Shown here: positions 1 to 64,000 of the stretch, piece after piece
Layout: every line of letters starts with the position of its first letter
Position numbering within the stretch: position 1 is the stretch's first letter
Made by a program: the position numbers and the translations under genes
Source of the DNA: Rhodopseudomonas palustris HaA2
Lineage (GTDB): Bacteria; Pseudomonadota; Alphaproteobacteria; Rhizobiales; Xanthobacteraceae
Length of the DNA: 64,000 bases
Assembly (NCBI RefSeq): GCF_000013365.1
Contig: NC_007778.1
Location: forward strand, 3,596,001 to 3,660,000
Direction: 5' to 3'
Notes under the pieces: model-generated
What the model was told of the DNA's origin: nothing
Database searches by the model: none
Seen by the model: only the letters and a program-made list of their open reading frames with translations

Positions 1-264
1 TCGTTCGGGCTCGAGCACTTCCAGGTCAAGCAAGGCGATCAGGTCACCGTCTACGTCACCAACATCGACTCCGTCGAGGATCTCACCCACGGCTTCTCGA
101 TCATCAACTACGGCATCAACATGGAGGTGGCGCCGCAAGCCACGGCCTCGGTGTCGTTCTCGGCCGACAAGGCCGGGGTGTATTGGTACTACTGCTCCTG
201 GTTCTGCCACGCCATGCACATGGAGATGAAGGGCCGGATGTTCGTCGAGCCGAAGACGGCCTGA
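1..264 (+). CDS. nosZ: Nitrous-oxide reductase NosZ, C-terminal fragment (5' cut by window edge)
   Basis: Frame 1 is open from the first base to TGA at 262-264 (87 residues), so only the C-terminal cupredoxin domain is visible. It carries the CuA-site signature [12 protein letters not shown]: Cys65, Cys69, His73 and Met76 of the fragment in C-x3-C-x3-H-x2-M spacing, with an upstream His30 in LTHGFS as the other likely ligand. CuA receives electrons in periplasmic N2O reduction; the catalytic CuZ propeller lies upstream and is not visible. nosD starts 11 bases after the stop, which confirms the nosZDFYLX order. The ligand set is complete. Confidence 0.97.
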
Positions 265-275
265 GGAGCATCGAG

Positions 276-1634
276 GTGTCTTTCCTGCTGCGTCTGTTTC
301 CGGCGGCAATGTTCGCCGCCGGAGCCTGCGGCCCCGTTCTGGCGGAGACGATCGGCATCGCGCCGACGCAGTCGCTGCAGGCGGCGCTGGAGCGTGCGCA
401 GCAGGGCGACGTCCTCGAACTCGCACCGGGCGATCATCACGGCCCGATCCGGATCGATCGACGCGTCGTGATCGGCGGCAGGCCCGGGGCGAACCTCGTC
501 GGCAACGGCAGCGGCAGCGTCGTCACGGTCACGGTTCCGGACGTCACCATCCGCGGCCTCACCATCAAGGGCTCAGGCCGCGACCTGCAGACCATGGACT
601 CGGGCATTTTCCTCACCAAGGACGCGGCCCGCGCGCTGGTCGAAAACAACCGACTCGAAGGCAACCTGTTCGGAGTTTACGTTCATGGCGCGACCGGATC
701 GCGGGTGCAGCGCAACGTCATCGAGGGCCTGCGCAATGTCCGGCTCAACGAGGCCGGCAACGGCGTCTCGGTGTGGAATGCACCGGACGTCGTCATCGCC
801 GGGAACATCTTCCGCTACGGCCGCGATGGCATCTTCAGCATCACCAGCCGCAAGGACCGCTTCATCGACAATCGTTTCGAAGGTGTCCGCTTCGCCGTCC
901 ACTACATGTACACCAACGACAGCGAGATCTCCGGCAACGTCTCGATCGGCAACCACGTCGGCTACGCCATCATGTTCTCCAATCGGCTGATCATCCGCGG
1001 CAACGTCTCGGAGCGCGACCGCGATCACGGATTCCTGTTCAACTACGCCAATTATGCCGCGATCGAGGGCAACCGCGTCACCGGCGGTCCACGCCGCGGC
1101 CTGATCGATCGCGAGGATGCCGCCGACGACGAGAAGGGCATGCTGCCGGAGCCGCGCGGAGCGCAGCCGAGCGACGAAGGCCCCGGCAAATGCGTGTTCA
1201 TCTACAACGCCAACCACAACAAATTCCGCGACAACTGGTTCGAGCGCTGCGGCATCGGCGTGCACTTCACCGCAGGCTCGGAGGGTAACGAGATCACCGG
1301 CAATGCCTTCGTCGGCAACCGCACCCAGGTGAAATATGTCGGCACCCAAGACCTCGACTGGTCGAAGGGCGGCCGCGGCAATTACTGGAGCGATAACCCC
1401 GCATTCGATCTCGACGGCGACGGCATCGCCGACACCGCCTATCGGCCCAACGATCTGGTCGACCGGGTGCTGTGGACCGCGCCATCGGCCAAGGTGCTGA
1501 TCAACAGCCCCGCGGTCCAGGTGCTGCGCTGGGCGCAGAGCCAGTTTCCGGCGCTGTATCCCGGCGGCGTGGTCGACAGTCGCCCGCTGATCGCGCCGCC
1601 GCCGAAACCCTCGGCGTCGCGGAGCCAACCATGA
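276..1634 (+). CDS. nosD: NosD, periplasmic copper-maturation protein
   Basis: A 452-residue protein. I start it at GTG 276 because GAGGAG lies 7 bases upstream and the product then begins with a Sec signal (MSFLLRLFPAAMFAAGACG...). The body has right-handed beta-helix (CASH/NosD) repeats rich in G-N and N-x-hydrophobic rungs such as IRGLTIKGSG and ISGNVSIGNH. NosD works in the periplasm with the NosFY ABC transporter in assembling the CuZ centre of NosZ. Its stop overlaps the nosF start (ATGA at 1631-1634), which implies translational coupling. A longer frame to 183 exists but would run through the end of nosZ. Confidence 0.95.
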   Translation: MSFLLRLFPAAMFAAGACGPVLAETIGIAPTQSLQAALERAQQGDVLELAPGDHHGPIRIDRRVVIGGRPGANLVGNGSGSVVTVTVPDVTIRGLTIKGSGRDLQTMDSGIFLTKDAARALVENNRLEGNLFGVYVHGATGSRVQRNVIEGLRNVRLNEAGNGVSVWNAPDVVIAGNIFRYGRDGIFSITSRKDRFIDNRFEGVRFAVHYMYTNDSEISGNVSIGNHVGYAIMFSNRLIIRGNVSERDRDHGFLFNYANYAAIEGNRVTGGPRRGLIDREDAADDEKGMLPEPRGAQPSDEGPGKCVFIYNANHNKFRDNWFERCGIGVHFTAGSEGNEITGNAFVGNRTQVKYVGTQDLDWSKGGRGNYWSDNPAFDLDGDGIADTAYRPNDLVDRVLWTAPSAKVLINSPAVQVLRWAQSQFPALYPGGVVDSRPLIAPPPKPSASRSQP

Positions 1635-2536
1635 GCGCGACCGTCTGCATCAGCGACGTCGAGAAGAGCTATCGCGCGGTGCGCGCGCTGCGCGACGTCT
1701 CGTTCGAGTTGGCGCCGGGCCGGCTCAGCGCATTAGTCGGCCACAATGGCGCCGGCAAGACCACGCTGATCAAGCTGATGCTGGGGCTGATCCGCGCCGA
1801 TCGCGGCGACATCCGCGTGCTCGGCGAGGACCCCGCCGCCGGCGAATTCGCCGGCCGCCGGCTGCTCGGTTATCTGCCGGAGAACGTCGCCTTCAACGCC
1901 GCGCTGACCGGGCGCGAAACCCTGGCGTTCTACGCCAGGCTGAAGAGCATCAAGCCCGCGACGGCGTGGCCGCTGTTCGAGCGCGTCGGGCTGGCGGCCG
2001 CCGCCGACCGCAAGGTCGGCACCTATTCCAAGGGGATGCGGCAGCGCCTCGGTCTGGCGCAGGCCCTGCTCGGCCGTCCGCGTGTGCTGCTGCTCGACGA
2101 ACCCACCACCGGGCTCGATCCGGCGCTGCGCCAGACCTTCTACGAGATCCTCGACGAACTGCGCGACGACGGCGCCACCGTGCTGATTTCCTCGCACGCG
2201 CTGAATGAACTCGAGGACCGCGCCGAACACGTGCTGATCATGAACCGCGGCCGGCTCGTCGCACAGGGCACAATGACGGAACTACGCACCATCTCCCGAC
2301 TGCCGATCCGCGTCGGGATCGATCTCGCGCCGGAGACGCCGACGCCGGCCTGGATGAGCGGACCGCGCGGTGCCGCGTCACACGGCCATGTGATGCTGGT
2401 GCAGGACGACGCACAGAAGATGGCGCTGCTGCGCGCCGCCGCCGCCGACCCGGACGTCCGCAATATCGAGATCGCAGCGCCGACGCTGGACGAACTCTAC
2501 GCGCATTTCCTGCAGAGCCAGGAGACCGCAGCATGA
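1631..2536 (+). CDS. nosF: NosF, ABC transporter ATPase
   Basis: 301 residues with a complete ABC nucleotide-binding domain: Walker A GHNGAGKTT near residue 37, signature YSKGMRQRLG, Walker B LLLDEPTTGLDP and a switch His in ISSHALNELED. The C-terminal ~90 residues form the extension usual in NosF/CcmA-like ATPases. It powers the NosFY complex that supports NosD and NosZ copper-site maturation. ATGA overlaps join it to nosD upstream and nosY downstream (2533-2536), so the three subunits are probably made in step. The start at 1631 is favoured over upstream in-frame codons, which lie inside nosD. Confidence 0.96.
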   Translation: MSATVCISDVEKSYRAVRALRDVSFELAPGRLSALVGHNGAGKTTLIKLMLGLIRADRGDIRVLGEDPAAGEFAGRRLLGYLPENVAFNAALTGRETLAFYARLKSIKPATAWPLFERVGLAAAADRKVGTYSKGMRQRLGLAQALLGRPRVLLLDEPTTGLDPALRQTFYEILDELRDDGATVLISSHALNELEDRAEHVLIMNRGRLVAQGTMTELRTISRLPIRVGIDLAPETPTPAWMSGPRGAASHGHVMLVQDDAQKMALLRAAAADPDVRNIEIAAPTLDELYAHFLQSQETAA

Positions 2537-3360
2537 GGACCATCGCCATTATCGCGGCCAAGGAAATCCAGGAGGGCCTGCGCAATCGCTGGGTGCTGGC
2601 GACGACGCTGCTGCTGGCGGCGCTGGCGCTGTCGCTCACCTTCCTCGGCAGCGCGCCGACCGGCAATGTCGGCGCCGGCGCGCTCGACGTCGTGGTGGTC
2701 AGCCTGTCGAGCCTGACGATCTTCCTGCTGCCGCTGATCGCGCTGTTGATCTCGCACGACGCCGTCGTCGGCGAGATGGAGCGCGGCACGATGAACCTGT
2801 TGCTGTCCTATCCTGTCGGCCGCGGCAACGTGATCCTCGGCAAATTCGTCGGCCACGTGCTGATCCTCGCTTTCGCTACCGTGATCGGCTACGGCGCCGC
2901 CGGCGTCGCCCTGATGCTGACGGGCGCCTCGACGCTGGCGGCGAGCTGGTACGCCTTCGCGGCGATGCTCGGCACGTCGATCATGCTCGGCGCGGTGTTC
3001 GTAGCGATCGGCTATCTGATCTCCAGCCTGGTCCGCGACCGCGGCACCGCGGCGGGATTGTCAATCGGCGTCTGGCTGCTGATGGTGCTGGTGTTCGACA
3101 TGGCGCTGCTCGGCATTCTGGTGGTCGATCAGGGACGGACGATTTCCGGGCCTGTGCTGAACGCGCTGCTGTTTCTCAATCCGACCGACCTCTATCGCCT
3201 CACCAACCTGACCGGCTTCAATGTCAGCCAGTTTTCCGGCATGGCCGGCCTCGCCGCGAACACCAATCCCGGCCTCGGAGCGCTGCTGCTCGGCCTGTCG
3301 CTGTGGATCGCGCTGCCGCTTGGACTATCGATGCTGGCATTCGCCAGGAGGCAGCTATGA
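2533..3360 (+). CDS. nosY: NosY, ABC transporter permease
   Basis: 275 residues with about six hydrophobic segments, for example TLLLAALALSLTFLG, TIFLLPLIALLIS, and a Leu/Gly-rich C-terminal helix. The cytoplasmic stretch HDAVVGEMERGTMNLLLSYP is the EXE-like motif of the ABC-2/NosY permease family. It forms the membrane part of NosFY in CuZ assembly. It overlaps nosF by four bases at its start and nosL by four bases at its end. Length and order match standard nos operons. Confidence 0.95.
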   Translation: MRTIAIIAAKEIQEGLRNRWVLATTLLLAALALSLTFLGSAPTGNVGAGALDVVVVSLSSLTIFLLPLIALLISHDAVVGEMERGTMNLLLSYPVGRGNVILGKFVGHVLILAFATVIGYGAAGVALMLTGASTLAASWYAFAAMLGTSIMLGAVFVAIGYLISSLVRDRGTAAGLSIGVWLLMVLVFDMALLGILVVDQGRTISGPVLNALLFLNPTDLYRLTNLTGFNVSQFSGMAGLAANTNPGLGALLLGLSLWIALPLGLSMLAFARRQL

Positions 3361-3902
3361 AATTGCGTGTATCGGCGGCGCTGGTCGCCCTCGTGCTACT
3401 CACCGGATGCGAGCCGAAAGCAGGCGCCCCGGCGCCGCTGCCGATCGCGCTGAATGCCGATGCGATGGGCGTGTTCTGCGGGATGAATCTGATGGAGCAT
3501 CCCGGGCCCAAGGGCCAGATCATCACCGCGAGCCGGATCGATCCGTTCTGGTTCTCCTCGGTGCGCGACACCGTGGCCTTCACGCTGATGCCGGATCAAC
3601 CGCGCGACATCCGCGCGATCTATGTCTCCGACATGGCCCGCGCGCCGAGCTGGGAGCAACCGGGCGAGACCAACTGGATCGACGCCCGCGAGGCGTTCTT
3701 CGTGATCGGCAGCCGCAGGCAGGGCGGCATGGGCGCTGCCGAAGCGGTGCCGTTCGGTGAACGCACGGCGGCGGAAGGGTTCGCCGCCGCCAACGGCGGA
3801 CAGGTCGTAATGCTCGACCAGATTCCCGGCGACTACGTCCTCGGCAGCGAGCCATCCGGCACCGCAGGTACCCCGGACGATTCCGGCGTGCGCACCAACT
3901 AA
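3357..3902 (+). CDS. nosL: NosL, copper-chaperone lipoprotein
   Basis: 181 residues starting at ATG 3357, overlapping the nosY stop. The N-terminus is a lipoprotein signal with lipobox LLTG-C (Cys18), so the mature protein should be membrane-anchored in the periplasm. The NosL signature CGMNLMEHPGPKG (Cys41, Met43, Met46, His48) is present; these residues are candidate Cu(I) ligands. NosL delivers copper for NosZ assembly. It follows nosY directly and precedes nosX by 12 bases. The last ~25 residues are Gly/Pro/Thr-rich and look disordered. Confidence 0.95.
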   Translation: MKLRVSAALVALVLLTGCEPKAGAPAPLPIALNADAMGVFCGMNLMEHPGPKGQIITASRIDPFWFSSVRDTVAFTLMPDQPRDIRAIYVSDMARAPSWEQPGETNWIDAREAFFVIGSRRQGGMGAAEAVPFGERTAAEGFAAANGGQVVMLDQIPGDYVLGSEPSGTAGTPDDSGVRTN

Positions 3903-3914
3903 CGAGGACCGCCG

Positions 3915-4949
3915 ATGATGCCCCGCTCCCTCACGCGCCGTCGTTTGATCACCATCGCCGCCGCGGCTGCCGCAGGATCGCTGTGGCCCGGCCGATCACG
4001 CGCGGCAGCAGGGCCCGAGCCGGTGCGCTGGCAAGGCGCCGCGCTCGGCGCGCAGGTGTCGATCGAGATTCACCATCCGGATCGCGCCGCCGCCGCGCGA
4101 CTGGTTGAGCGCTCGATCGCCGAAGTGCGGCGGCTGGAGCGGCAGTTCAGCCTGTATCAGCCGGACTCCGCGATCTGCGAACTTAACCGCAGCGGCGTGC
4201 TGATTGCGCCTGATCCCGACATGGTGACGCTGCTGCAGGCCTCGCTCGGCTATGCCGATCTGACCGGCGGCGCGTTCGATCCGACGGTGCAGCCGTTGTG
4301 GCGCCTGTATCAGCAGCACTTCTCATCCGACCGGACCGATCCCGCAGGCCCCTCCTCGGCATGGCTCGAACAGGCGCTGGAGAAGGTCGGATATGATGGA
4401 CTGCGCGTCACGCCCGACCGCATCGTGTTGCTCAAGCGCGGCGCCGCGATCACGCTGAACGGCATCGCCCAAGGTTATGCGACCGATCGCGTCGTCGAAT
4501 TGCTCCGGAATGCGGGGCTGTCGACGACGCTGGTCGATATCGGCGAAGTCCGCGCGCTCGGCGGGCGGCCGGACGGCACGCCCTGGCGCGTCGGCCTCGC
4601 CGATCCGGACCAGCCCGGCCGATCCGGCGAGATCGTCGAAATCGCCGACCGGGCCGTGGCGACGTCTGCGGGCGCCGGCTTCCGGTTCGATCCGGCGGGC
4701 CGCTTCACCCATTTGCTCGACCCGCGGACCGGCCGCAGCCCGCGCTCGTACAATTCGGTCAGCGTCATCGCGCCGACGGCGACCGCAGCGGACGCGCTGT
4801 CGACCGGCTTCAGCCTGATGCCGCTGCCGATGATCCAGCGCATCGTCGATCAATCCCATGGCGTGGAGGCGCGCATTCTCGACCTCGCCGGTCAGAGGCT
4901 CCACCTCCAGGCGGCGTCCGGACGGAGGGGACACCGCTCCGCGTCGTGA
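3915..4949 (+). CDS. nosX: NosX, ApbE-type FAD:protein FMN transferase
   Basis: 344 residues beginning with a twin-arginine type signal (TRRRLITIAAAAAAGS), so probably exported by Tat. The ApbE fold is recognisable by LNGIAQGYATDRV, the DIGEVRALGG stretch and THLLDPRTGRSP near the C-terminus. NosX flavinylates the membrane regulator/electron donor NosR (a known role for the family); nosR lies outside this window. It is the last gene of the visible nos operon, and the convergent EF-hand gene begins 94 bases further on. No clear stem-loop with a T-run was seen in that gap. Confidence 0.94.
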   Translation: MMPRSLTRRRLITIAAAAAAGSLWPGRSRAAAGPEPVRWQGAALGAQVSIEIHHPDRAAAARLVERSIAEVRRLERQFSLYQPDSAICELNRSGVLIAPDPDMVTLLQASLGYADLTGGAFDPTVQPLWRLYQQHFSSDRTDPAGPSSAWLEQALEKVGYDGLRVTPDRIVLLKRGAAITLNGIAQGYATDRVVELLRNAGLSTTLVDIGEVRALGGRPDGTPWRVGLADPDQPGRSGEIVEIADRAVATSAGAGFRFDPAGRFTHLLDPRTGRSPRSYNSVSVIAPTATAADALSTGFSLMPLPMIQRIVDQSHGVEARILDLAGQRLHLQAASGRRGHRSAS

Positions 4950-5043
4950 CGACGCCTCGATTCCGCGATCATCGCGGCCGCCACGGCGGCATCGGCCCAT
5001 TCAGGACGACGAACAATGCGAAGGCCGCCGCCGACGGTCTCCC

Positions 5044-5475
5044 TTACGACAGGTCCTTGATCGTCACGCGGCCGTCGCCGTCCTTGTCGAGCGCCTTCAG
5101 CCAGGTTTCGCCGCCGTCGAGAAATTCGGCGCGGGAAACCCGGCCGTCGCCGTCGGTGTCGTTCCACGCCCGCGTGAGACCTTTGGCCACCTGCCGGATT
5201 TTGTCCTGGTCTTCCGGCGCAAAGCGCGCGATGCCCGCCTCGCGCACCTTGTCGAAACGGTCGTACTCCTGCGGATCGATATAGCCGTTGGCGTCGGTGT
5301 CGAAGGCGAAGAACCGCTGCTCGCGTCCCTGCCGGATCTCCGCCAGGGTGACGGCGCGGTCGCCGTCATTGTCCCACTGTTCCAGAAAGTGCTCCAGGCT
5401 CGGCGATTCCGCCGCCGCCGCCGTGGAGAGAATGGTGACGACGGTCAACGCCGCCAGTCTTGCACGCATGCTCAT
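5044..5475 (-). CDS. Periplasmic EF-hand calcium-binding protein
   Basis: 143 residues with a short Sec signal ending near AAAAE (about residue 22). Four EF-hand loops are visible: DNDGDRAVTLAE, DTDANGYIDPQE, DTDGDGRVSRAE and DKDGDGRVTIKD, each with the D-x-D/N-x-D/N-G pattern and most ending in acidic position 12. It should bind calcium in the periplasm; no enzymatic domain is present. It lies 23 bases after the TonB-dependent receptor on the same strand, so the two are probably co-transcribed. The specific role is unknown. Confidence 0.85.
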   Translation of the reverse strand: MSMRARLAALTVVTILSTAAAAESPSLEHFLEQWDNDGDRAVTLAEIRQGREQRFFAFDTDANGYIDPQEYDRFDKVREAGIARFAPEDQDKIRQVAKGLTRAWNDTDGDGRVSRAEFLDGGETWLKALDKDGDGRVTIKDLS

Positions 5476-5498
5476 GTCGAACTCGATGTCCTTGCTGA

Positions 5499-7856
5499 TC
5501 AGAACTTTGCCTTGATACCCGCGTAGAAGCCCCGTCCGTCGGCCGGCAGGAATGCCGCCTGGCTGGCCGTCGCCTGATCGACCACCAGGGTGGTCGCCGC
5601 ATAGGTCTTGTCGAACAGATTGGTGATCTCGCCGAACACCCGGAAGGTCTTGTCAATCTGGTACTCGCTGCGCAGGTCGACCACCGCATAGGGGTCGGCG
5701 AACAGCGTGTTCATGTTGTCGACCGCCACCTCGGCCGGACTCCAGCGGACCGCGCCCTGCACCATCCAGGCGTCGGTCGCCTGCAACTGCAATTGCGCAT
5801 AGATCAGATGCGGCACCACACCGCCCAGCCGGTTGTTGCCGCGGCTCGGATCGTCGACGAAGCGGAAATCCTGATAGGTGTAGGCGATGCGACCGGACAG
5901 CCGATCGGTGAACTTCATTCCGGCCCCGAGTTCGACACCGAAATGCGTCGTGCGGTCGGCGTTGACCGCCCCCAGCAGCGCGCCGGTGACGTCCCGCAGC
6001 GTGAGCAACTCGTTGTCGACCCACGAATAGTAAGTCACGACGTCCCAGGAGAAGCGATCGGCGCGACCGCGCCAGCCGCCCTCCACCGTGTTCGCCGTCT
6101 GCGCGCTAAGATTCGGCGTCGCGAACGCCGCCGCCGCTAGCGACGGGTTGCCCGGCGTCGGCCGGCCGGGGCTCGAATTCGGCGTTCCGTTGATCGTCGC
6201 GATCAGATCGTCGTGAGTCGGCGGCTCGAAGCTGTGGCTGCCGGCGATGAAGAAGGTCTGCACCGCGTCCGGCCGATAGCTCAAGGCCAGGCTCGGACTC
6301 CAGCCTGAATAGTTGCGCGAATAGCTGGTGCTTTGCGTCGCCACAGATCCGTTCGGCAGCAGCACCGTGGGATTCGCCGGGTTGTAGGCGATCGTCGGCC
6401 GTCGCGCCGAACCGTACACATCGTCGTTGTCCCGCGTCGCATAGGCGTAGGAGATCGACGGCGACACCACGAGTTGGTGCCAGACCGGAATGTTGGCGCC
6501 GGTGTACAGCGACAACGTCTGGGCGTTCAGCCGGTTGGCGCCGAATTGCGCCCCGGTCTGGCCGCTCTGGTTGAGGTAGTAGCCGCGATCGGCCGAACCA
6601 ACGGTGTATTGCGCGGTGGTCTCGAACAGCGGCAGCAGTGCCGCCGCCGGATTGTAGGCGTAGCGGGCCACGCCGGTGAAGTCGCCGCCCTGCGTGGTGC
6701 GCACACCCGAGGAGATCGGGAAGCGGAACGTGTCGTCGGTGTAGATGTAGCCCATCGCGACGTCGAACAGATGCGCGTCGAACACAGCCGTGGTGCGGTT
6801 GCCGACCATGAACTGGCTGGCCTCGCGCCGCGGCTTGTCGCGCACGGCGTTGGGACCGGGATTGACAGCAACGCCTCCGACCACCGTCGGGCCCGGGTTG
6901 ACCTGCTTCGGATTGGCGTACAGCGTGGTCTTGTTCACCGGCCCCGGGACGTCGAAGCCGAGATCGGTATAGCCCATGAAGAAGCGGGTCTTGACGTTCT
7001 CCGACAGCGCGACGCCGACATTGCCGTTGACGCTGACGCGCTCCGACGAATTGTAGCCGCGATAGCCGTCGCGGCGGCTGGTGTCGAACTGGATGAACGC
7101 GTCGACATTGTCCTTCTTGCCGCCGACCTGCCCACTGCTATTGATCTGGCCGAAGCTGCCGCCGCTGACGCCGATCTGGGTGCCCGGCTGGCTCGATCCG
7201 GTCGGCGACACGAAGTTGATCGCGCCGCTCAGCACCGTGGCGCCGAGACGGTTGGCCATATAGCCGCGATACACCTCGATCGACTCGGCCTGTTGCGCAT
7301 TGGCGAAGCCGATGATGTAGGAGCCGTCGGCGCGATTGATCGGCAGCCCGTTGCTGAGCACGAGAACGCCGCGTTCGGCCGGATTTTGCTGGGCGGAGCC
7401 GCGCATCTGAATCCGCGGCTGATCGTTGGAGCCGAGGAAGTTCTGCACGATCAGTCCGGGGACACCGCTCAGGCTGTTGGCGAGCGTCGGATTGCCGCGA
7501 TTGGCCATGTCCTGCCGCGACACCAGCGCGACGCCGCCCGGCAGGATCTCGAAGCGCTGACGGACGACATCCGCAAGCAGCGCCAACGAGGGAGTCGCCG
7601 CGGGCATCACGGTCGCCGCCGAACGCGGAGCCGGCGAGCGCTGACGGACGACCGATCGAACCGGCTGCCGCGGCGCTTCGACGACGACCGGCTCCAGCGT
7701 GATCGTCGACCCGGGCGTCGCCGACTGCGCGAGGCAGGCCTGGCTGGTCGACGACAACAGCACGGCGGCGGTCATCGTCCGCAACGATCCCCGGCGGCTC
7801 GCGCGCCGATTGGCGTCCATCGCTGTTTCGGTCTTCGTCTGCGCAACCAAATTCAT
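5499..7856 (-). CDS. TonB-dependent outer-membrane receptor, possibly for a metal used by the nos system
   Basis: 785 residues from ATG 7856, which has AGGGGC a short distance upstream; ATG 7820 is an alternative. A signal peptide ends near ACLAQ. A TonB-box-like LEPVVVEA is followed by a plug domain (NSLSGVPGLIVQNF, IQMRGSAQQ, GATVLSGAINFVSPTG) and a long beta-barrel ending in KAKF with a terminal Phe. Architecture resembles FecA/OprC-like receptors. In pseudomonads the TonB receptor NosA/OprC imports copper near nos genes, so a copper role is plausible here, but no Met/His-rich copper motif was seen. The substrate is unassigned. An EF-hand gene follows; a Crp/Fnr gene is divergent. Confidence 0.85.
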   Translation of the reverse strand: MNLVAQTKTETAMDANRRASRRGSLRTMTAAVLLSSTSQACLAQSATPGSTITLEPVVVEAPRQPVRSVVRQRSPAPRSAATVMPAATPSLALLADVVRQRFEILPGGVALVSRQDMANRGNPTLANSLSGVPGLIVQNFLGSNDQPRIQMRGSAQQNPAERGVLVLSNGLPINRADGSYIIGFANAQQAESIEVYRGYMANRLGATVLSGAINFVSPTGSSQPGTQIGVSGGSFGQINSSGQVGGKKDNVDAFIQFDTSRRDGYRGYNSSERVSVNGNVGVALSENVKTRFFMGYTDLGFDVPGPVNKTTLYANPKQVNPGPTVVGGVAVNPGPNAVRDKPRREASQFMVGNRTTAVFDAHLFDVAMGYIYTDDTFRFPISSGVRTTQGGDFTGVARYAYNPAAALLPLFETTAQYTVGSADRGYYLNQSGQTGAQFGANRLNAQTLSLYTGANIPVWHQLVVSPSISYAYATRDNDDVYGSARRPTIAYNPANPTVLLPNGSVATQSTSYSRNYSGWSPSLALSYRPDAVQTFFIAGSHSFEPPTHDDLIATINGTPNSSPGRPTPGNPSLAAAAFATPNLSAQTANTVEGGWRGRADRFSWDVVTYYSWVDNELLTLRDVTGALLGAVNADRTTHFGVELGAGMKFTDRLSGRIAYTYQDFRFVDDPSRGNNRLGGVVPHLIYAQLQLQATDAWMVQGAVRWSPAEVAVDNMNTLFADPYAVVDLRSEYQIDKTFRVFGEITNLFDKTYAATTLVVDQATASQAAFLPADGRGFYAGIKAKF

Positions 7857-8242
7857 CGGAATGCCCCTGTCCATTCGATCATCGCGCAGGAGCCTCGGTG
7901 TCCCCGCGTCGATGCCGTTTCCACTGTTCAAAAATGAAAAGCCGCCCTCGCCCGCAGAACGAAAACGCCTGCGAGGCTCGGTGATGCGTTCGACTTTTCG
8001 GATTTGATCTCGATGGCGAGCGGGCTTTCTCGATCGCGGGCGACCATACAGATCCGTCGCACGACCATTTTTGCTTTCGCGCAAACAACTCTCATTCGTG
8101 GCATGCGATAGGTTTGATTGGCGGTGACTGTGACAATTATGTGCGCCACGCTTAGAAGGCTTCAAAATACAACGCGTCATTCGTGCTGATAGGTCAGCAA
8201 CAGGAGGAAGCGTCCGCCCTTGAAAACAGTGACAGGTCTGCA
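7857..8242. promoter_or_regulatory. Divergent intergenic region between TonB receptor and Crp/Fnr gene
   Basis: About 390 bases without a convincing gene, of lower G+C than the flanks toward its right half (for example around 8080-8180). It must carry promoters for both divergent genes. I looked for TTGAT-N4-ATCAA Fnr/FixK/Nnr palindromes and found only half-sites, such as TTGAT at 7999 and 8115, without a matching second half. No terminator or riboswitch fold was recognised. Confidence 0.4.
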
Positions 8243-9001
8243 ATGGAAATGGGTGTTCGACACGAAGCCGTGGCGCACAGCGCGTTGTTCTCGCATCTCT
8301 CGGACGCGGAAGCGGCCCTGCTGCTGAGAACATCGACCGTTCGGCAGATCCAGCCCGGCAACGCCCTCTTCCATCAGGGCGACGCTCCGGAGACTCTCTT
8401 CCAGATCGTCGAGGGACTGGTCAGGGTCACCCAGATCAATACCGAAGGCGAGCAGATCACGCTCAGGATCATGGGGCCCGGCGATCTGTGCTGCGTGGCC
8501 GCGATTCGACAGCAGTCTTATCCCGCGACAGCGACGGCCCTCAAGGACACCACCGTGCTGGCCTGGCGCGGATGCACATTCATCGACATGGCCAATCAGC
8601 ATCCGGCGATCGCCAACAACGTCCTCGCGATCGTCGGCAACCGCGCGCACGAGATGCTGCAACGTGCCACCGAAATGACCGGCAAGTGCGTGTCCCAGAG
8701 AATCGCCGCCTGCCTGCTCCGGCTGTCGGTCCAAGCCGGCGTCACAACCAGGGACGGAGTTCACATCGAAGCGCCGGTCACGCGCACCGATCTCGCCTCG
8801 ATGGCGGGCCTCACCTACTTCACCGTCAGCCGCATCCTGAGTGCGTGGCAGAAGCAGGGCCTGGTGAAGAGCGGCCGGCAGCGACTGACGATCCTCAACA
8901 TGCCGCGGATCGCCGAGATCGCAGGACCGAGCCTGGAGCAGATCGCCGCCACCGCCTCTGCGGCCGAGCGTCGCGGTGGCGGACACAGCCGCCAGCGGTG
9001 A
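8243..9001 (+). CDS. Crp/Fnr-family transcriptional regulator
   Basis: 252 residues from ATG 8243; GTG 8183 is an upstream in-frame alternative without a ribosome site. An N-terminal cyclic-nucleotide-binding-like jelly roll (LFHQGDAPETLFQIVEGLVRV) leads to a dimer helix and a winged helix-turn-helix with TRTDLASMAGLTYFTVSRIL, the Crp/Fnr recognition region. The N-terminal cysteine cluster of oxygen-sensing Fnr is missing, so it is not a classical Fnr; Nnr/Dnr-type NO sensors share this architecture. Its place beside the nos operon and TonB receptor suggests control of denitrification or metal supply. The ligand is inferred, not shown. Confidence 0.85.
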   Translation: MEMGVRHEAVAHSALFSHLSDAEAALLLRTSTVRQIQPGNALFHQGDAPETLFQIVEGLVRVTQINTEGEQITLRIMGPGDLCCVAAIRQQSYPATATALKDTTVLAWRGCTFIDMANQHPAIANNVLAIVGNRAHEMLQRATEMTGKCVSQRIAACLLRLSVQAGVTTRDGVHIEAPVTRTDLASMAGLTYFTVSRILSAWQKQGLVKSGRQRLTILNMPRIAEIAGPSLEQIAATASAAERRGGGHSRQR

Positions 9002-9076
9002 CTTCGTCACAGACGCTGTGCGGCCCCTGTCCTAACGCTCCAGTGGTATCGTTGATTCACTCACAGCGGATCCGTC

Positions 9077-9658
9077 ATGCCGACCAAGATCTTCCTCGCG
9101 ATCATCCTCGCCGCGGCCGTCGTCGTAGCCGCGATCGTGCTGCGCGAGCGAGGCGAGGACAAGGCGGCGCTCGAGGCGCAGGCGCAAGCCTTGATCAAGG
9201 ACTTCGGCGGATCGTTGCTCAACGCGCTCAAGGGTTCGATCGAGAGTTCGGGGCCGGTCGAGGCGGTGGCGTTCTGCAACAAGGAAGCGCCGGGCATTGC
9301 CGAGCAGGCGTCGCGCCAGAGCGGATGGCAGATTTCCCGCACCAGCCTGAAGCCGCGCAATGCGGCGGCGGCGCCGGACGATTTCGAGCGCAAGGCGATG
9401 TCGGAGTTCGTCGGCCGCATCGCCGCCGGCGAGCCGGTCGCCTCGCTTCGCCATGCCGAAATCGTCGAGAACAACGGCCGACGCAACTTCCGTTACGTTC
9501 AGGCGATCCCGACCGGCGAACTTTGTCTCGGCTGCCACGGCGGCGCCATCAAGCCGGACGTCGCCGCGAAAATCCGCGCACTCTACCCGGCCGATCAGGC
9601 CACCGGCTTCAAGCCTGGCGACATGCGCGGCGCCTTCACGCTCAGCAAACCGCTGTAA
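9077..9658 (+). CDS. Membrane-anchored c-type haem protein (DUF3365/Tll0287-like)
   Basis: 193 residues: an N-terminal transmembrane helix (IFLAIILAAAVVVAAIVL) then a periplasmic domain of the Tll0287-like haem family (DUF3365). One CxxCH haem-attachment motif, CLGCHG, lies near residue 150, and AFCNKEAP is a second conserved cysteine stretch. Proteins of this family resemble haem-binding PAS sensor domains. Here it stands alone, but the next gene (168 bases on, same strand) is a CHASE3 histidine kinase, suggesting it could report redox or NO state. The ribosome site is weak. Family call good; role inferred. Confidence 0.8.
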   Translation: MPTKIFLAIILAAAVVVAAIVLRERGEDKAALEAQAQALIKDFGGSLLNALKGSIESSGPVEAVAFCNKEAPGIAEQASRQSGWQISRTSLKPRNAAAAPDDFERKAMSEFVGRIAAGEPVASLRHAEIVENNGRRNFRYVQAIPTGELCLGCHGGAIKPDVAAKIRALYPADQATGFKPGDMRGAFTLSKPL

Positions 9659-9825
9659 CGCCACTGACGCCACTGATCTCTGCAAACGCGTCGCTTTCGC
9701 CACTGGCGACGCCACGCGAGCGGGCCCCTCCCGCTTCCGCCGCGGATGGCTGTCACCGCGGCGGTTCCAATTGAGCTCGGCGCGCGCGCGCTCTAGGGTG
9801 GCCAGCCCAGCTCACAACAGTGCCG

Positions 9826-11247
9826 ATGACCCGCAAACGATTCTCAAATTCAACTCTCGCGCCATGGCTGCTCGGCGCCACCCTGCTGCTGTTCATCGTC
9901 ATCGCCGGTGCGTTGATCCTGAATCTGATGCGGCTGCGCGACAGCTTCTCCTGGGTGCAGCACACCAACGACGCCCTGCTGGCGATTTCAGGCATCCAGC
10001 GCGAAGTGCTGGAAGCCGAGACCAACGAGCGCGGCTATCTGCTCACCGGCATCGACAGCTACCGCGAGAATTACAACCATACGCGGGACACACTGGCATC
10101 GCGGCTCGACAGCCTGCGCTCGATCGTCACCGACAACCCCGAACATGTCGCCCGGGTCGACGATCTCCGCCAGTTGATCGACATGCGGACGGCCCAGCTC
10201 GGGCGGGTCATCGAACTGGGGCCGGAGCGTGTGCGCGAGGCCCTCGACATTCTCGAGCAGGCCCGCACCGACCGGCTGACCGAACGCGTCGAAGCCAGCC
10301 TGAGCGCCCTCACCCGTGTCGAACAAGCCCTGCTGACGGAGCGCATGTCGCGGCACGATCACGAGAGCCTCGCGGCGGCGCTGATCACCGCCTGCCTGCT
10401 GATCCTCGCCGTCGCCAGCGCCGCGATCGCCGCATTTCTGCTCGAGCACCAGCGCGCCGCGGCGCGGCAGCAGGAGGCGGACCAGCGGCTGCAGAGCCTG
10501 CAGGCCGAATTGATGCGCGTGGCGCGGCTCAGCACCATGGGCGAGATGTCGAGCGCGCTGGCGCACGAGCTCAACCAGCCGCTCGGCGCGATCACCAACT
10601 ACGTGCAGGGCTCGCGCCGGCTGGTCGAGGCCAGCAGCCATCCCGACAAGGCGAAGATCGGCGCCGCGCTCGACAAGGCCGCGCAGCAGACGCTGCGCGC
10701 CGGTGCGGTGATCCAGCGACTGCGCGAATTCGTCGGCCGCGGCGAGACCGACAAGACGGTCGAGAGCCTGCGCGCGATCGCCGAGGACGCGCTGGCGCTC
10801 GCCTCCGTGGTCACGCGCGACCGCCCGGTCGACGTCGCGCTGACGCTCGATCCCGCGGTCGATCGCGTGCTGGTCGACAAGGTGCAGGTGCAGCAGGTCT
10901 TCCTCAACCTGTTCCGCAACGCCTTCGAGGCGATGCACGAACTCCCGGAACGGCTGCTCTCCATCACCAGCCGGGCCGTCGAGGACGGCATGATCGAGGT
11001 CGTGGTCGCCGATTCCGGTCCGGGTCTCGATCCGCAGATCGCCGACCGGATGTTCCAGCCGTTCGAGACCACCAAAGCGGAAGGCATGGGGATCGGCCTG
11101 TCGATCTCGCAGACCATCATCCAGGCTCATGGCGGCTCGATCAACGCCGAGCCCGCCCCAGCCGGCGGCACGATGTTCCGTTTCACTTTGCCCTGCGCCG
11201 ATCCCGGCGCACACGAGCCCCGCCCCGCCGCCGTCTCGGTGTTGTGA
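9826..11247 (+). CDS. CHASE3-domain sensor histidine kinase
   Basis: 473 residues from ATG 9826 (GTG 9820 is also possible; neither has a clear ribosome site). Two transmembrane helices (about 12-34 and 183-206) enclose a periplasmic CHASE3 domain with ETNERGYLLTG. A coiled-coil leads to the H-box MSSALAHELNQPLGAI, with phospho-acceptor His, of the FixL/DctB-like class. The ATPase follows: N-box NLFRNAFEAM, G1 DSGPGL and G2 GMGIGLSIS. No receiver domain or response-regulator gene lies next to it, so its partner is elsewhere. The upstream haem protein is the obvious candidate accessory sensor. Confidence 0.92.
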   Translation: MTRKRFSNSTLAPWLLGATLLLFIVIAGALILNLMRLRDSFSWVQHTNDALLAISGIQREVLEAETNERGYLLTGIDSYRENYNHTRDTLASRLDSLRSIVTDNPEHVARVDDLRQLIDMRTAQLGRVIELGPERVREALDILEQARTDRLTERVEASLSALTRVEQALLTERMSRHDHESLAAALITACLLILAVASAAIAAFLLEHQRAAARQQEADQRLQSLQAELMRVARLSTMGEMSSALAHELNQPLGAITNYVQGSRRLVEASSHPDKAKIGAALDKAAQQTLRAGAVIQRLREFVGRGETDKTVESLRAIAEDALALASVVTRDRPVDVALTLDPAVDRVLVDKVQVQQVFLNLFRNAFEAMHELPERLLSITSRAVEDGMIEVVVADSGPGLDPQIADRMFQPFETTKAEGMGIGLSISQTIIQAHGGSINAEPAPAGGTMFRFTLPCADPGAHEPRPAAVSVL

Positions 11248-11256
11248 GCGGCGCGC

Positions 11257-13638
11257 CTATCCGACGCCCTGCTTCTGCATCCCGCCGATCGCTCCCACCC
11301 GCTCGGCGAAATGATCGTACAGTCCGGCGAGTGCCGGCGGCGCAGCAGTCCGGCAGTTCGCCAGGGCCTCGGCTGCGGCCCGCGCATCGTCGGCCGCTAG
11401 CGCGTCCAACAGCGCGCGATGGCACCGCTGCAACTCGGCGAACTCCGGCGTCGCCGCGGCCTCCTCGTCGCCCGCAAGCGCGAAGAGCCGGGTCGGCTTC
11501 GACTTGCCCTTCAGCATGATCTCGCCGGCCTCGAGCAGCGCAATTCGCGGCGCGGCGCGGGCGACGTCTTCGGACACCAGCAAATCGGTGCCGAAGCTCT
11601 TCGACGCGCTCTCGATCCGGGCCGCGACGTTCACCACATCGCCCATCGCCGAGTAGTTGAAGCGCTTGGCCGAGCCCATGTTGCCGACGCAGGCCGCGCC
11701 GGTGTTGATGCCGACACCGATCCGCACCACCGGATCGTCAATGCCGCGCGCCGCGAAGCCGAAGGCGTCGGCGTCGTTGAGCTGCTCGACCACCGCGCGC
11801 ATCTTCAGCGCGGCGCGACAGGCGCGCGCGGCGTGATCCGGCACGTCGACCGGGGCGTTCCAGAACGCCATGATCGAGTCGCCGATGTATTTGTCGATCG
11901 TGCCGAGTTCGTCCTGGATCGCGTCGGACAGCGGCGACAGCAGCGTGTTGATGAAATCCACCAATTCGGTCGCGCTCAGCGTCTCCGAGATCGGGGTGAA
12001 ACCGCGCACGTCCATGAACATCACGCTGAGATCGCGGGTCTCGCCGCCGAGCCGCATTCCGTCGGGCGACTGCTCGAGCTTCGCCAGCAATTCCGGCGCG
12101 AGATACTGGCCGAACGCCTGGCGCGCGAATCTCTTCTCGCGGTCGGAGGCCATGTGCAGCACGCGCTCGACGGCGACATAGGTCAGCAGCGTCGCCAGCG
12201 ATGGATACACCGGGTCGATCAGCAGGCGGAAATGCGAGAACGCGATCCACGATCCGCCGATCGCGCCGAGAAACACCACGCCGCAGGCGATCAGCGAGAA
12301 CCGGGCGCCGGCGACCAGCAGCAGCGCCGCGACCAGCGAGCCCAGCAGCAGCGTCAGCACGATCTCGAAGCCGTCGGCCCAGTCCGGCCGCTCGATGAAG
12401 TCCTGAGCGATGATCTGCTCGATCATCTGGGCCTGGATCGCGACGCCCGGCATCACCTGGCCGAGCGGCGTGGCGCGGGCATCGAGCAGCCCCGCGGCGG
12501 AGGTGCCGACCAGCGCGATCATGCCCTCCAGCTTGTCGCGCATCTCGGCGTCCTTGGCCGGGTCGAGCACGTCCTTCACCGAAACGTATCGATCCCGGCG
12601 GTCGCGGTTGAAATACAGCCAGGCCTCGCCGTCGGGCGTCAGCGGCAGCTTGAACTGGCCGACCCGCATATCCAGCAGCGCGGCGTGCCCGGTGTCGGCC
12701 TCGCCGCTGGCGCCGGTGCCGCGCACCACGATGCCCTTCTGGTTCTGCGCGACGCGCAGCGCCTCGATCGCCAGGCTCGGATACACCCGCGCGCCGTCCG
12801 ACATCAGCATCGGCAGCCGGCGAACCACGCCGGATCGGTCGCGCGCCGACAGATTGATCGCGCCGATTCCCGCCGCAGCCTCGTCGAGCACCGGCAGATT
12901 GGAGACGGCGCCGCGGAACGGCGGCAGCACGAAGGCGGGTTGGACGCCGACGACGGCGAGCCCCGCTTTCACCGACGGCCGTGTCGCGTTGGCACGCTGG
13001 ATGGCGGCGAAACCGAGCACGGTCGGCGTCTTCTGCATCGCCTGCGCCAAGCTCTGATCGTGATCCGGCAGGCTCTTCAGCAGCGCGACGGTGAGATCGC
13101 GATCCGGCAGATCGGCATCGCCGAGTTCGCTGGCGAGGCGGCCCGGCGTGGTGCGGTCGGGCTCCGAGAAGATGATGTCGTAGGCCACGACGCCGACGCC
13201 GAGTTCACCCAGCCGTTTGGTCAGCGCCGCCAGCCGGGTGCGCGGCCACGGCCACTGCCCATAGGCGGCGAGCGACGCCTCGTCGATATCGACGATCCGC
13301 ACCGGAAGATCGGCGTGCGGCCGCGGTGACAATCGCTGATACGCGTCGAAGGCGCGTTCCTTGGTTTCATGGACCAGCCGCGGATCGTAAGTGCGCAGCG
13401 CCGTCAGCGCGATCAGCGTCAGCAGCGCCGCTGCAACCGCGCGCGCCGACTTGCTACGCGTCAGCCGTCGCAACCGGACCCAGACCGGCGCGGCGCGGGT
13501 CAGAAACGGATGCGCATCGCGGCTCAGCCGGCGCACGGTGTAAGCCCGCGCGTTGCGCCGCAGCAAGGCGATAAATCTCGACGATGGAACTGGCGCATGA
13601 GGCCGAACGTTGTCGGTTCGATGGCGGACCGGATGCAT
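11257..13638 (-). CDS. CHASE2-domain class III adenylate/guanylate cyclase
   Basis: 793 residues. An N-terminal transmembrane helix (around ARAVAAALLTLIALTAL) precedes an extracytoplasmic CHASE2 domain (VRIVDIDEASLAAYGQWPWP, VVAYDIIFSEPDR). Three further helices follow near 420-500, then a class III cyclase domain: FMDVRGFTPISE with the first metal Asp, DKYIGDSIMAFW with the second, and FNYSAMGDVVNVAARIE for the dimer interface. It should make cAMP or cGMP in the cytoplasm in response to a periplasmic signal; the nucleotide is not assigned. The downstream end faces the kinase gene. It is divergent from the TadG-like gene and 574 bases from the FecR gene, a frequent CHASE2 neighbour type. Confidence 0.92.
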   Translation of the reverse strand: MHPVRHRTDNVRPHAPVPSSRFIALLRRNARAYTVRRLSRDAHPFLTRAAPVWVRLRRLTRSKSARAVAAALLTLIALTALRTYDPRLVHETKERAFDAYQRLSPRPHADLPVRIVDIDEASLAAYGQWPWPRTRLAALTKRLGELGVGVVAYDIIFSEPDRTTPGRLASELGDADLPDRDLTVALLKSLPDHDQSLAQAMQKTPTVLGFAAIQRANATRPSVKAGLAVVGVQPAFVLPPFRGAVSNLPVLDEAAAGIGAINLSARDRSGVVRRLPMLMSDGARVYPSLAIEALRVAQNQKGIVVRGTGASGEADTGHAALLDMRVGQFKLPLTPDGEAWLYFNRDRRDRYVSVKDVLDPAKDAEMRDKLEGMIALVGTSAAGLLDARATPLGQVMPGVAIQAQMIEQIIAQDFIERPDWADGFEIVLTLLLGSLVAALLLVAGARFSLIACGVVFLGAIGGSWIAFSHFRLLIDPVYPSLATLLTYVAVERVLHMASDREKRFARQAFGQYLAPELLAKLEQSPDGMRLGGETRDLSVMFMDVRGFTPISETLSATELVDFINTLLSPLSDAIQDELGTIDKYIGDSIMAFWNAPVDVPDHAARACRAALKMRAVVEQLNDADAFGFAARGIDDPVVRIGVGINTGAACVGNMGSAKRFNYSAMGDVVNVAARIESASKSFGTDLLVSEDVARAAPRIALLEAGEIMLKGKSKPTRLFALAGDEEAAATPEFAELQRCHRALLDALAADDARAAAEALANCRTAAPPALAGLYDHFAERVGAIGGMQKQGVG

Positions 13639-13757
13639 CCTGCCCGCGGCGGTGAACGCCGCGATGATAGGAACATCCGCCGGGTCTGGCCACTGCTTTC
13701 ACCGCTGGCCCGCCGTGTCCCGGCGCGGCCGGGCAACCGAGGCGAAGGAGCAAGGCG

Positions 13758-14186
13758 ATGGCACGGATGGACACGCACGCGGGGCGCGTCGGCCCTCTGG
13801 TGGCCTTGCTGGCGCTGCCGGTCGCCGCCGTTGCGATCTACGCGGGAATGACGGTGGCCAAGGGCCATCCCCCGCTGCAACAGATCGCCAACGAGGCGGC
13901 GATCGCCGGCGTGCACGCGCTGGCCGCCAGCGATCATCGGACGGCGGAGGGCTGCGCCGCCGCCTCCACCGTCGCCGCGCGGCGCGTGATCGGCGATCGC
14001 CCCGCAATGATCCGCGCGGTTACGCCATCGTATGACAAATTGACGGTCTCGGTCGAACTGATCGATCCCGCGACCAATACCGAAGCAACCGCCACGGCGC
14101 GCTACGTTCCGCCGAGCACCGGCCTCGCCCCGCAGAAGGCTGCGGCGGTGTCCAATCATGCCAGCCCGCCGGCGCATCGCTTCTGA
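13758..14186 (+). CDS. Small TadG/TadE-like single-pass membrane protein
   Basis: 142 residues; ATG 13758 has GAAGGAG 7 bases upstream. The N-terminus GRVGPLVALLALPVAAVAIYAG followed by LQQIANEAAIAGVHALAA matches the pattern of TadG/TadE pilus-associated proteins (hydrophobic helix, then the ...LQ.AaDaAALAGa... stretch). Only the first ~130 residues of that plan are present, with no vWA domain. A Pro/Ala-rich tail ends the protein. No other tad/flp gene is in the window. It sits between the cyclase and the FecR gene, whose 3' end converges 25 bases away. Function unknown. Confidence 0.6.
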   Translation: MARMDTHAGRVGPLVALLALPVAAVAIYAGMTVAKGHPPLQQIANEAAIAGVHALAASDHRTAEGCAAASTVAARRVIGDRPAMIRAVTPSYDKLTVSVELIDPATNTEATATARYVPPSTGLAPQKAAAVSNHASPPAHRF

Positions 14187-14211
14187 GCCGGCGGCATGGA
14201 CGACGAGGCGC

Positions 14212-15942
14212 TTATTTCATTTGCGCGGCGAAGATGCCGCCGCCGAGATAGTTGGTGCCGGTGATGGCCACGCTGCCGCCCATTTCGCCGACCGGACTCG
14301 ACACGCCGCGGAAGAAGCTTCCGGTCAGCGCCATCTGCCGCGCGCCGGCGTCTCCGGCGAGCGAACCGGCGAAGTAGCGCGGATCCTGCATGAACTGCAC
14401 CTGGCCGGCGTAGTTGGTGCTGTCGAGCCCGGTGACGGTGACCGCGCCGGTACGGTTGCCGAAGTTCACCGTGTTCTGGAAATTGCCGGTGGCGATATAG
14501 GTGGCGCTCTGGTTTTCGATCGCCGCGACCACATGGCCCGCATAGGTCGCCTGACCGGTCAGCGGAACCTCCCCGGCCGTGGTCGGCCGGCCGGCGACCC
14601 AGAATCCCACCAACGAGTCGTAATAGGAATACTGCGTGCTCTGGCTCGTCCAGAGACCCCACCTGGTGTAGTCGCAGTCGCAGATCGTGACGGTCGCGGA
14701 GCCGTAATTGGGCGCGATTTGCCGCGCCTGCTCGCGGTTCACCGTGATCATCGCGCCGGTCTGATTGATGATCGGCGCATTGTTGATCGTCGATATCGGT
14801 TGACCGTTGGCGTCTCGTGCCGGCCCGGCGCCGAAATTGCTGTAATCGCCATAGGCGCTCTGCTCGTCGGAATTGGCGCCGACCGAACCGTACTGATAGT
14901 TGAACGTCGTCGGCAGATACGCCGTGTTCGGACCGGGCGTCACCTCGCCGGAGAATTGCGCGTGCAACCGGTTGCCGTTGCCATCGAGCGCGATGGTCGC
15001 TTCGCCGGTCGCGATGCCGGTCGAGCCCGACGTGGAATAGCTGCTGTAGCTGGTCAGCACGCTGTGCATCAGGCCACCGAGGAAGCCGGACAGCGTCAGT
15101 GTGGGGCGCGCGCCGGCGTAGTCCCGTTCGGTCTGCCTCACCGCCGCCTCTTGGGTCGAGGTCTGGATCGTCTGGTTCAGCGTCGACGCGACCTGGTTGA
15201 TCGGCGGAGTCGCCGGCGGCGGCGGCGCTGGTGTCAGAGAGCCGACGACGGACCCACCCTGCGTGCCGGTGGCGCGGTTGGAGGCGCGCTGAACGTTGCC
15301 CGGCGAGGCCGCGCCGCGCGCGACGCCGCCGGACTGACCACTGCCGCTCTGGAACATCTGGATCTGGCTCAGCACGAAATTCGGCGGCGGCGGGCCAGGC
15401 GGCGACGGCGGCTGGCCGCCCTGCATCGAGGTGTATTCGCCGGCCCCGAGCGTCACGCTCGATCCGCCGGAGCGGACCGTCGAGGTGCCGTAGCCGGCAT
15501 AGACGTGGTTGGTGCCGATCAGCGCCACACCGCCGCGGATGCCGACGGTCGCCGAGGCGGTCTTGATCTCGGCGTCGCCGGTGTGGCTGATCTGGCCGCC
15601 GACGAAGCGCAGCGCGCCCTTGCCGAGCGTCGCTGCCAGCTTGCCGCTGCCGGCATTCGGGTCATAGACGTATTCGTCGATGGTCAGATCGCTGTTCGGG
15701 CCGATCGTCATCGACGTCTTGTCGATGAACAACAGCTGCACCGAGCCGGCCGAGGTGGTCTGGATCCGTTCCTTGTGGGTGATCGACGCGCCGATGGTGA
15801 TGGTGCGCATGTTGGCGGTGGCGTTCGGATTGACCGCCGACGCCTTGCCGACCTCCCGCGCAAGCGCGCTGCCGGAGAGCAGCGCCGCGGCCAGCGCCGC
15901 CGCCATCCCCTGCCCGATCCGTCGTCCCGAATGCCGTCGCAT
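14212..15942 (-). CDS. Secreted FecR-domain protein with C-terminal TbpB-like beta-barrel
   Basis: 576 residues; ATG 15942 has GAGGAG 7 bases upstream. A cleavable Sec signal ends at SGSALA (about residue 28) with no lipobox. Residues ~48-145 form a FecR domain (VQLLFIDKTSMTIGPNSDL, ATVGIRGGVALIG). A low-complexity Gly/Pro/Gln region follows. The last ~140 residues read like the TbpB-type eight-stranded barrel: LTGQATYAGHVVAAI, TVNFGNRTGAVTVTGL, GSFFRGVSSPVGEMGGSV and a terminal GGGIFAAQMK. Such barrels mark cargo of Slam (type XI) translocons, and a Slam-like gene lies 11 bases upstream in the same operon. FecR call firm; barrel call from visible pattern only. Confidence 0.78.
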   Translation of the reverse strand: MRRHSGRRIGQGMAAALAAALLSGSALAREVGKASAVNPNATANMRTITIGASITHKERIQTTSAGSVQLLFIDKTSMTIGPNSDLTIDEYVYDPNAGSGKLAATLGKGALRFVGGQISHTGDAEIKTASATVGIRGGVALIGTNHVYAGYGTSTVRSGGSSVTLGAGEYTSMQGGQPPSPPGPPPPNFVLSQIQMFQSGSGQSGGVARGAASPGNVQRASNRATGTQGGSVVGSLTPAPPPPATPPINQVASTLNQTIQTSTQEAAVRQTERDYAGARPTLTLSGFLGGLMHSVLTSYSSYSTSGSTGIATGEATIALDGNGNRLHAQFSGEVTPGPNTAYLPTTFNYQYGSVGANSDEQSAYGDYSNFGAGPARDANGQPISTINNAPIINQTGAMITVNREQARQIAPNYGSATVTICDCDYTRWGLWTSQSTQYSYYDSLVGFWVAGRPTTAGEVPLTGQATYAGHVVAAIENQSATYIATGNFQNTVNFGNRTGAVTVTGLDSTNYAGQVQFMQDPRYFAGSLAGDAGARQMALTGSFFRGVSSPVGEMGGSVAITGTNYLGGGIFAAQMK

Positions 15943-15953
15943 CGCCGATCTCC

Positions 15954-17282
15954 TCAGAAGCGCAGCGTCGGGCCGATCGAGGCCGACAGATTGTTGGTGC
16001 GGTAGTTGGGCAGGTTGGAGTCGATCTTGGTGTAGCTCACCTGGGTGCGCAGCCCGATATTGTCGACGAGTTGCGCATCGAAGATCGCGCCGTAGCGATA
16101 TTCCTGATCGCGCCGGACGATCACCGGATCGACGATGAAATTCGGCGCTTCGTAATTGGCCTGGCTGAACCCCGCCGTCGGCGCGAACACGAAGGCGCGC
16201 TGCGCGCCGAACACCGTCGCGACGAATTCGATCGGCAACGCGACGTCGATCGAATAGCGCTTGTAGCTGTTGTAATCGGCGATGGCCTTGTTGCTGTCGA
16301 AACCGGCGCGCGTGGTCCAGTGCACCCCGCCCCAGCGGAAGTCGGTCAGCACCGCCGCGGTCAGCAGGTCGCCGGTCTGGTCGCTGGCGGTGGGAAAATA
16401 AGTCGAGTCGCTGAAGCGGCGGTGTCGCGTCTCGACATAGCCCTCGACCAGGCCGAGGCTGCCGAGCTGGGTGCGGGCCGACAGGCCGCCGCCGAGCGCG
16501 TTGAAGTAGCTGTAATTGCCGAGCCAGACCTTGTCGCCGATGCCGTAATATTTGAAAGACGAATTCTGGCCGAGACCGACGCGATGGCCGGCGGTGATCT
16601 CGACGAAGCCGAGATTGAACTGGCTCAGCGTCATCTGCCGGGAATTCAGGCCGAGGAACGTGGTCTCGATCGCGTCGCCGCGCAGATTGAGCTTGTAGGC
16701 GTAGCTCGCCGCGACGGTCTGGAACGTGCTCCAGTCCGGCTTTTTGCCGAAGCGCGGATCGAGAATGGCGTCCTGTCCGAGGGCGCGCACCTGCTGGCCG
16801 TTCGGGCCGATATTGGCGTTGGTCTGATAGCGCATGCCGGCGTGCATGAACACGCTGTATTCGTATGTCGCCAGCCGTCGATCGATCTCGGCGAGATAGG
16901 CCATCACCTGCGCGCGGATGTCGTCGGGCGCGTTGCTGCCCTTGATCGCGTCGATCAGATAGCCGCGCGCGATCTCGTAGGAGGCGAGCTTGAAGTACAA
17001 CACGCCGAGTTCGAGCTTCACCCGCGGCAGATCCGGATTGAAGAACAGCATCCGCTCCAGCGCGCCGATCGCCGCCTCGTAGTCGCCGCGCTCCACCGCC
17101 TCACGCGCGAATTTGAAGCTGACGTCGAGATCGGCCGGCCGCTGATACATCTGCGCGAACAGCGCGTCGTAGTCCGGCTGCGTGGCGGAGACCGGAACCG
17201 GCCCGCTTTGCTGCGCCGCGGCGCCCGACACGGCGACGCCGATCGCCGCCAGCGAGCCGAAGATGATTGCCCGAAACGTCAC
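15954..17282 (-). CDS. Slam-like outer-membrane protein (TPR + DUF560 beta-barrel)
   Basis: 442 residues. I use GTG 17282 because GGAG lies 6 bases upstream and a clean Sec signal follows (MTFRAIIFGSLAAIGVAVSG...); TTG 17300 is the longer option. After the signal, TPR-like helices (GDYEAAIGALERMLFFNPDLPR, split between two repeats) lead to a beta-barrel starting at HAGMRYQTNANIGPNG and ending SIGPTLRF with terminal Phe. TPR plus a DUF560 barrel is the plan of Slam/TXISS translocons, which move TbpB-barrel cargo across the outer membrane. The following gene encodes such a cargo-like protein, so they probably form a translocon-cargo pair. Confidence 0.78.
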   Translation of the reverse strand: MTFRAIIFGSLAAIGVAVSGAAAQQSGPVPVSATQPDYDALFAQMYQRPADLDVSFKFAREAVERGDYEAAIGALERMLFFNPDLPRVKLELGVLYFKLASYEIARGYLIDAIKGSNAPDDIRAQVMAYLAEIDRRLATYEYSVFMHAGMRYQTNANIGPNGQQVRALGQDAILDPRFGKKPDWSTFQTVAASYAYKLNLRGDAIETTFLGLNSRQMTLSQFNLGFVEITAGHRVGLGQNSSFKYYGIGDKVWLGNYSYFNALGGGLSARTQLGSLGLVEGYVETRHRRFSDSTYFPTASDQTGDLLTAAVLTDFRWGGVHWTTRAGFDSNKAIADYNSYKRYSIDVALPIEFVATVFGAQRAFVFAPTAGFSQANYEAPNFIVDPVIVRRDQEYRYGAIFDAQLVDNIGLRTQVSYTKIDSNLPNYRTNNLSASIGPTLRF

Positions 17283-17502
17283 ACTGCACTCCGAAATCAA
17301 TAGTCTCGAAACCGATTGTTCGATCGTTCAAGTCAATTGGTCGGGAGTTTGCGGGCAACGTTCGGCCAGCGGTACCATTTTTTGCGCGAACGGACCGCGT
17401 TTGCCCCCCGTCGTGACTTTTGTGTCACGCCGGGGGCGCTGAAATGTCCTGAAATTGAACGAGATCACACAAAACGCTGCGAGATTGGGCAAGCGCGCCG
17501 GC

Positions 17503-18213
17503 TCAGTCGAGACCGCGTTCGGTACTGAGCCGGACCATTTCTGTGACGAAGATCGCTTTCTGCTTGTCGTCGAGCGTCGCGAACAGCGGCTCGGCGGCGT
17601 CGGCGACGGCGCGCTGGTCGGCGCCGCGGTCGTACAGGAACTGCGCCTCGTTGCGCATCTGCTCGACGATGTCGTCGGGCGGATCGCGCTGCGCGCGCGC
17701 CTTGCGCAGGGTCAGCCGTTCGGCGCCGTGCTGGCCGAGATAGTGCATCGCGCTGGAGAACTGACCCCAGTGCTTCTCCTGCTCCGGTGTCAGTTTCAGT
17801 TCGCTTTTGATGCGCTCGATATTGGCGTCGGAATTGGCGACGATCTGTTCGGGGGTCAGTTCCGCCGGCGCCGCCTTGCCCTTGCCGGCCTTGGCGTCCC
17901 GCGCCTCCTTGCGCGTCTGCTTGGCGGATTTCTGCGGCTCCCCGGTCTGCTGCTTCGCCCCGACCGGCCCGCGCGCGGTGTTGCCGCCGGTGACGCCGGT
18001 CAGCACCCCGCCGACCACCCCGACCACACCGCCGATCGCACCGCCCAGCACCCCGCCGACCGGCCCCGCCGCCTTGTTGCCGGCCCGGGCGCCCTGCTCC
18101 ACGCCTTGCACCAGCCCTTGCGCGTCGGCTGCGGGCGGCGACGCGAGGACCACCAGCGCGACGAACGCGGCGGTGAAGGGAACACAGCGGCGTGGCAATG
18201 CGAGTCCAGGCAT
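17503..18213 (-). CDS. Secreted LTXXQ-motif (Spy/CpxP-like) protein with glycine zipper
   Basis: 236 residues from ATG 18213, with GGAG 6 bases upstream. A Sec signal (FTAAFVALVVLASPPAADAQG) is followed by a Gly/Val-rich zipper-like stretch around residues 45-75 (GGVLGGAIGGVVGVVGG). A Lys-rich linker leads to a helical C-terminal domain with LTPEQEKHWGQF, the LTXXQ motif typical of Spy/CpxP relatives. These bind unfolded proteins or report envelope stress in the periplasm. The glycine zipper may give membrane contact. It lies 220 bases upstream of the Slam-like gene on the same strand; co-transcription is possible but unproven. Confidence 0.7.
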   Translation of the reverse strand: MPGLALPRRCVPFTAAFVALVVLASPPAADAQGLVQGVEQGARAGNKAAGPVGGVLGGAIGGVVGVVGGVLTGVTGGNTARGPVGAKQQTGEPQKSAKQTRKEARDAKAGKGKAAPAELTPEQIVANSDANIERIKSELKLTPEQEKHWGQFSSAMHYLGQHGAERLTLRKARAQRDPPDDIVEQMRNEAQFLYDRGADQRAVADAAEPLFATLDDKQKAIFVTEMVRLSTERGLD

Positions 18214-18343
18214 TTCAATCTCCGTCGTCCGCGCGGGATGCCGCACGGCCCACAACTGTATCGGCGCTTCGATTCGGTTGAAAGTCTGGCAGAGTGAGAC
18301 GGCGCAATGAAGCCGTCGCATTTCAGCATGGGAGACGCCCGCC

Positions 18344-18829
18344 ATGACGCAGACCCTCGTCACAGCCCTGCTGTGGTTCGGCGCGATCGGCTGCGGCCTG
18401 ATGGCCGGGGTGTATTTCGCATTCTCGACCTTCGTGATGACCGCGCTGGCGCGGCTGCCGAGGGCGTCCGGCATCGCCGCGATGAACGCCATCAACACCG
18501 AGATCGTCCGCTCGCCTTTCCTGCCGCTGTTCTTCGGCACCACCCTGGCCGCGGCCGCGCTGGCGGTGGTCGGCGCACTGCACTGGAGCGAACCAGGCGC
18601 CACGGCGATGGTCGCCGGCGGCGTGATCTACGTGCTCGGCATGTTCGTCGTGACGATCGTCCGCAACGTGCCGCTCAACACCACGCTGGCCGCAGCTGAT
18701 CCGGAGAGTGTGGCTGCGGCTGAGTTGTGGGCTGCTTATGTGCGGGATTGGACGTGGTGGAACCACGTGCGAACGGTGGCGTCGACGGTGGCGTGCGGGT
18801 TGTTGATTGTGGGACCATCAGTCGGATAA
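18344..18829 (+). CDS. DUF1772 (anthrone oxygenase-like) membrane protein
   Basis: 161 residues with four hydrophobic segments. Family marks are GVYFAFSTFVMTAL near the start, RNVPLNTTLA in the middle and RDWTWWNHVRTVAST toward the end. DUF1772 proteins are small integral membrane proteins; eukaryotic relatives act as anthrone oxygenases, but the bacterial role is unclear. It is a single gene divergent from the LTXXQ gene and convergent with prfC, with about 80 bases to the latter. Confidence 0.8.
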   Translation: MTQTLVTALLWFGAIGCGLMAGVYFAFSTFVMTALARLPRASGIAAMNAINTEIVRSPFLPLFFGTTLAAAALAVVGALHWSEPGATAMVAGGVIYVLGMFVVTIVRNVPLNTTLAAADPESVAAAELWAAYVRDWTWWNHVRTVASTVACGLLIVGPSVG

Positions 18830-18909
18830 ACGAGCATCGCCGACAGAGGTCATCGTCCGGCTCGAACGGGCGCCCCAGTATTCAGAGCGGAGGCCACGAG
18901 CCCAGCGCC

Positions 18910-20535
18910 TCACGCCACCTTCTTCACGTCCTTGATCTCGGAGAACACGATGCCTTCGGCGCGGTCGCGGGTGTAGCCGAGATAGAACTCGTTTTTGGCG
19001 AGATACACCGGGTCGCCGTCGACGTCGTCGGCGATCGAGGAATTGTTGGTGGTGATGAAGGTGTCGAGCTTTTTGCGGTCCTCGGCCGAGATCCAGCGCG
19101 CGAGCTGGAATTCGGAGACTTCGAAATCGACCGGGAGCTGATATTCGGCGTCGAGCCGCGCCTTCAGCACGTCGAGCTGCAGCGGGCCGACGACGCCGAC
19201 CAGAGCGGGGGCGCCGTCGCGCGGGCGGAACACCTGCACGACGCCCTCTTCGGACATCTGCTGCAGCGCCTCTTTCAGCTTCTTCGCCTTCATCGCGTCG
19301 CCGAGCCGGACGCGGCGGACGATTTCCGGCGCGAACGACGGCACGCCGACGAAGGTGACGTCCTCGCCCTCGGTCAGCGTGTCGCCGATCCGCAGCGTGC
19401 CGTGATTGGGAATGCCGACGACGTCGCCGGCGAAGGCTTCGTCCGCCACCGAGCGATCCTGCGCGAAGAAGAATTGCGGCGCCGACAGGCTCATGTTCTT
19501 GCCGGTGCGGACCAGCTTGGCCTTCATGCCGCGGGTCAGCTTGCCGGAGCAAAGCCTTGCGAAGGCGATGCGATCGCGGTGGTTCGGATCCATGTTCGCC
19601 TGGATCTTGAAGACGAAGGCGCTCATCTTCGGCTCGTCGGCCTCGACCTTGCGCAGGTTCGAGTCCTGCGCGCGCGGCGGCGGCGCGTAGCGGCCGAGCC
19701 CTTGCAGCAGATCGCCGACGCCGAAATTGCGCAGCGCCGAGCCGAAATACACCGGCGTCAGATGGCCCTCGCGAAACGCCTCGAGGTCGAACGGCTTGCA
19801 GGCTTCGGTGGCGAGTTCCAGCTCTTCCTTCACCGCAGCGACATCGAGATTGGGGTTGCGCTTGCCGAGATCCTCGATGGCGATCTGCTCGGCCGCGCCG
19901 GTCTTGGCGCCGCCGCCTTCCAAGAGACGCACGCCGCCGGTGAGCACGTCGTAGGTGCCGAGGAAGTCGCGGCCACGGCCGACCGGCCAGGTCATCGGCG
20001 TGGTGTCGAGCGCCAGCGTCTTCTCGATCTCGTCCAGGATGTCGAACGTGTCGCGGCTCTCGCGGTCCATCTTGTTGATGAAGGTGATGATCGGGATGTC
20101 GCGCAGCCGGCAGACCTCGAACAGCTTGCGCGTCCGCGCCTCGATGCCCTTGGCGGCGTCGATCACCATCACGGCGGAATCGACCGCGGTCAGCGTCCGG
20201 TAGGTGTCCTCCGAGAAGTCCTCGTGGCCCGGCGTGTCGAGCAGGTTGAACACCAGTCCCTCGAACTCGAAGGTCATCACCGAGGTGACCACCGAGATGC
20301 CGCGGTCGCGCTCGATCTTCATCCAGTCCGAACGGGTGGTGCGGCGCTCGCCCTTGGCCTTGACCTGCCCGGCGAGATTGATCGCGCCGCCGAACAGCAG
20401 CAGCTTTTCTGTCAGCGTGGTCTTGCCGGCGTCGGGGTGCGAGATGATCGCAAAGGTGCGCCGCCGCGCAACTTCATGCGCGAGCGAAGACGGGGGCTGG
20501 GACGGCGCGTCGGTCGAAATGGCAATGTCGGACAT
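18910..20535 (-). CDS. prfC: Peptide chain release factor 3 (RF3)
   Basis: 541 residues from ATG 20535, which gives the usual RF3 N-terminus (MSDIAISTD...ARRRTFAIISH). G1 SHPDAGKTT, switch II DTPGHEDFSED and G4 NKMDRESRD define the translational GTPase, and the RERRTTRSDW-type region (GERRTTRSDWMKIE) distinguishes RF3 from EF-G. It recycles RF1/RF2 from the ribosome after termination. Length is standard. No Shine-Dalgarno is obvious. It stands alone, divergent from sugE. Confidence 0.97.
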   Translation of the reverse strand: MSDIAISTDAPSQPPSSLAHEVARRRTFAIISHPDAGKTTLTEKLLLFGGAINLAGQVKAKGERRTTRSDWMKIERDRGISVVTSVMTFEFEGLVFNLLDTPGHEDFSEDTYRTLTAVDSAVMVIDAAKGIEARTRKLFEVCRLRDIPIITFINKMDRESRDTFDILDEIEKTLALDTTPMTWPVGRGRDFLGTYDVLTGGVRLLEGGGAKTGAAEQIAIEDLGKRNPNLDVAAVKEELELATEACKPFDLEAFREGHLTPVYFGSALRNFGVGDLLQGLGRYAPPPRAQDSNLRKVEADEPKMSAFVFKIQANMDPNHRDRIAFARLCSGKLTRGMKAKLVRTGKNMSLSAPQFFFAQDRSVADEAFAGDVVGIPNHGTLRIGDTLTEGEDVTFVGVPSFAPEIVRRVRLGDAMKAKKLKEALQQMSEEGVVQVFRPRDGAPALVGVVGPLQLDVLKARLDAEYQLPVDFEVSEFQLARWISAEDRKKLDTFITTNNSSIADDVDGDPVYLAKNEFYLGYTRDRAEGIVFSEIKDVKKVA

Positions 20536-20688
20536 GGGCTGAGGCTGTGACAAAGAAAGCCGGCGCAATCAAGGGCGAAGGCTTCGAACATCAAGCGGCG
20601 TACGGAATTGCTGTAGCGCCTTCACAGCCTCATATAGGGTTGCAGGGACAGGTTCCAAGCATCTGAAATCTCTACAGGAGTGGATCGA

Positions 20689-21003
20689 ATGGCATGGGGG
20701 TTACTGGTCGTCGCCGGGTTGATGGAAGTGGGCTGGGCGATCGGCCTGAAATACACCGAAGGTTTCACCCGCCTGGTGCCTTCGGTGCTGACCATCGCCG
20801 CGATGATCGTCAGCATCGCCCTGCTCGGTCTGGCGCTGAAGACGCTGCCGATCGGCACCGCCTACGCGGTCTGGACCGGAATCGGCGCGGTCGGCACCGC
20901 GGCGCTCGGCATCGTGCTGTTCGGCGATCCGGCGACGGTGGCCCGCCTCGCCTGCATCGGCCTGATCGTCGCCGGCATCATCGGGCTGAAGGTGGTGACC
21001 TGA
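20689..21003 (+). CDS. sugE: SMR-family exporter, Gdx/SugE type (guanidinium)
   Basis: 104 residues with four transmembrane helices. ATG 20689 is chosen over GTG 20680 because ACAGGAG then sits 8 bases upstream. The essential helix-1 glutamate lies in [15 protein letters not shown], and the [11 protein letters not shown] form is typical of the SugE/Gdx branch rather than EmrE. Members of this branch export guanidinium as dual-topology dimers in the inner membrane. I looked for a guanidine riboswitch in the 150 bases upstream and did not recognise one, so regulation is unknown. Confidence 0.92.
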
Positions 21004-21022
21004 AGCGGGCGCGGGCTCCCGC

Positions 21023-22033
21023 TCACATCGCCGGCAGCAGCCGGGTCGCCCAATACGCCAGCGCCGCGACGATCGCCGCGGCCGGGATCGTGATCACCCA
21101 GGCGTAGACGATGGAACTGGCCACGTTCCAGCGCACCGCCGACATCCGCCGCGCCGCGCCGACGCCGACGATCGCGCCGGTGATGGTGTGGGTGGTCGAC
21201 ACCGGCACGCCGAGGAAGGTCGCCATGAACAGCGTCGCGGCGCCGCCGGTCTCGGCGCAGAAGCCCTGCATCGGCGTCAGCTTGGTGATCCGCAGGCCCA
21301 TGGTGCGGACGATCCGCCAGCCGCCCATCAACGTGCCGAGCGCCATCGCCGCCTGGCACGAAATCACCACCCAGAACGGCACCGAAAACTCGCTGCCGAG
21401 ATAGCCCTGCGAATACAAAAGCACCGCGATGATGCCCATCGTCTTCTGCGCGTCGTTGCCGCCATGGCCGAGCGAATACAGCGAGGCGGAGACAAATTGC
21501 AGGATGCGGAAGGCGCGGTCGACGGCGAACGGCGTCGAGCGCACCGAGGCCCAGGACACGATCGCGACCAGCACCAGCGCCAGCAGGAAGCCGACCAGCG
21601 GCGACAGCACGATCGCCAGCAGCGCCTTGGACAAGCCGCTCCACAGCGCCGCCGACAGCCCGGCCTTGGCGAGGCCGGCGCCGAGCAGCCCGCCGATCAG
21701 CGCGTGCGACGAGCTCGACGGAATCCCGAGCCCCCAGGTGACGACGTTCCAGACGATCGCGCCGACCAGCGCTGCGAAAATCACCGAAGCGTCGATCACG
21801 CTCGGCTCGATGATGCCGGTGCCGATGGTGTTGGCGACGTGCAGGCCGAACACCAGGAAGGCGATGAAATTGAAGAACGCCGCCCAGAACACGGCGTATT
21901 GCGGCCGCAGCACCCGGGTCGAGACGATGGTGGCGATCGAATTGGCGGCGTCGTGCAGGCCGTTCAGAAAGTCGAACAGCAGGGCGACGGCGATCAATCC
22001 GACCAGAATCGGCAGTCCGATCGAAGCATCCAC
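21023..22033 (-). CDS. pit: PiT-family inorganic phosphate transporter
   Basis: 336 residues with about ten transmembrane helices and the two inverted PiT signatures: FLNGLHDAANSIAT near residue 23 and SLGHGGNDAQKTMG near 190. SSSSHALIGG and STTHTITGA are the paired re-entrant motifs. It imports metal-phosphate with protons or sodium at low affinity. It follows the DUF47 gene by 14 bases on the same strand, a standard DUF47-pit operon. Confidence 0.95.
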   Translation of the reverse strand: MDASIGLPILVGLIAVALLFDFLNGLHDAANSIATIVSTRVLRPQYAVFWAAFFNFIAFLVFGLHVANTIGTGIIEPSVIDASVIFAALVGAIVWNVVTWGLGIPSSSSHALIGGLLGAGLAKAGLSAALWSGLSKALLAIVLSPLVGFLLALVLVAIVSWASVRSTPFAVDRAFRILQFVSASLYSLGHGGNDAQKTMGIIAVLLYSQGYLGSEFSVPFWVVISCQAAMALGTLMGGWRIVRTMGLRITKLTPMQGFCAETGGAATLFMATFLGVPVSTTHTITGAIVGVGAARRMSAVRWNVASSIVYAWVITIPAAAIVAALAYWATRLLPAM

Positions 22034-22047
22034 AATGCGGCCCTGCC

Positions 22048-22692
22048 CTAGACTTGCTCGATGACGATGCTGTTGATCTCGTTGGCGACGTCGTCGAACC
22101 GATCGGCGACCTTCTCGAGATGGTCGTAGATTTCGGCGCCGACGATGAAGTCCATGGCGTTGGCGTCGCGGTGCTTGAGGAACAGCTCCTTCAGGCCGAT
22201 GTCGTGCAGATCGTCGACGCGACCCTCGAGCTTGGTGATCTCCTCGGTCATCGCCGTCAGCATCTGCAGATTCCGGCCGATCGATTTCATCAGCGGCAAC
22301 GCCTTGCCGACCAGATTGGCGCTTTCGACCAGCAGCGTCCCGATCTCGCGCATCGGCGGCTCGAATTCGCGGACCTCGAACAGGATCACCGCCTTGGCGG
22401 TCTGCTGCATCTGGTCGATGGCGTCATCCATCGAGGTGATCAGGTTCTTGATGTCGACGCGGTCGAACGGGGTGATGAAGGTGCGGCGCACCGCGGTCAG
22501 GACCTCGCGGGTGATGCCGTCGGCCTCGGCCTCGAAATGGCTGACGCGTTGGCAATGCACCAGCGTCTCGTCGCCGCCTCGCAGCATGTCCTGCAACGCC
22601 AGGCCCCCCTTGACGACCGTCTGGGCGTGGCGGTCGAACAGGTCGAAAAACCGTTCCTCCCTCGGCAGAAGGGCTCGAAAGTAGCGCAACAT
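22048..22692 (-). CDS. DUF47 (PhoU-like) Pit accessory protein
   Basis: 214 residues, all helical, matching the DUF47/TIGR00153 PhoU-like family: FFDLFDRHAQTVVKGG, HFEAEADGITREV and the DRVDIKNLITSMDDAIDQM stretch with the acidic metal-binding residues. These cytoplasmic proteins regulate or support the Pit transporter encoded immediately downstream. The start at 22692 gives the canonical N-terminus MLRYFRALLPREERFF. A possible Pho-box-like repeat lies about 46 bases upstream. Confidence 0.92.
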   Translation of the reverse strand: MLRYFRALLPREERFFDLFDRHAQTVVKGGLALQDMLRGGDETLVHCQRVSHFEAEADGITREVLTAVRRTFITPFDRVDIKNLITSMDDAIDQMQQTAKAVILFEVREFEPPMREIGTLLVESANLVGKALPLMKSIGRNLQMLTAMTEEITKLEGRVDDLHDIGLKELFLKHRDANAMDFIVGAEIYDHLEKVADRFDDVANEINSIVIEQV

Positions 22693-23212
22693 TTAGAGTT
22701 ATCCGATTGACGGGACTGGGGCCCGGGCGCTGCCCGCGTCACAGGAACGTCATAAATCATTTCGGGCGATGGCAGGCAACCGCCCATTCGCAAGACGCGC
22801 AACCCGGCGATGGGGTGCAAATTTTTCGACATTCGCCCACCTGCAGACGCCGACACCGCGACGCCGCGCCCCGCCGCCCGGGTTCGCGCCCGGTGCGAAT
22901 CACTTGAAGGCGTCCAGCCGTGTCGGCTGCCGAACACGCGATCCGCAACGGTATCGGGGGGCAGAACATGATCCCGTCAACGACACCTCACAGGAATTTT
23001 TTGAGGCCGATACGCGCCACGATCGCTGCCGTCTCGGCGACCGAGTTCTCGCCTGACTATCGCGACTTAGCAGTCATTGTTGAGCCGAGCTGAGAACAGA
23101 TCGGCGGCGGCCGTCCGCCGCACTGCGTATTGAATTGTCGGACGCTCTGTTAGACTCGCATCGACCTGTCACTTCGAACCGCGGCGCACATCACCGCAGA
23201 ATTTGGGCGGCC
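22693..23212. other. 520-base divergent intergenic region
   Basis: No convincing gene: the open frames here lack family features and ribosome sites. It must contain promoters for the DUF47-pit operon (leftward) and the DUF4407 gene (rightward). At 22738-22753 two GTCA(C/T)A units are spaced exactly 11 bases apart, as in a Pho box, but pointing away from DUF47-pit. The stretch around 22810-22840 is locally AT-richer (GCAAATTTTTCGAC). No structured RNA was recognised. Confidence 0.4.
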
Positions 23213-25840
23213 ATGATTCAACGTGCACTTGGTGTCATCGCCGGCGTCGATCGCAAGACGCTCTCGACCTGCCCGGCCTCGGACAAGCTGTGGGCCGCGC
23301 ATCTCGGCGCCTCGCTCTGCCTGTCCTTCATCGTCGTGCTCGGCGTCTCGTATCACGCCACCGGCTACATGATCGCGAGCGTTTGGACCCGGCTGCTGGT
23401 CTCCGGCGTGATCGCGCTCACCGTGCTGATGTTCGACCGCGCGCTGTGCCAATCGGACTGGTTCTATCAGGGCACGCTGTGGAATACCGCGCCGATCCAG
23501 TCGAGCGCCGAAGCCAGGCAGACCGCGTGGCGCTTCGTCCGGGTCGGCATCCGCCTGTTGATGTCGTTCGGGCTGGCTTGGGTGATCGCGATGTTCCTGG
23601 AACTGGCGATCTTCTCCGGCACCATCAACGAGAAGATCGAGGCCGACCGCGTCGCCGCCAATCAGCCGATCTATGCGAAAATCGCGCAATACGAAGCCGG
23701 GCTGAATGCCGAGTCCGCCCGTCGGCAGGCCGGCATCGACGCGCTGCAGGCACTGCACCGCGATGCCCTCACCGAAACTCCGGCTGCGGAGCCGAACCTC
23801 CAGACCCGCAACGACGACATCGAGCAGCAGATCAAGGCGCTGGTCGCGCGCGAGGCCGACATCCGCGCCGACATCGGCGAAATCGACCGCACCATCCAGC
23901 GCTACATCGCGGACATGAACGCCGAGGAATTCGGGCTGAAGGCCGCGCCGAACAATTCCGGCCGCCCCGGCGCCGGCCCGCGCTACGAATTCGCCAAGAA
24001 GCAGAAAGACTCCTTCATCGCCCAGCGCGCCGCACGCGAGGCCGAGATCGTCCAGCTCCACGCCAAGCGCGACGAGTTGCGCGCGGAGCAATCGAAGATC
24101 GCAGCCGAGGCGCTGGCCGCGCGCGATCAGGAGCGCAGCGTGATCAAGTCCAAGGCGGACGCCTTGCAGGCCCGGATCGACGCGGCCCGCGCCGACCTGA
24201 AATCATTCGAAGCCGACAAGGTCGCCAGCATCGCCGAATTCCGCAGCAAGGCGCTGGCGGAATCCTACTACCAGGAGAAAAAGGACCGGGTCGATCCGCT
24301 GACCCGGATCGCGGCCTATCAGGAACTGAAGAACGATCCCAAGGACGGCGCCACCATGACGCTGTTTTCCTGGATGACGCGGATGTTCATCATCTTCCTG
24401 GAAATCGTGCCGGTGATTGCGAAAATCTTCTTCTCGCCGCCGAGCGTCTACGCCGCCAAGATCCAGGCCCAGGTCGAGCGCGCGCGCCAGCGCATCGAGA
24501 ACAACGAAGATCTCGACGACGACAAGCCGACAGAACCTGCCAAGCCTGCCGCGCCGGCGATCGCGGCGATCGCCCTGCCGGCGATGAGCCTCGGTGCCGT
24601 CGAAATGAACCAGCCGGAGCCGCGACGCACGGAGCGCAGGCACACGGCTGCCGACGACCGGATCGACCGTGCGCGCAGCCGCGACGGTGCCCGGTACGAT
24701 TACGCACGCGATACCGGTGATCGCGATGTCAGGCGGCACCGTTTCGAAGGCGATATCCACCGCCGGGACTATGCGGCGCGAGACTATGCCCGTGACGACG
24801 ACCGGCGCAGCTACGCGCAGGACGTTCACGACGACGACCGCCGCGGTTGGCATCGGCGTGATTTCGATCGACGTGACGTCCACCGCCGAGACTATCGTGA
24901 CCGCGACGAGACGATGCCGCGACACGAGATGCCGCGACACGAGGTGGCTCGCCACGAAGGAGCTCAGCACGACGTGGCCAACCGACGTCCCGCGCAGGTC
25001 GTCGCCCGCGACCTCGCCGCCCACGGCTTCGAAGCGGCGGATTTCTTCCGACCGGATCACGACGACCGCGCATTCGATGCCAGCGAGCTCGACGTTCGCA
25101 ACCTGATCATGCCGCGCCGGGGCGCGGTTCGCCGCGAGGCGATGCCGCACGACGTGGCCCGCGAGAGCTTCGGCGTTCGGGCGGCCGCCCCGGTCGTGGC
25201 GGAGGTCACTGCCGAGCACCCCGCGCCACCCGCGGCGGCTGCGAGCGACGATCGTCAGACCCGCGAACTGGTCCGGCAGATCCTCGTCGAAGCGGACGCT
25301 CCCGTGATCGAGACCCCGGTGCGCGAGGAGCTGCCGCCGATGCCACCGCGCGAGCCCGACGCAGCGCGCGCGGTTTCCTCGATCAGGACCGCTGCCGAAG
25401 CCGAAGCGACCACCGAGAGCCCCCTGCCGGCCGATCAGACGGCCGCGCAAGACGTCACCGACGACGTCCTGGCGGAGTCGAAGCCTGCGGAAACGGCGGA
25501 GGCCATCTCGCCGATCGCGGCCGATCCGGAGCCGACCAGCGACTCGCTCGGAAGCGCATCGCCGCAATCCCCTGCTGCCGCGCCCTTGATCGAGACCGCA
25601 ACGCCGCCGGCAGCGATGTCGCAAGACGCGGCGGTTGCACCGGGAGACGCCCACCACGGCTCGGCCGGCAGCCCGGCGCTGAAGTTCAGTGCCGATGTCG
25701 AACGGCTGATGAGCGAAGCGGTCGAACTCTCCAAGGCGCGAAAGAAGGCTGCCCGCGCCCGCCGCGACCATCCGGTCGCCGCGGAAGCCGAACTGCCGCT
25801 CGAGCCGGCCCCGCAATATGGGGACGTTCCGAAGGCGTGA
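23213..25840 (+). CDS. DUF4407 membrane protein with long charged repeat tail
   Basis: 875 residues from ATG 23213 (TTG 23135 would add 26 residues without family support). The first ~430 residues are DUF4407: two N-terminal transmembrane helices (LCLSFIVVLGVSYHATGY; LLVSGVIALTVLMFDRAL), a third near 135, a long coiled-coil domain, and a fourth hydrophobic segment at MTRMFIIFLEIVPVIAKIFF. Residues ~490-640 are an Arg/Asp/His/Tyr-rich repeat (units like RRDYxxRD and MPRHE), then a long acidic Ala/Pro/Glu tail ending in a helical ARKKAARARRDH stretch. The C-terminal half looks disordered. Function unknown. An intrinsic terminator follows. Confidence 0.82.
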   Translation: MIQRALGVIAGVDRKTLSTCPASDKLWAAHLGASLCLSFIVVLGVSYHATGYMIASVWTRLLVSGVIALTVLMFDRALCQSDWFYQGTLWNTAPIQSSAEARQTAWRFVRVGIRLLMSFGLAWVIAMFLELAIFSGTINEKIEADRVAANQPIYAKIAQYEAGLNAESARRQAGIDALQALHRDALTETPAAEPNLQTRNDDIEQQIKALVAREADIRADIGEIDRTIQRYIADMNAEEFGLKAAPNNSGRPGAGPRYEFAKKQKDSFIAQRAAREAEIVQLHAKRDELRAEQSKIAAEALAARDQERSVIKSKADALQARIDAARADLKSFEADKVASIAEFRSKALAESYYQEKKDRVDPLTRIAAYQELKNDPKDGATMTLFSWMTRMFIIFLEIVPVIAKIFFSPPSVYAAKIQAQVERARQRIENNEDLDDDKPTEPAKPAAPAIAAIALPAMSLGAVEMNQPEPRRTERRHTAADDRIDRARSRDGARYDYARDTGDRDVRRHRFEGDIHRRDYAARDYARDDDRRSYAQDVHDDDRRGWHRRDFDRRDVHRRDYRDRDETMPRHEMPRHEVARHEGAQHDVANRRPAQVVARDLAAHGFEAADFFRPDHDDRAFDASELDVRNLIMPRRGAVRREAMPHDVARESFGVRAAAPVVAEVTAEHPAPPAAAASDDRQTRELVRQILVEADAPVIETPVREELPPMPPREPDAARAVSSIRTAAEAEATTESPLPADQTAAQDVTDDVLAESKPAETAEAISPIAADPEPTSDSLGSASPQSPAAAPLIETATPPAAMSQDAAVAPGDAHHGSAGSPALKFSADVERLMSEAVELSKARKKAARARRDHPVAAEAELPLEPAPQYGDVPKA

Positions 25841-25867
25841 CGCCGTTCGGCGGGCCCTCTCAATGCA

Positions 25868-25900
25868 AACCGCCGCGCAACTGGTTGCGCGGCGGTTTTG
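25868..25900. terminator. Strong intrinsic terminator, probably bidirectional
   Basis: A perfect 14-bp inverted repeat, AACCGCCGCGCAAC (25868-25881) and its complement (25884-25897), with a two-base gap, runs into TTTTG on the + strand. It starts 28 bases after the DUF4407 stop and lies 46 bases from the end of livM on the opposite strand, so it can end both converging transcripts. The minus-strand tail (complement of GCAAACC) has only a short T-run and is weaker. Confidence 0.85.
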
Positions 25901-25945
25901 TCTGGGGGATGGCTTCGCGTCGTCGTGACGCCCGGGATCTACCGC

Positions 25946-26920
25946 TTACAGCGACCGCTTGAAGTAGTGCCCGATCTCGCCGACGATGCCGCGGCGGAAG
26001 GTGAGCACGCAGGCGACGAAGATCACGCCCTGGATCACCGTGACCCACTGGCCGAAGCCGGCGAGATATTGCTGCATTGCGATGATCACGAAGGCCCCGA
26101 CCACCGGACCGAAGATCGTGCCGAGCCCGCCGACCAGCGTCATCAGCACGATCTCGCCGGACATCGACCAGTGCACGTCGGTCAACGAGGCGTTTTGCGC
26201 CACGAACACTTTCAGCGCGCCGGCGAAGCCCGCCAGCGTTCCCGACAGGATGAAGGCCAAGAGCTTGTATTGGTCGGTCTTGTAGCCGAGCGAGATCGCG
26301 CGCGGCTCGTTTTCGCGGATCGCCTTCAGCACCTCGCCGAACGGCGAGTTGATGGCCCGGTAGATGATCAGGAAGCCGATCAGGAAACCGATCAGGATCA
26401 CGAAATACAGTGTGGTGGTGTGCTGCAGGTCGATGATGCCGAACATCTTGCCCTGCGGGATGCCCTGGATGCCATCCTCGCCGTGGGTAAACGGCGCCTG
26501 CAGATAGATAAAATACAGCAGCTGCGACAGCGCCAGCGTGATCATCGCGAAATAGATGCCCTGGCGGCGGATCGCAATCAGGCCGGTGATGACGGAAAGC
26601 CCAAATGCCGCCACGACGCCGGCGACGATCCCGAGCTCCGGCGGCAGTTCCCAGACCTTCAGCGCATGGGCGCTGACATAGCCGGCGGTGCCGAGGAACA
26701 TCGCGTGACCGAACGACAGCAGGCCGCCATAGCCGATCAGCAGATTGAAGGCGCAGGCCAGCAGCGCGAAACACAGGCCTTGCATCACGAAGAACGGATA
26801 GACGCCGGTGAACGGCACCACCGCCAGCACGATCGTCATCAGCGCGAAGGCGATCATCTCGTCGCGCACCGGGCGGCGCGTCGTCGGGGCCGGAACGGAG
26901 TTTTGCGTGATCGTGCTCAT
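25946..26920 (-). CDS. livM: Branched-chain amino acid ABC transporter permease LivM
   Basis: 324 residues with eight to ten hydrophobic helices and the LivM-type motifs ACAFNLLIGYGGLLSFGHAMFLG and GEIVLMTLVGGLGTIFGPVVGA split around the EAA-like loop. It is the second permease of a HAAT importer. The start ATG 26920 follows the livH stop by a single base, so the genes are coupled. It is the last gene of the livG-livF-livH-livM operon and ends 46 bases before the strong terminator stem. Confidence 0.92.
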   Translation of the reverse strand: MSTITQNSVPAPTTRRPVRDEMIAFALMTIVLAVVPFTGVYPFFVMQGLCFALLACAFNLLIGYGGLLSFGHAMFLGTAGYVSAHALKVWELPPELGIVAGVVAAFGLSVITGLIAIRRQGIYFAMITLALSQLLYFIYLQAPFTHGEDGIQGIPQGKMFGIIDLQHTTTLYFVILIGFLIGFLIIYRAINSPFGEVLKAIRENEPRAISLGYKTDQYKLLAFILSGTLAGFAGALKVFVAQNASLTDVHWSMSGEIVLMTLVGGLGTIFGPVVGAFVIIAMQQYLAGFGQWVTVIQGVIFVACVLTFRRGIVGEIGHYFKRSL

Positions 26921-26921
26921 G

Positions 26922-27797
26922 TCAGGTCGCCCGTCCCGTCAGTCCCGAGGGTTTGACCAAGAGCACCAGCACCATCAGTACGAACACCACGGTGTTGGAG
27001 GCCTCGGGGTAGAAATATTTGGTCAGGCCCTCGATCACCCCGAGCGCGAAGCCGGTGATGATCGAGCCCATGATCGAGCCCATGCCGCCGATCACCACCA
27101 CCGCGAACACCACGATGATCAGATCGGCGCCCATCAGCGGCCGGACCTGGTTGATCGGCGCCGACAGCACGCCGGCGAGCGCGGCGAGGCCGACGCCGAG
27201 CCCGTAGGTCAGCGTGATCATCCGCGGCACGTTGATGCCGAACGCGCGCACCAGCGTCGGATTTTCCGTGGCGGCGCGCAGATTGGCGCCGAGCCGGGTC
27301 CGCTCGATCAGGTACCAGGTGAGCAGGCACACCACCAGCGAGAACGCCACCACCCAGCCGCGATAGATCGGCAGATACATGAATCCGAGATTGACGCCTC
27401 CCCTGAGTTCGTCGGGGATGGCGTAGGGCAGACCGGAGGAGCCGAAATAATTCTGGAACAGCCCCTGGATGATCAGCGCGACGCCGAAGGTCAGGAGCAG
27501 GCCGTAGAGATGGTCGAGCCCGGACAGCCATTGCAGCAGCGTGCGCTCCATCAGCATCCCGAACGCGCCGACGATCAGCGGCGCCAGGATCAGCGCCCAC
27601 CAATAGCCGATGCCGAACAGATTCAGCAGGAAATAGGCGCAGAACGCGCCCATCATGTACAGCGCGCCATGGGCGAAGTTGATGATGTTGAGCATCCCGA
27701 AGATGACGGCGAGGCCGAGACTGAGCAAGGCGTAGAACGAGCCGTTGATCAGCCCGACCAGAAGCTGCGCCAACAGGGCCTGGATATTGATCGACAT
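26922..27797 (-). CDS. livH: Branched-chain amino acid ABC transporter permease LivH
   Basis: 291 residues from ATG 27797; upstream in-frame codons would run into livF. It has the LivH features INGSFYALLSLGLAVIFGML near the start and VIGGMGSIMGSIITGFALG near the end, with about eight transmembrane helices. It pairs with LivM in the inner membrane. It lies 40 bases after livF and one base before livM on the same strand. Confidence 0.92.
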   Translation of the reverse strand: MSINIQALLAQLLVGLINGSFYALLSLGLAVIFGMLNIINFAHGALYMMGAFCAYFLLNLFGIGYWWALILAPLIVGAFGMLMERTLLQWLSGLDHLYGLLLTFGVALIIQGLFQNYFGSSGLPYAIPDELRGGVNLGFMYLPIYRGWVVAFSLVVCLLTWYLIERTRLGANLRAATENPTLVRAFGINVPRMITLTYGLGVGLAALAGVLSAPINQVRPLMGADLIIVVFAVVVIGGMGSIMGSIITGFALGVIEGLTKYFYPEASNTVVFVLMVLVLLVKPSGLTGRAT

Positions 27798-27837
27798 GGG
27801 GTTCCCAGCTCTCAGCGAAATTCGAAGGGCACGGCGC

Positions 27838-28576
<739 letters not shown>

Positions 28577-28584
<8 letters not shown>

Positions 28585-29332
28585 GACCCGCTCCGAGATA
28601 GGCTTCCTTGACCCGCTCGTCCTGGGTCAGGTCTTTGTAGTGGCCCTCGGCCAGCACCTGCCCGCGGGTCAGCACGGTGATGACATCGGACAGATTGGCG
28701 ACGACGCTGAGATTGTGCTCGACCATCAGAATGGTGTACTTCGCCGAGATCCGCTTGATCAGCGCGGCGATCTTGTCGATGTCCTCGTGGCCCATGCCGG
28801 CCATCGGCTCGTCGAGCAGCATCATTTCCGGATCGAGCGCCAGCGTGGTGGCGATCTCCAGCGCGCGCTTGCGGCCGTAGGGCATCTCGACCGCCGGCGT
28901 GTCGGAGAATTCGCTCAGGCCGACGTCGTCGAGCAATTCGCGCGCCCGGTGGTTGTAGCGGTCGAGCACGCTCTTCGAGCGCCAGAAGTCGAACGAACTG
29001 CCGTGCTGGCGCTGCAGCGCGACGCGGACATTCTCGAGCGCCGTGAGATGCGGAAACACCGCGGAAATCTGGAACGAGCGCACCAGCCCGAGCCGCGCCA
29101 CACCGGCCGGAGCCATCGCGGTGATGTCCTGGCCCTTGTAGAGGATCTGGCCGGCCGACGGATGCAGGAACTTGGTCAGCAGATTGAAGCAGGTGGTCTT
29201 GCCGGCGCCGTTCGGGCCAATCAGCGCGTGAATCTGGCCGCGCCGGACCCGTAGATTGACGTCGCGCACGGCGAAGAAGCCGGCGAACTCCTTGGTCAAC
29301 CCGTGTGTTTCAAGGATGATGTCATCAGCCAA
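28577..29332 (-). CDS. livG: Branched-chain amino acid ABC transporter ATPase LivG
   Basis: 251 residues. I start it at TTG 29332, with AGGGGG about 9 bases upstream and the usual LivG N-terminus (ADDIILETHGLTKEF); GTG 29374 would add 14 atypical residues. Walker A GPNGAGKTTCFNLLTK and Walker B MMLLDEPMAGMGHED are visible, with the long LivG insertion (QISAVFPHLTALENVRVAL). The signature is the diverged YGRKRALEIATTLA usual for LivG. It is first in the livGFHM operon. A substrate-binding gene is absent here; one lies at the right edge of the window. Confidence 0.92.
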
Positions 29333-29564
29333 GAAAATTTTCCCCCTGTCGGTCCCGCTGCGGAGCCACCGCACGGCCGACTTGTTGTTGCTGAACGGTG
29401 CCGGGCGCCCTGGCAGGCGCTCCTGACCCGTCGTTCGCGCCGACTATGCCGCTATTCGCCAGCCGTGCGCAAGATGCAATGCAGCTCGGCGTTTGGGAGT
29501 TGCCTCGCGACGAAGATGCACCCGGCCACCGCGCATCGCGGCGCGCCTGTTCGCCCCCGCGCCG

Positions 29565-29912
29565 TCATTTGAACGCCTCGGCATAGCTCTCGGGCCGAAA
29601 TCCAACCAGCAGCGTCGTGTCCGTCTGCAGCACAGGCCGCTTGATCATCGACGGCTGCGCCAGCATCAGCGCCATCGCCTTGGCTTCGGTCAGCTCCGCC
29701 TTGTCGGCCTCGGGCAATTTGCGGAACGTGGTGCCGGCGCGATTGAGCAGCGCCTCCCAGCCGACCTGCTTGATCCAGCGCGCGAGATGCGCCTTGTCGA
29801 TCCCCGCAGCCTTGTAGTCGTGGAAGGCGTAGGCGACGCCATGGCCGTCGAGCCAGGCCCGCGCCTTTTTCATCGTGTCGCAATTCTTGATACCGAAGAT
29901 GATGACGGACAA
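29565..29912 (-). CDS. ArsC/Spx-family YffB-like protein
   Basis: 115 residues, a thioredoxin-fold ArsC-like protein of the YffB group: FGIKNCDTMKKARAWLDGHG carries a single N-terminal active-site Cys, followed by FHDYKAAGID and the cis-Pro region SMIKRPVLQTD. Family members bind glutathione or act as thiol reductases; true arsenate reductase activity is not assumed. No ars genes are near. It is a stand-alone gene after the liv operon and divergent from the pyruvate-kinase-like gene. Confidence 0.88.
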   Translation of the reverse strand: MSVIIFGIKNCDTMKKARAWLDGHGVAYAFHDYKAAGIDKAHLARWIKQVGWEALLNRAGTTFRKLPEADKAELTEAKAMALMLAQPSMIKRPVLQTDTTLLVGFRPESYAEAFK

Positions 29913-30138
29913 TGCGATCCTCGCATTCGAATGGGAGCCCCATTCAGGGCGGCCGCGGCATCGCCGTCAAGCAATCGGCCCCAGACCGCTGTGGACGGCG
30001 CGCGCCGCAGCGGAAGCCGGATGAGCATAAGGTCGCAGCCGGTGACGACAACTCTGTCACAGGAGTTACATCGACGGCCCCTAGACGAACAGATTGGCGG
30101 TCGATGGTTCCACCGCCCGCGATTCAAGAGCCCCCGCC

Positions 30139-31617
30139 ATGCCGACCGAAGTCGCCCGCCTGAAGCAGAAACTCGACCGGCTGATCGCCGAGATCGAGGC
30201 CGACAGCCGGCCGCGCGTGGCGGCCTGGGGCGACCGGATCGAACGCCCCGGCTTTGCCGCCAGCGCCGGCAACCTGGCGCATTATCTAGCGCTGCGCCGG
30301 CACGATCTGCGACCGCTGCAGCGCGCGCTGATGACGCTCGGACTGTCGTCGCTGGGGCGGCTGGAAAGCCGCGTGATGCCGACGCTGGTCGCCGTGCGTG
30401 CGACCCTGGCGGCGTTGTGCGGCGAGCCGGAGGCGCTGCGGCCGTCGCCGCGGCAATTCTTCGCGGGCGAGCACGCCCTGGCCGAGCGCAGCGAGGAATT
30501 GTTCGGCCTGCCGTCGAGCGGCCGCGCCACCGCGCTGCTGGTGACCTGCCCGAGCGAGGCCGCCGACGATCCCTCGTTCATGCTGCGGCTGGCGGAGCGC
30601 AAGGTCGAGGCGGTGCGGATCAACTGCGCCCACGACGATGCCGATGCGTGGCAGCGCATGATCAATCATCTGCATGTCGCCGAGGAAGCCACCGGCCACC
30701 GCATGAAAGTGCTGATGGACATCGCCGGCCCGAAGATCCGCACCGGCGCCGCGCGCGCACCCGAAGGCCGCGAACGTATCCTCACCGGCGACCTGATCGC
30801 GATCGTCGCCGCCGGCGCCCTGCACCGCATCGATCTCGCCGACGATCACTTCGCGGTGGAATGCACCCTGAGCGACCCGCTGATCAACAGCGCCGTCGGC
30901 GCGCGGGTGTTCGTCGACGACGGCAAGCTGTGCATCCGCATCGAGCGCAAGACGCCGTGGGGCCTGGTCGGACGTGTCACCTCGACCTCCGACAAGGGCC
31001 TGCGGCTGAAGCCCGAGAAGGGCCTGAACTTTCCGGACACGCTGCTCGATATCCCGGCCCTGACCGCCAAGGACCGCACCGACCTCGATTTCGTCGCCGA
31101 GCATGCCGACGGCATCGAGTTCTCGTTCGTGCAATCGGTCGCCGACGTCGAGACGCTGCAGACCGCACTGGCCGAGCGCCGCCCCGACGACTGGCGCAAG
31201 CTGTCGCTGGTGTTGAAGATCGAAACGCCCGAAGCGGTCGCCAACCTGCCCGACATTCTGGTGCAGGCAGCGGGGCAGCAGCCGACCGCGGTGATGATCG
31301 CGCGCGGCGACCTCGCGGTGGAGATCGGCTTCGCCCGGCTCGCCGAGATGCAGGAAGAGATTCTGTGGCTCGGCGAGGCCGCGCACATCCCGGTGATCTG
31401 GGCGACGCAGGTGCTGGAGCAACTCGTCAAGAAGGGCACGCCGTCGCGCGGCGAGATGACCGACGCCGCGATGGCGTCGCGCGCCGAATGCGTGATGCTC
31501 AACAAGGGCCCCTATCTGTTCAAGGCGATCACCGAGCTCGACACCCTGCTCGGCCGGATGGCCGATCACCAGCACAAGAAGACGCCGCAGCTCCGCAGGC
31601 TGCGGAGCTGGGGGTGA
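30139..31617 (+). CDS. Pyruvate kinase-like protein with N-terminal extension and no C-terminal domain
   Basis: 492 residues from ATG 30139. The first ~125 residues are an Arg/Ala-rich helical extension not found in ordinary pyruvate kinase. The rest matches the PK barrel: VLMDIAGPKIRTG, a B-domain (ILTGDLIAIVAAG to VFVDDGKLCI), KIETPEAVANLPDIL, ARGDLAVEIG and ATQVLEQLVKKGTPSRGEMTDA. The motif normally reading MLSGETA is MLNKGPY here, and the regulatory C-terminal domain is absent. Key catalytic Lys/Glu in KIE and the Asp in ARGDL are present. It may be a diverged kinase; ordinary pyruvate kinase activity is uncertain. Confidence 0.75.
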   Translation: MPTEVARLKQKLDRLIAEIEADSRPRVAAWGDRIERPGFAASAGNLAHYLALRRHDLRPLQRALMTLGLSSLGRLESRVMPTLVAVRATLAALCGEPEALRPSPRQFFAGEHALAERSEELFGLPSSGRATALLVTCPSEAADDPSFMLRLAERKVEAVRINCAHDDADAWQRMINHLHVAEEATGHRMKVLMDIAGPKIRTGAARAPEGRERILTGDLIAIVAAGALHRIDLADDHFAVECTLSDPLINSAVGARVFVDDGKLCIRIERKTPWGLVGRVTSTSDKGLRLKPEKGLNFPDTLLDIPALTAKDRTDLDFVAEHADGIEFSFVQSVADVETLQTALAERRPDDWRKLSLVLKIETPEAVANLPDILVQAAGQQPTAVMIARGDLAVEIGFARLAEMQEEILWLGEAAHIPVIWATQVLEQLVKKGTPSRGEMTDAAMASRAECVMLNKGPYLFKAITELDTLLGRMADHQHKKTPQLRRLRSWG

Positions 31618-31707
31618 GGACAAGCGGTATCAACCTCAGGTTGACGATCTTGTTCTTATAATGTTCCATCGCCGCCAATTGAGCCCGTTCGCTGCGTGGG
31701 GCGTTCG

Positions 31708-32670
31708 ATGGGATTTCGCGGATTTTGCGCGGCACTGATTGCCGTTCCGACAATCGTCGTCAGTCTGGATGGAGCCGCGGCACAGACGCCTGTCGACCGG
31801 ATCGACGCGGCTCTGCAGAACATCACCAGTATTAGCCGCACGGGTCGCGTCGGCTACGCCACGGCCTGGGACGGCAACAAATACGTCCAGTGCCGCCGAC
31901 TGCAGACGCGAGAGATGCGCTGCGAAGCCGCCGGCATCGTGCTGCAGCCGTCGCTCGCCCGCATCCTCAACGCCGAGCGGCAGACCCGCCTCACCGCGCT
32001 CGGCTGGGTGCTCGATCCGGCCTTCGGCAACTACGTCCGGCAATTCCCCGCCGACGCGCCGACCACGGAGATCGCCGGCCAGGTGCTCAAGGCTCTGGCG
32101 GAAGCCTATGCAGCCAACACCGCCGACCTCGAAATCTCGACCGCTTGGGTGGTCGATATGCCCTGCCCGCCCCGCAACGGCCCGTCGCAGAATCTCGCCG
32201 GCCTGATCAACGATGCGAAAGCGATGTTGCCCACCGCGGTGATCGCCTGCTCCTACAAGGCGCCGGATCCGGCGCAGAAGGCGGACACGGTCCAGGCGCT
32301 GATCGCCTTGTACGGTCCGAGCGTGACCGCGGAAATCCAGCGCCTGCGCATCAACGCGACACGCAAGGTCCATGTCGTGTTCGACAGCGACATCGGCTAC
32401 ATCCAGTGCATGCCGGAAATTCCGCCCGTCGCCTTCTATTGCGAGGCGCAATCTGCCGAGAGCTGGGCGGCGCTGAGCGCAGTGCTCACCCCGGACCGGA
32501 CCGCCCGACTGACCGCGGCCGGCTACGCCGAGCCCGGTCGCGCGCCGAACTACAGCAAGAGCTACCCGATGACGCTGAGCGATGCGGCGATCGCGCACGA
32601 AATCCTTTCGCTGCTGCACGACGTCTACGGCTACACCGGCGCGACCAAACTGACGATCATGACTGAATGA
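31708..32670 (+). CDS. Secreted protein with two copies of a ~90-residue domain
   Basis: 320 residues from ATG 31708, with GGGGCG 5 bases upstream. A Sec signal ends near DGAAAQ. I do not recognise a named family with certainty. Two similar units are visible, about residues 40-130 and 225-315: both read Y-(V/I)-Q-C ... C-E-A ... L ... R-(Q/A)-x-R-L-T-A-x-G-(W/Y) ... N-Y ... I-A-x-(E/Q)-(V/I)-L. A linker holding MPCPPRNG joins them. Each copy keeps two cysteines, suggesting disulfides in the periplasm. The fold vaguely recalls TY-Chap-like domains. Neighbours give no clue. Confidence 0.65.
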   Translation: MGFRGFCAALIAVPTIVVSLDGAAAQTPVDRIDAALQNITSISRTGRVGYATAWDGNKYVQCRRLQTREMRCEAAGIVLQPSLARILNAERQTRLTALGWVLDPAFGNYVRQFPADAPTTEIAGQVLKALAEAYAANTADLEISTAWVVDMPCPPRNGPSQNLAGLINDAKAMLPTAVIACSYKAPDPAQKADTVQALIALYGPSVTAEIQRLRINATRKVHVVFDSDIGYIQCMPEIPPVAFYCEAQSAESWAALSAVLTPDRTARLTAAGYAEPGRAPNYSKSYPMTLSDAAIAHEILSLLHDVYGYTGATKLTIMTE

Positions 32671-32855
32671 CGGGCTCTTCGTCGCCAGAACCCGCGCCGC
32701 CCGATCGCTGACCACAGCGCGTGCATCGCACAACTACGCATGACCACAACTTCAACATCACGCCGCTTCACGCTCGCGCTCCCGGCGCGCGATGTTAGGA
32801 TCGTCGCAACGAGAACGCAGCACCGCGTCGCAACAATCATCAACGGGAGGATCTC

Positions 32856-34658
32856 ATGCTCGACACTGCGCCGAATGGCAAAGTCACGACGCTGCTCGCT
32901 TTGTTGGACGATGCCCTGAGCGCGAACGACCCGGATCGCGCGCTCGAGCTGTTTCAAACCGACTGCTACTGGCGCGACCTCGTGGCCTTCACCTGGAACA
33001 TCAAGACGATGGAAGGCAAGGACCAGGTCCGCGACATGCTCGGCGCGCGGCTGAACGACACCCGCCCGTCGAACTGGCGGATCGCCGACGGCGAGGACGC
33101 CACCGAGGCCGACGGCGTCGTCGAGAGCTGGATCCAGTTCGACACCGCGGTCGCGCGCGGCTTCGGCCATCTGCGCCTGAAGGACGGCCGGATCTGGACG
33201 CTGCTCACCACCATGGCGGAGCTGAAGGGTTTCGAGGAGCCGCTCGGCTTCGATCGCCCGATGGGCGCCAGGCACGGCGTCGATCCGACGCGCAAGACTT
33301 GGAAGGAGGAGCGTGACGCCGAGACGGCCGAACTCGGCATCAGCCGCCAGCCTTATTGCGTCATCATCGGCGGCGGCCAGGGCGGCATCGGACTCGCCGC
33401 CCGGCTGCGCCAGCTCGGCGTGCCGACCATCATCATCGAAAAGAATGAGCGCCCCGGCGATAGCTGGCGCAAGCGCTACAAGTCGCTCTGCCTGCACGAT
33501 CCGGTCTGGTACGACCACCTCCCCTATCTGCCGTTCCCGCCGAACTGGCCGGTGTTCGCCCCGAAGGACAAGATCGGCGACTGGCTGGAAATGTACGCCA
33601 AGGTGATGGAGCTGAACTATTGGGGCTCGACGGTGTGCAAACGCGCTTCGTATGACGACGCGAAGCAGCAATGGACCGTGGTGGTCGAGCGCGACGGCCA
33701 GGAGATCACCCTGACGCCGAAACAGCTGGTGCTCGCCACTGGCATGTCGGCCAAGCCGAACCTACCGAGTTTCGAGGGCATGGACCTCTTCAAGGGCGAC
33801 CAGCACCACTCCTCGCAGCATCCCGGCCCCGATGCCTACAAGGGCAAAAAGGCGGTGGTGATCGGCTCCAACAATTCCGCGCACGACATCTGCGCGGCGC
33901 TGTGGGAGGCCGGCGCCGACGTCACCATGGTGCAGCGCTCGTCGACCCACGTGGTGAAGTCGGACTCGCTGATGGAATTGGGCCTGTCCGCTCTTTATTC
34001 CGAACAGGCGGTGCGCAACGGCATGACGACGGCGAAGGCCGATCTGATCTTCGCCTCGCTGCCCTACAAGATCCTCCACGAATTCCAGATCCCGGTCTAC
34101 AACGCGATCCGCGAAGGCGACGCCGATTTCTACAAGCGATTGGAAGCCGCCGGCTTCATGCTCGACTATGGCGACGACGAATCCGGCCTGTTCATGAAGT
34201 ATCTGCGCCGCGGCTCCGGTTACTACATCGATGTCGGCGCCTGCGACCTGATCGCCGACGGCCGCATCAAGCTGAAAAGCAATGTCGGCGTGACCCGGCT
34301 CACTGAGCATGCGGTGATCCTCAGCGATGGCACCGAACTGCCAGCCGATGTCGTGGTCTACGCCACCGGCTACGGCTCGATGAACGGCTTCGCGGCGGAT
34401 CTGATCTCGCAGGACATCGCCGACAAGGTCGGCAAGGTCTGGGGGCTCGGCTCGAACACCACCAAGGACCCGGGCCCGTGGGAAGGCGAACAGCGCAACA
34501 TGTGGAAGCCGACGCAACAAGAGGGACTCTGGTTCCACGGCGGCAATCTGCACCAGTCGCGGCACTACTCGCAATTCCTCGCGCTGCAGCTCAAGGCGCG
34601 AATGGAGGGCATCCCCACGCCGGTGTATGGGTTACAGCCGGTGCACCATTTGAAGTGA
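32856..34658 (+). CDS. Flavin-containing monooxygenase with SnoaL-like N-terminal domain
   Basis: 600 residues; GGGAGG lies just upstream of ATG 32856. Residues ~1-115 resemble a SnoaL/NTF2-like domain (LFQTDCYWRDLVAFTWNIK). A two-dinucleotide-binding flavoprotein follows: FAD Rossmann VIIGGGQGGIGLAARL near 168, NADPH-site VVIGSNNSAHDICAALW near 325 and ATGY near the C-terminus. This is the plan of FMO/YUCCA-like or Baeyer-Villiger-related NAD(P)/FAD monooxygenases. The substrate is unknown. It is a single gene between the secreted duplicated-domain protein and the flavodoxin pair. Confidence 0.85.
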   Translation: MLDTAPNGKVTTLLALLDDALSANDPDRALELFQTDCYWRDLVAFTWNIKTMEGKDQVRDMLGARLNDTRPSNWRIADGEDATEADGVVESWIQFDTAVARGFGHLRLKDGRIWTLLTTMAELKGFEEPLGFDRPMGARHGVDPTRKTWKEERDAETAELGISRQPYCVIIGGGQGGIGLAARLRQLGVPTIIIEKNERPGDSWRKRYKSLCLHDPVWYDHLPYLPFPPNWPVFAPKDKIGDWLEMYAKVMELNYWGSTVCKRASYDDAKQQWTVVVERDGQEITLTPKQLVLATGMSAKPNLPSFEGMDLFKGDQHHSSQHPGPDAYKGKKAVVIGSNNSAHDICAALWEAGADVTMVQRSSTHVVKSDSLMELGLSALYSEQAVRNGMTTAKADLIFASLPYKILHEFQIPVYNAIREGDADFYKRLEAAGFMLDYGDDESGLFMKYLRRGSGYYIDVGACDLIADGRIKLKSNVGVTRLTEHAVILSDGTELPADVVVYATGYGSMNGFAADLISQDIADKVGKVWGLGSNTTKDPGPWEGEQRNMWKPTQQEGLWFHGGNLHQSRHYSQFLALQLKARMEGIPTPVYGLQPVHHLK

Positions 34659-34746
34659 ACGCGCGCGCGGCCGCGGCGGCGATCGCCGCGGGACTCCGGC
34701 GCCGTCCTCCCGATCGGGAGTGACGACGCCGACCGCGATTCGTCGA

Positions 34747-35172
34747 CTAACTCACAAGCACGGTCTGATCCGCGGCGAGCGCCAGCGGCGGCGCCGAGGC
34801 CAGCTCGACCGACGCCCCGGTGCCCTCCCCGCAGCGCCCGAGATAGCGCTCGCACTGCATCTCGCGATCGTAGCCGAGCAGGATGCCGAGCATGAAATCG
34901 TGCTCGGCCGACAATTCGCACAACGGCCCGACCAGGAAGCGCTGCACCGCCTTGACCGCCAGCCGGCTGCCGAACACGACATTGACCCGGTCGGGACACG
35001 CCTCGTGGACGTAGTGCGCAATGCCGCGTCCCTGCAGCCGCGCGATCACCGGCGCCGCCGCCTCGGCCGTCATGGTCATCAGCGCCAGCGGCCGCATCCC
35101 TTTCGAGAGCTCGTAGAGATGATGATTGAAGATCTGCAGCGTCGCGCTGTTCAGCTCAGCCGACTGACCCAT
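34747..35172 (-). CDS. DUF2023 protein, flavodoxin partner
   Basis: 141 residues with the DUF2023 pattern: FNHHLYELSKGMRPLALMTM, IAHYVHEACPDRVNVVFG and FLVGPLCELSAEHDFMLGILLGYD. This small cytoplasmic family is known mainly for lying beside flavodoxin genes; its biochemical role is not established. Its start lies 22 bases inside the flavodoxin gene on the same strand, so translation is probably coupled. The last ~25 residues are Ala/Leu-rich and specific to this protein. Confidence 0.8.
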   Translation of the reverse strand: MGQSAELNSATLQIFNHHLYELSKGMRPLALMTMTAEAAAPVIARLQGRGIAHYVHEACPDRVNVVFGSRLAVKAVQRFLVGPLCELSAEHDFMLGILLGYDREMQCERYLGRCGEGTGASVELASAPPLALAADQTVLVS

Positions 35173-35633
35173 TCGGTGATCCTCTTCTCGGTCTTGGATG
35201 ACTGATTGTCCTGATCCAGCGGCAGCCCGACGAACTGGCCGTCGCGCTCCGCGCGCGAGCCGGTGTGATCGTAGCCCGCGGTCGCGGTGAAGCCGACCAC
35301 CGTGGCGCCCTGCTCGACGACGAGATCGTACAGCACGCCCATCGCGTCAACGAAGCAGTCCGGATAGCTGACCTGATCCCCGGTGCCGAACAGCGCCACT
35401 TTCTTGCCGGTCAGCCGGGCCTGCTGCAGCTTGTCGAGATGGGCTTCCCAATCGGTTTGCAGATCGCCGGCGCCGTAGGTCGGCGATCCGAGAATCAGCA
35501 ACGAGCAGTTCTCGAAATCGGCGACGCTCGCGGCCTTGATGTCGATCGCCCGTCCGTTGGTGTGTTTCGCGATACGCGTCGCTACTGCTTTGGTGGCTCC
35601 GGCGTCGGAGCCGAAAATGACGTTCACGCTCAT
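35151..35633 (-). CDS. Flavodoxin
   Basis: 160 residues of a short-chain flavodoxin: the FMN phosphate loop GSDAGATKAVATRIA, the first isoalloxazine loop LGSPTYGAGDLQTDWE with Trp, and the second loop GTGDQVSYPDCFVDAMG with Tyr. It is a soluble one-electron carrier, often an iron-saving substitute for ferredoxin. DUF2023 follows it with an overlap. The 410-base region upstream is AT-richer than the window, fitting a regulated promoter, but I found no clear Fur or Irr palindrome. Confidence 0.92.
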   Translation of the reverse strand: MSVNVIFGSDAGATKAVATRIAKHTNGRAIDIKAASVADFENCSLLILGSPTYGAGDLQTDWEAHLDKLQQARLTGKKVALFGTGDQVSYPDCFVDAMGVLYDLVVEQGATVVGFTATAGYDHTGSRAERDGQFVGLPLDQDNQSSKTEKRITEWVSRLS

Positions 35634-36043
35634 GGGTCTCTGAATGGCTCGAGGAACTAACGAGAACGCGGCATCCCATCTGATGGCTGCCGGCTCCCTG
35701 CGAAATCGACGCCCCGGACCCTAGGGACTCGCCACGCGCGCCTCAAATTCAAAAAAGCATCTTCTGCGCAAGTTTTGGTCAGACTGTTGCTTTACTAATT
35801 CCAAACTAACTCCATCGGGACGTGCGCAGGCTAACTACACACGACACGGGAGCTAGCTATGCGAAATACCGCTGGAAGACCGCGCCTTGAATCTCCATGC
35901 GAAGAATTGCATTCGGCATCGGCTTCACGGCCAACACGGGTGGCCGAGTACCAGATCGCACCCGCGCACGGCCGCGCAACTGCGACGAAAGTCGCAACAT
36001 GCGTCTCGGCAGTCACGCGGCGCGTTCGAAAAGGTCGAAAGTG
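35634..36043. promoter_or_regulatory. Low-GC intergenic region upstream of flavodoxin, with a possible small ORF
   Basis: This 410-base stretch, especially 35740-35860 (e.g. CAAATTCAAAAAAGCATC, TTTACTAATTCCAAACTAAC), is clearly AT-richer than its surroundings. It probably carries the flavodoxin promoter. A 72-codon frame (35859-36077, +) starts at ATG after GGGAGCTAGCT, a fair ribosome site, but its Arg/Ala/Thr-rich product matches nothing I know and its end overlaps cobF. I treat it as unproven. Confidence 0.4.
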
Positions 36044-36805
36044 CTACACGTCGCCGTCGGCGCGGCGCAGCAGATAGGCATCCATGATCCAGCCTTTGGA
36101 TTCGCGCGCCTCGCGCCGGGCGCGTTGAATGGCCGACGCGACATCGGCGAGCCGCCCGGCGATCAGGATCTCGTCCTTCATGCCGAGATAGGCGCCCCAG
36201 TAAATGTCGAGACCGGTCGGGTCGATCTTGGCGAAGGTCTCGTCGCCATCGAGCATCACCACCGTGTCGTCGGCGACCCGGCGCGCGGCGCCGAGTTTGC
36301 GCCCCGTCGTGATCACGACGGATTCGCCGATCCGGTTGAGCGCGATGCGGTGCCGCGCCGCCAGCGCCTGCACGGCGCTGATGCCGGGAATGATCTCGTA
36401 ATCGATCGGCAGCCCATCCGCACGCAACCGATCCAAGATCCGCAGCGAACTGTCGTACAGCGTCGGATCGCCCCAGACCAGAAACGCGCCGCAGCCGTCC
36501 TCGGGCAGTTCGTCGATCAGGATCTGACGATAGCGCGCGGCGATGCGCGCATGCCAATCGTCGACGGTGGCGCGATAGTCGTCGGCCGCCGCGTCGCGCT
36601 GCGGAATGTCGACGGTGACGAAGCGCGCGTCGGGCTGCGTGATGTAGCGCCGGCAGATCTGCTCGCGGACTTCGCGCAGTTCCGCCTTCTCGGCGCCCTT
36701 GTCGGGCAGGAAGAACACCCGCGCGCGATCGAGCGCCTCGATCGCCTGCATGGTGAGGAAATCGGCGCCGCCGGGGCCCATTCCGATCAGGAGAATCTTG
36801 CGCAT
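36044..36805 (-). CDS. cobF: Precorrin-6A synthase (deacetylating) CobF
   Basis: 253 residues from ATG 36805, giving the standard N-terminus MRKILLIGMGPGGADFLTMQA with the SAM methyltransferase loop. FLVWGDPTLYDSSLRILDRL and IIPGISAVQALAARHRIALN are CobF-type motifs. It methylates precorrin-5 at C1 with loss of acetate, in the aerobic cobalamin route. It lies opposite to, and divergent from, the CobZ-like pair, separated from the main cob operon by those two genes. The longer frame to 36913 adds unsupported residues. Confidence 0.94.
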   Translation of the reverse strand: MRKILLIGMGPGGADFLTMQAIEALDRARVFFLPDKGAEKAELREVREQICRRYITQPDARFVTVDIPQRDAAADDYRATVDDWHARIAARYRQILIDELPEDGCGAFLVWGDPTLYDSSLRILDRLRADGLPIDYEIIPGISAVQALAARHRIALNRIGESVVITTGRKLGAARRVADDTVVMLDGDETFAKIDPTGLDIYWGAYLGMKDEILIAGRLADVASAIQRARREARESKGWIMDAYLLRRADGDV

Positions 36806-37043
36806 GGCCGATTTCACTCGTGCGCTCTCGTCGGCCGGCGAGCCGCGACCGTCACGACGAAGAGAGGCGTGGGAGGATGGCGCCAGAAAAGCACGACGAC
36901 CCGGCAGGCGCAAGCATCGGCGCGATTGACAACCGACGCAACGCGGGCCCTAAGACGAATTGCGCAGACGACGCGCCGAGCGGACCCGGGGCGGCGTTCC
37001 GCGATCACCGCCGTCGGCGGAGTCTGTCGGGAGTCGTGCCGAG

Positions 37044-38369
37044 TTGAATTCGACATGGGATGTCGCGGTGATCGGAGGCGGGCTCGCCGGGCTGTGCGCG
37101 GCGATCGCCGCACGCCGCGCCGGCGTCTCGGTCCGCCTGCTGGAGAGCGCGCCCCCGGCGTTCCGCGGCGGCAATGCCCGCCATGCCCGCAATTTCCGCG
37201 TCGTACACGACGGGCCGACGCCCTATGTCCCCGACGCCTATCAGCCGCGTGAATTTCTCGACGACCTCGATCGCGTGACGCAAGGCGACGGCAATCATCG
37301 GCTCGCGCAGCGTCTGGTCGCGGAGTCGGACGGCATCGCGGACTGGCTGATGGCCAACGGCGTCGCGCTGCAGGCGCCCGACACCGGTGTCGTGCCGTAT
37401 TCCCGCCGCACCGTGTTTCCGCTGGGTGGCGGCAAGGCGATAATCAACGCGCTCTATGCCACTGCGACCGACATCGGAGTCGCGATCAGCACCGGCAGCG
37501 AAGTGGCATCGCTTCGCCGATCCACCAACGGCACCTGGAGCATCGTCGCCACGACGGCAGCGCCCGACGCAGCGGCGATCGATGCCCGCAGCGTCGTGGT
37601 CTGTGCCGGCGGCGCCGGCGCCGATCCGGCGTGGCTGCGATCGCATTACGGCGCCAGCGCCGATCGCTTCATGGTCCGCGGCACGCCCTATGCCGACGGG
37701 CGGATGCTGGCCGATCTGATCGCCAGCGGCGCACGCAGCGTCGGCGATCCGCGCGTTGGCCATATCGTGGCGGTGGACGCGCGCGGGCCGCGGTTCGACG
37801 GCGGCATCGTCACCCGGATCACCGCGATCCCCTACGGAATGGTGGTCGATGGTTCGGCGACGCGGATCGACGCCGCCGGCGCCGGCGCCGAGCCGACGCA
37901 TTATGCCCGCTGGGGGCCGCGGATCGCCGCCTGCGACGCTCAGACGGCCTATCTGGTTCTCGACGCCGACGGATTGCAGCGGGCGGCGCCGCAGGCGTTT
38001 CCGCCGATCAGCGGCGCGACCATCGCCGACCTCGCCGAAGCGCTCGGGCTCGATCCGGCGACGCTCGCGCAAAGCGTCGACGCCTTCAACGCCGCGCGGC
38101 CCGCCGGCGCGCCGCCGATCGCGGCCGCGCCGTTCGCCGCCTATCCGATGCGCCCCGGCGTCACCTTCATGCACTACGGAGTCGCAGTCGACGACCACAT
38201 GCGGATCGTCTGGGCCGACGACCGCCGCAACGACAGCCTGTTTGCGGCCGGCATGATCATGGCGGCCAATGTGATCGGGCACGGCTATCTGGCGGGCCTC
38301 GGCCTCACCCTCGCGGCCGTATTCGGGCGGCTCGCTGGAGAGGAGGCGGCGCGTCATGTTCTCGGGTGA
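37044..38369 (+). CDS. FAD-dependent TcuA-like protein, probable flavin part of split CobZ (precorrin-3B synthase)
   Basis: 441 residues from TTG 37044, with CGGGAG about 10 bases upstream; the protein then starts MNSTWDVAVIGGGLAGLCAA, an FAD Rossmann motif. SRRTVFPLGGGKAI, VVVCAGGAGADPAWL and AAGMIMAANVIGHGYLAGLG mark the fumarate reductase/TcuA (tricarballylate dehydrogenase) flavoprotein family. In Rhodobacter capsulatus, CobZ is a fusion of this domain with an FeS membrane domain and replaces CobG as precorrin-3B synthase. The next gene encodes the second half, overlapping by 14 bases. The setting inside cob genes favours CobZ over tricarballylate use. Confidence 0.82.
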   Translation: MNSTWDVAVIGGGLAGLCAAIAARRAGVSVRLLESAPPAFRGGNARHARNFRVVHDGPTPYVPDAYQPREFLDDLDRVTQGDGNHRLAQRLVAESDGIADWLMANGVALQAPDTGVVPYSRRTVFPLGGGKAIINALYATATDIGVAISTGSEVASLRRSTNGTWSIVATTAAPDAAAIDARSVVVCAGGAGADPAWLRSHYGASADRFMVRGTPYADGRMLADLIASGARSVGDPRVGHIVAVDARGPRFDGGIVTRITAIPYGMVVDGSATRIDAAGAGAEPTHYARWGPRIAACDAQTAYLVLDADGLQRAAPQAFPPISGATIADLAEALGLDPATLAQSVDAFNAARPAGAPPIAAAPFAAYPMRPGVTFMHYGVAVDDHMRIVWADDRRNDSLFAAGMIMAANVIGHGYLAGLGLTLAAVFGRLAGEEAARHVLG

Positions 38370-39495
38370 GATGCCGACCGATGAACTGACTGCGGAGGCC
38401 GAGCGCGTGCTGCGGATCTGCACCGCCTGCATGTATTGCGACGGGCTGTGCCCGGTGTTTCCGGCGATCGACGGCAAGCATCGATTCGATCTCAGCGACC
38501 TCAACTATCTCGCCAATCTCTGCCACAATTGCCGCGGCTGCTGGTACGCGTGCCAGTACACGCCGCCGCATCCGTTCGCGGTCAATCTGCCCGCCACGCT
38601 GGCCGCGGTGCGGCGGCGATCCTATGCGGACTATCTGTGGCCGGCCGCATTCCGCCGCGCCTTCCGCGCGCCGGTCGCCGGCATCGTCGCGATCGTGAGC
38701 CTCATCATGCTCGCCACCCTCGCTCTGGTGCTGATGTCGCGGCCGCCCGCGGCGCTGTTCGGCGCCGACGACAGCGAGGGCGCGTTCTATCGCGTGCTGC
38801 CATGGTCGGTCATGGCCGGCGCCGCCGGCGCGTCGCTGCTGTGGGCGGTCGGCTGCATCGCGCTGGCGACGCTGCGGTTCTGGCGCGCGATCGCACCCGA
38901 CGTGCCGCGCGGCGCGCTGCTCCGCGCGCTGGCGCCGGCGTTGCGCGACATCGTCACGCTGCGCCATCTCGGCGGCGGCGGGCCGGGCTGCAACGACATC
39001 GGCGAGCGCACCTCGCAGCGCCGCCGGCTGTTTCACCATGTGATGGTCGCGGGCTTCGCCGGCACCTTGCTGTCGACCGTCACCGCGGCGATCTATCATC
39101 ACGGCTTCGGCGTCGCCGCGCCCTATCCGCTCACCAGCCTGCCGGTGCTGCTCGGCCTCGTCGGCGGCGTCGTGATGCTGGCGGGAATCGGCGGGCTGCT
39201 GTGGATCGAATATCGCGCCGATTCCGAGCCCGCCGACCGCACCGAAGTCGCACTCAACGTCGCCTTCCTGGTGCTGCTCGGGCTCGTCACCCTCAGCGGG
39301 CTCGCCGTGCTGGCGCTTCGCGACACGCCGGCAATGGGGCTGCTGCTGGCCGGCCATCTCGGGCTGGTGTTCGGGCTGTTCCTCGTGCTGCCATTCTCGA
39401 AGGCCGTCCACGCCCCGTTCCGGGCCGCCGCCCTGCTGCGCGCCGCCGCCGAGAAGGCCGCGGCGGTCGCGAGGCGCAAACCCGATCGCGGCTGA
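38356..39495 (+). CDS. TcuB-like FeS/haem membrane protein, probable second part of split CobZ
   Basis: 379 residues. Two cysteine clusters near the N-terminus, CTACMYCDGLCPVFP and CHNCRGCWYACQYTPP, should bind two 4Fe-4S centres. About six transmembrane helices follow, with histidines such as RRLFHHVMVAG and AGHLGLVFG that could ligate haem b, as described for CobZ and TcuB/CitB. It would carry electrons for ring hydroxylation/lactone formation in precorrin-3B synthesis. It overlaps the flavoprotein gene by 14 bases. The riboswitch starts about 145 bases after it. Confidence 0.82.
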   Translation: MFSGEMPTDELTAEAERVLRICTACMYCDGLCPVFPAIDGKHRFDLSDLNYLANLCHNCRGCWYACQYTPPHPFAVNLPATLAAVRRRSYADYLWPAAFRRAFRAPVAGIVAIVSLIMLATLALVLMSRPPAALFGADDSEGAFYRVLPWSVMAGAAGASLLWAVGCIALATLRFWRAIAPDVPRGALLRALAPALRDIVTLRHLGGGGPGCNDIGERTSQRRRLFHHVMVAGFAGTLLSTVTAAIYHHGFGVAAPYPLTSLPVLLGLVGGVVMLAGIGGLLWIEYRADSEPADRTEVALNVAFLVLLGLVTLSGLAVLALRDTPAMGLLLAGHLGLVFGLFLVLPFSKAVHAPFRAAALLRAAAEKAAAVARRKPDRG

Positions 39496-39640
39496 CGCGA
39501 TCGCAACGGGACGGCGCTGCCGCAACGGGGCGAAGCCGTCTTGATCCAACGCAAGCGCGCGCTGATTTTATGGCATCCCGGCGGGCTTCTGCGCGACGCA
39601 AGCTCGATTGACACGTCTGTGTTTTCGGACCAAACATCGC

Positions 39641-39834
39641 GCTGCCGACGGTTCCTGTCTGCGGACGGGACGAAGAGGGAATATCGGAAGTCATCATCCA
39701 GACGCGGATGATGGCGGTGCCGAAGCTGCTCCCGCAACTGTGAACGGCGAGCCATCGCAACACGCCACTGGGCAGACGCCTGGGAAGGCTGCGTTGGCCG
39801 TGACCCGTGAGCCAGGAGACCTGCCGTCGCCTGC
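39641..39834 (+). ncRNA. Cobalamin (B12) riboswitch
   Basis: Classic aptamer landmarks occur in order: GACGGT (39648), GACGAAGAGGGAA (39670-39682), GAAGCTGCTCCCGCAACTGT (39723-39742), GCCACTGGGC (39765-39774), GGGAAGGC and the B12 box AGCCAGGAGACCTGCC (39811-39826). The P1 stem closes as GACGG (39648-39652) with CCGTC (39825-39829). It precedes the CobN-like gene and so the whole cobH-I-J / L-E-M-B-A operon. No clear terminator hairpin with T-run follows, so control may act on translation start or Rho access. Confidence 0.95.
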
Positions 39835-39953
39835 TGATTGACGCCATTCCGGGCGGGATGATCCGGGGTGAAGTTCGGCCGTTCGGAGTGCAGGTCCGTT
39901 CGCCGGTTTCGCATCATCGCCATGCGCGATGGTCAACCGACGGATTGGGCACG

Positions 39954-40496
39954 ATGCCGCTCTCGATTGTTCGCTCCGATGGGCCCGACGCCCTCGATGC
40001 GTCCGAAGCCCCGCCTTTGCCCGCCGAACTCATCGTGCTGTCGTTCTCGGACGCGGCCCTCGCCCGCTACGCGCGCGTCTGGCACCATGCCGGCTGCAAG
40101 CTGCCGCAACTGCACCTCGCCAACGCCGCCCGGCTGTCGCTCGATCAGTCGTTGCGCACGGCTGTGGCGTCGGCGCGCGGCGTGATGATCCAGCTGCCGC
40201 ACGGCCTCGACGATTGGCGCGACGGCGTCGAAACCCTGGCGGCGCTCGCGCGCGAGCAGCGGATCGCCCTCGCCATCGTCGCGGAGACCGACGACGTCGA
40301 TCCGCGGCTCGCCGGACTCTCCAATCTGCCGCGGTCGACGCTGCGCCGGCTGGCCACGCTCTGCCGAGGCCGTGACGACGCCGCCGCGCGCGCGGTGCTG
40401 ACGCAATTGTCGCTCGCCGCCGGCCTCACCATCGCGCCCTGGCTCGACCAGCCGGCACAGCCGACCGCCGAGCCGATCCGCGAGGCGGTGCGATGA
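39954..40496 (+). CDS. Stand-alone CobN N-terminal-domain-like protein
   Basis: 180 residues from ATG 39954 (ATG 39858 is an alternative within the leader). The sequence resembles only the first ~170 residues of cobaltochelatase CobN: AELIVLSFSDAALARYARVW, LHLANAARLSLDQSLR, an RGVMIQLPHGLDDWRDGVE stretch and a LSNLPRSTLRRL helix. The remaining ~1000 residues of CobN, with the chelatase core, are absent. The stop is clean and the next gene, cobH, overlaps by four bases. It sits where cobN-cobG usually precede cobH, so it could be a remnant or a specialised stand-alone domain. Full-length CobN is not in this window. Confidence 0.7.
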   Translation: MPLSIVRSDGPDALDASEAPPLPAELIVLSFSDAALARYARVWHHAGCKLPQLHLANAARLSLDQSLRTAVASARGVMIQLPHGLDDWRDGVETLAALAREQRIALAIVAETDDVDPRLAGLSNLPRSTLRRLATLCRGRDDAAARAVLTQLSLAAGLTIAPWLDQPAQPTAEPIREAVR

Positions 40497-41122
40497 GCTA
40501 CACCTACGAAACCAATGGCGACGCGATCTATCGGCAGTCCTTCGCGATCATCCGCGCCGAGGCGCAGCTCGATCGCTTCGACCGCGACGAGGAGATCGTC
40601 GCGGTGCGGATCATTCACGCCAGCGGCATGGTCGAGGTTGCGGCCGACATCGTCTTCACCTCCGGTTTCGTCGCGGCGGGCCGCGCGGCCCTGCAGGCGG
40701 GCGCGCCGATCCTGTGCGACGCGCAGATGGTCGCCAACGGCGTCACCCGCAAGCGACTGCCGGCCGACAACGAGGTGATCTGTACGCTCGGCGATCCGCG
40801 CGTCCCGGCCCTCGCCGCGCAGCTCGGCACCACGCGCTCCGCCGCGGCGCTCGAATTGTGGCGCGAGCGGCTCGACGGCGCCGTGGTGGCGATCGGCAAT
40901 GCGCCGACCGCACTGTTCCGGCTGCTGGAAATCCTCGGCGAACCCGGCGCACCGCGCCCCGCTGCGATCGTCGGCATCCCGGTCGGTTTCGTCGGCGCGG
41001 CGGAATCCAAAGAGGCGTTGCTCGAGGCGGCCCCCGCACCCTGCGTCATCGTCCGCGGCCGTCGCGGCGGCAGCGCGATGACGGCGGCGGCGATCAACGC
41101 GCTGGCGAGCGAAGTCGAATGA
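40493..41122 (+). CDS. cobH: Precorrin-8X methylmutase CobH
   Basis: 209 residues with the CobH/CbiC signatures: IIHASGMVEVAADIVF with the catalytic His, PILCDAQMVANGVTRKRL, IGNAPTALFRLLEI and GIPVGFVGAAESKEAL. It moves the C11 methyl group to C12, converting precorrin-8X to hydrogenobyrinic acid. ATGA overlaps link it to the CobN-like gene upstream and cobI downstream. Length is normal. Confidence 0.97.
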   Translation: MSYTYETNGDAIYRQSFAIIRAEAQLDRFDRDEEIVAVRIIHASGMVEVAADIVFTSGFVAAGRAALQAGAPILCDAQMVANGVTRKRLPADNEVICTLGDPRVPALAAQLGTTRSAAALELWRERLDGAVVAIGNAPTALFRLLEILGEPGAPRPAAIVGIPVGFVGAAESKEALLEAAPAPCVIVRGRRGGSAMTAAAINALASEVE

Positions 41123-41847
41123 CCCGCCCGACCGTCTATGGCGTCGGCGTGGGCCCCGGCGATCCGGACCTGATGAGCGTCCGTGCTGCACGGCTGGTCG
41201 GCGCCGCCAAGGTCGTCGCTTACTTCAGGAAGGCCGGGCGCGCCGGCCACGCCCGCACCATCGTCGAAGGCCTGCTCGCCGACGGCGTCGTCGAGGAGCC
41301 GCTCGACTATCCGGTGACCACCGAAATCCCGCTCGACGATCCCGCTTACGCTTCGACGCTGCGCAGCTTCTACGAGGACTGCGTCGCGCGGCTGTCGGCG
41401 CATGTCGCGCAAGGCCGCGACGTGGTCGTGCTGTGCGAAGGCGATCCGTTTCTCTACGGCTCGTTCATGCACCTCTATCATCGGCTGCTCGGCGATGTGC
41501 CGGTGGTCGTGGTGCCCGGCATCTCCGGCATGGCGGCGTGCTGGACGGCGAGCGGGACGCCAATCACCTATGGCGACGACGTGCTGTGCGTCGTGCCCGC
41601 GACACTGAATGCGACACGGCTCGCCGAAGCGCTGAAGACCGGCGACGCCTTCGTCATCATGAAGCTCGGCCGCAATCTTCCCAAGGTCCGGCGTTCGCTC
41701 GAAGCCGCCGGGCTGCTCGATCGCGCCGTCTATGTCGAGCGCGGCGCGATGGCCGGCGAGACGGTGATGCGCCTCGCCGACAAGCCGGACGATGCGGCGC
41801 CGTACTTCTCGATGATCCTCGTCCATGGACAGGGACGACGGCCATGA
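41119..41847 (+). CDS. cobI: Precorrin-2 C20-methyltransferase CobI
   Basis: 242 residues starting TVYGVGVGPGDPDLMSVRA, the tetrapyrrole methylase SAM loop. CEGDPFLYGSFMHLYHRL and VVPGISGMAACWTASGTPI are typical of CobI/CbiL. It makes precorrin-3A from precorrin-2. It is coupled to cobH and cobJ by ATGA overlaps at both ends. Confidence 0.96.
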   Translation: MTRPTVYGVGVGPGDPDLMSVRAARLVGAAKVVAYFRKAGRAGHARTIVEGLLADGVVEEPLDYPVTTEIPLDDPAYASTLRSFYEDCVARLSAHVAQGRDVVVLCEGDPFLYGSFMHLYHRLLGDVPVVVVPGISGMAACWTASGTPITYGDDVLCVVPATLNATRLAEALKTGDAFVIMKLGRNLPKVRRSLEAAGLLDRAVYVERGAMAGETVMRLADKPDDAAPYFSMILVHGQGRRP

Positions 41848-42605
41848 CCGGATCGGTCGTCGTCGCAGGTCTTGGCCCAGGTGCTCAGGAGCTGATCACA
41901 CCCGAAGTAACCGCGGCGCTGGACGCCGCGACCGATCTGGTCGGCTACGCGCCCTATGTCGCCCGCGTCGCAGCGCGCAACGATGTCCGCCGGCACGCTT
42001 CCGACAATCGCGAGGAGATCGATCGCGCCTCGTTCGCGCTTCGGCTCGCGAGCGAGGGGCGGCATGTGGTGATCGTGTCCTCCGGCGACCCCGGCGTATT
42101 CGCGATGGCGGCGGCGCTGTTCGAGGCGATCGAGGCCGGCGACCCGGCGTGGCGCGACCTCGACATCCGCGTGCTGCCCGGCATCAGCGCGATGTTCGCC
42201 GCCGCAGCGCGGATCGGCGCGCCGCTCGGCCATGATTTCTGCGCGATCAACCTGTCTGACAATCTCAAGCCGTGGGAGACCGTCGAGAAGCGGCTGCGCG
42301 CGGCGGCCGAAGCCGACTTCGTGATCGCGCTGTACAATCCGATCTCGAAAGCGCGGCAATGGCAGCTCGACCGCGCCTTCGAACTGTTGCGCGGCATCCA
42401 TCCGGCGTCGGTGCCGGTGATCTTCGCCACCGCCGTCAGCGAGCCTCACCAGCGCATCGACGTCGTGCCGCTCGGCGATGCGCTTCCGAGCCGTGCGGAC
42501 ATGCGCACCGTGGTGATGATCGGATCGTCGCAGACGCGGCTCATCCCCCGCGCCGACGGCGGCAGCTATGTCTATACGCCACGCTCGCTGAAGGCGCCGT
42601 CATGA
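41844..42605 (+). CDS. cobJ: Precorrin-3B C17-methyltransferase CobJ
   Basis: 253 residues with VVAGLGPGAQELITPEV, VIVSSGDPGVFAMAAALFEA and the CobJ-type FCAINLSDNLKPWETVEKRL and ALYNPISKARQWQLDRA. It methylates C17 and contracts the ring to give precorrin-4. Its start overlaps cobI. Its last 34 bases overlap the 3' end of cobK on the opposite strand, an unusual convergent overlap inside an operon. Confidence 0.96.
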   Translation: MTGSVVVAGLGPGAQELITPEVTAALDAATDLVGYAPYVARVAARNDVRRHASDNREEIDRASFALRLASEGRHVVIVSSGDPGVFAMAAALFEAIEAGDPAWRDLDIRVLPGISAMFAAAARIGAPLGHDFCAINLSDNLKPWETVEKRLRAAAEADFVIALYNPISKARQWQLDRAFELLRGIHPASVPVIFATAVSEPHQRIDVVPLGDALPSRADMRTVVMIGSSQTRLIPRADGGSYVYTPRSLKAPS

Positions 42606-43354
42606 CCGAGCCACGCCATCACCTCGGCGACCGTGGCGACCGCGAGCCGCGCCGGCACAATCGGACGCCGGACCATCACCACCGGCAGCCCGAGATCGCG
42701 CGCCGCCTCGATCTTGGCTACCGCTGCATCCCCACCGGCATTCTTGGCGACGACCATCTCGCTGCGATGCGCTTCGAGCAGTGCGCGATCACTGGCGCGG
42801 TCGAACGGCCCGCGCGCGATCACGATTTCGACCTGTGGAAACGGCAGCGCCGCACGCGGCGGATCGACCAGTCGCACCAGATAAGCGTGCTGCGGATATG
42901 CGGCGAACAATTCGAGATGCTGCCGGCCGATGCCGAGAAACACCCGGCGCGGCGCCGCGCCGAGCGCCAGCGCTGCCGCCGCCAGATCGTCGACCTCGAT
43001 CCAGCGATCGCCCTCACCCGCCTGCCATGGCGCGCGCTCGAGTGCGAGCAGCGGCACGCCGGCTGCGGCGCAGGCCTGGACCGCGTGGCGGCTCATCTGC
43101 GCCGCGAACGGATGCGTGGCATCGACGACGCGATCAATCCCCTCCGCGCGCAAGTAATCGATCAACCCCTGTACGCCGCCGAAGCCGCCGACCCGCCAAG
43201 GGATCGGCGGCGGCTTGGGATTGTCGGTGCGACCGGCAAACGACAGTACGGCCTCGATGCGCGGCTCCGCGGCGATCGCCGTCGCGAGTCGCGTCGCATC
43301 GGCGGTGCCGCCGAGGATCAACAGGCGCAGGCGCTGGGCGGGATGGAGCATCAT
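42572..43354 (-). CDS. cobK: Precorrin-6A reductase CobK
   Basis: 260 residues from ATG 43354 (ATG 43351 also possible). N-terminal LLILGGTADATRLATAI binds NADPH; RVVDATHPFAAQMSRHA and MVVAKNAGGDAAVAKIEAA are CobK/CbiJ signatures. It reduces precorrin-6A to 6B. It is the only cob gene in the main block on the minus strand: its 3' end overlaps cobJ by 34 bases and its start codon overlaps that of cobL by two bases, so its promoter must lie inside cobL. Confidence 0.94.
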   Translation of the reverse strand: MMLHPAQRLRLLILGGTADATRLATAIAAEPRIEAVLSFAGRTDNPKPPPIPWRVGGFGGVQGLIDYLRAEGIDRVVDATHPFAAQMSRHAVQACAAAGVPLLALERAPWQAGEGDRWIEVDDLAAAALALGAAPRRVFLGIGRQHLELFAAYPQHAYLVRLVDPPRAALPFPQVEIVIARGPFDRASDRALLEAHRSEMVVAKNAGGDAAVAKIEAARDLGLPVVMVRRPIVPARLAVATVAEVMAWLGHDGAFSERGV

Positions 43355-44576
43355 GACCGCCACCGATGACACGCCGACGCCGTGGCTGTCCATCGTCGGA
43401 ATCGGCGAGGATGGCGTCGCGGGCCTGTCGGACAAAGCACGCGCGCTACTGGCGAACGCCGATCTCGTGATCGGCGGCGAGCGGCACCTCGCGATGGTTG
43501 CCGCGCTCGGCAGGCCGACCCTGCCCTGGCGGGTGCCGTTCGCCGTGTCGCTGCCGGACGTGCTGGCGCAGCGCGGCCGCAGTGTCGTCGTGCTGTGCTC
43601 GGGCGATCCGTTCTGGCACGGCGCCGGCGCTGTGCTCGCCGATCACCTCGCGCCGAGCGAATGGACCGCCCTGCCGGCGCCGTCGACGTTCTCCTGGGCG
43701 GCGGCAAGGCTCGGCTGGCGGCTGGAAGAGACGATCACGCTCGGCCTCCACGCCCGCCCCATCACCATGCTGCGGCCGCATCTGCAGCCCGGTTCTCGGC
43801 TCATCGTGCTGGTGCGCGATGGTGCCGCGGTGGCGCAGATCGCGGCCTATCTGACGGCGACGGGTTTTGGACCGTCCAGCCTCACCGTGCTCGAAGCGCT
43901 CGGCGGCCCGCGCGAGCGCATTCTCCGCGCAGCAGCGGCGAACTATACACTCACCGACGTCGCAGCACCGGTCGCGATCGGCATCGACGTGGTCGCGCAA
44001 CCCGATTCCGCCATCATCCCACACGCAAGCGGCCTGCCGGACGAGCTGTTCCAGACCGACGGCCAACTCACCAAGCGCGCGATCCGCGCGGTGACGCTGT
44101 CGAGCCTCGCCCCACGGGGCGGCGAATTGTTGTGGGATATCGGCGCCGGCTCGGGCTCGATCGGCATCGAATGGTTGCTGGCGGCGCGCAGCAACCGCGC
44201 GATCGGAATCGAAGCGCGGCCCGATCGGCTGGCTTGCGCCCGCGGCAATGCCGACGCACTCGGCGTGCCGCATTTCGATCTCCGCCTTGGGCAAGCGCCG
44301 GAAGCGCTCGCCGACCTGCCGACTCCGGACGCGGTGTTCATCGGCGGCGGCGCCGGCAATCCGGGCGTGCTGGACGCGGTGTGGCAGGCGCTTCCACCCG
44401 GCGGACGGCTGGTGGTCAATGCCGTGACGCTGGAAACCGAGGCGCTGCTGATCGCCTGTCACGGCCGCCACGGCGGCGAGTTGCTGCGGCTCGGCGTCGA
44501 ACGCGCCGCGCCGGTCGGCGGGCTCACCGCCTGGCGCGCCGCGATCCCGGTGGTGCAATGGAGCGTCCGCAAATGA
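43353..44576 (+). CDS. cobL: Bifunctional precorrin-6B methylase/decarboxylase CobL
   Basis: 407 residues with two domains. Residues ~1-205 are the CbiE-like C5-methyltransferase (LSIVGIGEDGVAGLSDKAR, VLCSGDPFWHGAG). Residues ~215-407 are the CbiT-like C15-methyltransferase/decarboxylase with a class I SAM fold (LLWDIGAGSGSIGIEWLL, AVFIGGGAGNPGVLDAVW). Together they turn precorrin-6B into precorrin-8X. The start overlaps divergent cobK; the stop overlaps cobE by four bases. Confidence 0.96.
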   Translation: MTATDDTPTPWLSIVGIGEDGVAGLSDKARALLANADLVIGGERHLAMVAALGRPTLPWRVPFAVSLPDVLAQRGRSVVVLCSGDPFWHGAGAVLADHLAPSEWTALPAPSTFSWAAARLGWRLEETITLGLHARPITMLRPHLQPGSRLIVLVRDGAAVAQIAAYLTATGFGPSSLTVLEALGGPRERILRAAAANYTLTDVAAPVAIGIDVVAQPDSAIIPHASGLPDELFQTDGQLTKRAIRAVTLSSLAPRGGELLWDIGAGSGSIGIEWLLAARSNRAIGIEARPDRLACARGNADALGVPHFDLRLGQAPEALADLPTPDAVFIGGGAGNPGVLDAVWQALPPGGRLVVNAVTLETEALLIACHGRHGGELLRLGVERAAPVGGLTAWRAAIPVVQWSVRK

Positions 44577-44965
44577 CGCGCATCGTGATCGGCATTGGAT
44601 TTCGCGCCGCCGCCCCTCAGGCGTCGATCGCCGAAGTCATCGCCGCTGCGCGCGGCGCCGCTATGCCCGCACAACCGACGCATCTTGCCGTGCCCGACGA
44701 CAAAGCAGTGCATCCGCCGTTGATCGCAGCGGCGACAGAAGCGGCATTGCCCTGCCTCGCGATCAGTACGGCTGCGATCCGGAGCGCCGCCGATCGCATC
44801 GCGACCGACTCACCGCGCGTTGCACGCGCCCGCGGTGTCGGCAGCGTCTGTGAAGCGGCGGCGCTCGCCGCGGCGGGGCCTGCCGCCCGCCTTGCGGTGA
44901 CGCGGCTGATATCAAGCGACCGCCAGGCGACCGCCGCCGTCGCCATCGAGGAGCCACCGCAATGA
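44573..44965 (+). CDS. cobE: CobE, CbiG C-terminal-like protein
   Basis: 130 residues starting [20 protein letters not shown], the CobE/CbiG C-terminal fold. [21 protein letters not shown] is the characteristic motif (serine/valine-Glu-Ala-Ala). CobE is needed for efficient aerobic cobalamin synthesis, but its exact role is unclear. It overlaps cobL and cobM by four bases each. Confidence 0.88.
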
Positions 44966-45741
44966 CGGTCCACTTCATCGGCGCCGGCCCCGGCGCGCCC
45001 GACCTGATCACGGTGCGCGGCCGCGATCTGGTGATGCGCTGCCCGGTCTGCCTCTACGCGGGATCGCTGGTGCCGCGCGAGCTGATCACGCTGTGCCCGC
45101 CCGGCGCCCGCGTGGTCGACACCGCGCCGCTCGATCTCGACGCAATCACGAGAGAATTCGTCGCCGCCACCGAAGCCGGCCACGATGTGGCACGGCTGCA
45201 TTCCGGCGATTTGTCGGTGTGGAGCGCGATGGGCGAGCAGATCCGCCGGCTCGAGGCTCACGGCATCCCCTACACCGTCACGCCCGGCGTGCCGTCATTC
45301 GCTGCCGCCGCGGCGGCGCTCGGGCGCGAACTGACACTGCCCGAAGTCGCCCAGACCGTGGTGCTGACGCGCACCTCCGGCCGCGCCTCGGCGATGCCGC
45401 CGCGCGAAAACCTGGACGCGTATGCGGCGACCGGCGCGACGCTGGCGATCCATCTGTCGATCCACGTGATCAATAGCGTCGTCGAGAAACTGCGCCCGCA
45501 TTACGGCGATGATTGCGCCGTCGCCGTCGTCGTTCGCGCGAGCTGGCCCGAAGAGCAGATCATCCGCGGCACGCTGACGACGATCGCCGCGCAGGTCGCG
45601 GAGGCCGGCATCGACCGCACCGCGCTGATCCTGATCGGGCCGTCGCTCGCAGCGAGCGATTTCCGCAATAGCGCGCTCTACAGCACGGACTACGACCGGC
45701 GCTACCGTCGCTCCGCGGAGGACGATCGTGCCCGCGACTGA
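44962..45741 (+). CDS. cobM: Precorrin-4 C11-methyltransferase CobM
   Basis: 259 residues with [56 protein letters not shown] and [20 protein letters not shown], all typical of CobM/CbiF. It methylates precorrin-4 at C11 to give precorrin-5. It follows cobE with ATGA overlap. The cobB start lies 14 bases inside its 3' end. Confidence 0.97.
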
Positions 45742-47089
45742 TCGCACAACCAGCGCTGCGAGGCTCGGCACACCGCCGGGGCTGATCATCGCCGCGCCGT
45801 CGACCAACAGCGGCAAGACCACGGTGACGCTGGCGTTGCTCGCCGCGCTGCGTCGCCGCGGCCGCATCGTGCAGCCTTACAAATGCGGTCCCGACTACAT
45901 CGACCCGGCGTTTCACGCAGCCGCAGCGGGGCGACCCAGCTACAATCTCGACTCCTTCGCCTTTTCGCCCGGCCGGATCGCCGCGCTGCTCGAGGCGGCA
46001 GCCGGCGCGGACCTCTGCATCGCCGAAGGCGTGATGGGGCTGTTCGACGGCGGCAGCACGACAGGCGCGTGGGGCAATGGCGCCACCGCCGATATCGCCG
46101 CGGCCACCGGCTGGCCGGTGGCGCTGGTCATCGACGTCGCCGGCCAGTCGCAATCCGCCGCTGCGCTGGCGCTGGGCTTTGCGAACTACCGGAGCGACGT
46201 GAGGCTGGCCGGCGTGATCCTCAACAACGTCGCCAGCGCGCGGCACGAGGCGCTGGTCCGCGCCGGCTTCACGACGCAGAGCATTCCTGTGCTGGGCACG
46301 CTCGCACGACATGCCAGCAGCGCTATCAAGAACCGCCATCTCGGGCTGGTGCAGGCGCGCGAACACGCGTCGCTGGACGAGCGGCTCGATGTGCTCGCCA
46401 CCCTGGCCGAACAGGGCATCGACCTCGACGCGCTCGAACGCGCCGCCGTCCCGTCGCACTTCGATACCCCGGCGACGCCCCGCATCGCACCGCCCGGCCA
46501 GCGCATAGCGCTCGCCAGCGACGACGCCTTCTCCTTCATCTATCCGCATCTGCTCGCCGGATGGCGCGCCGCCGGCGCGGAGATCGTGCCGTTCTCGCCG
46601 CTCGCCGACGAAGGACCCGATGATACGTGTGATGCGGCCTGGCTGCCGGGCGGCTATCCCGAACTCCATGCCGGCCAACTCGCGGCGGCGACGCGCTTCA
46701 AATCCGCGCTGACGCGCTTTGCGCAGACCCGCCCGGTGCACGGCGAATGCGGAGGCTACATGACGCTCGGCGCCGGCCTGATCGATGCCGACGGGCAGCG
46801 CCACGCGATGGTCGGCTTACTTGGTGTCGAAACCGATTTCGCCCAGCGCAAGCTGCATCTCGGTTATCGCGTCGCGACGCTGCAGACGCCGGCCGCCGGC
46901 CACCCCGCCGGCTGCGTCCTGCGCGGTCACGAATATCACTATGCCCGCGTGCTCGGCGTGGCCGACGACCCGCTGGCACGGATCTGCGATGCCGCCGGTG
47001 CGCCGACCAGCGAGACCGGCAGCCGGCGCGGCCACGTGAGCGGGACGTTCTTCCACCTGATCGACGTCGCGCAGGAGCCCGTCGCCTGA
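45728..47089 (+). CDS. cobB: Hydrogenobyrinic acid a,c-diamide synthase CobB
   Basis: 453 residues from GTG 45728, overlapping cobM by 14 bases. The N-terminal ATP-dependent amidoligase half has [19 protein letters not shown] and [13 protein letters not shown]; the C-terminal glutaminase half has [12 protein letters not shown] with the catalytic Cys and [10 protein letters not shown]. It amidates the a- and c-side chains with glutamine. This is the last ring-modification step before cobalt insertion in the aerobic route. TGATG joins it to cobA. Confidence 0.96.
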
Positions 47090-47838
47090 TGCCGACCGCT
47101 TCGACCTCCTCTTTCATGCCCGGCAGCGTCGCCCTCGTCGGCGCCGGCCCCGGCGATGCCGACCTGCTGACGCTGCGCGCCATCAAGCGGCTGCAGGAGG
47201 CCGACGTCGTGCTCTACGATGATCTCGCCGGCGAGGAGTTCATGGCCTTCCTCAAAGCCGACGTCGAACTCGTGGCCGTCGGCAAACGCGCCGGCCACCC
47301 CTCGCCGCGCCAGGACGAGGTCAGCCGCCTGATCGTCGCCCATGCGCAGCGCGGCCAGCGCGTGGTGCGACTCAAGGCCGGCGACCCGACGGTGTTCGCC
47401 AGATCCGACGAGGAACTACGCGCCGCCCGCGACGCCGGCATCGAGATCGAGATCGTCCCGGGTATCACCACCGCAACCGCCGCCGCGGCTGCGCTCGGCG
47501 CGTCGCTGACCAAGCGCGGCGTCGCCCGCCGCGTGCAGCTCGTCACCGGCCACGACGTCGACGGCCGCCTGCCCGGCGACCTCGACATCACCGCACTCGC
47601 CGATCCGGCGGCGACCACCTGCATCTATATGGGCAAGGCGACCTTCCCGACGCTGGTCGCGCGGCTGATCGCTGCGGGACTGAGCCCGCAGACGCCGGCC
47701 GCGATCGTCGAAAGCCTCGGCTCGCCGGAGACGCGCATCTTTCGCGGCTCCGTCACCGAGCTCGCGAGCCGGCTCGCCACCGATCCACCGCCGGGCGCCT
47801 GCATCATCCTCTACGGACAGGCGTTCGCGACGTCCTGA
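47089..47838 (+). CDS. cobA: Uroporphyrinogen-III C-methyltransferase CobA (SUMT)
   Basis: 249 residues with VALVGAGPGDADLLTLRAIK, VVLYDDLAGEEFMAF, GKRAGHPSPRQDEVSRLIV and VVRLKAGDPTVFARSDEEL, all SUMT signatures; no CysG dehydrogenase domain is attached. It makes precorrin-2, the entry step to cobalamin. ATG 47089 shares a base with the cobB stop. Last gene of the operon; the convergent dehydrogenase ends three bases later, leaving no room for a separate terminator. Confidence 0.96.
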   Translation: MPTASTSSFMPGSVALVGAGPGDADLLTLRAIKRLQEADVVLYDDLAGEEFMAFLKADVELVAVGKRAGHPSPRQDEVSRLIVAHAQRGQRVVRLKAGDPTVFARSDEELRAARDAGIEIEIVPGITTATAAAAALGASLTKRGVARRVQLVTGHDVDGRLPGDLDITALADPAATTCIYMGKATFPTLVARLIAAGLSPQTPAAIVESLGSPETRIFRGSVTELASRLATDPPPGACIILYGQAFATS

Positions 47839-47841
47839 GAC

Positions 47842-49011
47842 TCAGGGCTTCATCACCACCTTGATGCAGCCGTCCTGCTTGTCGCGGAACGTCTTGTACA
47901 GCTCCGGGCCATCCTCCAGCGTGGCGCGATGGGTGATGACGAAGGTGGGATCGATCTCGCCTTTCTCGATCCGCGCCAGCAGTTGCGGCAGATAATGCTG
48001 GACCGGGGTCTGCGCCATTCGGAACGTCAGCCCCCGATTGATCGCCGAGCCCATCGGGATGTTGTCGAGCAGGCCGCCATAGACGCCGACGATCGACACC
48101 GTTCCGAAGTTGCGGCAGCAATGGATCGCCTGGCGCAGCACATGCGGCCGGTCGGTGCCCATGAAGGTCGCCACCTTGATCCGGTCGACGATCGCGTCGA
48201 ATCCGGACGCCGTGTCCGGCTCGGTGCCGACCGCGTCGATGCAGGCATCGGCGCCGCGACCATGGGTCAGATCCTGGATGCGGTCGTAGACGTCCTCGTT
48301 CCTGAAATCGATGGTGATCGCCCCCGAGGCGCGGGCCATCTCCAACCGCTCCGGCACCGTATCGATCGCGATCACGCGCTCGGCGCCGAGCAGAAACGCG
48401 CTCTTGATCGCGAATTGCCCCACCGGACCGCAGCCCCAGATCGCGACCGTCTCGCCACCCTTCAGGTTACAGAAATCCGCCGCCATGAATCCCGTCGGAA
48501 AGATATCGGACAGGAACAGCGCCTGCTCGTCGGTCATCCCGTCCGGCACCTTGATCGGACCGACATCGGCGTAAGGTACGCGCAGATATTCCGCCTGCCC
48601 GCCGGCAAAGCCGCCGAGCAGATGCGAATAGCCGAACAGACCGGCGGGCGAATGGCCCCAGAGTTTCGCGGCCTGCTCGGCGTTCGGATTGGAGCGCTCG
48701 CAGCCGCTGTAGAAGCCGCGCTTGCAGAAGAAACACTCGCCGCAGGAGATCGTGAACGGCACCACCACGCGGTCGCCGACCTTCAGCGCCTTGTTGTCGG
48801 CGCCGACCTCGACGACCTCGCCCATCGTCTCGTGTCCCAGCACGTCGCCGCTCTTCATCGACGGCATCACGCCGTCGAACAGATGCAGGTCCGAACCGCA
48901 GATCGCACAGGCGGTGACCCGGATGATCGCATCACGGCCATGCTCGATTTTTGGATCGGGCACGCTTTCGCAGCGGATATCGCTCTTGCCGTGCCAGGTC
49001 AGCGCCTTCAT
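47842..49011 (-). CDS. Zinc-dependent alcohol dehydrogenase (formaldehyde dehydrogenase-like)
   Basis: 389 residues from ATG 49011, with GGAGG 6 bases upstream. GroES-like catalytic domain with [23 protein letters not shown] and the structural-zinc cysteines in [19 protein letters not shown]; then a Rossmann domain ([16 protein letters not shown]). The length and the DACIDAVG stretch fit the glutathione-independent formaldehyde dehydrogenase-like branch of MDR proteins. Substrate not assignable. It ends 3 bases from convergent cobA. Confidence 0.9.
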
Positions 49012-49197
49012 CTCGTACCTCCGATTGTGTTCATCTCCCAGACAAACACACCGAGGCACCGTTGTTCCTAAATTGAGGGTCCGGTCTCGAGACCTGCTAT
49101 GATCTCATCGGCAAATCCGGCCGACCGTTCGCCAGCCGTCGACCGACCTCAGCCGCCTGTGCGACCTTTTGCCCGCCGAGTCCCGGAGGCCAGCTCG

Positions 49198-50127
49198 ATG
49201 CATCCATACCAAGCAACTAAGCGAACCGCGCTGATCACCGGAGCCAATTCGGGCCTCGGCAAAGCCGTCGCAACGGCACTCGCGGCCGAGGATGCGCGCG
49301 TCGGTCTGGTCGCGCGCGACCGCGAACGCGGCGAGACGGCGCTCGCGGACATCCGGGCCGCCACCGGAAACAACGACCTGCATCTGTTCGTCGCCGATCT
49401 GGCCGATCAGTCGGCGATCCGCGCGCTGGCGCAGGCGGTGCATCGGCGTTTCGACCGCCTGCATCTGCTGATCAACAATGCCGGCACCGCTTTCCCCGCG
49501 CGGCGGCTCAGCCCGGACGGGATCGAATGCGCCTTCGCCGTGAACCACCTCGGCCCGTTCCTCCTCACCAATCTGCTGCTGGATCTGCTCCGCGCCAGCG
49601 CGCCGGCGCGGATCGTCAATGTCGGCACCCGCATCAGCACCGCGCTGGATTTCGAGGACCTGAATTGGGAGCGGCGGCCGTATCGCATGATGCAGGGCTA
49701 CGGCCAGTCCAAGCTCGGCAATCTGCACTTCACCTTCGAACTGGCGCGCCGTCTGCAAGGCAGCGGCGTCACCGTCAATTGCGTGTTCCCGGGCGTGTTC
49801 AAATCCAATCTCGGCGGCACCGACGGCGCCCAGGGCGCCTTGCTGAAGCTGTTCGCGCGCTGGGGCGGCTGGGCGATCCCGTCGCCGGAGCGGGCGGCGC
49901 GCCGCGTGCTGTATCTCGCCAACGCACCGGAACTGGCCACGGTGAGCGGCCAGTATTTCGGCGACCGCAAGATCATCCCGGCGCCGGCCCAGGCGCTCGA
50001 TGTCGAAGCCAATCGCCGGCTGTGGCAGATCAGCGAAGCGCTGACGGCCCCGGGACCGGAACCCGCCCCGCGCGAGCGCCCCTCCACCGGCCCCGCCCAC
50101 GATCGACCGATCACCACCGATCGATGA
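49198..50127 (+). CDS. Short-chain dehydrogenase/reductase (retinol dehydrogenase-like)
   Basis: 309 residues; ATG 49198 has CGGAGG 8 bases upstream. Classical SDR motifs: cofactor loop TGANSGLGKAV, LLINNAGTAF, catalytic Tyr-Lys in YGQSKLGN. The layout (FAVNHLGPFLLTNLLLDLL, VNCVFPGVFKSNL) resembles the retinol-dehydrogenase/WW-oxidoreductase-like group. The C-terminal ~35 residues are Pro/Arg-rich. Substrate unknown. It is divergent from the zinc dehydrogenase and convergent with guaA. Confidence 0.88.
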   Translation: MHPYQATKRTALITGANSGLGKAVATALAAEDARVGLVARDRERGETALADIRAATGNNDLHLFVADLADQSAIRALAQAVHRRFDRLHLLINNAGTAFPARRLSPDGIECAFAVNHLGPFLLTNLLLDLLRASAPARIVNVGTRISTALDFEDLNWERRPYRMMQGYGQSKLGNLHFTFELARRLQGSGVTVNCVFPGVFKSNLGGTDGAQGALLKLFARWGGWAIPSPERAARRVLYLANAPELATVSGQYFGDRKIIPAPAQALDVEANRRLWQISEALTAPGPEPAPRERPSTGPAHDRPITTDR

Positions 50128-50203
50128 GAGACGAAGGGCCCTATCTTTCAGCGTGTCGGGTCGTGCCGCGGCGCGTTTCGGATTACGCTCAGGTGGACCT
50201 GGA

Positions 50204-51826
50204 TCACTCCCACTCGATGGTCCCCGGCGGCTTGCTGGTCACGTCGTAGACCACGCGGTTGACGCCCTTGACCTCGTTGATGATCCGGGTCGCGGTGGCG
50301 CCCAGGAAGGCCATGTCGAACGGGTAGTAATCGGCCGTCATGCCGTCGGTCGAGGTCACGGCGCGCAGGCCGACGACGTACTCGTAGGTGCGGCCGTCGC
50401 CCATCACGCCGACGGTCTTGACCGGCAGCAGCACCGCGAAGGCCTGCCAGATCGCGTCGTAGAGGCCGGCCTTGCGGATCTGGTCGATATACACCGCGTC
50501 GGCGTTGCGCAGGATGTCGAGCTTCTCGGCGGTGATCTCGCCGGGGCAGCGGATGGCCAGGCCCGGGCCCGGGAACGGGTGGCGGCCGACGAAAATCTCC
50601 GGCAGGCCGAGCTCGCGGCCGAGCGCCCTCACCTCGTCCTTGAACAATTCGCGCAAGGGTTCGACCAGCTTCATGTTCATGCGTTCGGGCAGGCCGCCGA
50701 CATTGTGGTGCGACTTGATCGTCACCGACGGGCCGCCGGTGAACGACACGCTCTCGATCACGTCGGGATACAGCGTGCCTTGCGCCAAGTAATCAGCGCC
50801 GCCGACGACCTTGGCCTCGGCGTCGAACACGTCGATGAACAGCTTGCCGATGATCTTGCGCTTCTGCTCCGGATCGGTAACGCCGCTGAGCGCGCCGAGG
50901 AAGGTCTCCGACGCGTCCACATGCACCAGCGGGATGTTGTAGTGATGCCGGAACAGGTCGACGACGGTCTTGGCCTCGTCCTTGCGCAGCATGCCGTGGT
51001 CGACGAACACGCAGGTGAGCTGATCGCCGATCGCCTCATGGATCAGCACCGCGGCGACCGCCGAGTCGACGCCGCCGGACAGGCCGCAGATCACCTTGCC
51101 GGTGCCGACCTGCGCGCGGATCTTCTCGATCGCCTCCTCGCGGAAGGCGCGCATCGTCCAGTCGCCGGTCAGCCCCGCGACCTTGCGGACGAAGTTGCGC
51201 AGGATTTTCGCGCCGTCCGGCGTGTGCACCACTTCGAGATGGAACTGCGTCGCGTAGAACTTGCGTTTGTCGTCGGCGATCACCGAGATCGGCGAGCCCG
51301 GCGCCTTGGCGACGCCGCGGAAGCCGTCGGGCAGCTTGGTGACGCGGTCGCCATGGCTCATCCAGACGTCGTATGTGCCGCCCTTCTGCCAGACGCCGTC
51401 GAACAGCGCGCAGTCGTCGGTGATCTCGATCGTGGCGCGGCCGAATTCGCGGTGATGGCCGGCTTCGACCGTGCCGCCGAGCTGCTTGGCCAGCGTCTGT
51501 TCACCGTAGCAGATCCCGAGCACCGGCACGCCGGCCTCGAGGATCGCCATCGGCGCAGCGGGCGCGTCGGCGTCGAGCACCGAGGCCGGGCCGCCGGACA
51601 GGATCACGGCCTTCGGCTTCATCTCGGCGAAGGCGGCCTCCGCCTTCTGGAACGGCACGATCTCGGAATAGACGCCCTCCTCGCGGACGCGGCGGGCGAT
51701 CAGCTGGGTGACCTGCGAGCCGAAATCGACGATCAGGATCTTCTCGTGGATCGCTGCGACATGCGGCGAGGTGTCGGCGCCGGAGGGGACGACGGACGAA
51801 GCGGAGGGTGTGCTGGGGGCTGTCAT
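50204..51826 (-). CDS. guaA: GMP synthase (glutamine-hydrolysing)
   Basis: 540 residues from ATG 51826. The glutaminase domain has [32 protein letters not shown] and [15 protein letters not shown] with the catalytic Cys; the ATP-pyrophosphatase has [16 protein letters not shown], and the C-terminal dimer domain ends [13 protein letters not shown]. It converts XMP to GMP. The first ~25 residues are a Ser/Pro-rich extension. guaB, the preceding pathway enzyme, lies 3.4 kb upstream on the same strand. Confidence 0.98.
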
Positions 51827-51912
51827 GGGCAGCAAATACGCGACCGCAGCCCGGCTCGCAACGGGGAAAACGGGGATGCGAAGCCGACGTCCAAGGCCAG
51901 CCCCGCCCCCGC

Positions 51913-52047
51913 CGTCATCCTGAGGCGCTCGCCGTCTTCGGCGAGCCTCGAAGGATGCTGTTCTGCGGCCTCTTCGCCCGCGACGCCGTCGCCCTTCGAG
52001 GCTCCCGCCGCGCGCGAAGCGCCCGGCGGTCGCACCTCAGGGTGACG
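51913..52047. repeat. Long palindromic intergenic element A (135 bp)
   Basis: Ends are near-perfect inverted copies: CGTCATCCTGAGG at 51913 and CCTCAGGGTGACG ending at 52047 (one mismatch). Nested inside are GCTCGCCG/CGGCGAGC with a TCTT loop, and the pair CCTCGAAGG / CCTTCGAGG. It fills the space between guaA and the RsmB-type gene. The CGTCAT...ATGACG plan is shared with the two other repeats in this window. Confidence 0.85.
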
Positions 52048-52053
52048 GCTCGT

Positions 52054-53358
52054 TCAAGCCGCAGCCTTGCGCAGCACCGACACGAAAAACCCGTCCGTCC
52101 CGGTCTTGCGCGGGGTCATCAAGAGCCCCTCGGAAGAGGTTCTTGTGGCGGCCAGGAAGGCCTCGGCCTTGTCCCACAGCGTGGCGGCGACCTCGGCCGG
52201 CGGGGTCACGGCGAAGTCCGGGTGCGCGGCGGTGAACGCCTTGATCTGCGCGCCGTTCTCCGCCGGCAGCACCGAGCAGGTCACATAGGCGATCCGGCCG
52301 CCGGGCTTCACCAGCGCGGCGGCGCGGGCCAGCACCTCGGCCTGGTCCTTCAGCCGGATTTCCAGCGCACCGGGGCGCATCCGCCATTTGGCGTCGGGGT
52401 TGCGGCGCCAGGTGCCGGTGCCGGTGCACGGCGCGTCGACCAGCACCAGATCGGCGGAGGCGTGGATGTCGGACAGGGTATCGGCCGGCCCCTTCGGAGC
52501 CCGGATGTCGCAATTATGCACGCCGGCGCGCGACAGCCGCTCGTGGATCGGCGCGAGCTGGCGCTTGTCGGAATCGGTGGCGATCAGCCGGCCCTTGCCC
52601 TGCATCATCGCCGCTAGCGCCAGCGTCTTGCCGCCGGCGCCGGCGCAGAGGTCGATCACCTGCTCGCCGGGCTTGGCGGCCGACAGCAGCGCCGCGAGCT
52701 GCGAGCCCTCGTCCTGCACCTCGATGGCGCCCTTGATGAAATCCGGCTCGGCCTGCACCCCGGGATTGCGGGCGTCGGCGCCGAGCTCGATGCGCAGCCC
52801 CAGCGGCGACCACGGCGTCGCCCTGGCGCCGAGATGCGCGAGCGAGGCCAGCACCTTGTCGGGCTTGCCCTTCAGCGTATTGACGCGCAGATCGAGCGGC
52901 GCGCGGCTTGCCATGGCGGCGGCCTCGGCGACGCGCTCGTCGCCGAACACCTCGGCCAGCGCGCCGTCGAGCCATTCCGGATAATCGCCGGCGACATGCG
53001 GCGGCGCGGCGTCGAGCGTCCGCCCGGACAAGGCGGCGTGTTCGGCGTCGGTCAAAGGCTCCGGCGCGAACCGGCCGCCGTCACACAGCGCCGCGATCGC
53101 CTCCGTCGTCAGGCCGCGCTCGATCCTGAGCATGCCGAGCACCCGGGCGCGGGCGCTGTCGTCGTCCATCAGGAAGGCGCTGGAGGCGCGGCGGCGCAGC
53201 ACATCCCAGACCAGGCCCGCGATCGCAGAGCGATCGCCGGAGCCGGCGTAGCGATGCGCCGTGCCCCACTCTTTCAGGGCCTTGGCGGCAGGAATGCGCT
53301 GGCCGTCGATGGTGGCGATCAGGTCGATGGCTGCAGACAGCCGTGCGGCGGGGGTCAT
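52054..53358 (-). CDS. RsmB-type rRNA/RNA (cytosine-5) methyltransferase
   Basis: 434 residues. The N-terminal ~140 residues are NusB-like helices; the C-terminal SAM domain has IDLCAGAGGKTLALAAMM, VDAPCTGTGTWRRNPDAKW with one catalytic Cys and VTCSVLPAENGAQI with the other. This is the RsmB/NOP2/Sun family of RNA m5C methyltransferases; the 16S C967 target is likely but several paralogues exist in alphaproteobacteria. It starts 36 bases from the MAPEG gene on the same strand. Confidence 0.92.
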   Translation of the reverse strand: MTPAARLSAAIDLIATIDGQRIPAAKALKEWGTAHRYAGSGDRSAIAGLVWDVLRRRASSAFLMDDDSARARVLGMLRIERGLTTEAIAALCDGGRFAPEPLTDAEHAALSGRTLDAAPPHVAGDYPEWLDGALAEVFGDERVAEAAAMASRAPLDLRVNTLKGKPDKVLASLAHLGARATPWSPLGLRIELGADARNPGVQAEPDFIKGAIEVQDEGSQLAALLSAAKPGEQVIDLCAGAGGKTLALAAMMQGKGRLIATDSDKRQLAPIHERLSRAGVHNCDIRAPKGPADTLSDIHASADLVLVDAPCTGTGTWRRNPDAKWRMRPGALEIRLKDQAEVLARAAALVKPGGRIAYVTCSVLPAENGAQIKAFTAAHPDFAVTPPAEVAATLWDKAEAFLAATRTSSEGLLMTPRKTGTDGFFVSVLRKAAA

Positions 53359-53393
53359 TGCGGTCTTTCAATCGTCGAGGGGCGCGAGGGATA

Positions 53394-53816
53394 TCAGATC
53401 AGCAGCAGCATGCGCAGCGCGAAATAGACCCACATCGCCAGCAGCACCAGCGCGCCTGCGAACCAGGCCGTCGACCGCTGCCCGAAATCGTTGGAACTGA
53501 CGAAGATGCCGGCATGGGCAAACCGCGCCACCACGAACACCCAGGACAGCAGCACCAGCACCAGATCGATCCGGCGCAGCGGCAGCCCGATCGCGATCAG
53601 CGCATAGAACAGCACCGGCAGTTCGAACTGGTTTCTGTAGCAGTTCGCGACCTTGGTGGCGCGGTCCGGCCAGTTCGGCTGCCCGAGCGCGACGTCGCGG
53701 ATCTGGGTCTCGCGCGACACCAGCGCGCGCCGCCGCTCCCGGAACGTCCCCAGCAGCAGCGCGAAGGTCAGTCCGATCAGCACGAAGACCGGCAGCAGCA
53801 CCATCTGGACCGACAT
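53394..53816 (-). CDS. MAPEG-family membrane protein
   Basis: 140 residues; ATG 53816 has AGGAGGT 5 bases upstream. Four transmembrane helices (VLLPVFVLIGLTFALLLG, ELPVLFYALIAIGL, LVLVLLSWVFVVARFAHA, WFAGALVLLAMWVYFAL) and the polar NCYRNQFELPVLFYAL motif mark the MAPEG fold. Family members bind glutathione or eicosanoid-like substrates in the membrane; the bacterial role is unclear. The frame extends into the upstream oxidoreductase gene but the ribosome site sets this start. Confidence 0.87.
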   Translation of the reverse strand: MSVQMVLLPVFVLIGLTFALLLGTFRERRRALVSRETQIRDVALGQPNWPDRATKVANCYRNQFELPVLFYALIAIGLPLRRIDLVLVLLSWVFVVARFAHAGIFVSSNDFGQRSTAWFAGALVLLAMWVYFALRMLLLI

Positions 53817-53878
53817 CGCGACCTCCTGTTGACTAGAGCGGCGCGGACCCCGGCAGCAGCCGAGGTCCGCGTTTATTC

Positions 53879-54904
53879 TCAGGCCTTGTCGGGCCCGACG
53901 CGGACCAGCTGCTTGCCGAAATTGGCGCCCTTCAGCAGGCCGATGAACGCCTCCGGCGCGCTCTCGACACCTTCGGTAACGAACTCCTTGTACTTCACCT
54001 TGCCGTCGCGCACCCACTCCGACATGTCGCGCAGGAACTCCTGCCGGCGTCCGGCGAAATCGCTGACGATGAAGCCGCGGATGGTGAGCCGCTTGGTCAG
54101 CACGTGGCGCATCAAAGCGGTGGCCCATTTCGGCGTCGGCGGCGCCTCGAAGGCGTTGTATTGCGCGATCAGGCCGCACACCGGCATCCGGGCGAAAGCG
54201 TTGAACAGCGGAAACACCGCCTCGAACACCTCGCCGCCGACATTCTCGAAATACACGTCGATGCCGTTCGGGCACGCCGCCTTCAGCTTGGCCGCGAGGT
54301 CCGGATCGCGATGGTCGAGGCAATCGTCGAAGCCGAGTTCGGTCTTGACGTAGTCGCACTTCACCTTGCCGCCGGCGATGCCGACCGCGCGCGCCCCCTT
54401 GATCTTGGCGATCTGCCCAACCGCGGAGCCGACCGCGCCCGACGCCGCAGCGACCACGACGGTCTCACCTGCCTTCGGCTGGCCGATGTCCAGAAGGCCC
54501 GTATAGGCGGTCATACCGGGCATGCCGAGCACGCCCACAGCGGTCGAGATCGGTCCGAGCGACGGATCGATCTTGCGCAGCGGCTTGGCGTCGGCCACCG
54601 CATGGGTCGCCCAGCCGCTGTGCGCCAGCACGATGTCGCCCTTGGCGAAACCCGGGCTCTTGGAATCGAGCACTTCGCACACGGTGCCGCCTTCCATCAC
54701 GCCACCGACCGGAACCGGCTGCGCGTAGGACGGCCCGTCGCTCATGCGGCCGCGCATATAGGGATCGAGCGACAGCCAGATCGTGCGCAGCAGCACCTGC
54801 CCCTCGCCCGGCGCCGGCACCTCGTAATCCTCGAGACGGAAATTCGCCGCCGTCGGCTCCCCCGTCGGACGCGAGGCGAGAACGATACGCTGACCCTTGG
54901 ACAT
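53879..54904 (-). CDS. NADP-dependent oxidoreductase (MDR, leukotriene B4 dehydrogenase/CurA-like)
   Basis: 341 residues; ATG 54904 has AAGGA 7 bases upstream. The family marks are LSLDPYMRGRM, LGMPGMTAYTGLLDIG, VVAAASGAVGSAVGQIAKIKGA and VCGLIAQYN. It is a zinc-free medium-chain reductase that reduces alkenal/one double bonds with NADPH. The substrate is not set by the neighbours. It lies 62 bases upstream of the MAPEG gene on the same strand. Confidence 0.92.
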   Translation of the reverse strand: MSKGQRIVLASRPTGEPTAANFRLEDYEVPAPGEGQVLLRTIWLSLDPYMRGRMSDGPSYAQPVPVGGVMEGGTVCEVLDSKSPGFAKGDIVLAHSGWATHAVADAKPLRKIDPSLGPISTAVGVLGMPGMTAYTGLLDIGQPKAGETVVVAAASGAVGSAVGQIAKIKGARAVGIAGGKVKCDYVKTELGFDDCLDHRDPDLAAKLKAACPNGIDVYFENVGGEVFEAVFPLFNAFARMPVCGLIAQYNAFEAPPTPKWATALMRHVLTKRLTIRGFIVSDFAGRRQEFLRDMSEWVRDGKVKYKEFVTEGVESAPEAFIGLLKGANFGKQLVRVGPDKA

Positions 54905-54992
54905 GCTGTTTCCTTTTTGTTGTTGGTGGCAGAGTTGTAGGCGACCAATCCGCATTCGCCAACTGCGGCAGATCGGACGCAAGCCTCTCCTT

Positions 54993-55142
54993 CGTCATTC
55001 CGGGGCGCCGCGCAGCGGCGAACCCGGAATCCATACTCCCTGGCCTCCCGCGAAGGCACGGCGTTGTGACGCTTGCCTTCAAGGCCAGCACGGTGGTTAT
55101 GGATTCCGGGTTCGCGAGCTGCGCTCGCGCCCCGAAATGACG
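54993..55142. repeat. Long palindromic intergenic element B (150 bp)
   Basis: Outer arms CGTCATTCCGGGGCG (54993-55007) and CGCCCCGAAATGACG (55128-55142) are inverted, with one mismatch. Inside, 55019-55035 (CGAACCCGGAATCCATA) is exactly inverted at 55098-55114. The centre is unique. It lies between the MDR oxidoreductase gene and the end of guaB and could fold into a long hairpin in RNA or single-stranded DNA. Confidence 0.9.
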
Positions 55143-55196
55143 AAAGAGAGTGCGGTAACGCTCCGTCCCCGAGGAAGCGTTAGTACACGCGAACTA

Positions 55197-56705
<1,509 letters not shown>

Positions 56706-56908
56706 TCAGCGGCAGGTTACGCCGCGTTCTAGCTCGGGGGACGGGAGCCGCGTTCGGCGCCACAGCAGCAGCGCCGTCGAATCGAGCCCGTCGGGAGGGT
56801 TGGCGGTGGTCGATAGCACGGGGATATGACGAATCAAAGGGGCCGCGCCCCTTCAACCACGGCTTTTGTGCGTACCCGCGATGCGTGCACCGCGGGACCT
56901 CGCGCCAC

Positions 56909-57157
56909 TCAGCGGCGATAGGCCGGCGGCGGGCCGTGCTGGCGGATCGCCTCGACCACTTCGCGGTGCATCCGCTTCTCCTGCCGCATCCGCACCGCGA
57001 TCAGGGCGTGCAGCGACGGCAGCAGCCACAGCGGGCTGAAGATCAGGCCGAGGACGATGCACACCACAAGCAGGGCCAGATTGAACACCGCCGACAGCGG
57101 CTGGCCGTTGAGCAGCAGGCCGAGCGGCGGCAGGAAGGCGGCGAGCAGATAGATCAT
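56909..57157 (-). CDS. Small two-helix membrane protein, YqaE/Pmp3-like
   Basis: 82 residues from ATG 57157, with GGAG upstream. Two hydrophobic segments: YLLAAFLPPLGLLLNGQPL and a Leu/Val-rich second helix ending FSPLWLLPSLHALIAV. The FLPPLG pattern recalls Pmp3/YqaE proteins, though this one is longer with a basic tail (RMRQEKRMHREVV). It is divergent from the MFS gene. Function unknown. Confidence 0.6.
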   Translation of the reverse strand: MIYLLAAFLPPLGLLLNGQPLSAVFNLALLVVCIVLGLIFSPLWLLPSLHALIAVRMRQEKRMHREVVEAIRQHGPPPAYRR

Positions 57158-57293
57158 CGGCGGAACTCCCCCACACGGGCTCCGGCCATGAGCGCGCCGG
57201 TCACGCAAGATTTAGGTGCGGGTGCGGCGTGCGCAATGGCGGCGGCTGCGACGCGATGCTACAGGCGGGCTCCCTTCCCCGCCGAAACTCTGC

Positions 57294-58766
57294 ATGAATA
57301 AAGAACGACTGATCCCGCTGATCGTGGCCGCCGCGCTGTTCATGGAGAACATGGACGCCACCGTGATCGCCACGTCATTGCCGGCGATTGCCGCCGATAT
57401 CGGCACCTCGCCGCTGACGCTGAAGCTCGCGATCACGTCCTATCTGCTGTCGCTGGCGGTGTTCATCCCGGCCTCCGGCTGGACCGCCGACCGGTTCGGC
57501 GCCCGCACGGTGTTCTCGGCGGCGATCGCGGTGTTCATGATCGGCTCGATCGGCTGCGCGCTGTCGCAGTCGATCACCGATTTCGTGCTCGCGCGCATCC
57601 TGCAGGGGCTCGGCGGCGCGATGATGACGCCGGTCGGACGATTGGTGCTGCTGCGCTCGATCGACAAGAGCGCACTGGTCGGCGCGATGGCGTGGATGAC
57701 GGTGCCGGCGCTGATCGGCCCGGTGATCGGCCCGCCGCTCGGCGGCTTCATCACCACCTACTTCTCGTGGCACTGGATCTTCCTGATCAACATCCCGATC
57801 GGGCTCGCCGGGATCTTCTTCGCGCAGCGCTACATCGATCCGATCCGCAGCGACAATCCGGAGCGGTTCGACCTCTACGGCCTGGTGCTGGCCGGCATCG
57901 GCCTCGCCGGCATCGCCTTCGGCCTGTCGGTGGCGGGGCTCGGGCTGCTGCCCTGGCAGGTCGTCGTGGCGCTGATCGCGATCGGCACGATCGCGATGAC
58001 GCTGTATCTGCTGCACGCCCGCCGCACCGCCTCGCCGGTGCTGGATTTCTCGCTGCTGCGGCTGACGACGCTGCGCGCCAGCATGACCGGCGGCTTCCTG
58101 TTCAGGCTCGGCATCGGCGCATTGCCGTTCCTGCTGCCGCTGTTGATGCAGATCGGCTTCGGGCTGTCGCCGTTTCACTCCGGCCTCGTCACCTTCGCCT
58201 CCTCGGCCGGGGCGATGGGGATGAAGCCGCTGGCGGCGCGGATCATCCGCACCTTCGGCTTCCGCAAGATCATGACCATCAACGCGCTGGTCAGCTCGGT
58301 GTTTCTCGCCGCCTGCGCGCTGTTCACGCCGGCGACGCCGCTGCTGCTGATCATGATCATCCTGCTGGTCGGCGGCTTCTTCCGCTCGCTGCAATTCACC
58401 GCGATCAACACCGTCGCCTATGCCGAGGTGGAGACCGCGCAGATGAGCCGCGCCACCACGCTGGTCAGCGTCGGCCAGCAGCTGGCGATCTCGGCCGGCG
58501 TCGCGATCGGCGCGTTTGCGGTCGAATCCACGATGGCGTGGCACGGCACCACGACGCTCGGCGCCGACGATTTCGCGCCGGCCTTCGTCGTGGTCGCGGT
58601 GCTGTCGGCGTTGTCGGCGTATTTCTTCTGGCGGATGCCGGACGATGCCGGCAGCGAGATCTCGGGGCGGAAGGCGATCGAGATCTCGAGCCGGAAGGGC
58701 GCCGCCGGCGCCGCTGCCAAGACCGCGACCGAAGAAACCCAGACCGCGCGCGATCAGCGACTGTGA
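57294..58766 (+). CDS. MFS transporter, DHA2 drug-exporter type
   Basis: 490 residues from ATG 57294 with about 14 transmembrane helices. Helix 1 carries ALFMENMDATVIATSLPAI (DHA2 motif D1), loop 2-3 has GWTADRFGARTVF (motif A) and helix 5 has GPVIGPPLGGFI (motif C). It is a proton-driven exporter, likely for drugs or metabolites. The C-terminal ~35 residues are Lys/Ala/Thr-rich and cytoplasmic. No regulator or membrane-fusion partner is adjacent, and no ribosome site is clear. Confidence 0.9.
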   Translation: MNKERLIPLIVAAALFMENMDATVIATSLPAIAADIGTSPLTLKLAITSYLLSLAVFIPASGWTADRFGARTVFSAAIAVFMIGSIGCALSQSITDFVLARILQGLGGAMMTPVGRLVLLRSIDKSALVGAMAWMTVPALIGPVIGPPLGGFITTYFSWHWIFLINIPIGLAGIFFAQRYIDPIRSDNPERFDLYGLVLAGIGLAGIAFGLSVAGLGLLPWQVVVALIAIGTIAMTLYLLHARRTASPVLDFSLLRLTTLRASMTGGFLFRLGIGALPFLLPLLMQIGFGLSPFHSGLVTFASSAGAMGMKPLAARIIRTFGFRKIMTINALVSSVFLAACALFTPATPLLLIMIILLVGGFFRSLQFTAINTVAYAEVETAQMSRATTLVSVGQQLAISAGVAIGAFAVESTMAWHGTTTLGADDFAPAFVVVAVLSALSAYFFWRMPDDAGSEISGRKAIEISSRKGAAGAAAKTATEETQTARDQRL

Positions 58767-58816
58767 CCGCCGCCGCGTGCTGGTGCAAGGCCGCCGCTGC
58801 CTGAGCTGGCCGGCGA

Positions 58817-59527
58817 CTACGGTTCCTGCGGTTCCTGAGCCGCCGGCTGTGTGCCGCGGAATCCCATCGCCAGCACGTAGCGCTCCGAGGAATCCTTGCG
58901 GCTCGCGGCGGGCTTGACGTGCTTCACGGTGGCGAAGTCGCGCTTGAGCTGGTTCATCAGCGTGGCATCGGCGCCGCTCTGAAATACCTTGGCGACGAAG
59001 ATGCCGCCGGGCTTCAGCACTTCACTGGCGAACTGCGCGGCGCTTTCGACCAGCCCGACGATGCGGAGCTGATCGGTCTTGCGATGCCCGGTGGTGTTGC
59101 CCGCCATGTCGCTCATCACCACGTCGGCGCCGTCGCCGCCGAGCATCTCGCGCAATTTGTCCGGCGCGGCACTGTCGAGAAAGTCGAGCTGCGCGAAGGT
59201 GACGCCGGGGATCTCGCCCATCTCCAGCAGGTCGATCGCGATCAATTTGCCGCGGCCGTTCGCCGAGCCGATCCGCTTCGCCGCGACCTGGCTCCAGCCT
59301 CCGGGCGCGGCGCCGAGATCGACCACCGCCTGGCCGGATTTGAGGAAATGATATTTGTCGTCGATCTCGGTCAGCTTGTAGGCCGCGCGCGAGCGATAGC
59401 CGTCGCGCTTGGCCTGCGCCACATAGGGGTCGTTGAGCTGGCGATCGAGCCACAGCTTCGACGACAGCTTCATCCGGCCGCCGCTCTTGACGGTGACGCG
59501 CATCCGCCCGGTGGTGTCTTTGGCCAT
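58817..59527 (-). CDS. rlmE: 23S rRNA (uridine-2552-2'-O) methyltransferase RlmE
   Basis: 236 residues with the FtsJ/RrmJ core: SRAAYKLTEIDDKYHFL with the first catalytic Lys, VVDLGAAPGGWSQVAA for SAM, MSDMAGNTTGHRKTDQLR with the Asp, and GGIFVAKVFQSG with the second Lys. It methylates the ribosomal A-loop. It lies 73 bases downstream of ppx/gppA on the same strand, the usual pairing in alphaproteobacteria. Confidence 0.95.
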   Translation of the reverse strand: MAKDTTGRMRVTVKSGGRMKLSSKLWLDRQLNDPYVAQAKRDGYRSRAAYKLTEIDDKYHFLKSGQAVVDLGAAPGGWSQVAAKRIGSANGRGKLIAIDLLEMGEIPGVTFAQLDFLDSAAPDKLREMLGGDGADVVMSDMAGNTTGHRKTDQLRIVGLVESAAQFASEVLKPGGIFVAKVFQSGADATLMNQLKRDFATVKHVKPAASRKDSSERYVLAMGFRGTQPAAQEPQEP

Positions 59528-59600
59528 GACCCTGCTTGAAATTGGTGGTGGTGGCGCGTTGCTTAGCAGATGAGCGCGGAAAAACCAGCGCGGAACCGCC

Positions 59601-60677
59601 TCAGGCCACGCCCGGCACGCCGTCTTCGCGCATCATTTCGACCAGCATGCCCTCCCGCAGGCCGCGATCGGCGACCCGCAGCCGCGGCAGCGGGAACGCC
59701 GCACGCACCGCGTCGAGGATGGCGCAGCCGGCCAGCACCAGGTCGGCGCGCTCGGCGCCGATGCAATGGTTCTGGGCGCGATCGTGATAGCTCATGCCGC
59801 GCAGCCGGTCGATCGTCGCGGTCAGTTCCGCGTCGCTCATCCAGATGCCGTCGACGCGGCGGCGATCGTAGCGGATCAGGTCGAGATACAGCCCCGCGAG
59901 CGTTGTCACCGTGCCCGAGGTGCCGAGCAGATGCAGGCCGCCGAGGTCGCCGCCATGCGCGGCCGCGAACGGCGCGACGTGCCTGGCGACCTCCGCGATC
60001 ATCGCCGCATAGCTGTCCGCGGTCACCACCTTGCCGCCGAACTGCTCGGCCAGCGTCACCACGCCGAGCGGAATCGACATCCAGGCCCGGATCCGCGGCG
60101 GCAGGTCCGGCCGCGCCGGATCGCGCGCGAGCCGCACCAATTCGCTGGAGCCGCCGCCGATATCGAACAGGATCGCGCCGCGCCCGGCGGTATCGACCAG
60201 CGGCGAACAGCCGATCGCCGCCAGCCGCGCCTCGGTCTCGCGATCGATGATTTCGAGACGGATGCCGGTGGCGTGTGCGACGGCGTCACAGAACGCATCG
60301 GCATTGACGGCGGCACGGCAGGCCTCGGTCGCGATCAGCCGCAGCCGCTTCGCCTTGCGCTGATCGATCTTGTCACGGCAGATCGACAGCGCGGAGATCG
60401 CCCGAGCGATCGCCGCATCGCTGATCCGCCCCGTGGCAGAGACGCCCTCGCCGAGCCGGATGATCCGGGAAAACGAATCGACCACGCGAAAGCCGTCGCC
60501 GGTCGGCCGCGCGATCAGCAGCCGGCAATTATTGGTGCCGAGGTCGAGCGCGGCATAGACGCCGCCATGCGGCGCCGTCGACCCATGCTCTTCCTCGGCG
60601 TTCGCAACACACCCGTGCTCATGCTGCGTGTCTCCGCCGGGCATCAGGCCGTCGCGGAGCCGCGTCTCCTCATCCAT
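59601..60677 (-). CDS. Ppx/GppA exopolyphosphatase-family protein
   Basis: 358 residues from ATG 60677 (no clear ribosome site; ATG 60644 is possible). The ASKHA fold is marked by YAALDLGTNNCRLLIAR, RLIATEACRAAVNADAF and ILFDIGGGSSELVRL. Size matches the short Ppx/GppA form without the C-terminal HD domain. It degrades polyphosphate and/or pppGpp. The first ~40 residues before the core are His/Glu-rich and poorly conserved in type. Confidence 0.92.
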   Translation of the reverse strand: MDEETRLRDGLMPGGDTQHEHGCVANAEEEHGSTAPHGGVYAALDLGTNNCRLLIARPTGDGFRVVDSFSRIIRLGEGVSATGRISDAAIARAISALSICRDKIDQRKAKRLRLIATEACRAAVNADAFCDAVAHATGIRLEIIDRETEARLAAIGCSPLVDTAGRGAILFDIGGGSSELVRLARDPARPDLPPRIRAWMSIPLGVVTLAEQFGGKVVTADSYAAMIAEVARHVAPFAAAHGGDLGGLHLLGTSGTVTTLAGLYLDLIRYDRRRVDGIWMSDAELTATIDRLRGMSYHDRAQNHCIGAERADLVLAGCAILDAVRAAFPLPRLRVADRGLREGMLVEMMREDGVPGVA

Positions 60678-60893
60678 CACAATTCGGTCTTTCGTGGCCG
60701 TCCGGCCGACGTCGAGCTCACATTCACGGAAAGTTTAGCAGCGCACGGCCGCGGCGCAAGCCACCCGCACGGCCCGCATTCCGGATCATGCGTTGTCGTG
60801 CTGCCGCCGCTGCTTTATCTGAAGGCCGTCAACCTCCGCCCAGGTTACACGAAAACCACCGCGACGCGGCTTTTATCTCGTCACAGCGCCGGA

Positions 60894-63278
60894 ATGAGCT
60901 TCATGCAGGACCGTCCTTCGAACCTGTCGTCCGACACCGCCATCGCGCTGCAAAAATTCGGAATTGGCCAGCCGGTGCGACGCAAGGAGGACGACACGCT
61001 GCTGCGCGGCAAGGGCCGCTATACCGACGACTGCAACCTGCCCGGCCAGCTCACCGCGGTGATGGTGCGCAGCCCGCACGCTCACGGCATCATCCGCGGC
61101 ATCGACGCCGAAGCGGCGCGGGCGATGCCCGGCGTCGTCGGCGTCTACACCGGCGCCGATCTCGCCGCGGCCGGCTATGCCCCGTTCAGCTGCGGGCTGC
61201 CGATGAAGAGCCGCGACGGCACGCCGCTGCTGCAGACCAACCGCCCGGCGCTGGCGACCGACAAGGTGCGCTTCGTCGGCGATCCGGTGGCGTTCGTGGT
61301 CGCCGAGACGGCGATTCAGGCGCGCGACGCCGCCGAATCGGTCGCGCTCGACATCGCGCCGCTGCCGGCGGTGACCGACGCCGACGACGCGATCAAGCCC
61401 GGCGCGCCGCAGCTCTACGATCACATCCCGAACAACATCGCGCTCGACTATCACTTCGGCGACGCCGCGGCCGTCGAGGCCGCCTTCGCCTCCGCCGCGC
61501 ATGTCACCACGCTCGACATCGAGAACACCCGGGTCGCCGCGGTGCCGATGGAGCCGCGCACCGGGCTCGCCAGTTACGACCGGCAGAACGGCCGCTATAC
61601 CATCCAGCTCCCGACCCAGGGCGTCGCCGGCAACCGCAACACGCTGGCGAAGCTGCTCGGCGTGCCGACCGACAAGGTGCGGGTGCTGACCGGCCAGGTC
61701 GGCGGCTCGTTCGGGATGAAGAACATCTCCTATCCCGAATACATCTGCATCCTGCACGCGGCGAAAGCGCTCGGCCGGCCGGTGAAGTGGACCGACGAAC
61801 GCTCGTCGGCGTTCCTGTCCGACAGCCACGGCCGCGGCCAGCAGATCCGCGCCGAGCTGGCGCTCGATGCCGCCGGCAAGTTTCTGGCGATCCGCCTCAG
61901 TGGCACCGGCAATCTCGGCGCCTACATCACCGGCGTGGCGCCGCTGCCGCTGTCGCTCAACACCGGCAAGAACATCGGCAGCGTGTATCGCACGCCGCTG
62001 CTCGGCGTCGACATCAAATGCGTCGTCACCAACGTCACGCTGATGGGCGCCTATCGCGGCGCCGGCCGGCCCGAGGCGAACTACTTCCTGGAGCGGCTGA
62101 TCGATCGCGCCGCCGACGAGATCGGCATCGACCGCCTCGCCTTGCGCAAGCGCAACTTCATCAAGCCGCAGCAATTGCCGTTCACCGCCTGCTCGGGCGT
62201 CACCTATGACAGCGGCGATTTCGGCGGCGTGTTCGCGCAGGCGCTGGAGCTGTCGGACCATGCCGGCTTCGCCCAACGCAAGAAGGAGAGCCGCAAGCGC
62301 GGCAAACTGCGCGGCATCGCGGTCGGCTCCTATCTCGAAGTCACCGCCCCGCCGAGCGCCGAACTCGGCAAGATCGTGTTCGAGGAAGACGGCACAATTC
62401 GGCTGATCACCGGCACGCTCGACTACGGCCAGGGCCACGCCACGCCGTTCGCGCAGGTGCTGAGTACGTATCTCGGCGTGCCGTTCGACCGCATCCGGCT
62501 CGAACAGGGCGACAGCGACGTCGTCCACACCGGCAACGGCACCGGCGGCTCGCGCTCGATCACCGCCAGCGGCATGGCGATCGTCGAGGCGTCGCAGCAA
62601 GTGATCGCCAAGGGCAAGGCCGCGGCGTCGCATCTCTTGGAGACCGCGGAGGCCGACATCGAATTCGCCGATGGTCGCTTCACCGTGGCGGGCACCGATC
62701 GCAGCATCGGCATCATGGAGCTGGCGCAGCGGCTGCGCGAGGCGAAACTCCCCGACGGCGTGCCGGCGTCGCTCGACGTCGATCACACCGTCAAGGCGGT
62801 CCCCTCCGCCTTCCCCAATGGCTGCCACGTCGCCGAGGTCGAGATCGATCCCGACACCGGCGTCACCCGCGTGGTGCGCTACACCGCGGTCAATGATTTC
62901 GGCGTCGTGGTCAATCCGATGATCGTCGCAGGCCAGTTGCACGGCGGCGTCGCGCAAGGCATCGGCCAGGCGCTGATGGAGAAGATGTCCTATGACGGCG
63001 ACGGCCAGCCGATCACCGGCTCGCTGCAGGACTACGCGCTGCCGCGCGCCGAGGACATTCCGCCGATGGCGGTCGGCGATCACCCCGTGCCTGCGCCCGG
63101 CAATCCGCTCGGCACCAAGGGCTGCGGCGAAGCCGGCTGCGCCGGCTCGCTGGCGAGCGTCGTCAATGCCGTGCTCGACGCGCTGAAAGACCACGGCGTC
63201 AAATCCCTCGACATGCCGCTGACCTCGGAGAAGGTCTGGCGCGCGATCCGGGAGGCGAAGGAGACGGCGGCGGCGTGA
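60894..63278 (+). CDS. Form II CoxL-like molybdopterin dehydrogenase large subunit
   Basis: 794 residues from ATG 60894; the frame stays open far upstream but that part is antisense to ppx. It is a xanthine dehydrogenase/aldehyde oxidase-type molybdenum subunit: [26 protein letters not shown], the form II active-site signature AYRGAGR near residue 385, and [13 protein letters not shown] with the conserved Glu near the end. Form I CO dehydrogenase would show AYRCSFR instead, so CO oxidation is doubtful. No FAD or 2Fe-2S subunit gene adjoins it here. Confidence 0.88.
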
Positions 63279-63317
63279 GGCACGAAACATCAGCCGCGCT
63301 GATGAAGCGTAGCGCCG

Positions 63318-63445
63318 GCAACCAGCAAAGCCGTCATGCGCGGGCTTGACCCGCGCATCCATCGCGCGCGCAGCGCGCCAACAACGACTCTTTGCGAAGA
63401 AGATGGATCGCCGGGTCGAGCCCGGCGATGACGTTTGTTGGTTGC
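63318..63445. repeat. Palindromic intergenic element C (~128 bp)
   Basis: Arms are GCAACCAGCAAA (63318-63329) and TTTGTTGGTTGC (63434-63445, one mismatch), just inside which lie CGTCAT (63332) and ATGACG (to 63433). Two internal hairpins follow the ends: GCGCGGGCTTGACCCGCGC and GCCGGGTCGAGCCCGGC. The plan equals elements A and B. It sits between the CoxL-like gene and the livK-type gene and could act as a bidirectional terminator. Confidence 0.85.
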
Positions 63446-63478
63446 GGGGTCGTCGACTCACGGCACCCGCAGATGCGC

Positions 63479-64000
63479 TTACTCCGCCTTCACCAGCGGG
63501 CAGCCGCCGTCCTTCAGCGGACGGAACGCCTGATCGCCGGGGACTTCGGCCAGCATCTTGTAATAGTCCCACGGCGCCTTGGATTCTTCCGGCTTCTTGA
63601 CCTCGAACAGGAACATCGAGTGCACCATGCGGCCGTCCTCGCGCAGGAAGCCGTTGTCGGTGAAGGCGTCGCGCACCGGCGTCTCGCGCATCTTCGCCAG
63701 CACCGTCTTGGTGTCCTTGGAATTCGCCGCCTTCACCGCCTTGAGATAATGCAGCGTCGCGCTGTAGGTCGCGGCCTGGTTCATCGTCGGCATCCGCTTC
63801 ATCCTGTCGTGGAACTTCTTGCCGAATTCGCGGGTTCGGTCGTTGAGGTCCCAGTAATACGCCTCGGTGATGATCAGCCCGTTCGCCATCTTCAGCCCGA
63901 GGCTGTGGATGTCGGAGATGAACATCACGATGCCGGCGAGCTTCTGGCCGCCGGCGACGATGCCGAATTCCGCCGCCTGCTTGATGGTGTTAATGGTGTC
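63479..64000 (-). CDS. Branched-chain amino acid ABC transporter substrate-binding protein, C-terminal part
   Basis: The frame is open from the right window edge to the stop at 63479 (173 residues seen; N-terminus outside). DTINTIKQAAEFGI, GLIITEAYYWDLNDRTREF, MNQAATYSATLHYLKAVKAA and the C-terminal GGCPLVKAE fit the Peripla_BP_6/LivK-like periplasmic family. It would bind amino acids or related acids for a HAAT importer. The livGFHM operon is 34 kb away, so linkage to it is uncertain. Confidence 0.85.
   Translation of the reverse strand, partial: DTINTIKQAAEFGIVAGGQKLAGIVMFISDIHSLGLKMANGLIITEAYYWDLNDRTREFGKKFHDRMKRMPTMNQAATYSATLHYLKAVKAANSKDTKTVLAKMRETPVRDAFTDNGFLREDGRMVHSMFLFEVKKPEESKAPWDYYKMLAEVPGDQAFRPLKDGGCPLVKAE

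Follow-up and report, generated by a model that had tools for sequence, protein, structure and literature searches.

The window, a stretch of 64,000 nucleotides from Rhodopseudomonas palustris HaA2, encodes on its minus strand an outer-membrane protein (OMP) that combines tetratricopeptide repeats (TPRs) with a barrel and, 11 bases downstream (15943-15953), a secreted protein with a FecR domain and a C-terminal barrel (Table 1). A CHASE2 cyclase, absent from the first-pass annotation of this DNA, is encoded further along on the same strand and recurs as a third gene at related loci. A conserved open reading frame on the opposite strand separates the FecR gene from the cyclase gene, so the three window genes do not form one simple operon.

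Table 1. Features of the locus, in window coordinates
Feature	Position	Strand	Basis
CHASE2 adenylate/guanylate cyclase, third gene	11257..13638	-	PF05226 E 5e-60, PF00211 E 2e-21
FecR-barrel gene, 576 aa, Sec-type signal without lipobox	14212..15942	-	sequence, Pfam, NCBIfam
Eight-stranded TbpB/Slam-cargo-type barrel, residues 464-575	14218..14553	-	model, Foldseek, slam_lipo
CxC of CDCDYTRWGLW motif, residues 421-423, before barrel	14674..14682	-	alignment, motif counts
Linker with Pro-rich stretches, about residues 178-275, FecR to C-terminal module	15118..15411	-	sequence
FecR domain, residues 59-139	15526..15768	-	PF04773 E 4.2e-7
OMP: signal peptide, about 3 TPRs, 14-stranded barrel; divergent relative of Slam/T11SS OMPs	15954..17282	-	Pfam, model, profile comparison
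Barrel of OMP, about residues 140-442	15957..16865	-	model; barrel-only profile comparison
TPR region of OMP, about residues 35-137	16872..17180	-	Pfam TPR families; six helices in model

The FecR-barrel gene starts with ATG, and the putative Sec-type signal of its product, judged by eye, ends ...SALA-REV and contains no Cys, in agreement with the first-pass annotation of a signal peptide lacking a lipobox. A loose lipobox pattern matched 3 of 42 FecR-barrel proteins; in two the match precedes the hydrophobic core, and in the third it falls outside the stretch inspected. The PF04773 match reached 30.8 bits, above the cut-off of 24. Unlike classical FecR anti-sigma regulators, the window protein has no cytoplasmic N-terminal anti-sigma segment: the signal peptide precedes the FecR domain, and no Pfam family was found N-terminal to it. 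The NCBIfam profile retention_LapA (NF033682) matched 14 of 23 FecR regions (best E 7.6e-8; window 20.2 bits, E 5e-4), with all shown matches, including that of the window, under the curated cut-off of 50 bits. In LapA itself, the module acts from the periplasmic side to keep the chain lodged in an outer-membrane pore. Also below cut-off, the FecR regions resemble the Leptospira surface proteins Lsa33 (21/23) and LipL45 (19/23), a resemblance that does not speak for a periplasmic location.

The likeness of the C-terminus to the barrel of TbpB, proposed from sequence alone, was borne out by a confident structural model (pLDDT 90.7, pTM 0.90) with eight strands. In Foldseek, 49 of the 50 listed PDB matches of the C-terminal module were TbpB, LbpB, HphA, NHBA, fHbp or haemophilin chains, the remaining one being AlgE; TM-scores of this two-domain module were ~0.4 by query against whole TbpB and 0.71 by target for NHBA. 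Together, the model and the fold search rule out a chance Gly-rich C-terminus. A phmmer search of the FecR protein against PDB sequences returned nothing useful. The NCBIfam family slam_lipo (NF041636) matched residues 428-565 at E 3.5e-8, the window protein's 33.9, 37.3 and 35.6 bits remaining below the curated cut-off of 80 bits. With E values of 1 or lower (best 2e-12), it was found in all 15 aligned relatives. The CxC ahead of the barrel is invariant in the same number of aligned relatives (15/15), and the extended motif CxCx[YF]xx[WFY]GxW occurs in 33 of the 43 barrel proteins not near canonical Slams versus 0/12 near canonical Slams. All but one of those 43 have a FecR match (42/43). By these sequence features, FecR-barrel proteins appear to form a separate class, which agrees with the earlier suggestion of a new cargo class. 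In one relative (L005), the linker includes a long polyproline run. The uniterated FecR-barrel profile (A1) also reaches barrel proteins in the vicinity of canonical Slams: in L160 (2e-6) the protein adjoins the Slam, and in L133 (2e-4) it lies close by. Matches of a further barrel profile, bar3, to canonical cargo are partly self-made, since it was iterated on open reading frames that included such cargo.

The OMP comprises 442 residues from a GTG start, with a TTG at 17300 as a possible alternative. Pfam TPR families matched it with a best E of 4.7e-6, all under their cut-offs, and its model (pLDDT 85.7, pTM 0.74) contains six helices and 14 long strands when a broken strand at 313-330 is taken as one. 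The fold search in the PDB gave porin-like matches and was not decisive: the 50 listed matches included porins (CymA best, OmpG, FadL) and, second-best, the TPR-barrel polysaccharide channel BcsC, with no Slam among them. A polysaccharide porin of the PgaA/BcsC type was rejected as an identity for the OMP, which despite the fold match to BcsC had no sequence match to either protein. Against PDB sequences, phmmer returned TPR matches only.

Kinship with Slams emerged instead from profile searches. The OMP was not matched by SlipAM (DUF560, PF04575) at the Pfam cut-off, and among 19 of its relatives one gave a match, at E 0.014; relatives in G280, G377, G473, G292 and G361, on the OMP's side of the tree, exceed that cut-off. 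SlipAM searches gave matches in 0/14 control genomes and 31/289 in the class search. At a threshold of E 1, PF24575 TPR_Slam was detected in all 19 OMP relatives, with a best value of 9.8e-4 and 0.03 for the window protein, and the C-terminus SNLPNY...GPTLRF resembles the SN[IL]..Y...F pattern in which several Slams terminate. A canonical profile built from 12 Slams, leaving out L078 (a FecR-linked relative), L076 and L077, matched the OMP (P0001) at E 1.5e-24 in hmmsearch and its barrel alone at 1.3e-5. Aligned profile against profile in hhalign, the barrels gave a probability of 98.7 (E 2.4e-16, 279 columns); when a single sequence, the window barrel, replaced its profile, the probability was 85.9; single-sequence decoys (the PgaA, BcsC, FadL and NsrA barrels), five column shuffles and one reversal were all below 3. 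Conversely, the OMP profile (A2) recovers canonical Slams in the class sample with alignments that reach the barrel (G254 3e-13, G364 1e-11, G236 4e-11). Judged from these comparisons, homology of the OMP to canonical Slams spans both the TPR region and the barrel, and we regard the relationship as nearly certain. The first-pass description of the OMP as Slam-like thus holds as remote homology detected by profiles, but not at the SlipAM cut-off. In a quickly built tree, 25 forks of which are weak and from which four fragmentary loci were omitted, a branch with support 98 separates the OMP clade from canonical Slams; the barrel label requires 7 changes on this tree, their direction not being settled.

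Across the class sample we tallied 53 A2-like OMP loci, counting an OMP in two pieces (L171) as one and leaving out a contig-end place (G424:C58). A FecR gene adjoins the OMP gene on the same strand in 37 of these, downstream in 36, confirming that the gene order seen in the window is more than a coincidence, and this order is preserved across many families. A cyclase lies within 6 kb in 23 loci (two, in L147 and L187, cut by contig ends), with FecR in 21 and with a FecR-barrel protein in 8; 30/53 loci lack a cyclase within that distance and 16/53 lack an adjacent FecR. Loci at contig ends (L166, L177, L185, L187) make the FecR and barrel counts lower bounds. By comparison, the 12 canonical Slam loci, which score more than 1.5 times as high with the canonical profile as with A2, include none with FecR and none with a cyclase, while in 7 a further TbpB-like barrel protein lies no more than 2.5 kb away (Fisher for OMP versus canonical loci, 8e-6 for FecR and 0.005 for cyclase, the loci not being independent). 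The tally covers part of the genomes with SlipAM matches; eight of its 12 canonical loci are shared with the 12 Slams of the profile-building set, and the neighborhoods of the other four Slams in that set (L072-L075) lie outside the tally. Also outside are five loci below the 60-bit bar (L124, L132, L198-L200), among which FecR is nearby in L132, L198, L199 and L200, and a cyclase match occurs in L132 and L198 (partial).

A recognized barrel is present in 14 of the 37 FecR neighbors and absent from 23, so barrel export is not demonstrable as the general job of this clade. Of the barrel-less partners, seven span at most 354 codons stop to stop, two are truncated at contig ends, and 14 exceed that length and may contain a barrel that escaped recognition. 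Cyclase linkage is equal with the barrel (8/14) and without it (13/23; Fisher p 1), and nothing therefore ties the barrel to signalling. What is conserved is the OMP-FecR pairing, often accompanied by the cyclase, and the Slam-cargo barrel is found in some lineages. The OMP/FecR-barrel pair as originally described is accordingly linked far outside the window's family, but the barrel is not a constant part of it.

Co-occurrence extends to genomes in which the genes are apart. Of the 20 class genomes that yield an A1 match, the source genome among them, 19 also have an A2 match, versus 43/269 others (Fisher 3e-13), and in the family sample both matches occurred together in 23/23 genomes. In three Nitrobacter-type genomes (L045-L047), the OMP gene adjoins the CHASE2 cyclase gene and the FecR-barrel gene is elsewhere; the idea that Nitrobacter has a FecR-barrel protein without the OMP proved wrong, as the OMP is located elsewhere in those genomes. 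Several A1 matches can accompany one OMP match per genome (five in G478, two in G357). Neither a C-terminus lacking an eight-stranded barrel nor an OMP from another porin family without conserved FecR linkage, the two outcomes named beforehand as counting against the pair, was found.

The window pair is like Slam/T11SS in that a TPR and barrel OMP adjoins a protein with an eight-stranded TbpB-type barrel. It differs in that the OMP is below the SlipAM cut-off, the cargo head is FecR, a CHASE2 cyclase is often linked and many relatives lack a recognized barrel; two T11SS surveys (PMC12282271, PMC8406197) mention neither ‘FecR’ nor ‘cyclase’ in their main texts. In the window cyclase, CHASE2 occupies residues 74-434 and the cyclase domain 535-716, and its product is likely cAMP.

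The closest parallel in composition is NsrA-CyaK of Sinorhizobium meliloti, which, as in the window, brings together FecR, TPRs, an outer-membrane barrel and a neighboring CHASE2 adenylate cyclase. Directly upstream of cyaK is a chain of FecR, TPRs and a barrel, annotated only as a FecR domain protein, which we take to be NsrA from its place before cyaK, reportedly the position of NsrA in a 2018 paper. Its length of 1190 residues fits the NsrA barrel portion at 600-1200 given in excerpts of PMC7529298, and excerpts of that paper and of PMC13001267 report NsrA as an outer-membrane receptor for cAMP signalling through a CHASE2 cyclase. The window cyclase is 32% identical to CyaK over 755 columns. 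NsrA is one chain, whereas its window counterparts are on two, and no TbpB-type barrel was found in it. The NsrA barrel was rejected as a homolog of the OMP barrel: against the A2 and Slam profiles, its probability was below 1, with no relation detected. By domain order, the FecR of the NsrA chain would lie on the periplasmic side of the barrel.

Similar parts recur elsewhere. Excerpts of PMC9239204 describe a Campylobacterota cluster of a FecR-domain OMP, a TPR protein, a CHASE2 cyclase and a phosphodiesterase, the same kinds of parts by description rather than by sequence, and name no Slam-type OMP or cargo barrel. The Burkholderia BiofilmReg operon, as excerpted from PMC5192318, likewise sets a FecR protein beside a CHASE2 sensor, differing from the window in its LysM head and histidine kinase output; neither 'TPR' nor 'outer membrane' appears in that paper's main text, and its excerpts described the CHASE2 ligand as unknown in 2016. 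In our own samples, FecR-CHASE2 neighbors without a detected relative of the OMP occur in L024, L026 and Methylosinus.

We propose, with a probability of about one half, that the three genes encode an export-coupled cAMP signalling module. That OMP and FecR work together is very likely. The OMP, as a divergent Slam/T11SS relative, would export at least the C-terminal TbpB-type module of its neighbor, the barrel serving as export signal and surface end of the protein; this outward movement is probable. The FecR domain would most likely remain in the periplasm, where CHASE2 may read it, the OMP TPRs or both and set cAMP synthesis, as the conserved linkage and the NsrA-CyaK parallel suggest; we lean slightly towards a cAMP output. 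Persistence of the OMP-FecR(-cyclase) core in barrel-less lineages implies that barrel export is not the OMP's only role; it probably also acts as a receptor or scaffold for FecR. Placement of FecR on or beyond the cell surface, as the first-pass annotation had it, gains no support: the NsrA domain order and the weak LapA retention likeness point to the periplasm, although a FecR domain inside with its barrel outside is itself a possibility short of even odds.

A plain T11SS cargo, in which the OMP secretes the whole FecR-barrel protein, FecR included, in the manner of haemophilin and with the cyclase a mere neighbor, would suit the Slam homology of the OMP, the multiple scattered FecR-barrel proteins per OMP match (as for a multi-cargo translocon), the resemblance to Leptospira surface proteins, and the pairing of a non-lipidated signal with a TbpB-type barrel, as in soluble DUF560-dependent cargo in excerpts of PMC8406197. 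We hold it to be rather unlikely, given cyclase linkage in 23/53 OMP loci versus 0/12 canonical ones, the 23/37 barrel-less partners and the analogous NsrA chain, with its FecR and TPRs before the outer-membrane barrel. Improbable too is a purely periplasmic signalling complex of an OMP receptor and a FecR partner whose barrel is an interaction module that never leaves the periplasm: survival of the core without a recognized barrel, the composition of NsrA-CyaK and FecR-CHASE2 neighbors lacking the OMP (including Burkholderia, in excerpts of PMC5192318) agree with it, but the barrel has the fold of Slam-exported proteins, the OMP is a Slam relative, and co-occurrence in 19/20 genomes would then reflect ancestry only. 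Finally, an OMP acting as a porin or polysaccharide-type channel, with FecR a periplasmic structural domain and a merely historical gene order, matches the PDB fold search but is very hard to reconcile with the lack of sequence relation to PgaA, BcsC or FadL, the order conserved in many families and co-occurrence where the genes are apart.

A more specific arrangement, less likely than not, is a trans-envelope sensor, in which a Slam-type pore surfaces the barrel and FecR, a periplasmic retention module on the linker, controls the CHASE2 cyclase. If true, surface ligand binding or failed export would be read out as cAMP, and the secretion pore would itself be the signalling receptor, which would account for the survival of the OMP-FecR-cyclase core where the barrel is absent.

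Excerpts of a 2021 T11SS paper (PMC8406197) considered OMP clusters outside its study likely to move as-yet-unknown cargo. A large alphaproteobacterial clade of Slam relatives here gains a defined partner, FecR, sometimes with a cargo barrel, and an unexpected neighbor, the CHASE2 cyclase. This suggests a new link between bacterial surface display and internal signalling. The cargo of these Slam relatives and what CHASE2 reads could both be addressed by one deletion experiment in Rhodopseudomonas.

The first-pass annotation had reported a TPR-plus-barrel outer-membrane protein (OMP) paired with a protein that joins a FecR domain to a C-terminal TbpB-type barrel (FecR-barrel protein), and this observation was right. 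The pair and its neighbors are listed below. The genome holds a single OMP match and a single match to slam_lipo, the NCBIfam cargo-barrel family, both within the window. The small ORF next to the FecR gene found no match in a Pfam scan and has conserved counterparts, 48-79% identical, at six further Rhodopseudomonas loci (L003-L007, L014). No counterpart was found at loci L008 and L009, where the reading frames of cyclase and FecR protein abut or overlap.

Features of the OMP-FecR-cyclase neighborhood, in window positions
Feature	Positions	Strand	Remark
OMP gene	15954-17282	minus	first in order
FecR protein gene	14212-15942	minus	11 bases downstream of OMP gene
FecR region	15391-15942	minus	
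CxC in CDCDYTRWGLW motif	14674-14682		ahead of barrel
142-codon ORF	13758-14186	plus	between FecR protein and cyclase genes
CHASE2 adenylate/guanylate cyclase gene	11257-13638	minus	third in order
CHASE3 histidine kinase (HisKA + HATPase domains)	9820-11247	plus	adjoins cyclase gene

As judged by profile comparisons, the OMP is a distant relative of Slam. SlipAM, the Pfam domain of canonical Slam (DUF560) translocons, did not match it, and across 198 genomes of the window's family exceeded its cut-off in none, giving one match (G058, E 4e-4). The Slam-like reading proposed at first pass nevertheless stands as one of remote homology: the OMP matches a profile built from 12 canonical Slams of Alphaproteobacteria at E 1.5e-24, and profile-profile comparison of the barrels only, with the TPR part removed, gave a probability of 98.7 (E 2.4e-16, 279 columns). 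In the same comparison the window barrel, entered alone, scored 85.9, and the decoys (PgaA, BcsC, FadL and NsrA barrels, likewise entered as single sequences, five shuffles and one reversal) all scored below 3. Conversely, A2, the profile of the OMP's own family, reaches canonical Slams in the class sample (G254, G364, G236) at E 3e-13 to 4e-11 with alignments that extend into the barrel, and five A2-clade members (G280, G377, G473, G292, G361) exceed the SlipAM cut-off. A branch with support 98 splits canonical Slams from the remaining OMPs in a quick tree of 88 sequences. The OMP is modelled with six helices and 14 long strands; the 50 matches listed in a fold search of this model include porins (CymA first) and BcsC (second), and Slam is absent among them.

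On both profile matches and its predicted structure, the FecR protein's C-terminal module has a Slam-cargo fold. Its matches to slam_lipo (E 1e-8), FHBP_C and TbpB_B_D all fall under the curated cut-offs; among 15 aligned relatives, slam_lipo and Pfam FHBP_C match all 15 and TbpB_B_D matches 10. The AlphaFold2 model, built from a 15-row alignment (pLDDT 90.7, pTM 0.90), has a beta-rich part followed by eight strands at residues 464-575. TbpB, LbpB, HphA, NHBA, fHbp or haemophilin chains make up 49 of the 50 PDB matches listed for the module (best E 5e-10), the remaining one being AlgE. The CxC ahead of the barrel is invariant in relatives and is a possible disulphide or metal site. A looser form of the surrounding motif occurs in 33/43 other barrel proteins versus 0/12 barrel proteins near canonical Slams. 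At one locus (L005, 6484-7740), the linker ahead of the module includes a tract of several dozen prolines.

The FecR-barrel C-terminus is present in 23 of the 198 family genomes, all 23 of which have an OMP match; OMP matches, some weak, occur in 61. Coordinates place the two genes side by side in all 11 genomes from the window's genus, and likewise in three genomes that belong to two other genera. One genus, taken as Nitrobacter, accounts for nine genomes in which they lie tens of kilobases apart or on separate contigs; in the three of these nine that were examined (L045-L047), the OMP adjoins a CHASE2 cyclase. At L015-L023, mostly from Afipia, a FecR protein without the barrel adjoins the OMP, and no cyclase was found within the stretch examined. 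The barrel-less proteins of Afipia-type loci L015, L016, L018, L019 and L021 carry Cys in short C-terminal tails (e.g. CYGYCY). In an even sample of 289 genomes across the class, A2 matched in 62 and A1, the profile for the FecR-barrel C-terminus, in 20; 19 of these 20 genomes also have an A2 match, and the remaining one, G449, is matched by SlipAM instead (Fisher 3e-13 versus the other 269 genomes, with the window's own genome included and relatedness ignored). The family thins out beyond the class: in a phylum sample of 259 genomes, A2 matched in 13 and A1 in three, strongly only in the window's own genome. Outside Pseudomonadota, a Kiritimatiellia MAG (L027) has an OMP relative, a FecR protein and a CHASE2 cyclase together on one strand, the OMP match being weak and mainly TPR-based. 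Two genomes, G478 (five A1 matches; L143, L150-L152, L158) and G357 (two; L142, L146), encode scattered long FecR-barrel proteins, with a single OMP match at another site in each genome, a pattern that would fit one pore serving many FecR-barrel proteins.

The OMP-FecR pair is old, and the cyclase is its third partner. Of 53 A2-like OMP loci, 37 have an adjacent FecR gene in the same orientation (36 of these downstream), 23 have a cyclase within 6 kb, and 21 have both. The 12 canonical Slam loci have neither FecR nor cyclase, and at seven of them a different TbpB-like barrel protein is encoded no more than 2.5 kb away. Most cyclase matches in scanned loci (29/35) span both CHASE2 and the catalytic part. 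A barrel was recognized in 14 of the 37 FecR neighbors, and eight loci (L121, L122, L141, L145, L147, L148, L153, L159) combine FecR-barrel and cyclase. Barrel and cyclase are independent of each other, a cyclase being present at 8/14 FecR-barrel loci versus 13/23 barrel-less ones (Fisher p 1), which counts against a simple export story. Seven of the 23 barrel-less partners are too short for a barrel (at most 354 codons stop to stop), two are cut, and the 14 longer ones may hide an unrecognized barrel. Given this independence and the barrel-less partners, two histories are possible: an ancestral barrel, on a Slam cargo headed by FecR, that disappeared repeatedly while OMP and FecR stayed together, or several gains. 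Loci with a barrel are spread over a number of deep branches (L121/L122, L157, L176, L141/L147); the OMP tree has seven changes of barrel label and is too weak to decide between gain and loss.

Slam biology and a rhizobial signaling system offer two points of comparison. Unfolded TbpB is reported to cross the outer membrane through Slam with help from Skp, a C-terminal cargo motif is proposed to be recognized (PMC9090332), and a second DUF560 subfamily is reported to secrete soluble, non-lipidated cargo (PMC8406197). In S. meliloti, signaling through the cyclases CyaK and CyaD1/D2 is reported to require NsrA (PMC7529298), and these are described as CHASE2 cyclases (PMC13001267). The protein encoded immediately upstream of cyaK, taken here to be NsrA by place and length, holds FecR, TPRs and barrel in one chain of 1190 residues, whereas in the window these are split between the TPR-barrel OMP and the FecR protein; the window cyclase is 32% identical to CyaK. 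The first-pass annotation had inferred a place for FecR on or beyond the cell surface. If FecR and TPRs act beneath NsrA's barrel, the split version, by analogy, probably also has its FecR in the periplasm, and the TbpB-type barrel would be the part passed outward by the Slam-like pore.

The FecR region also gave weak matches to the LapA retention-module profile in 14 of 23 scanned regions at E ≤0.1 (best 7.6e-8). The window's own match (E 5e-4) is below the 50-bit cut-off, as its Lsa33 and LipL45 matches are under theirs. This likeness is only a hint, because the Leptospira surface-protein profiles match as widely (Lsa33 21/23, LipL45 19/23).

Literature searches, in which subscription papers were mostly outside coverage, returned no paper joining DUF560 or surface lipoprotein assembly modifier with FecR, none joining LapA retention module, FecR and outer membrane, and, among the papers listed, none with 'FecR domain' and a T11SS or Slam term. 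The main texts of PMC12282271 and PMC8406197 lack the term 'FecR'. FecR, TbpB and Slam terms co-occur in a Lysobacter siderophore paper, an Acinetobacter paper contains 'FecR domain' and 'transferrin-binding protein-like', and FecR and CHASE2 terms co-occur in published papers.

The larger finding is a conserved pair of Slam-like OMP and FecR protein, often beside a CHASE2 cyclase, in which the cargo barrel of the FecR partner is present in some lineages and not recognized in others.
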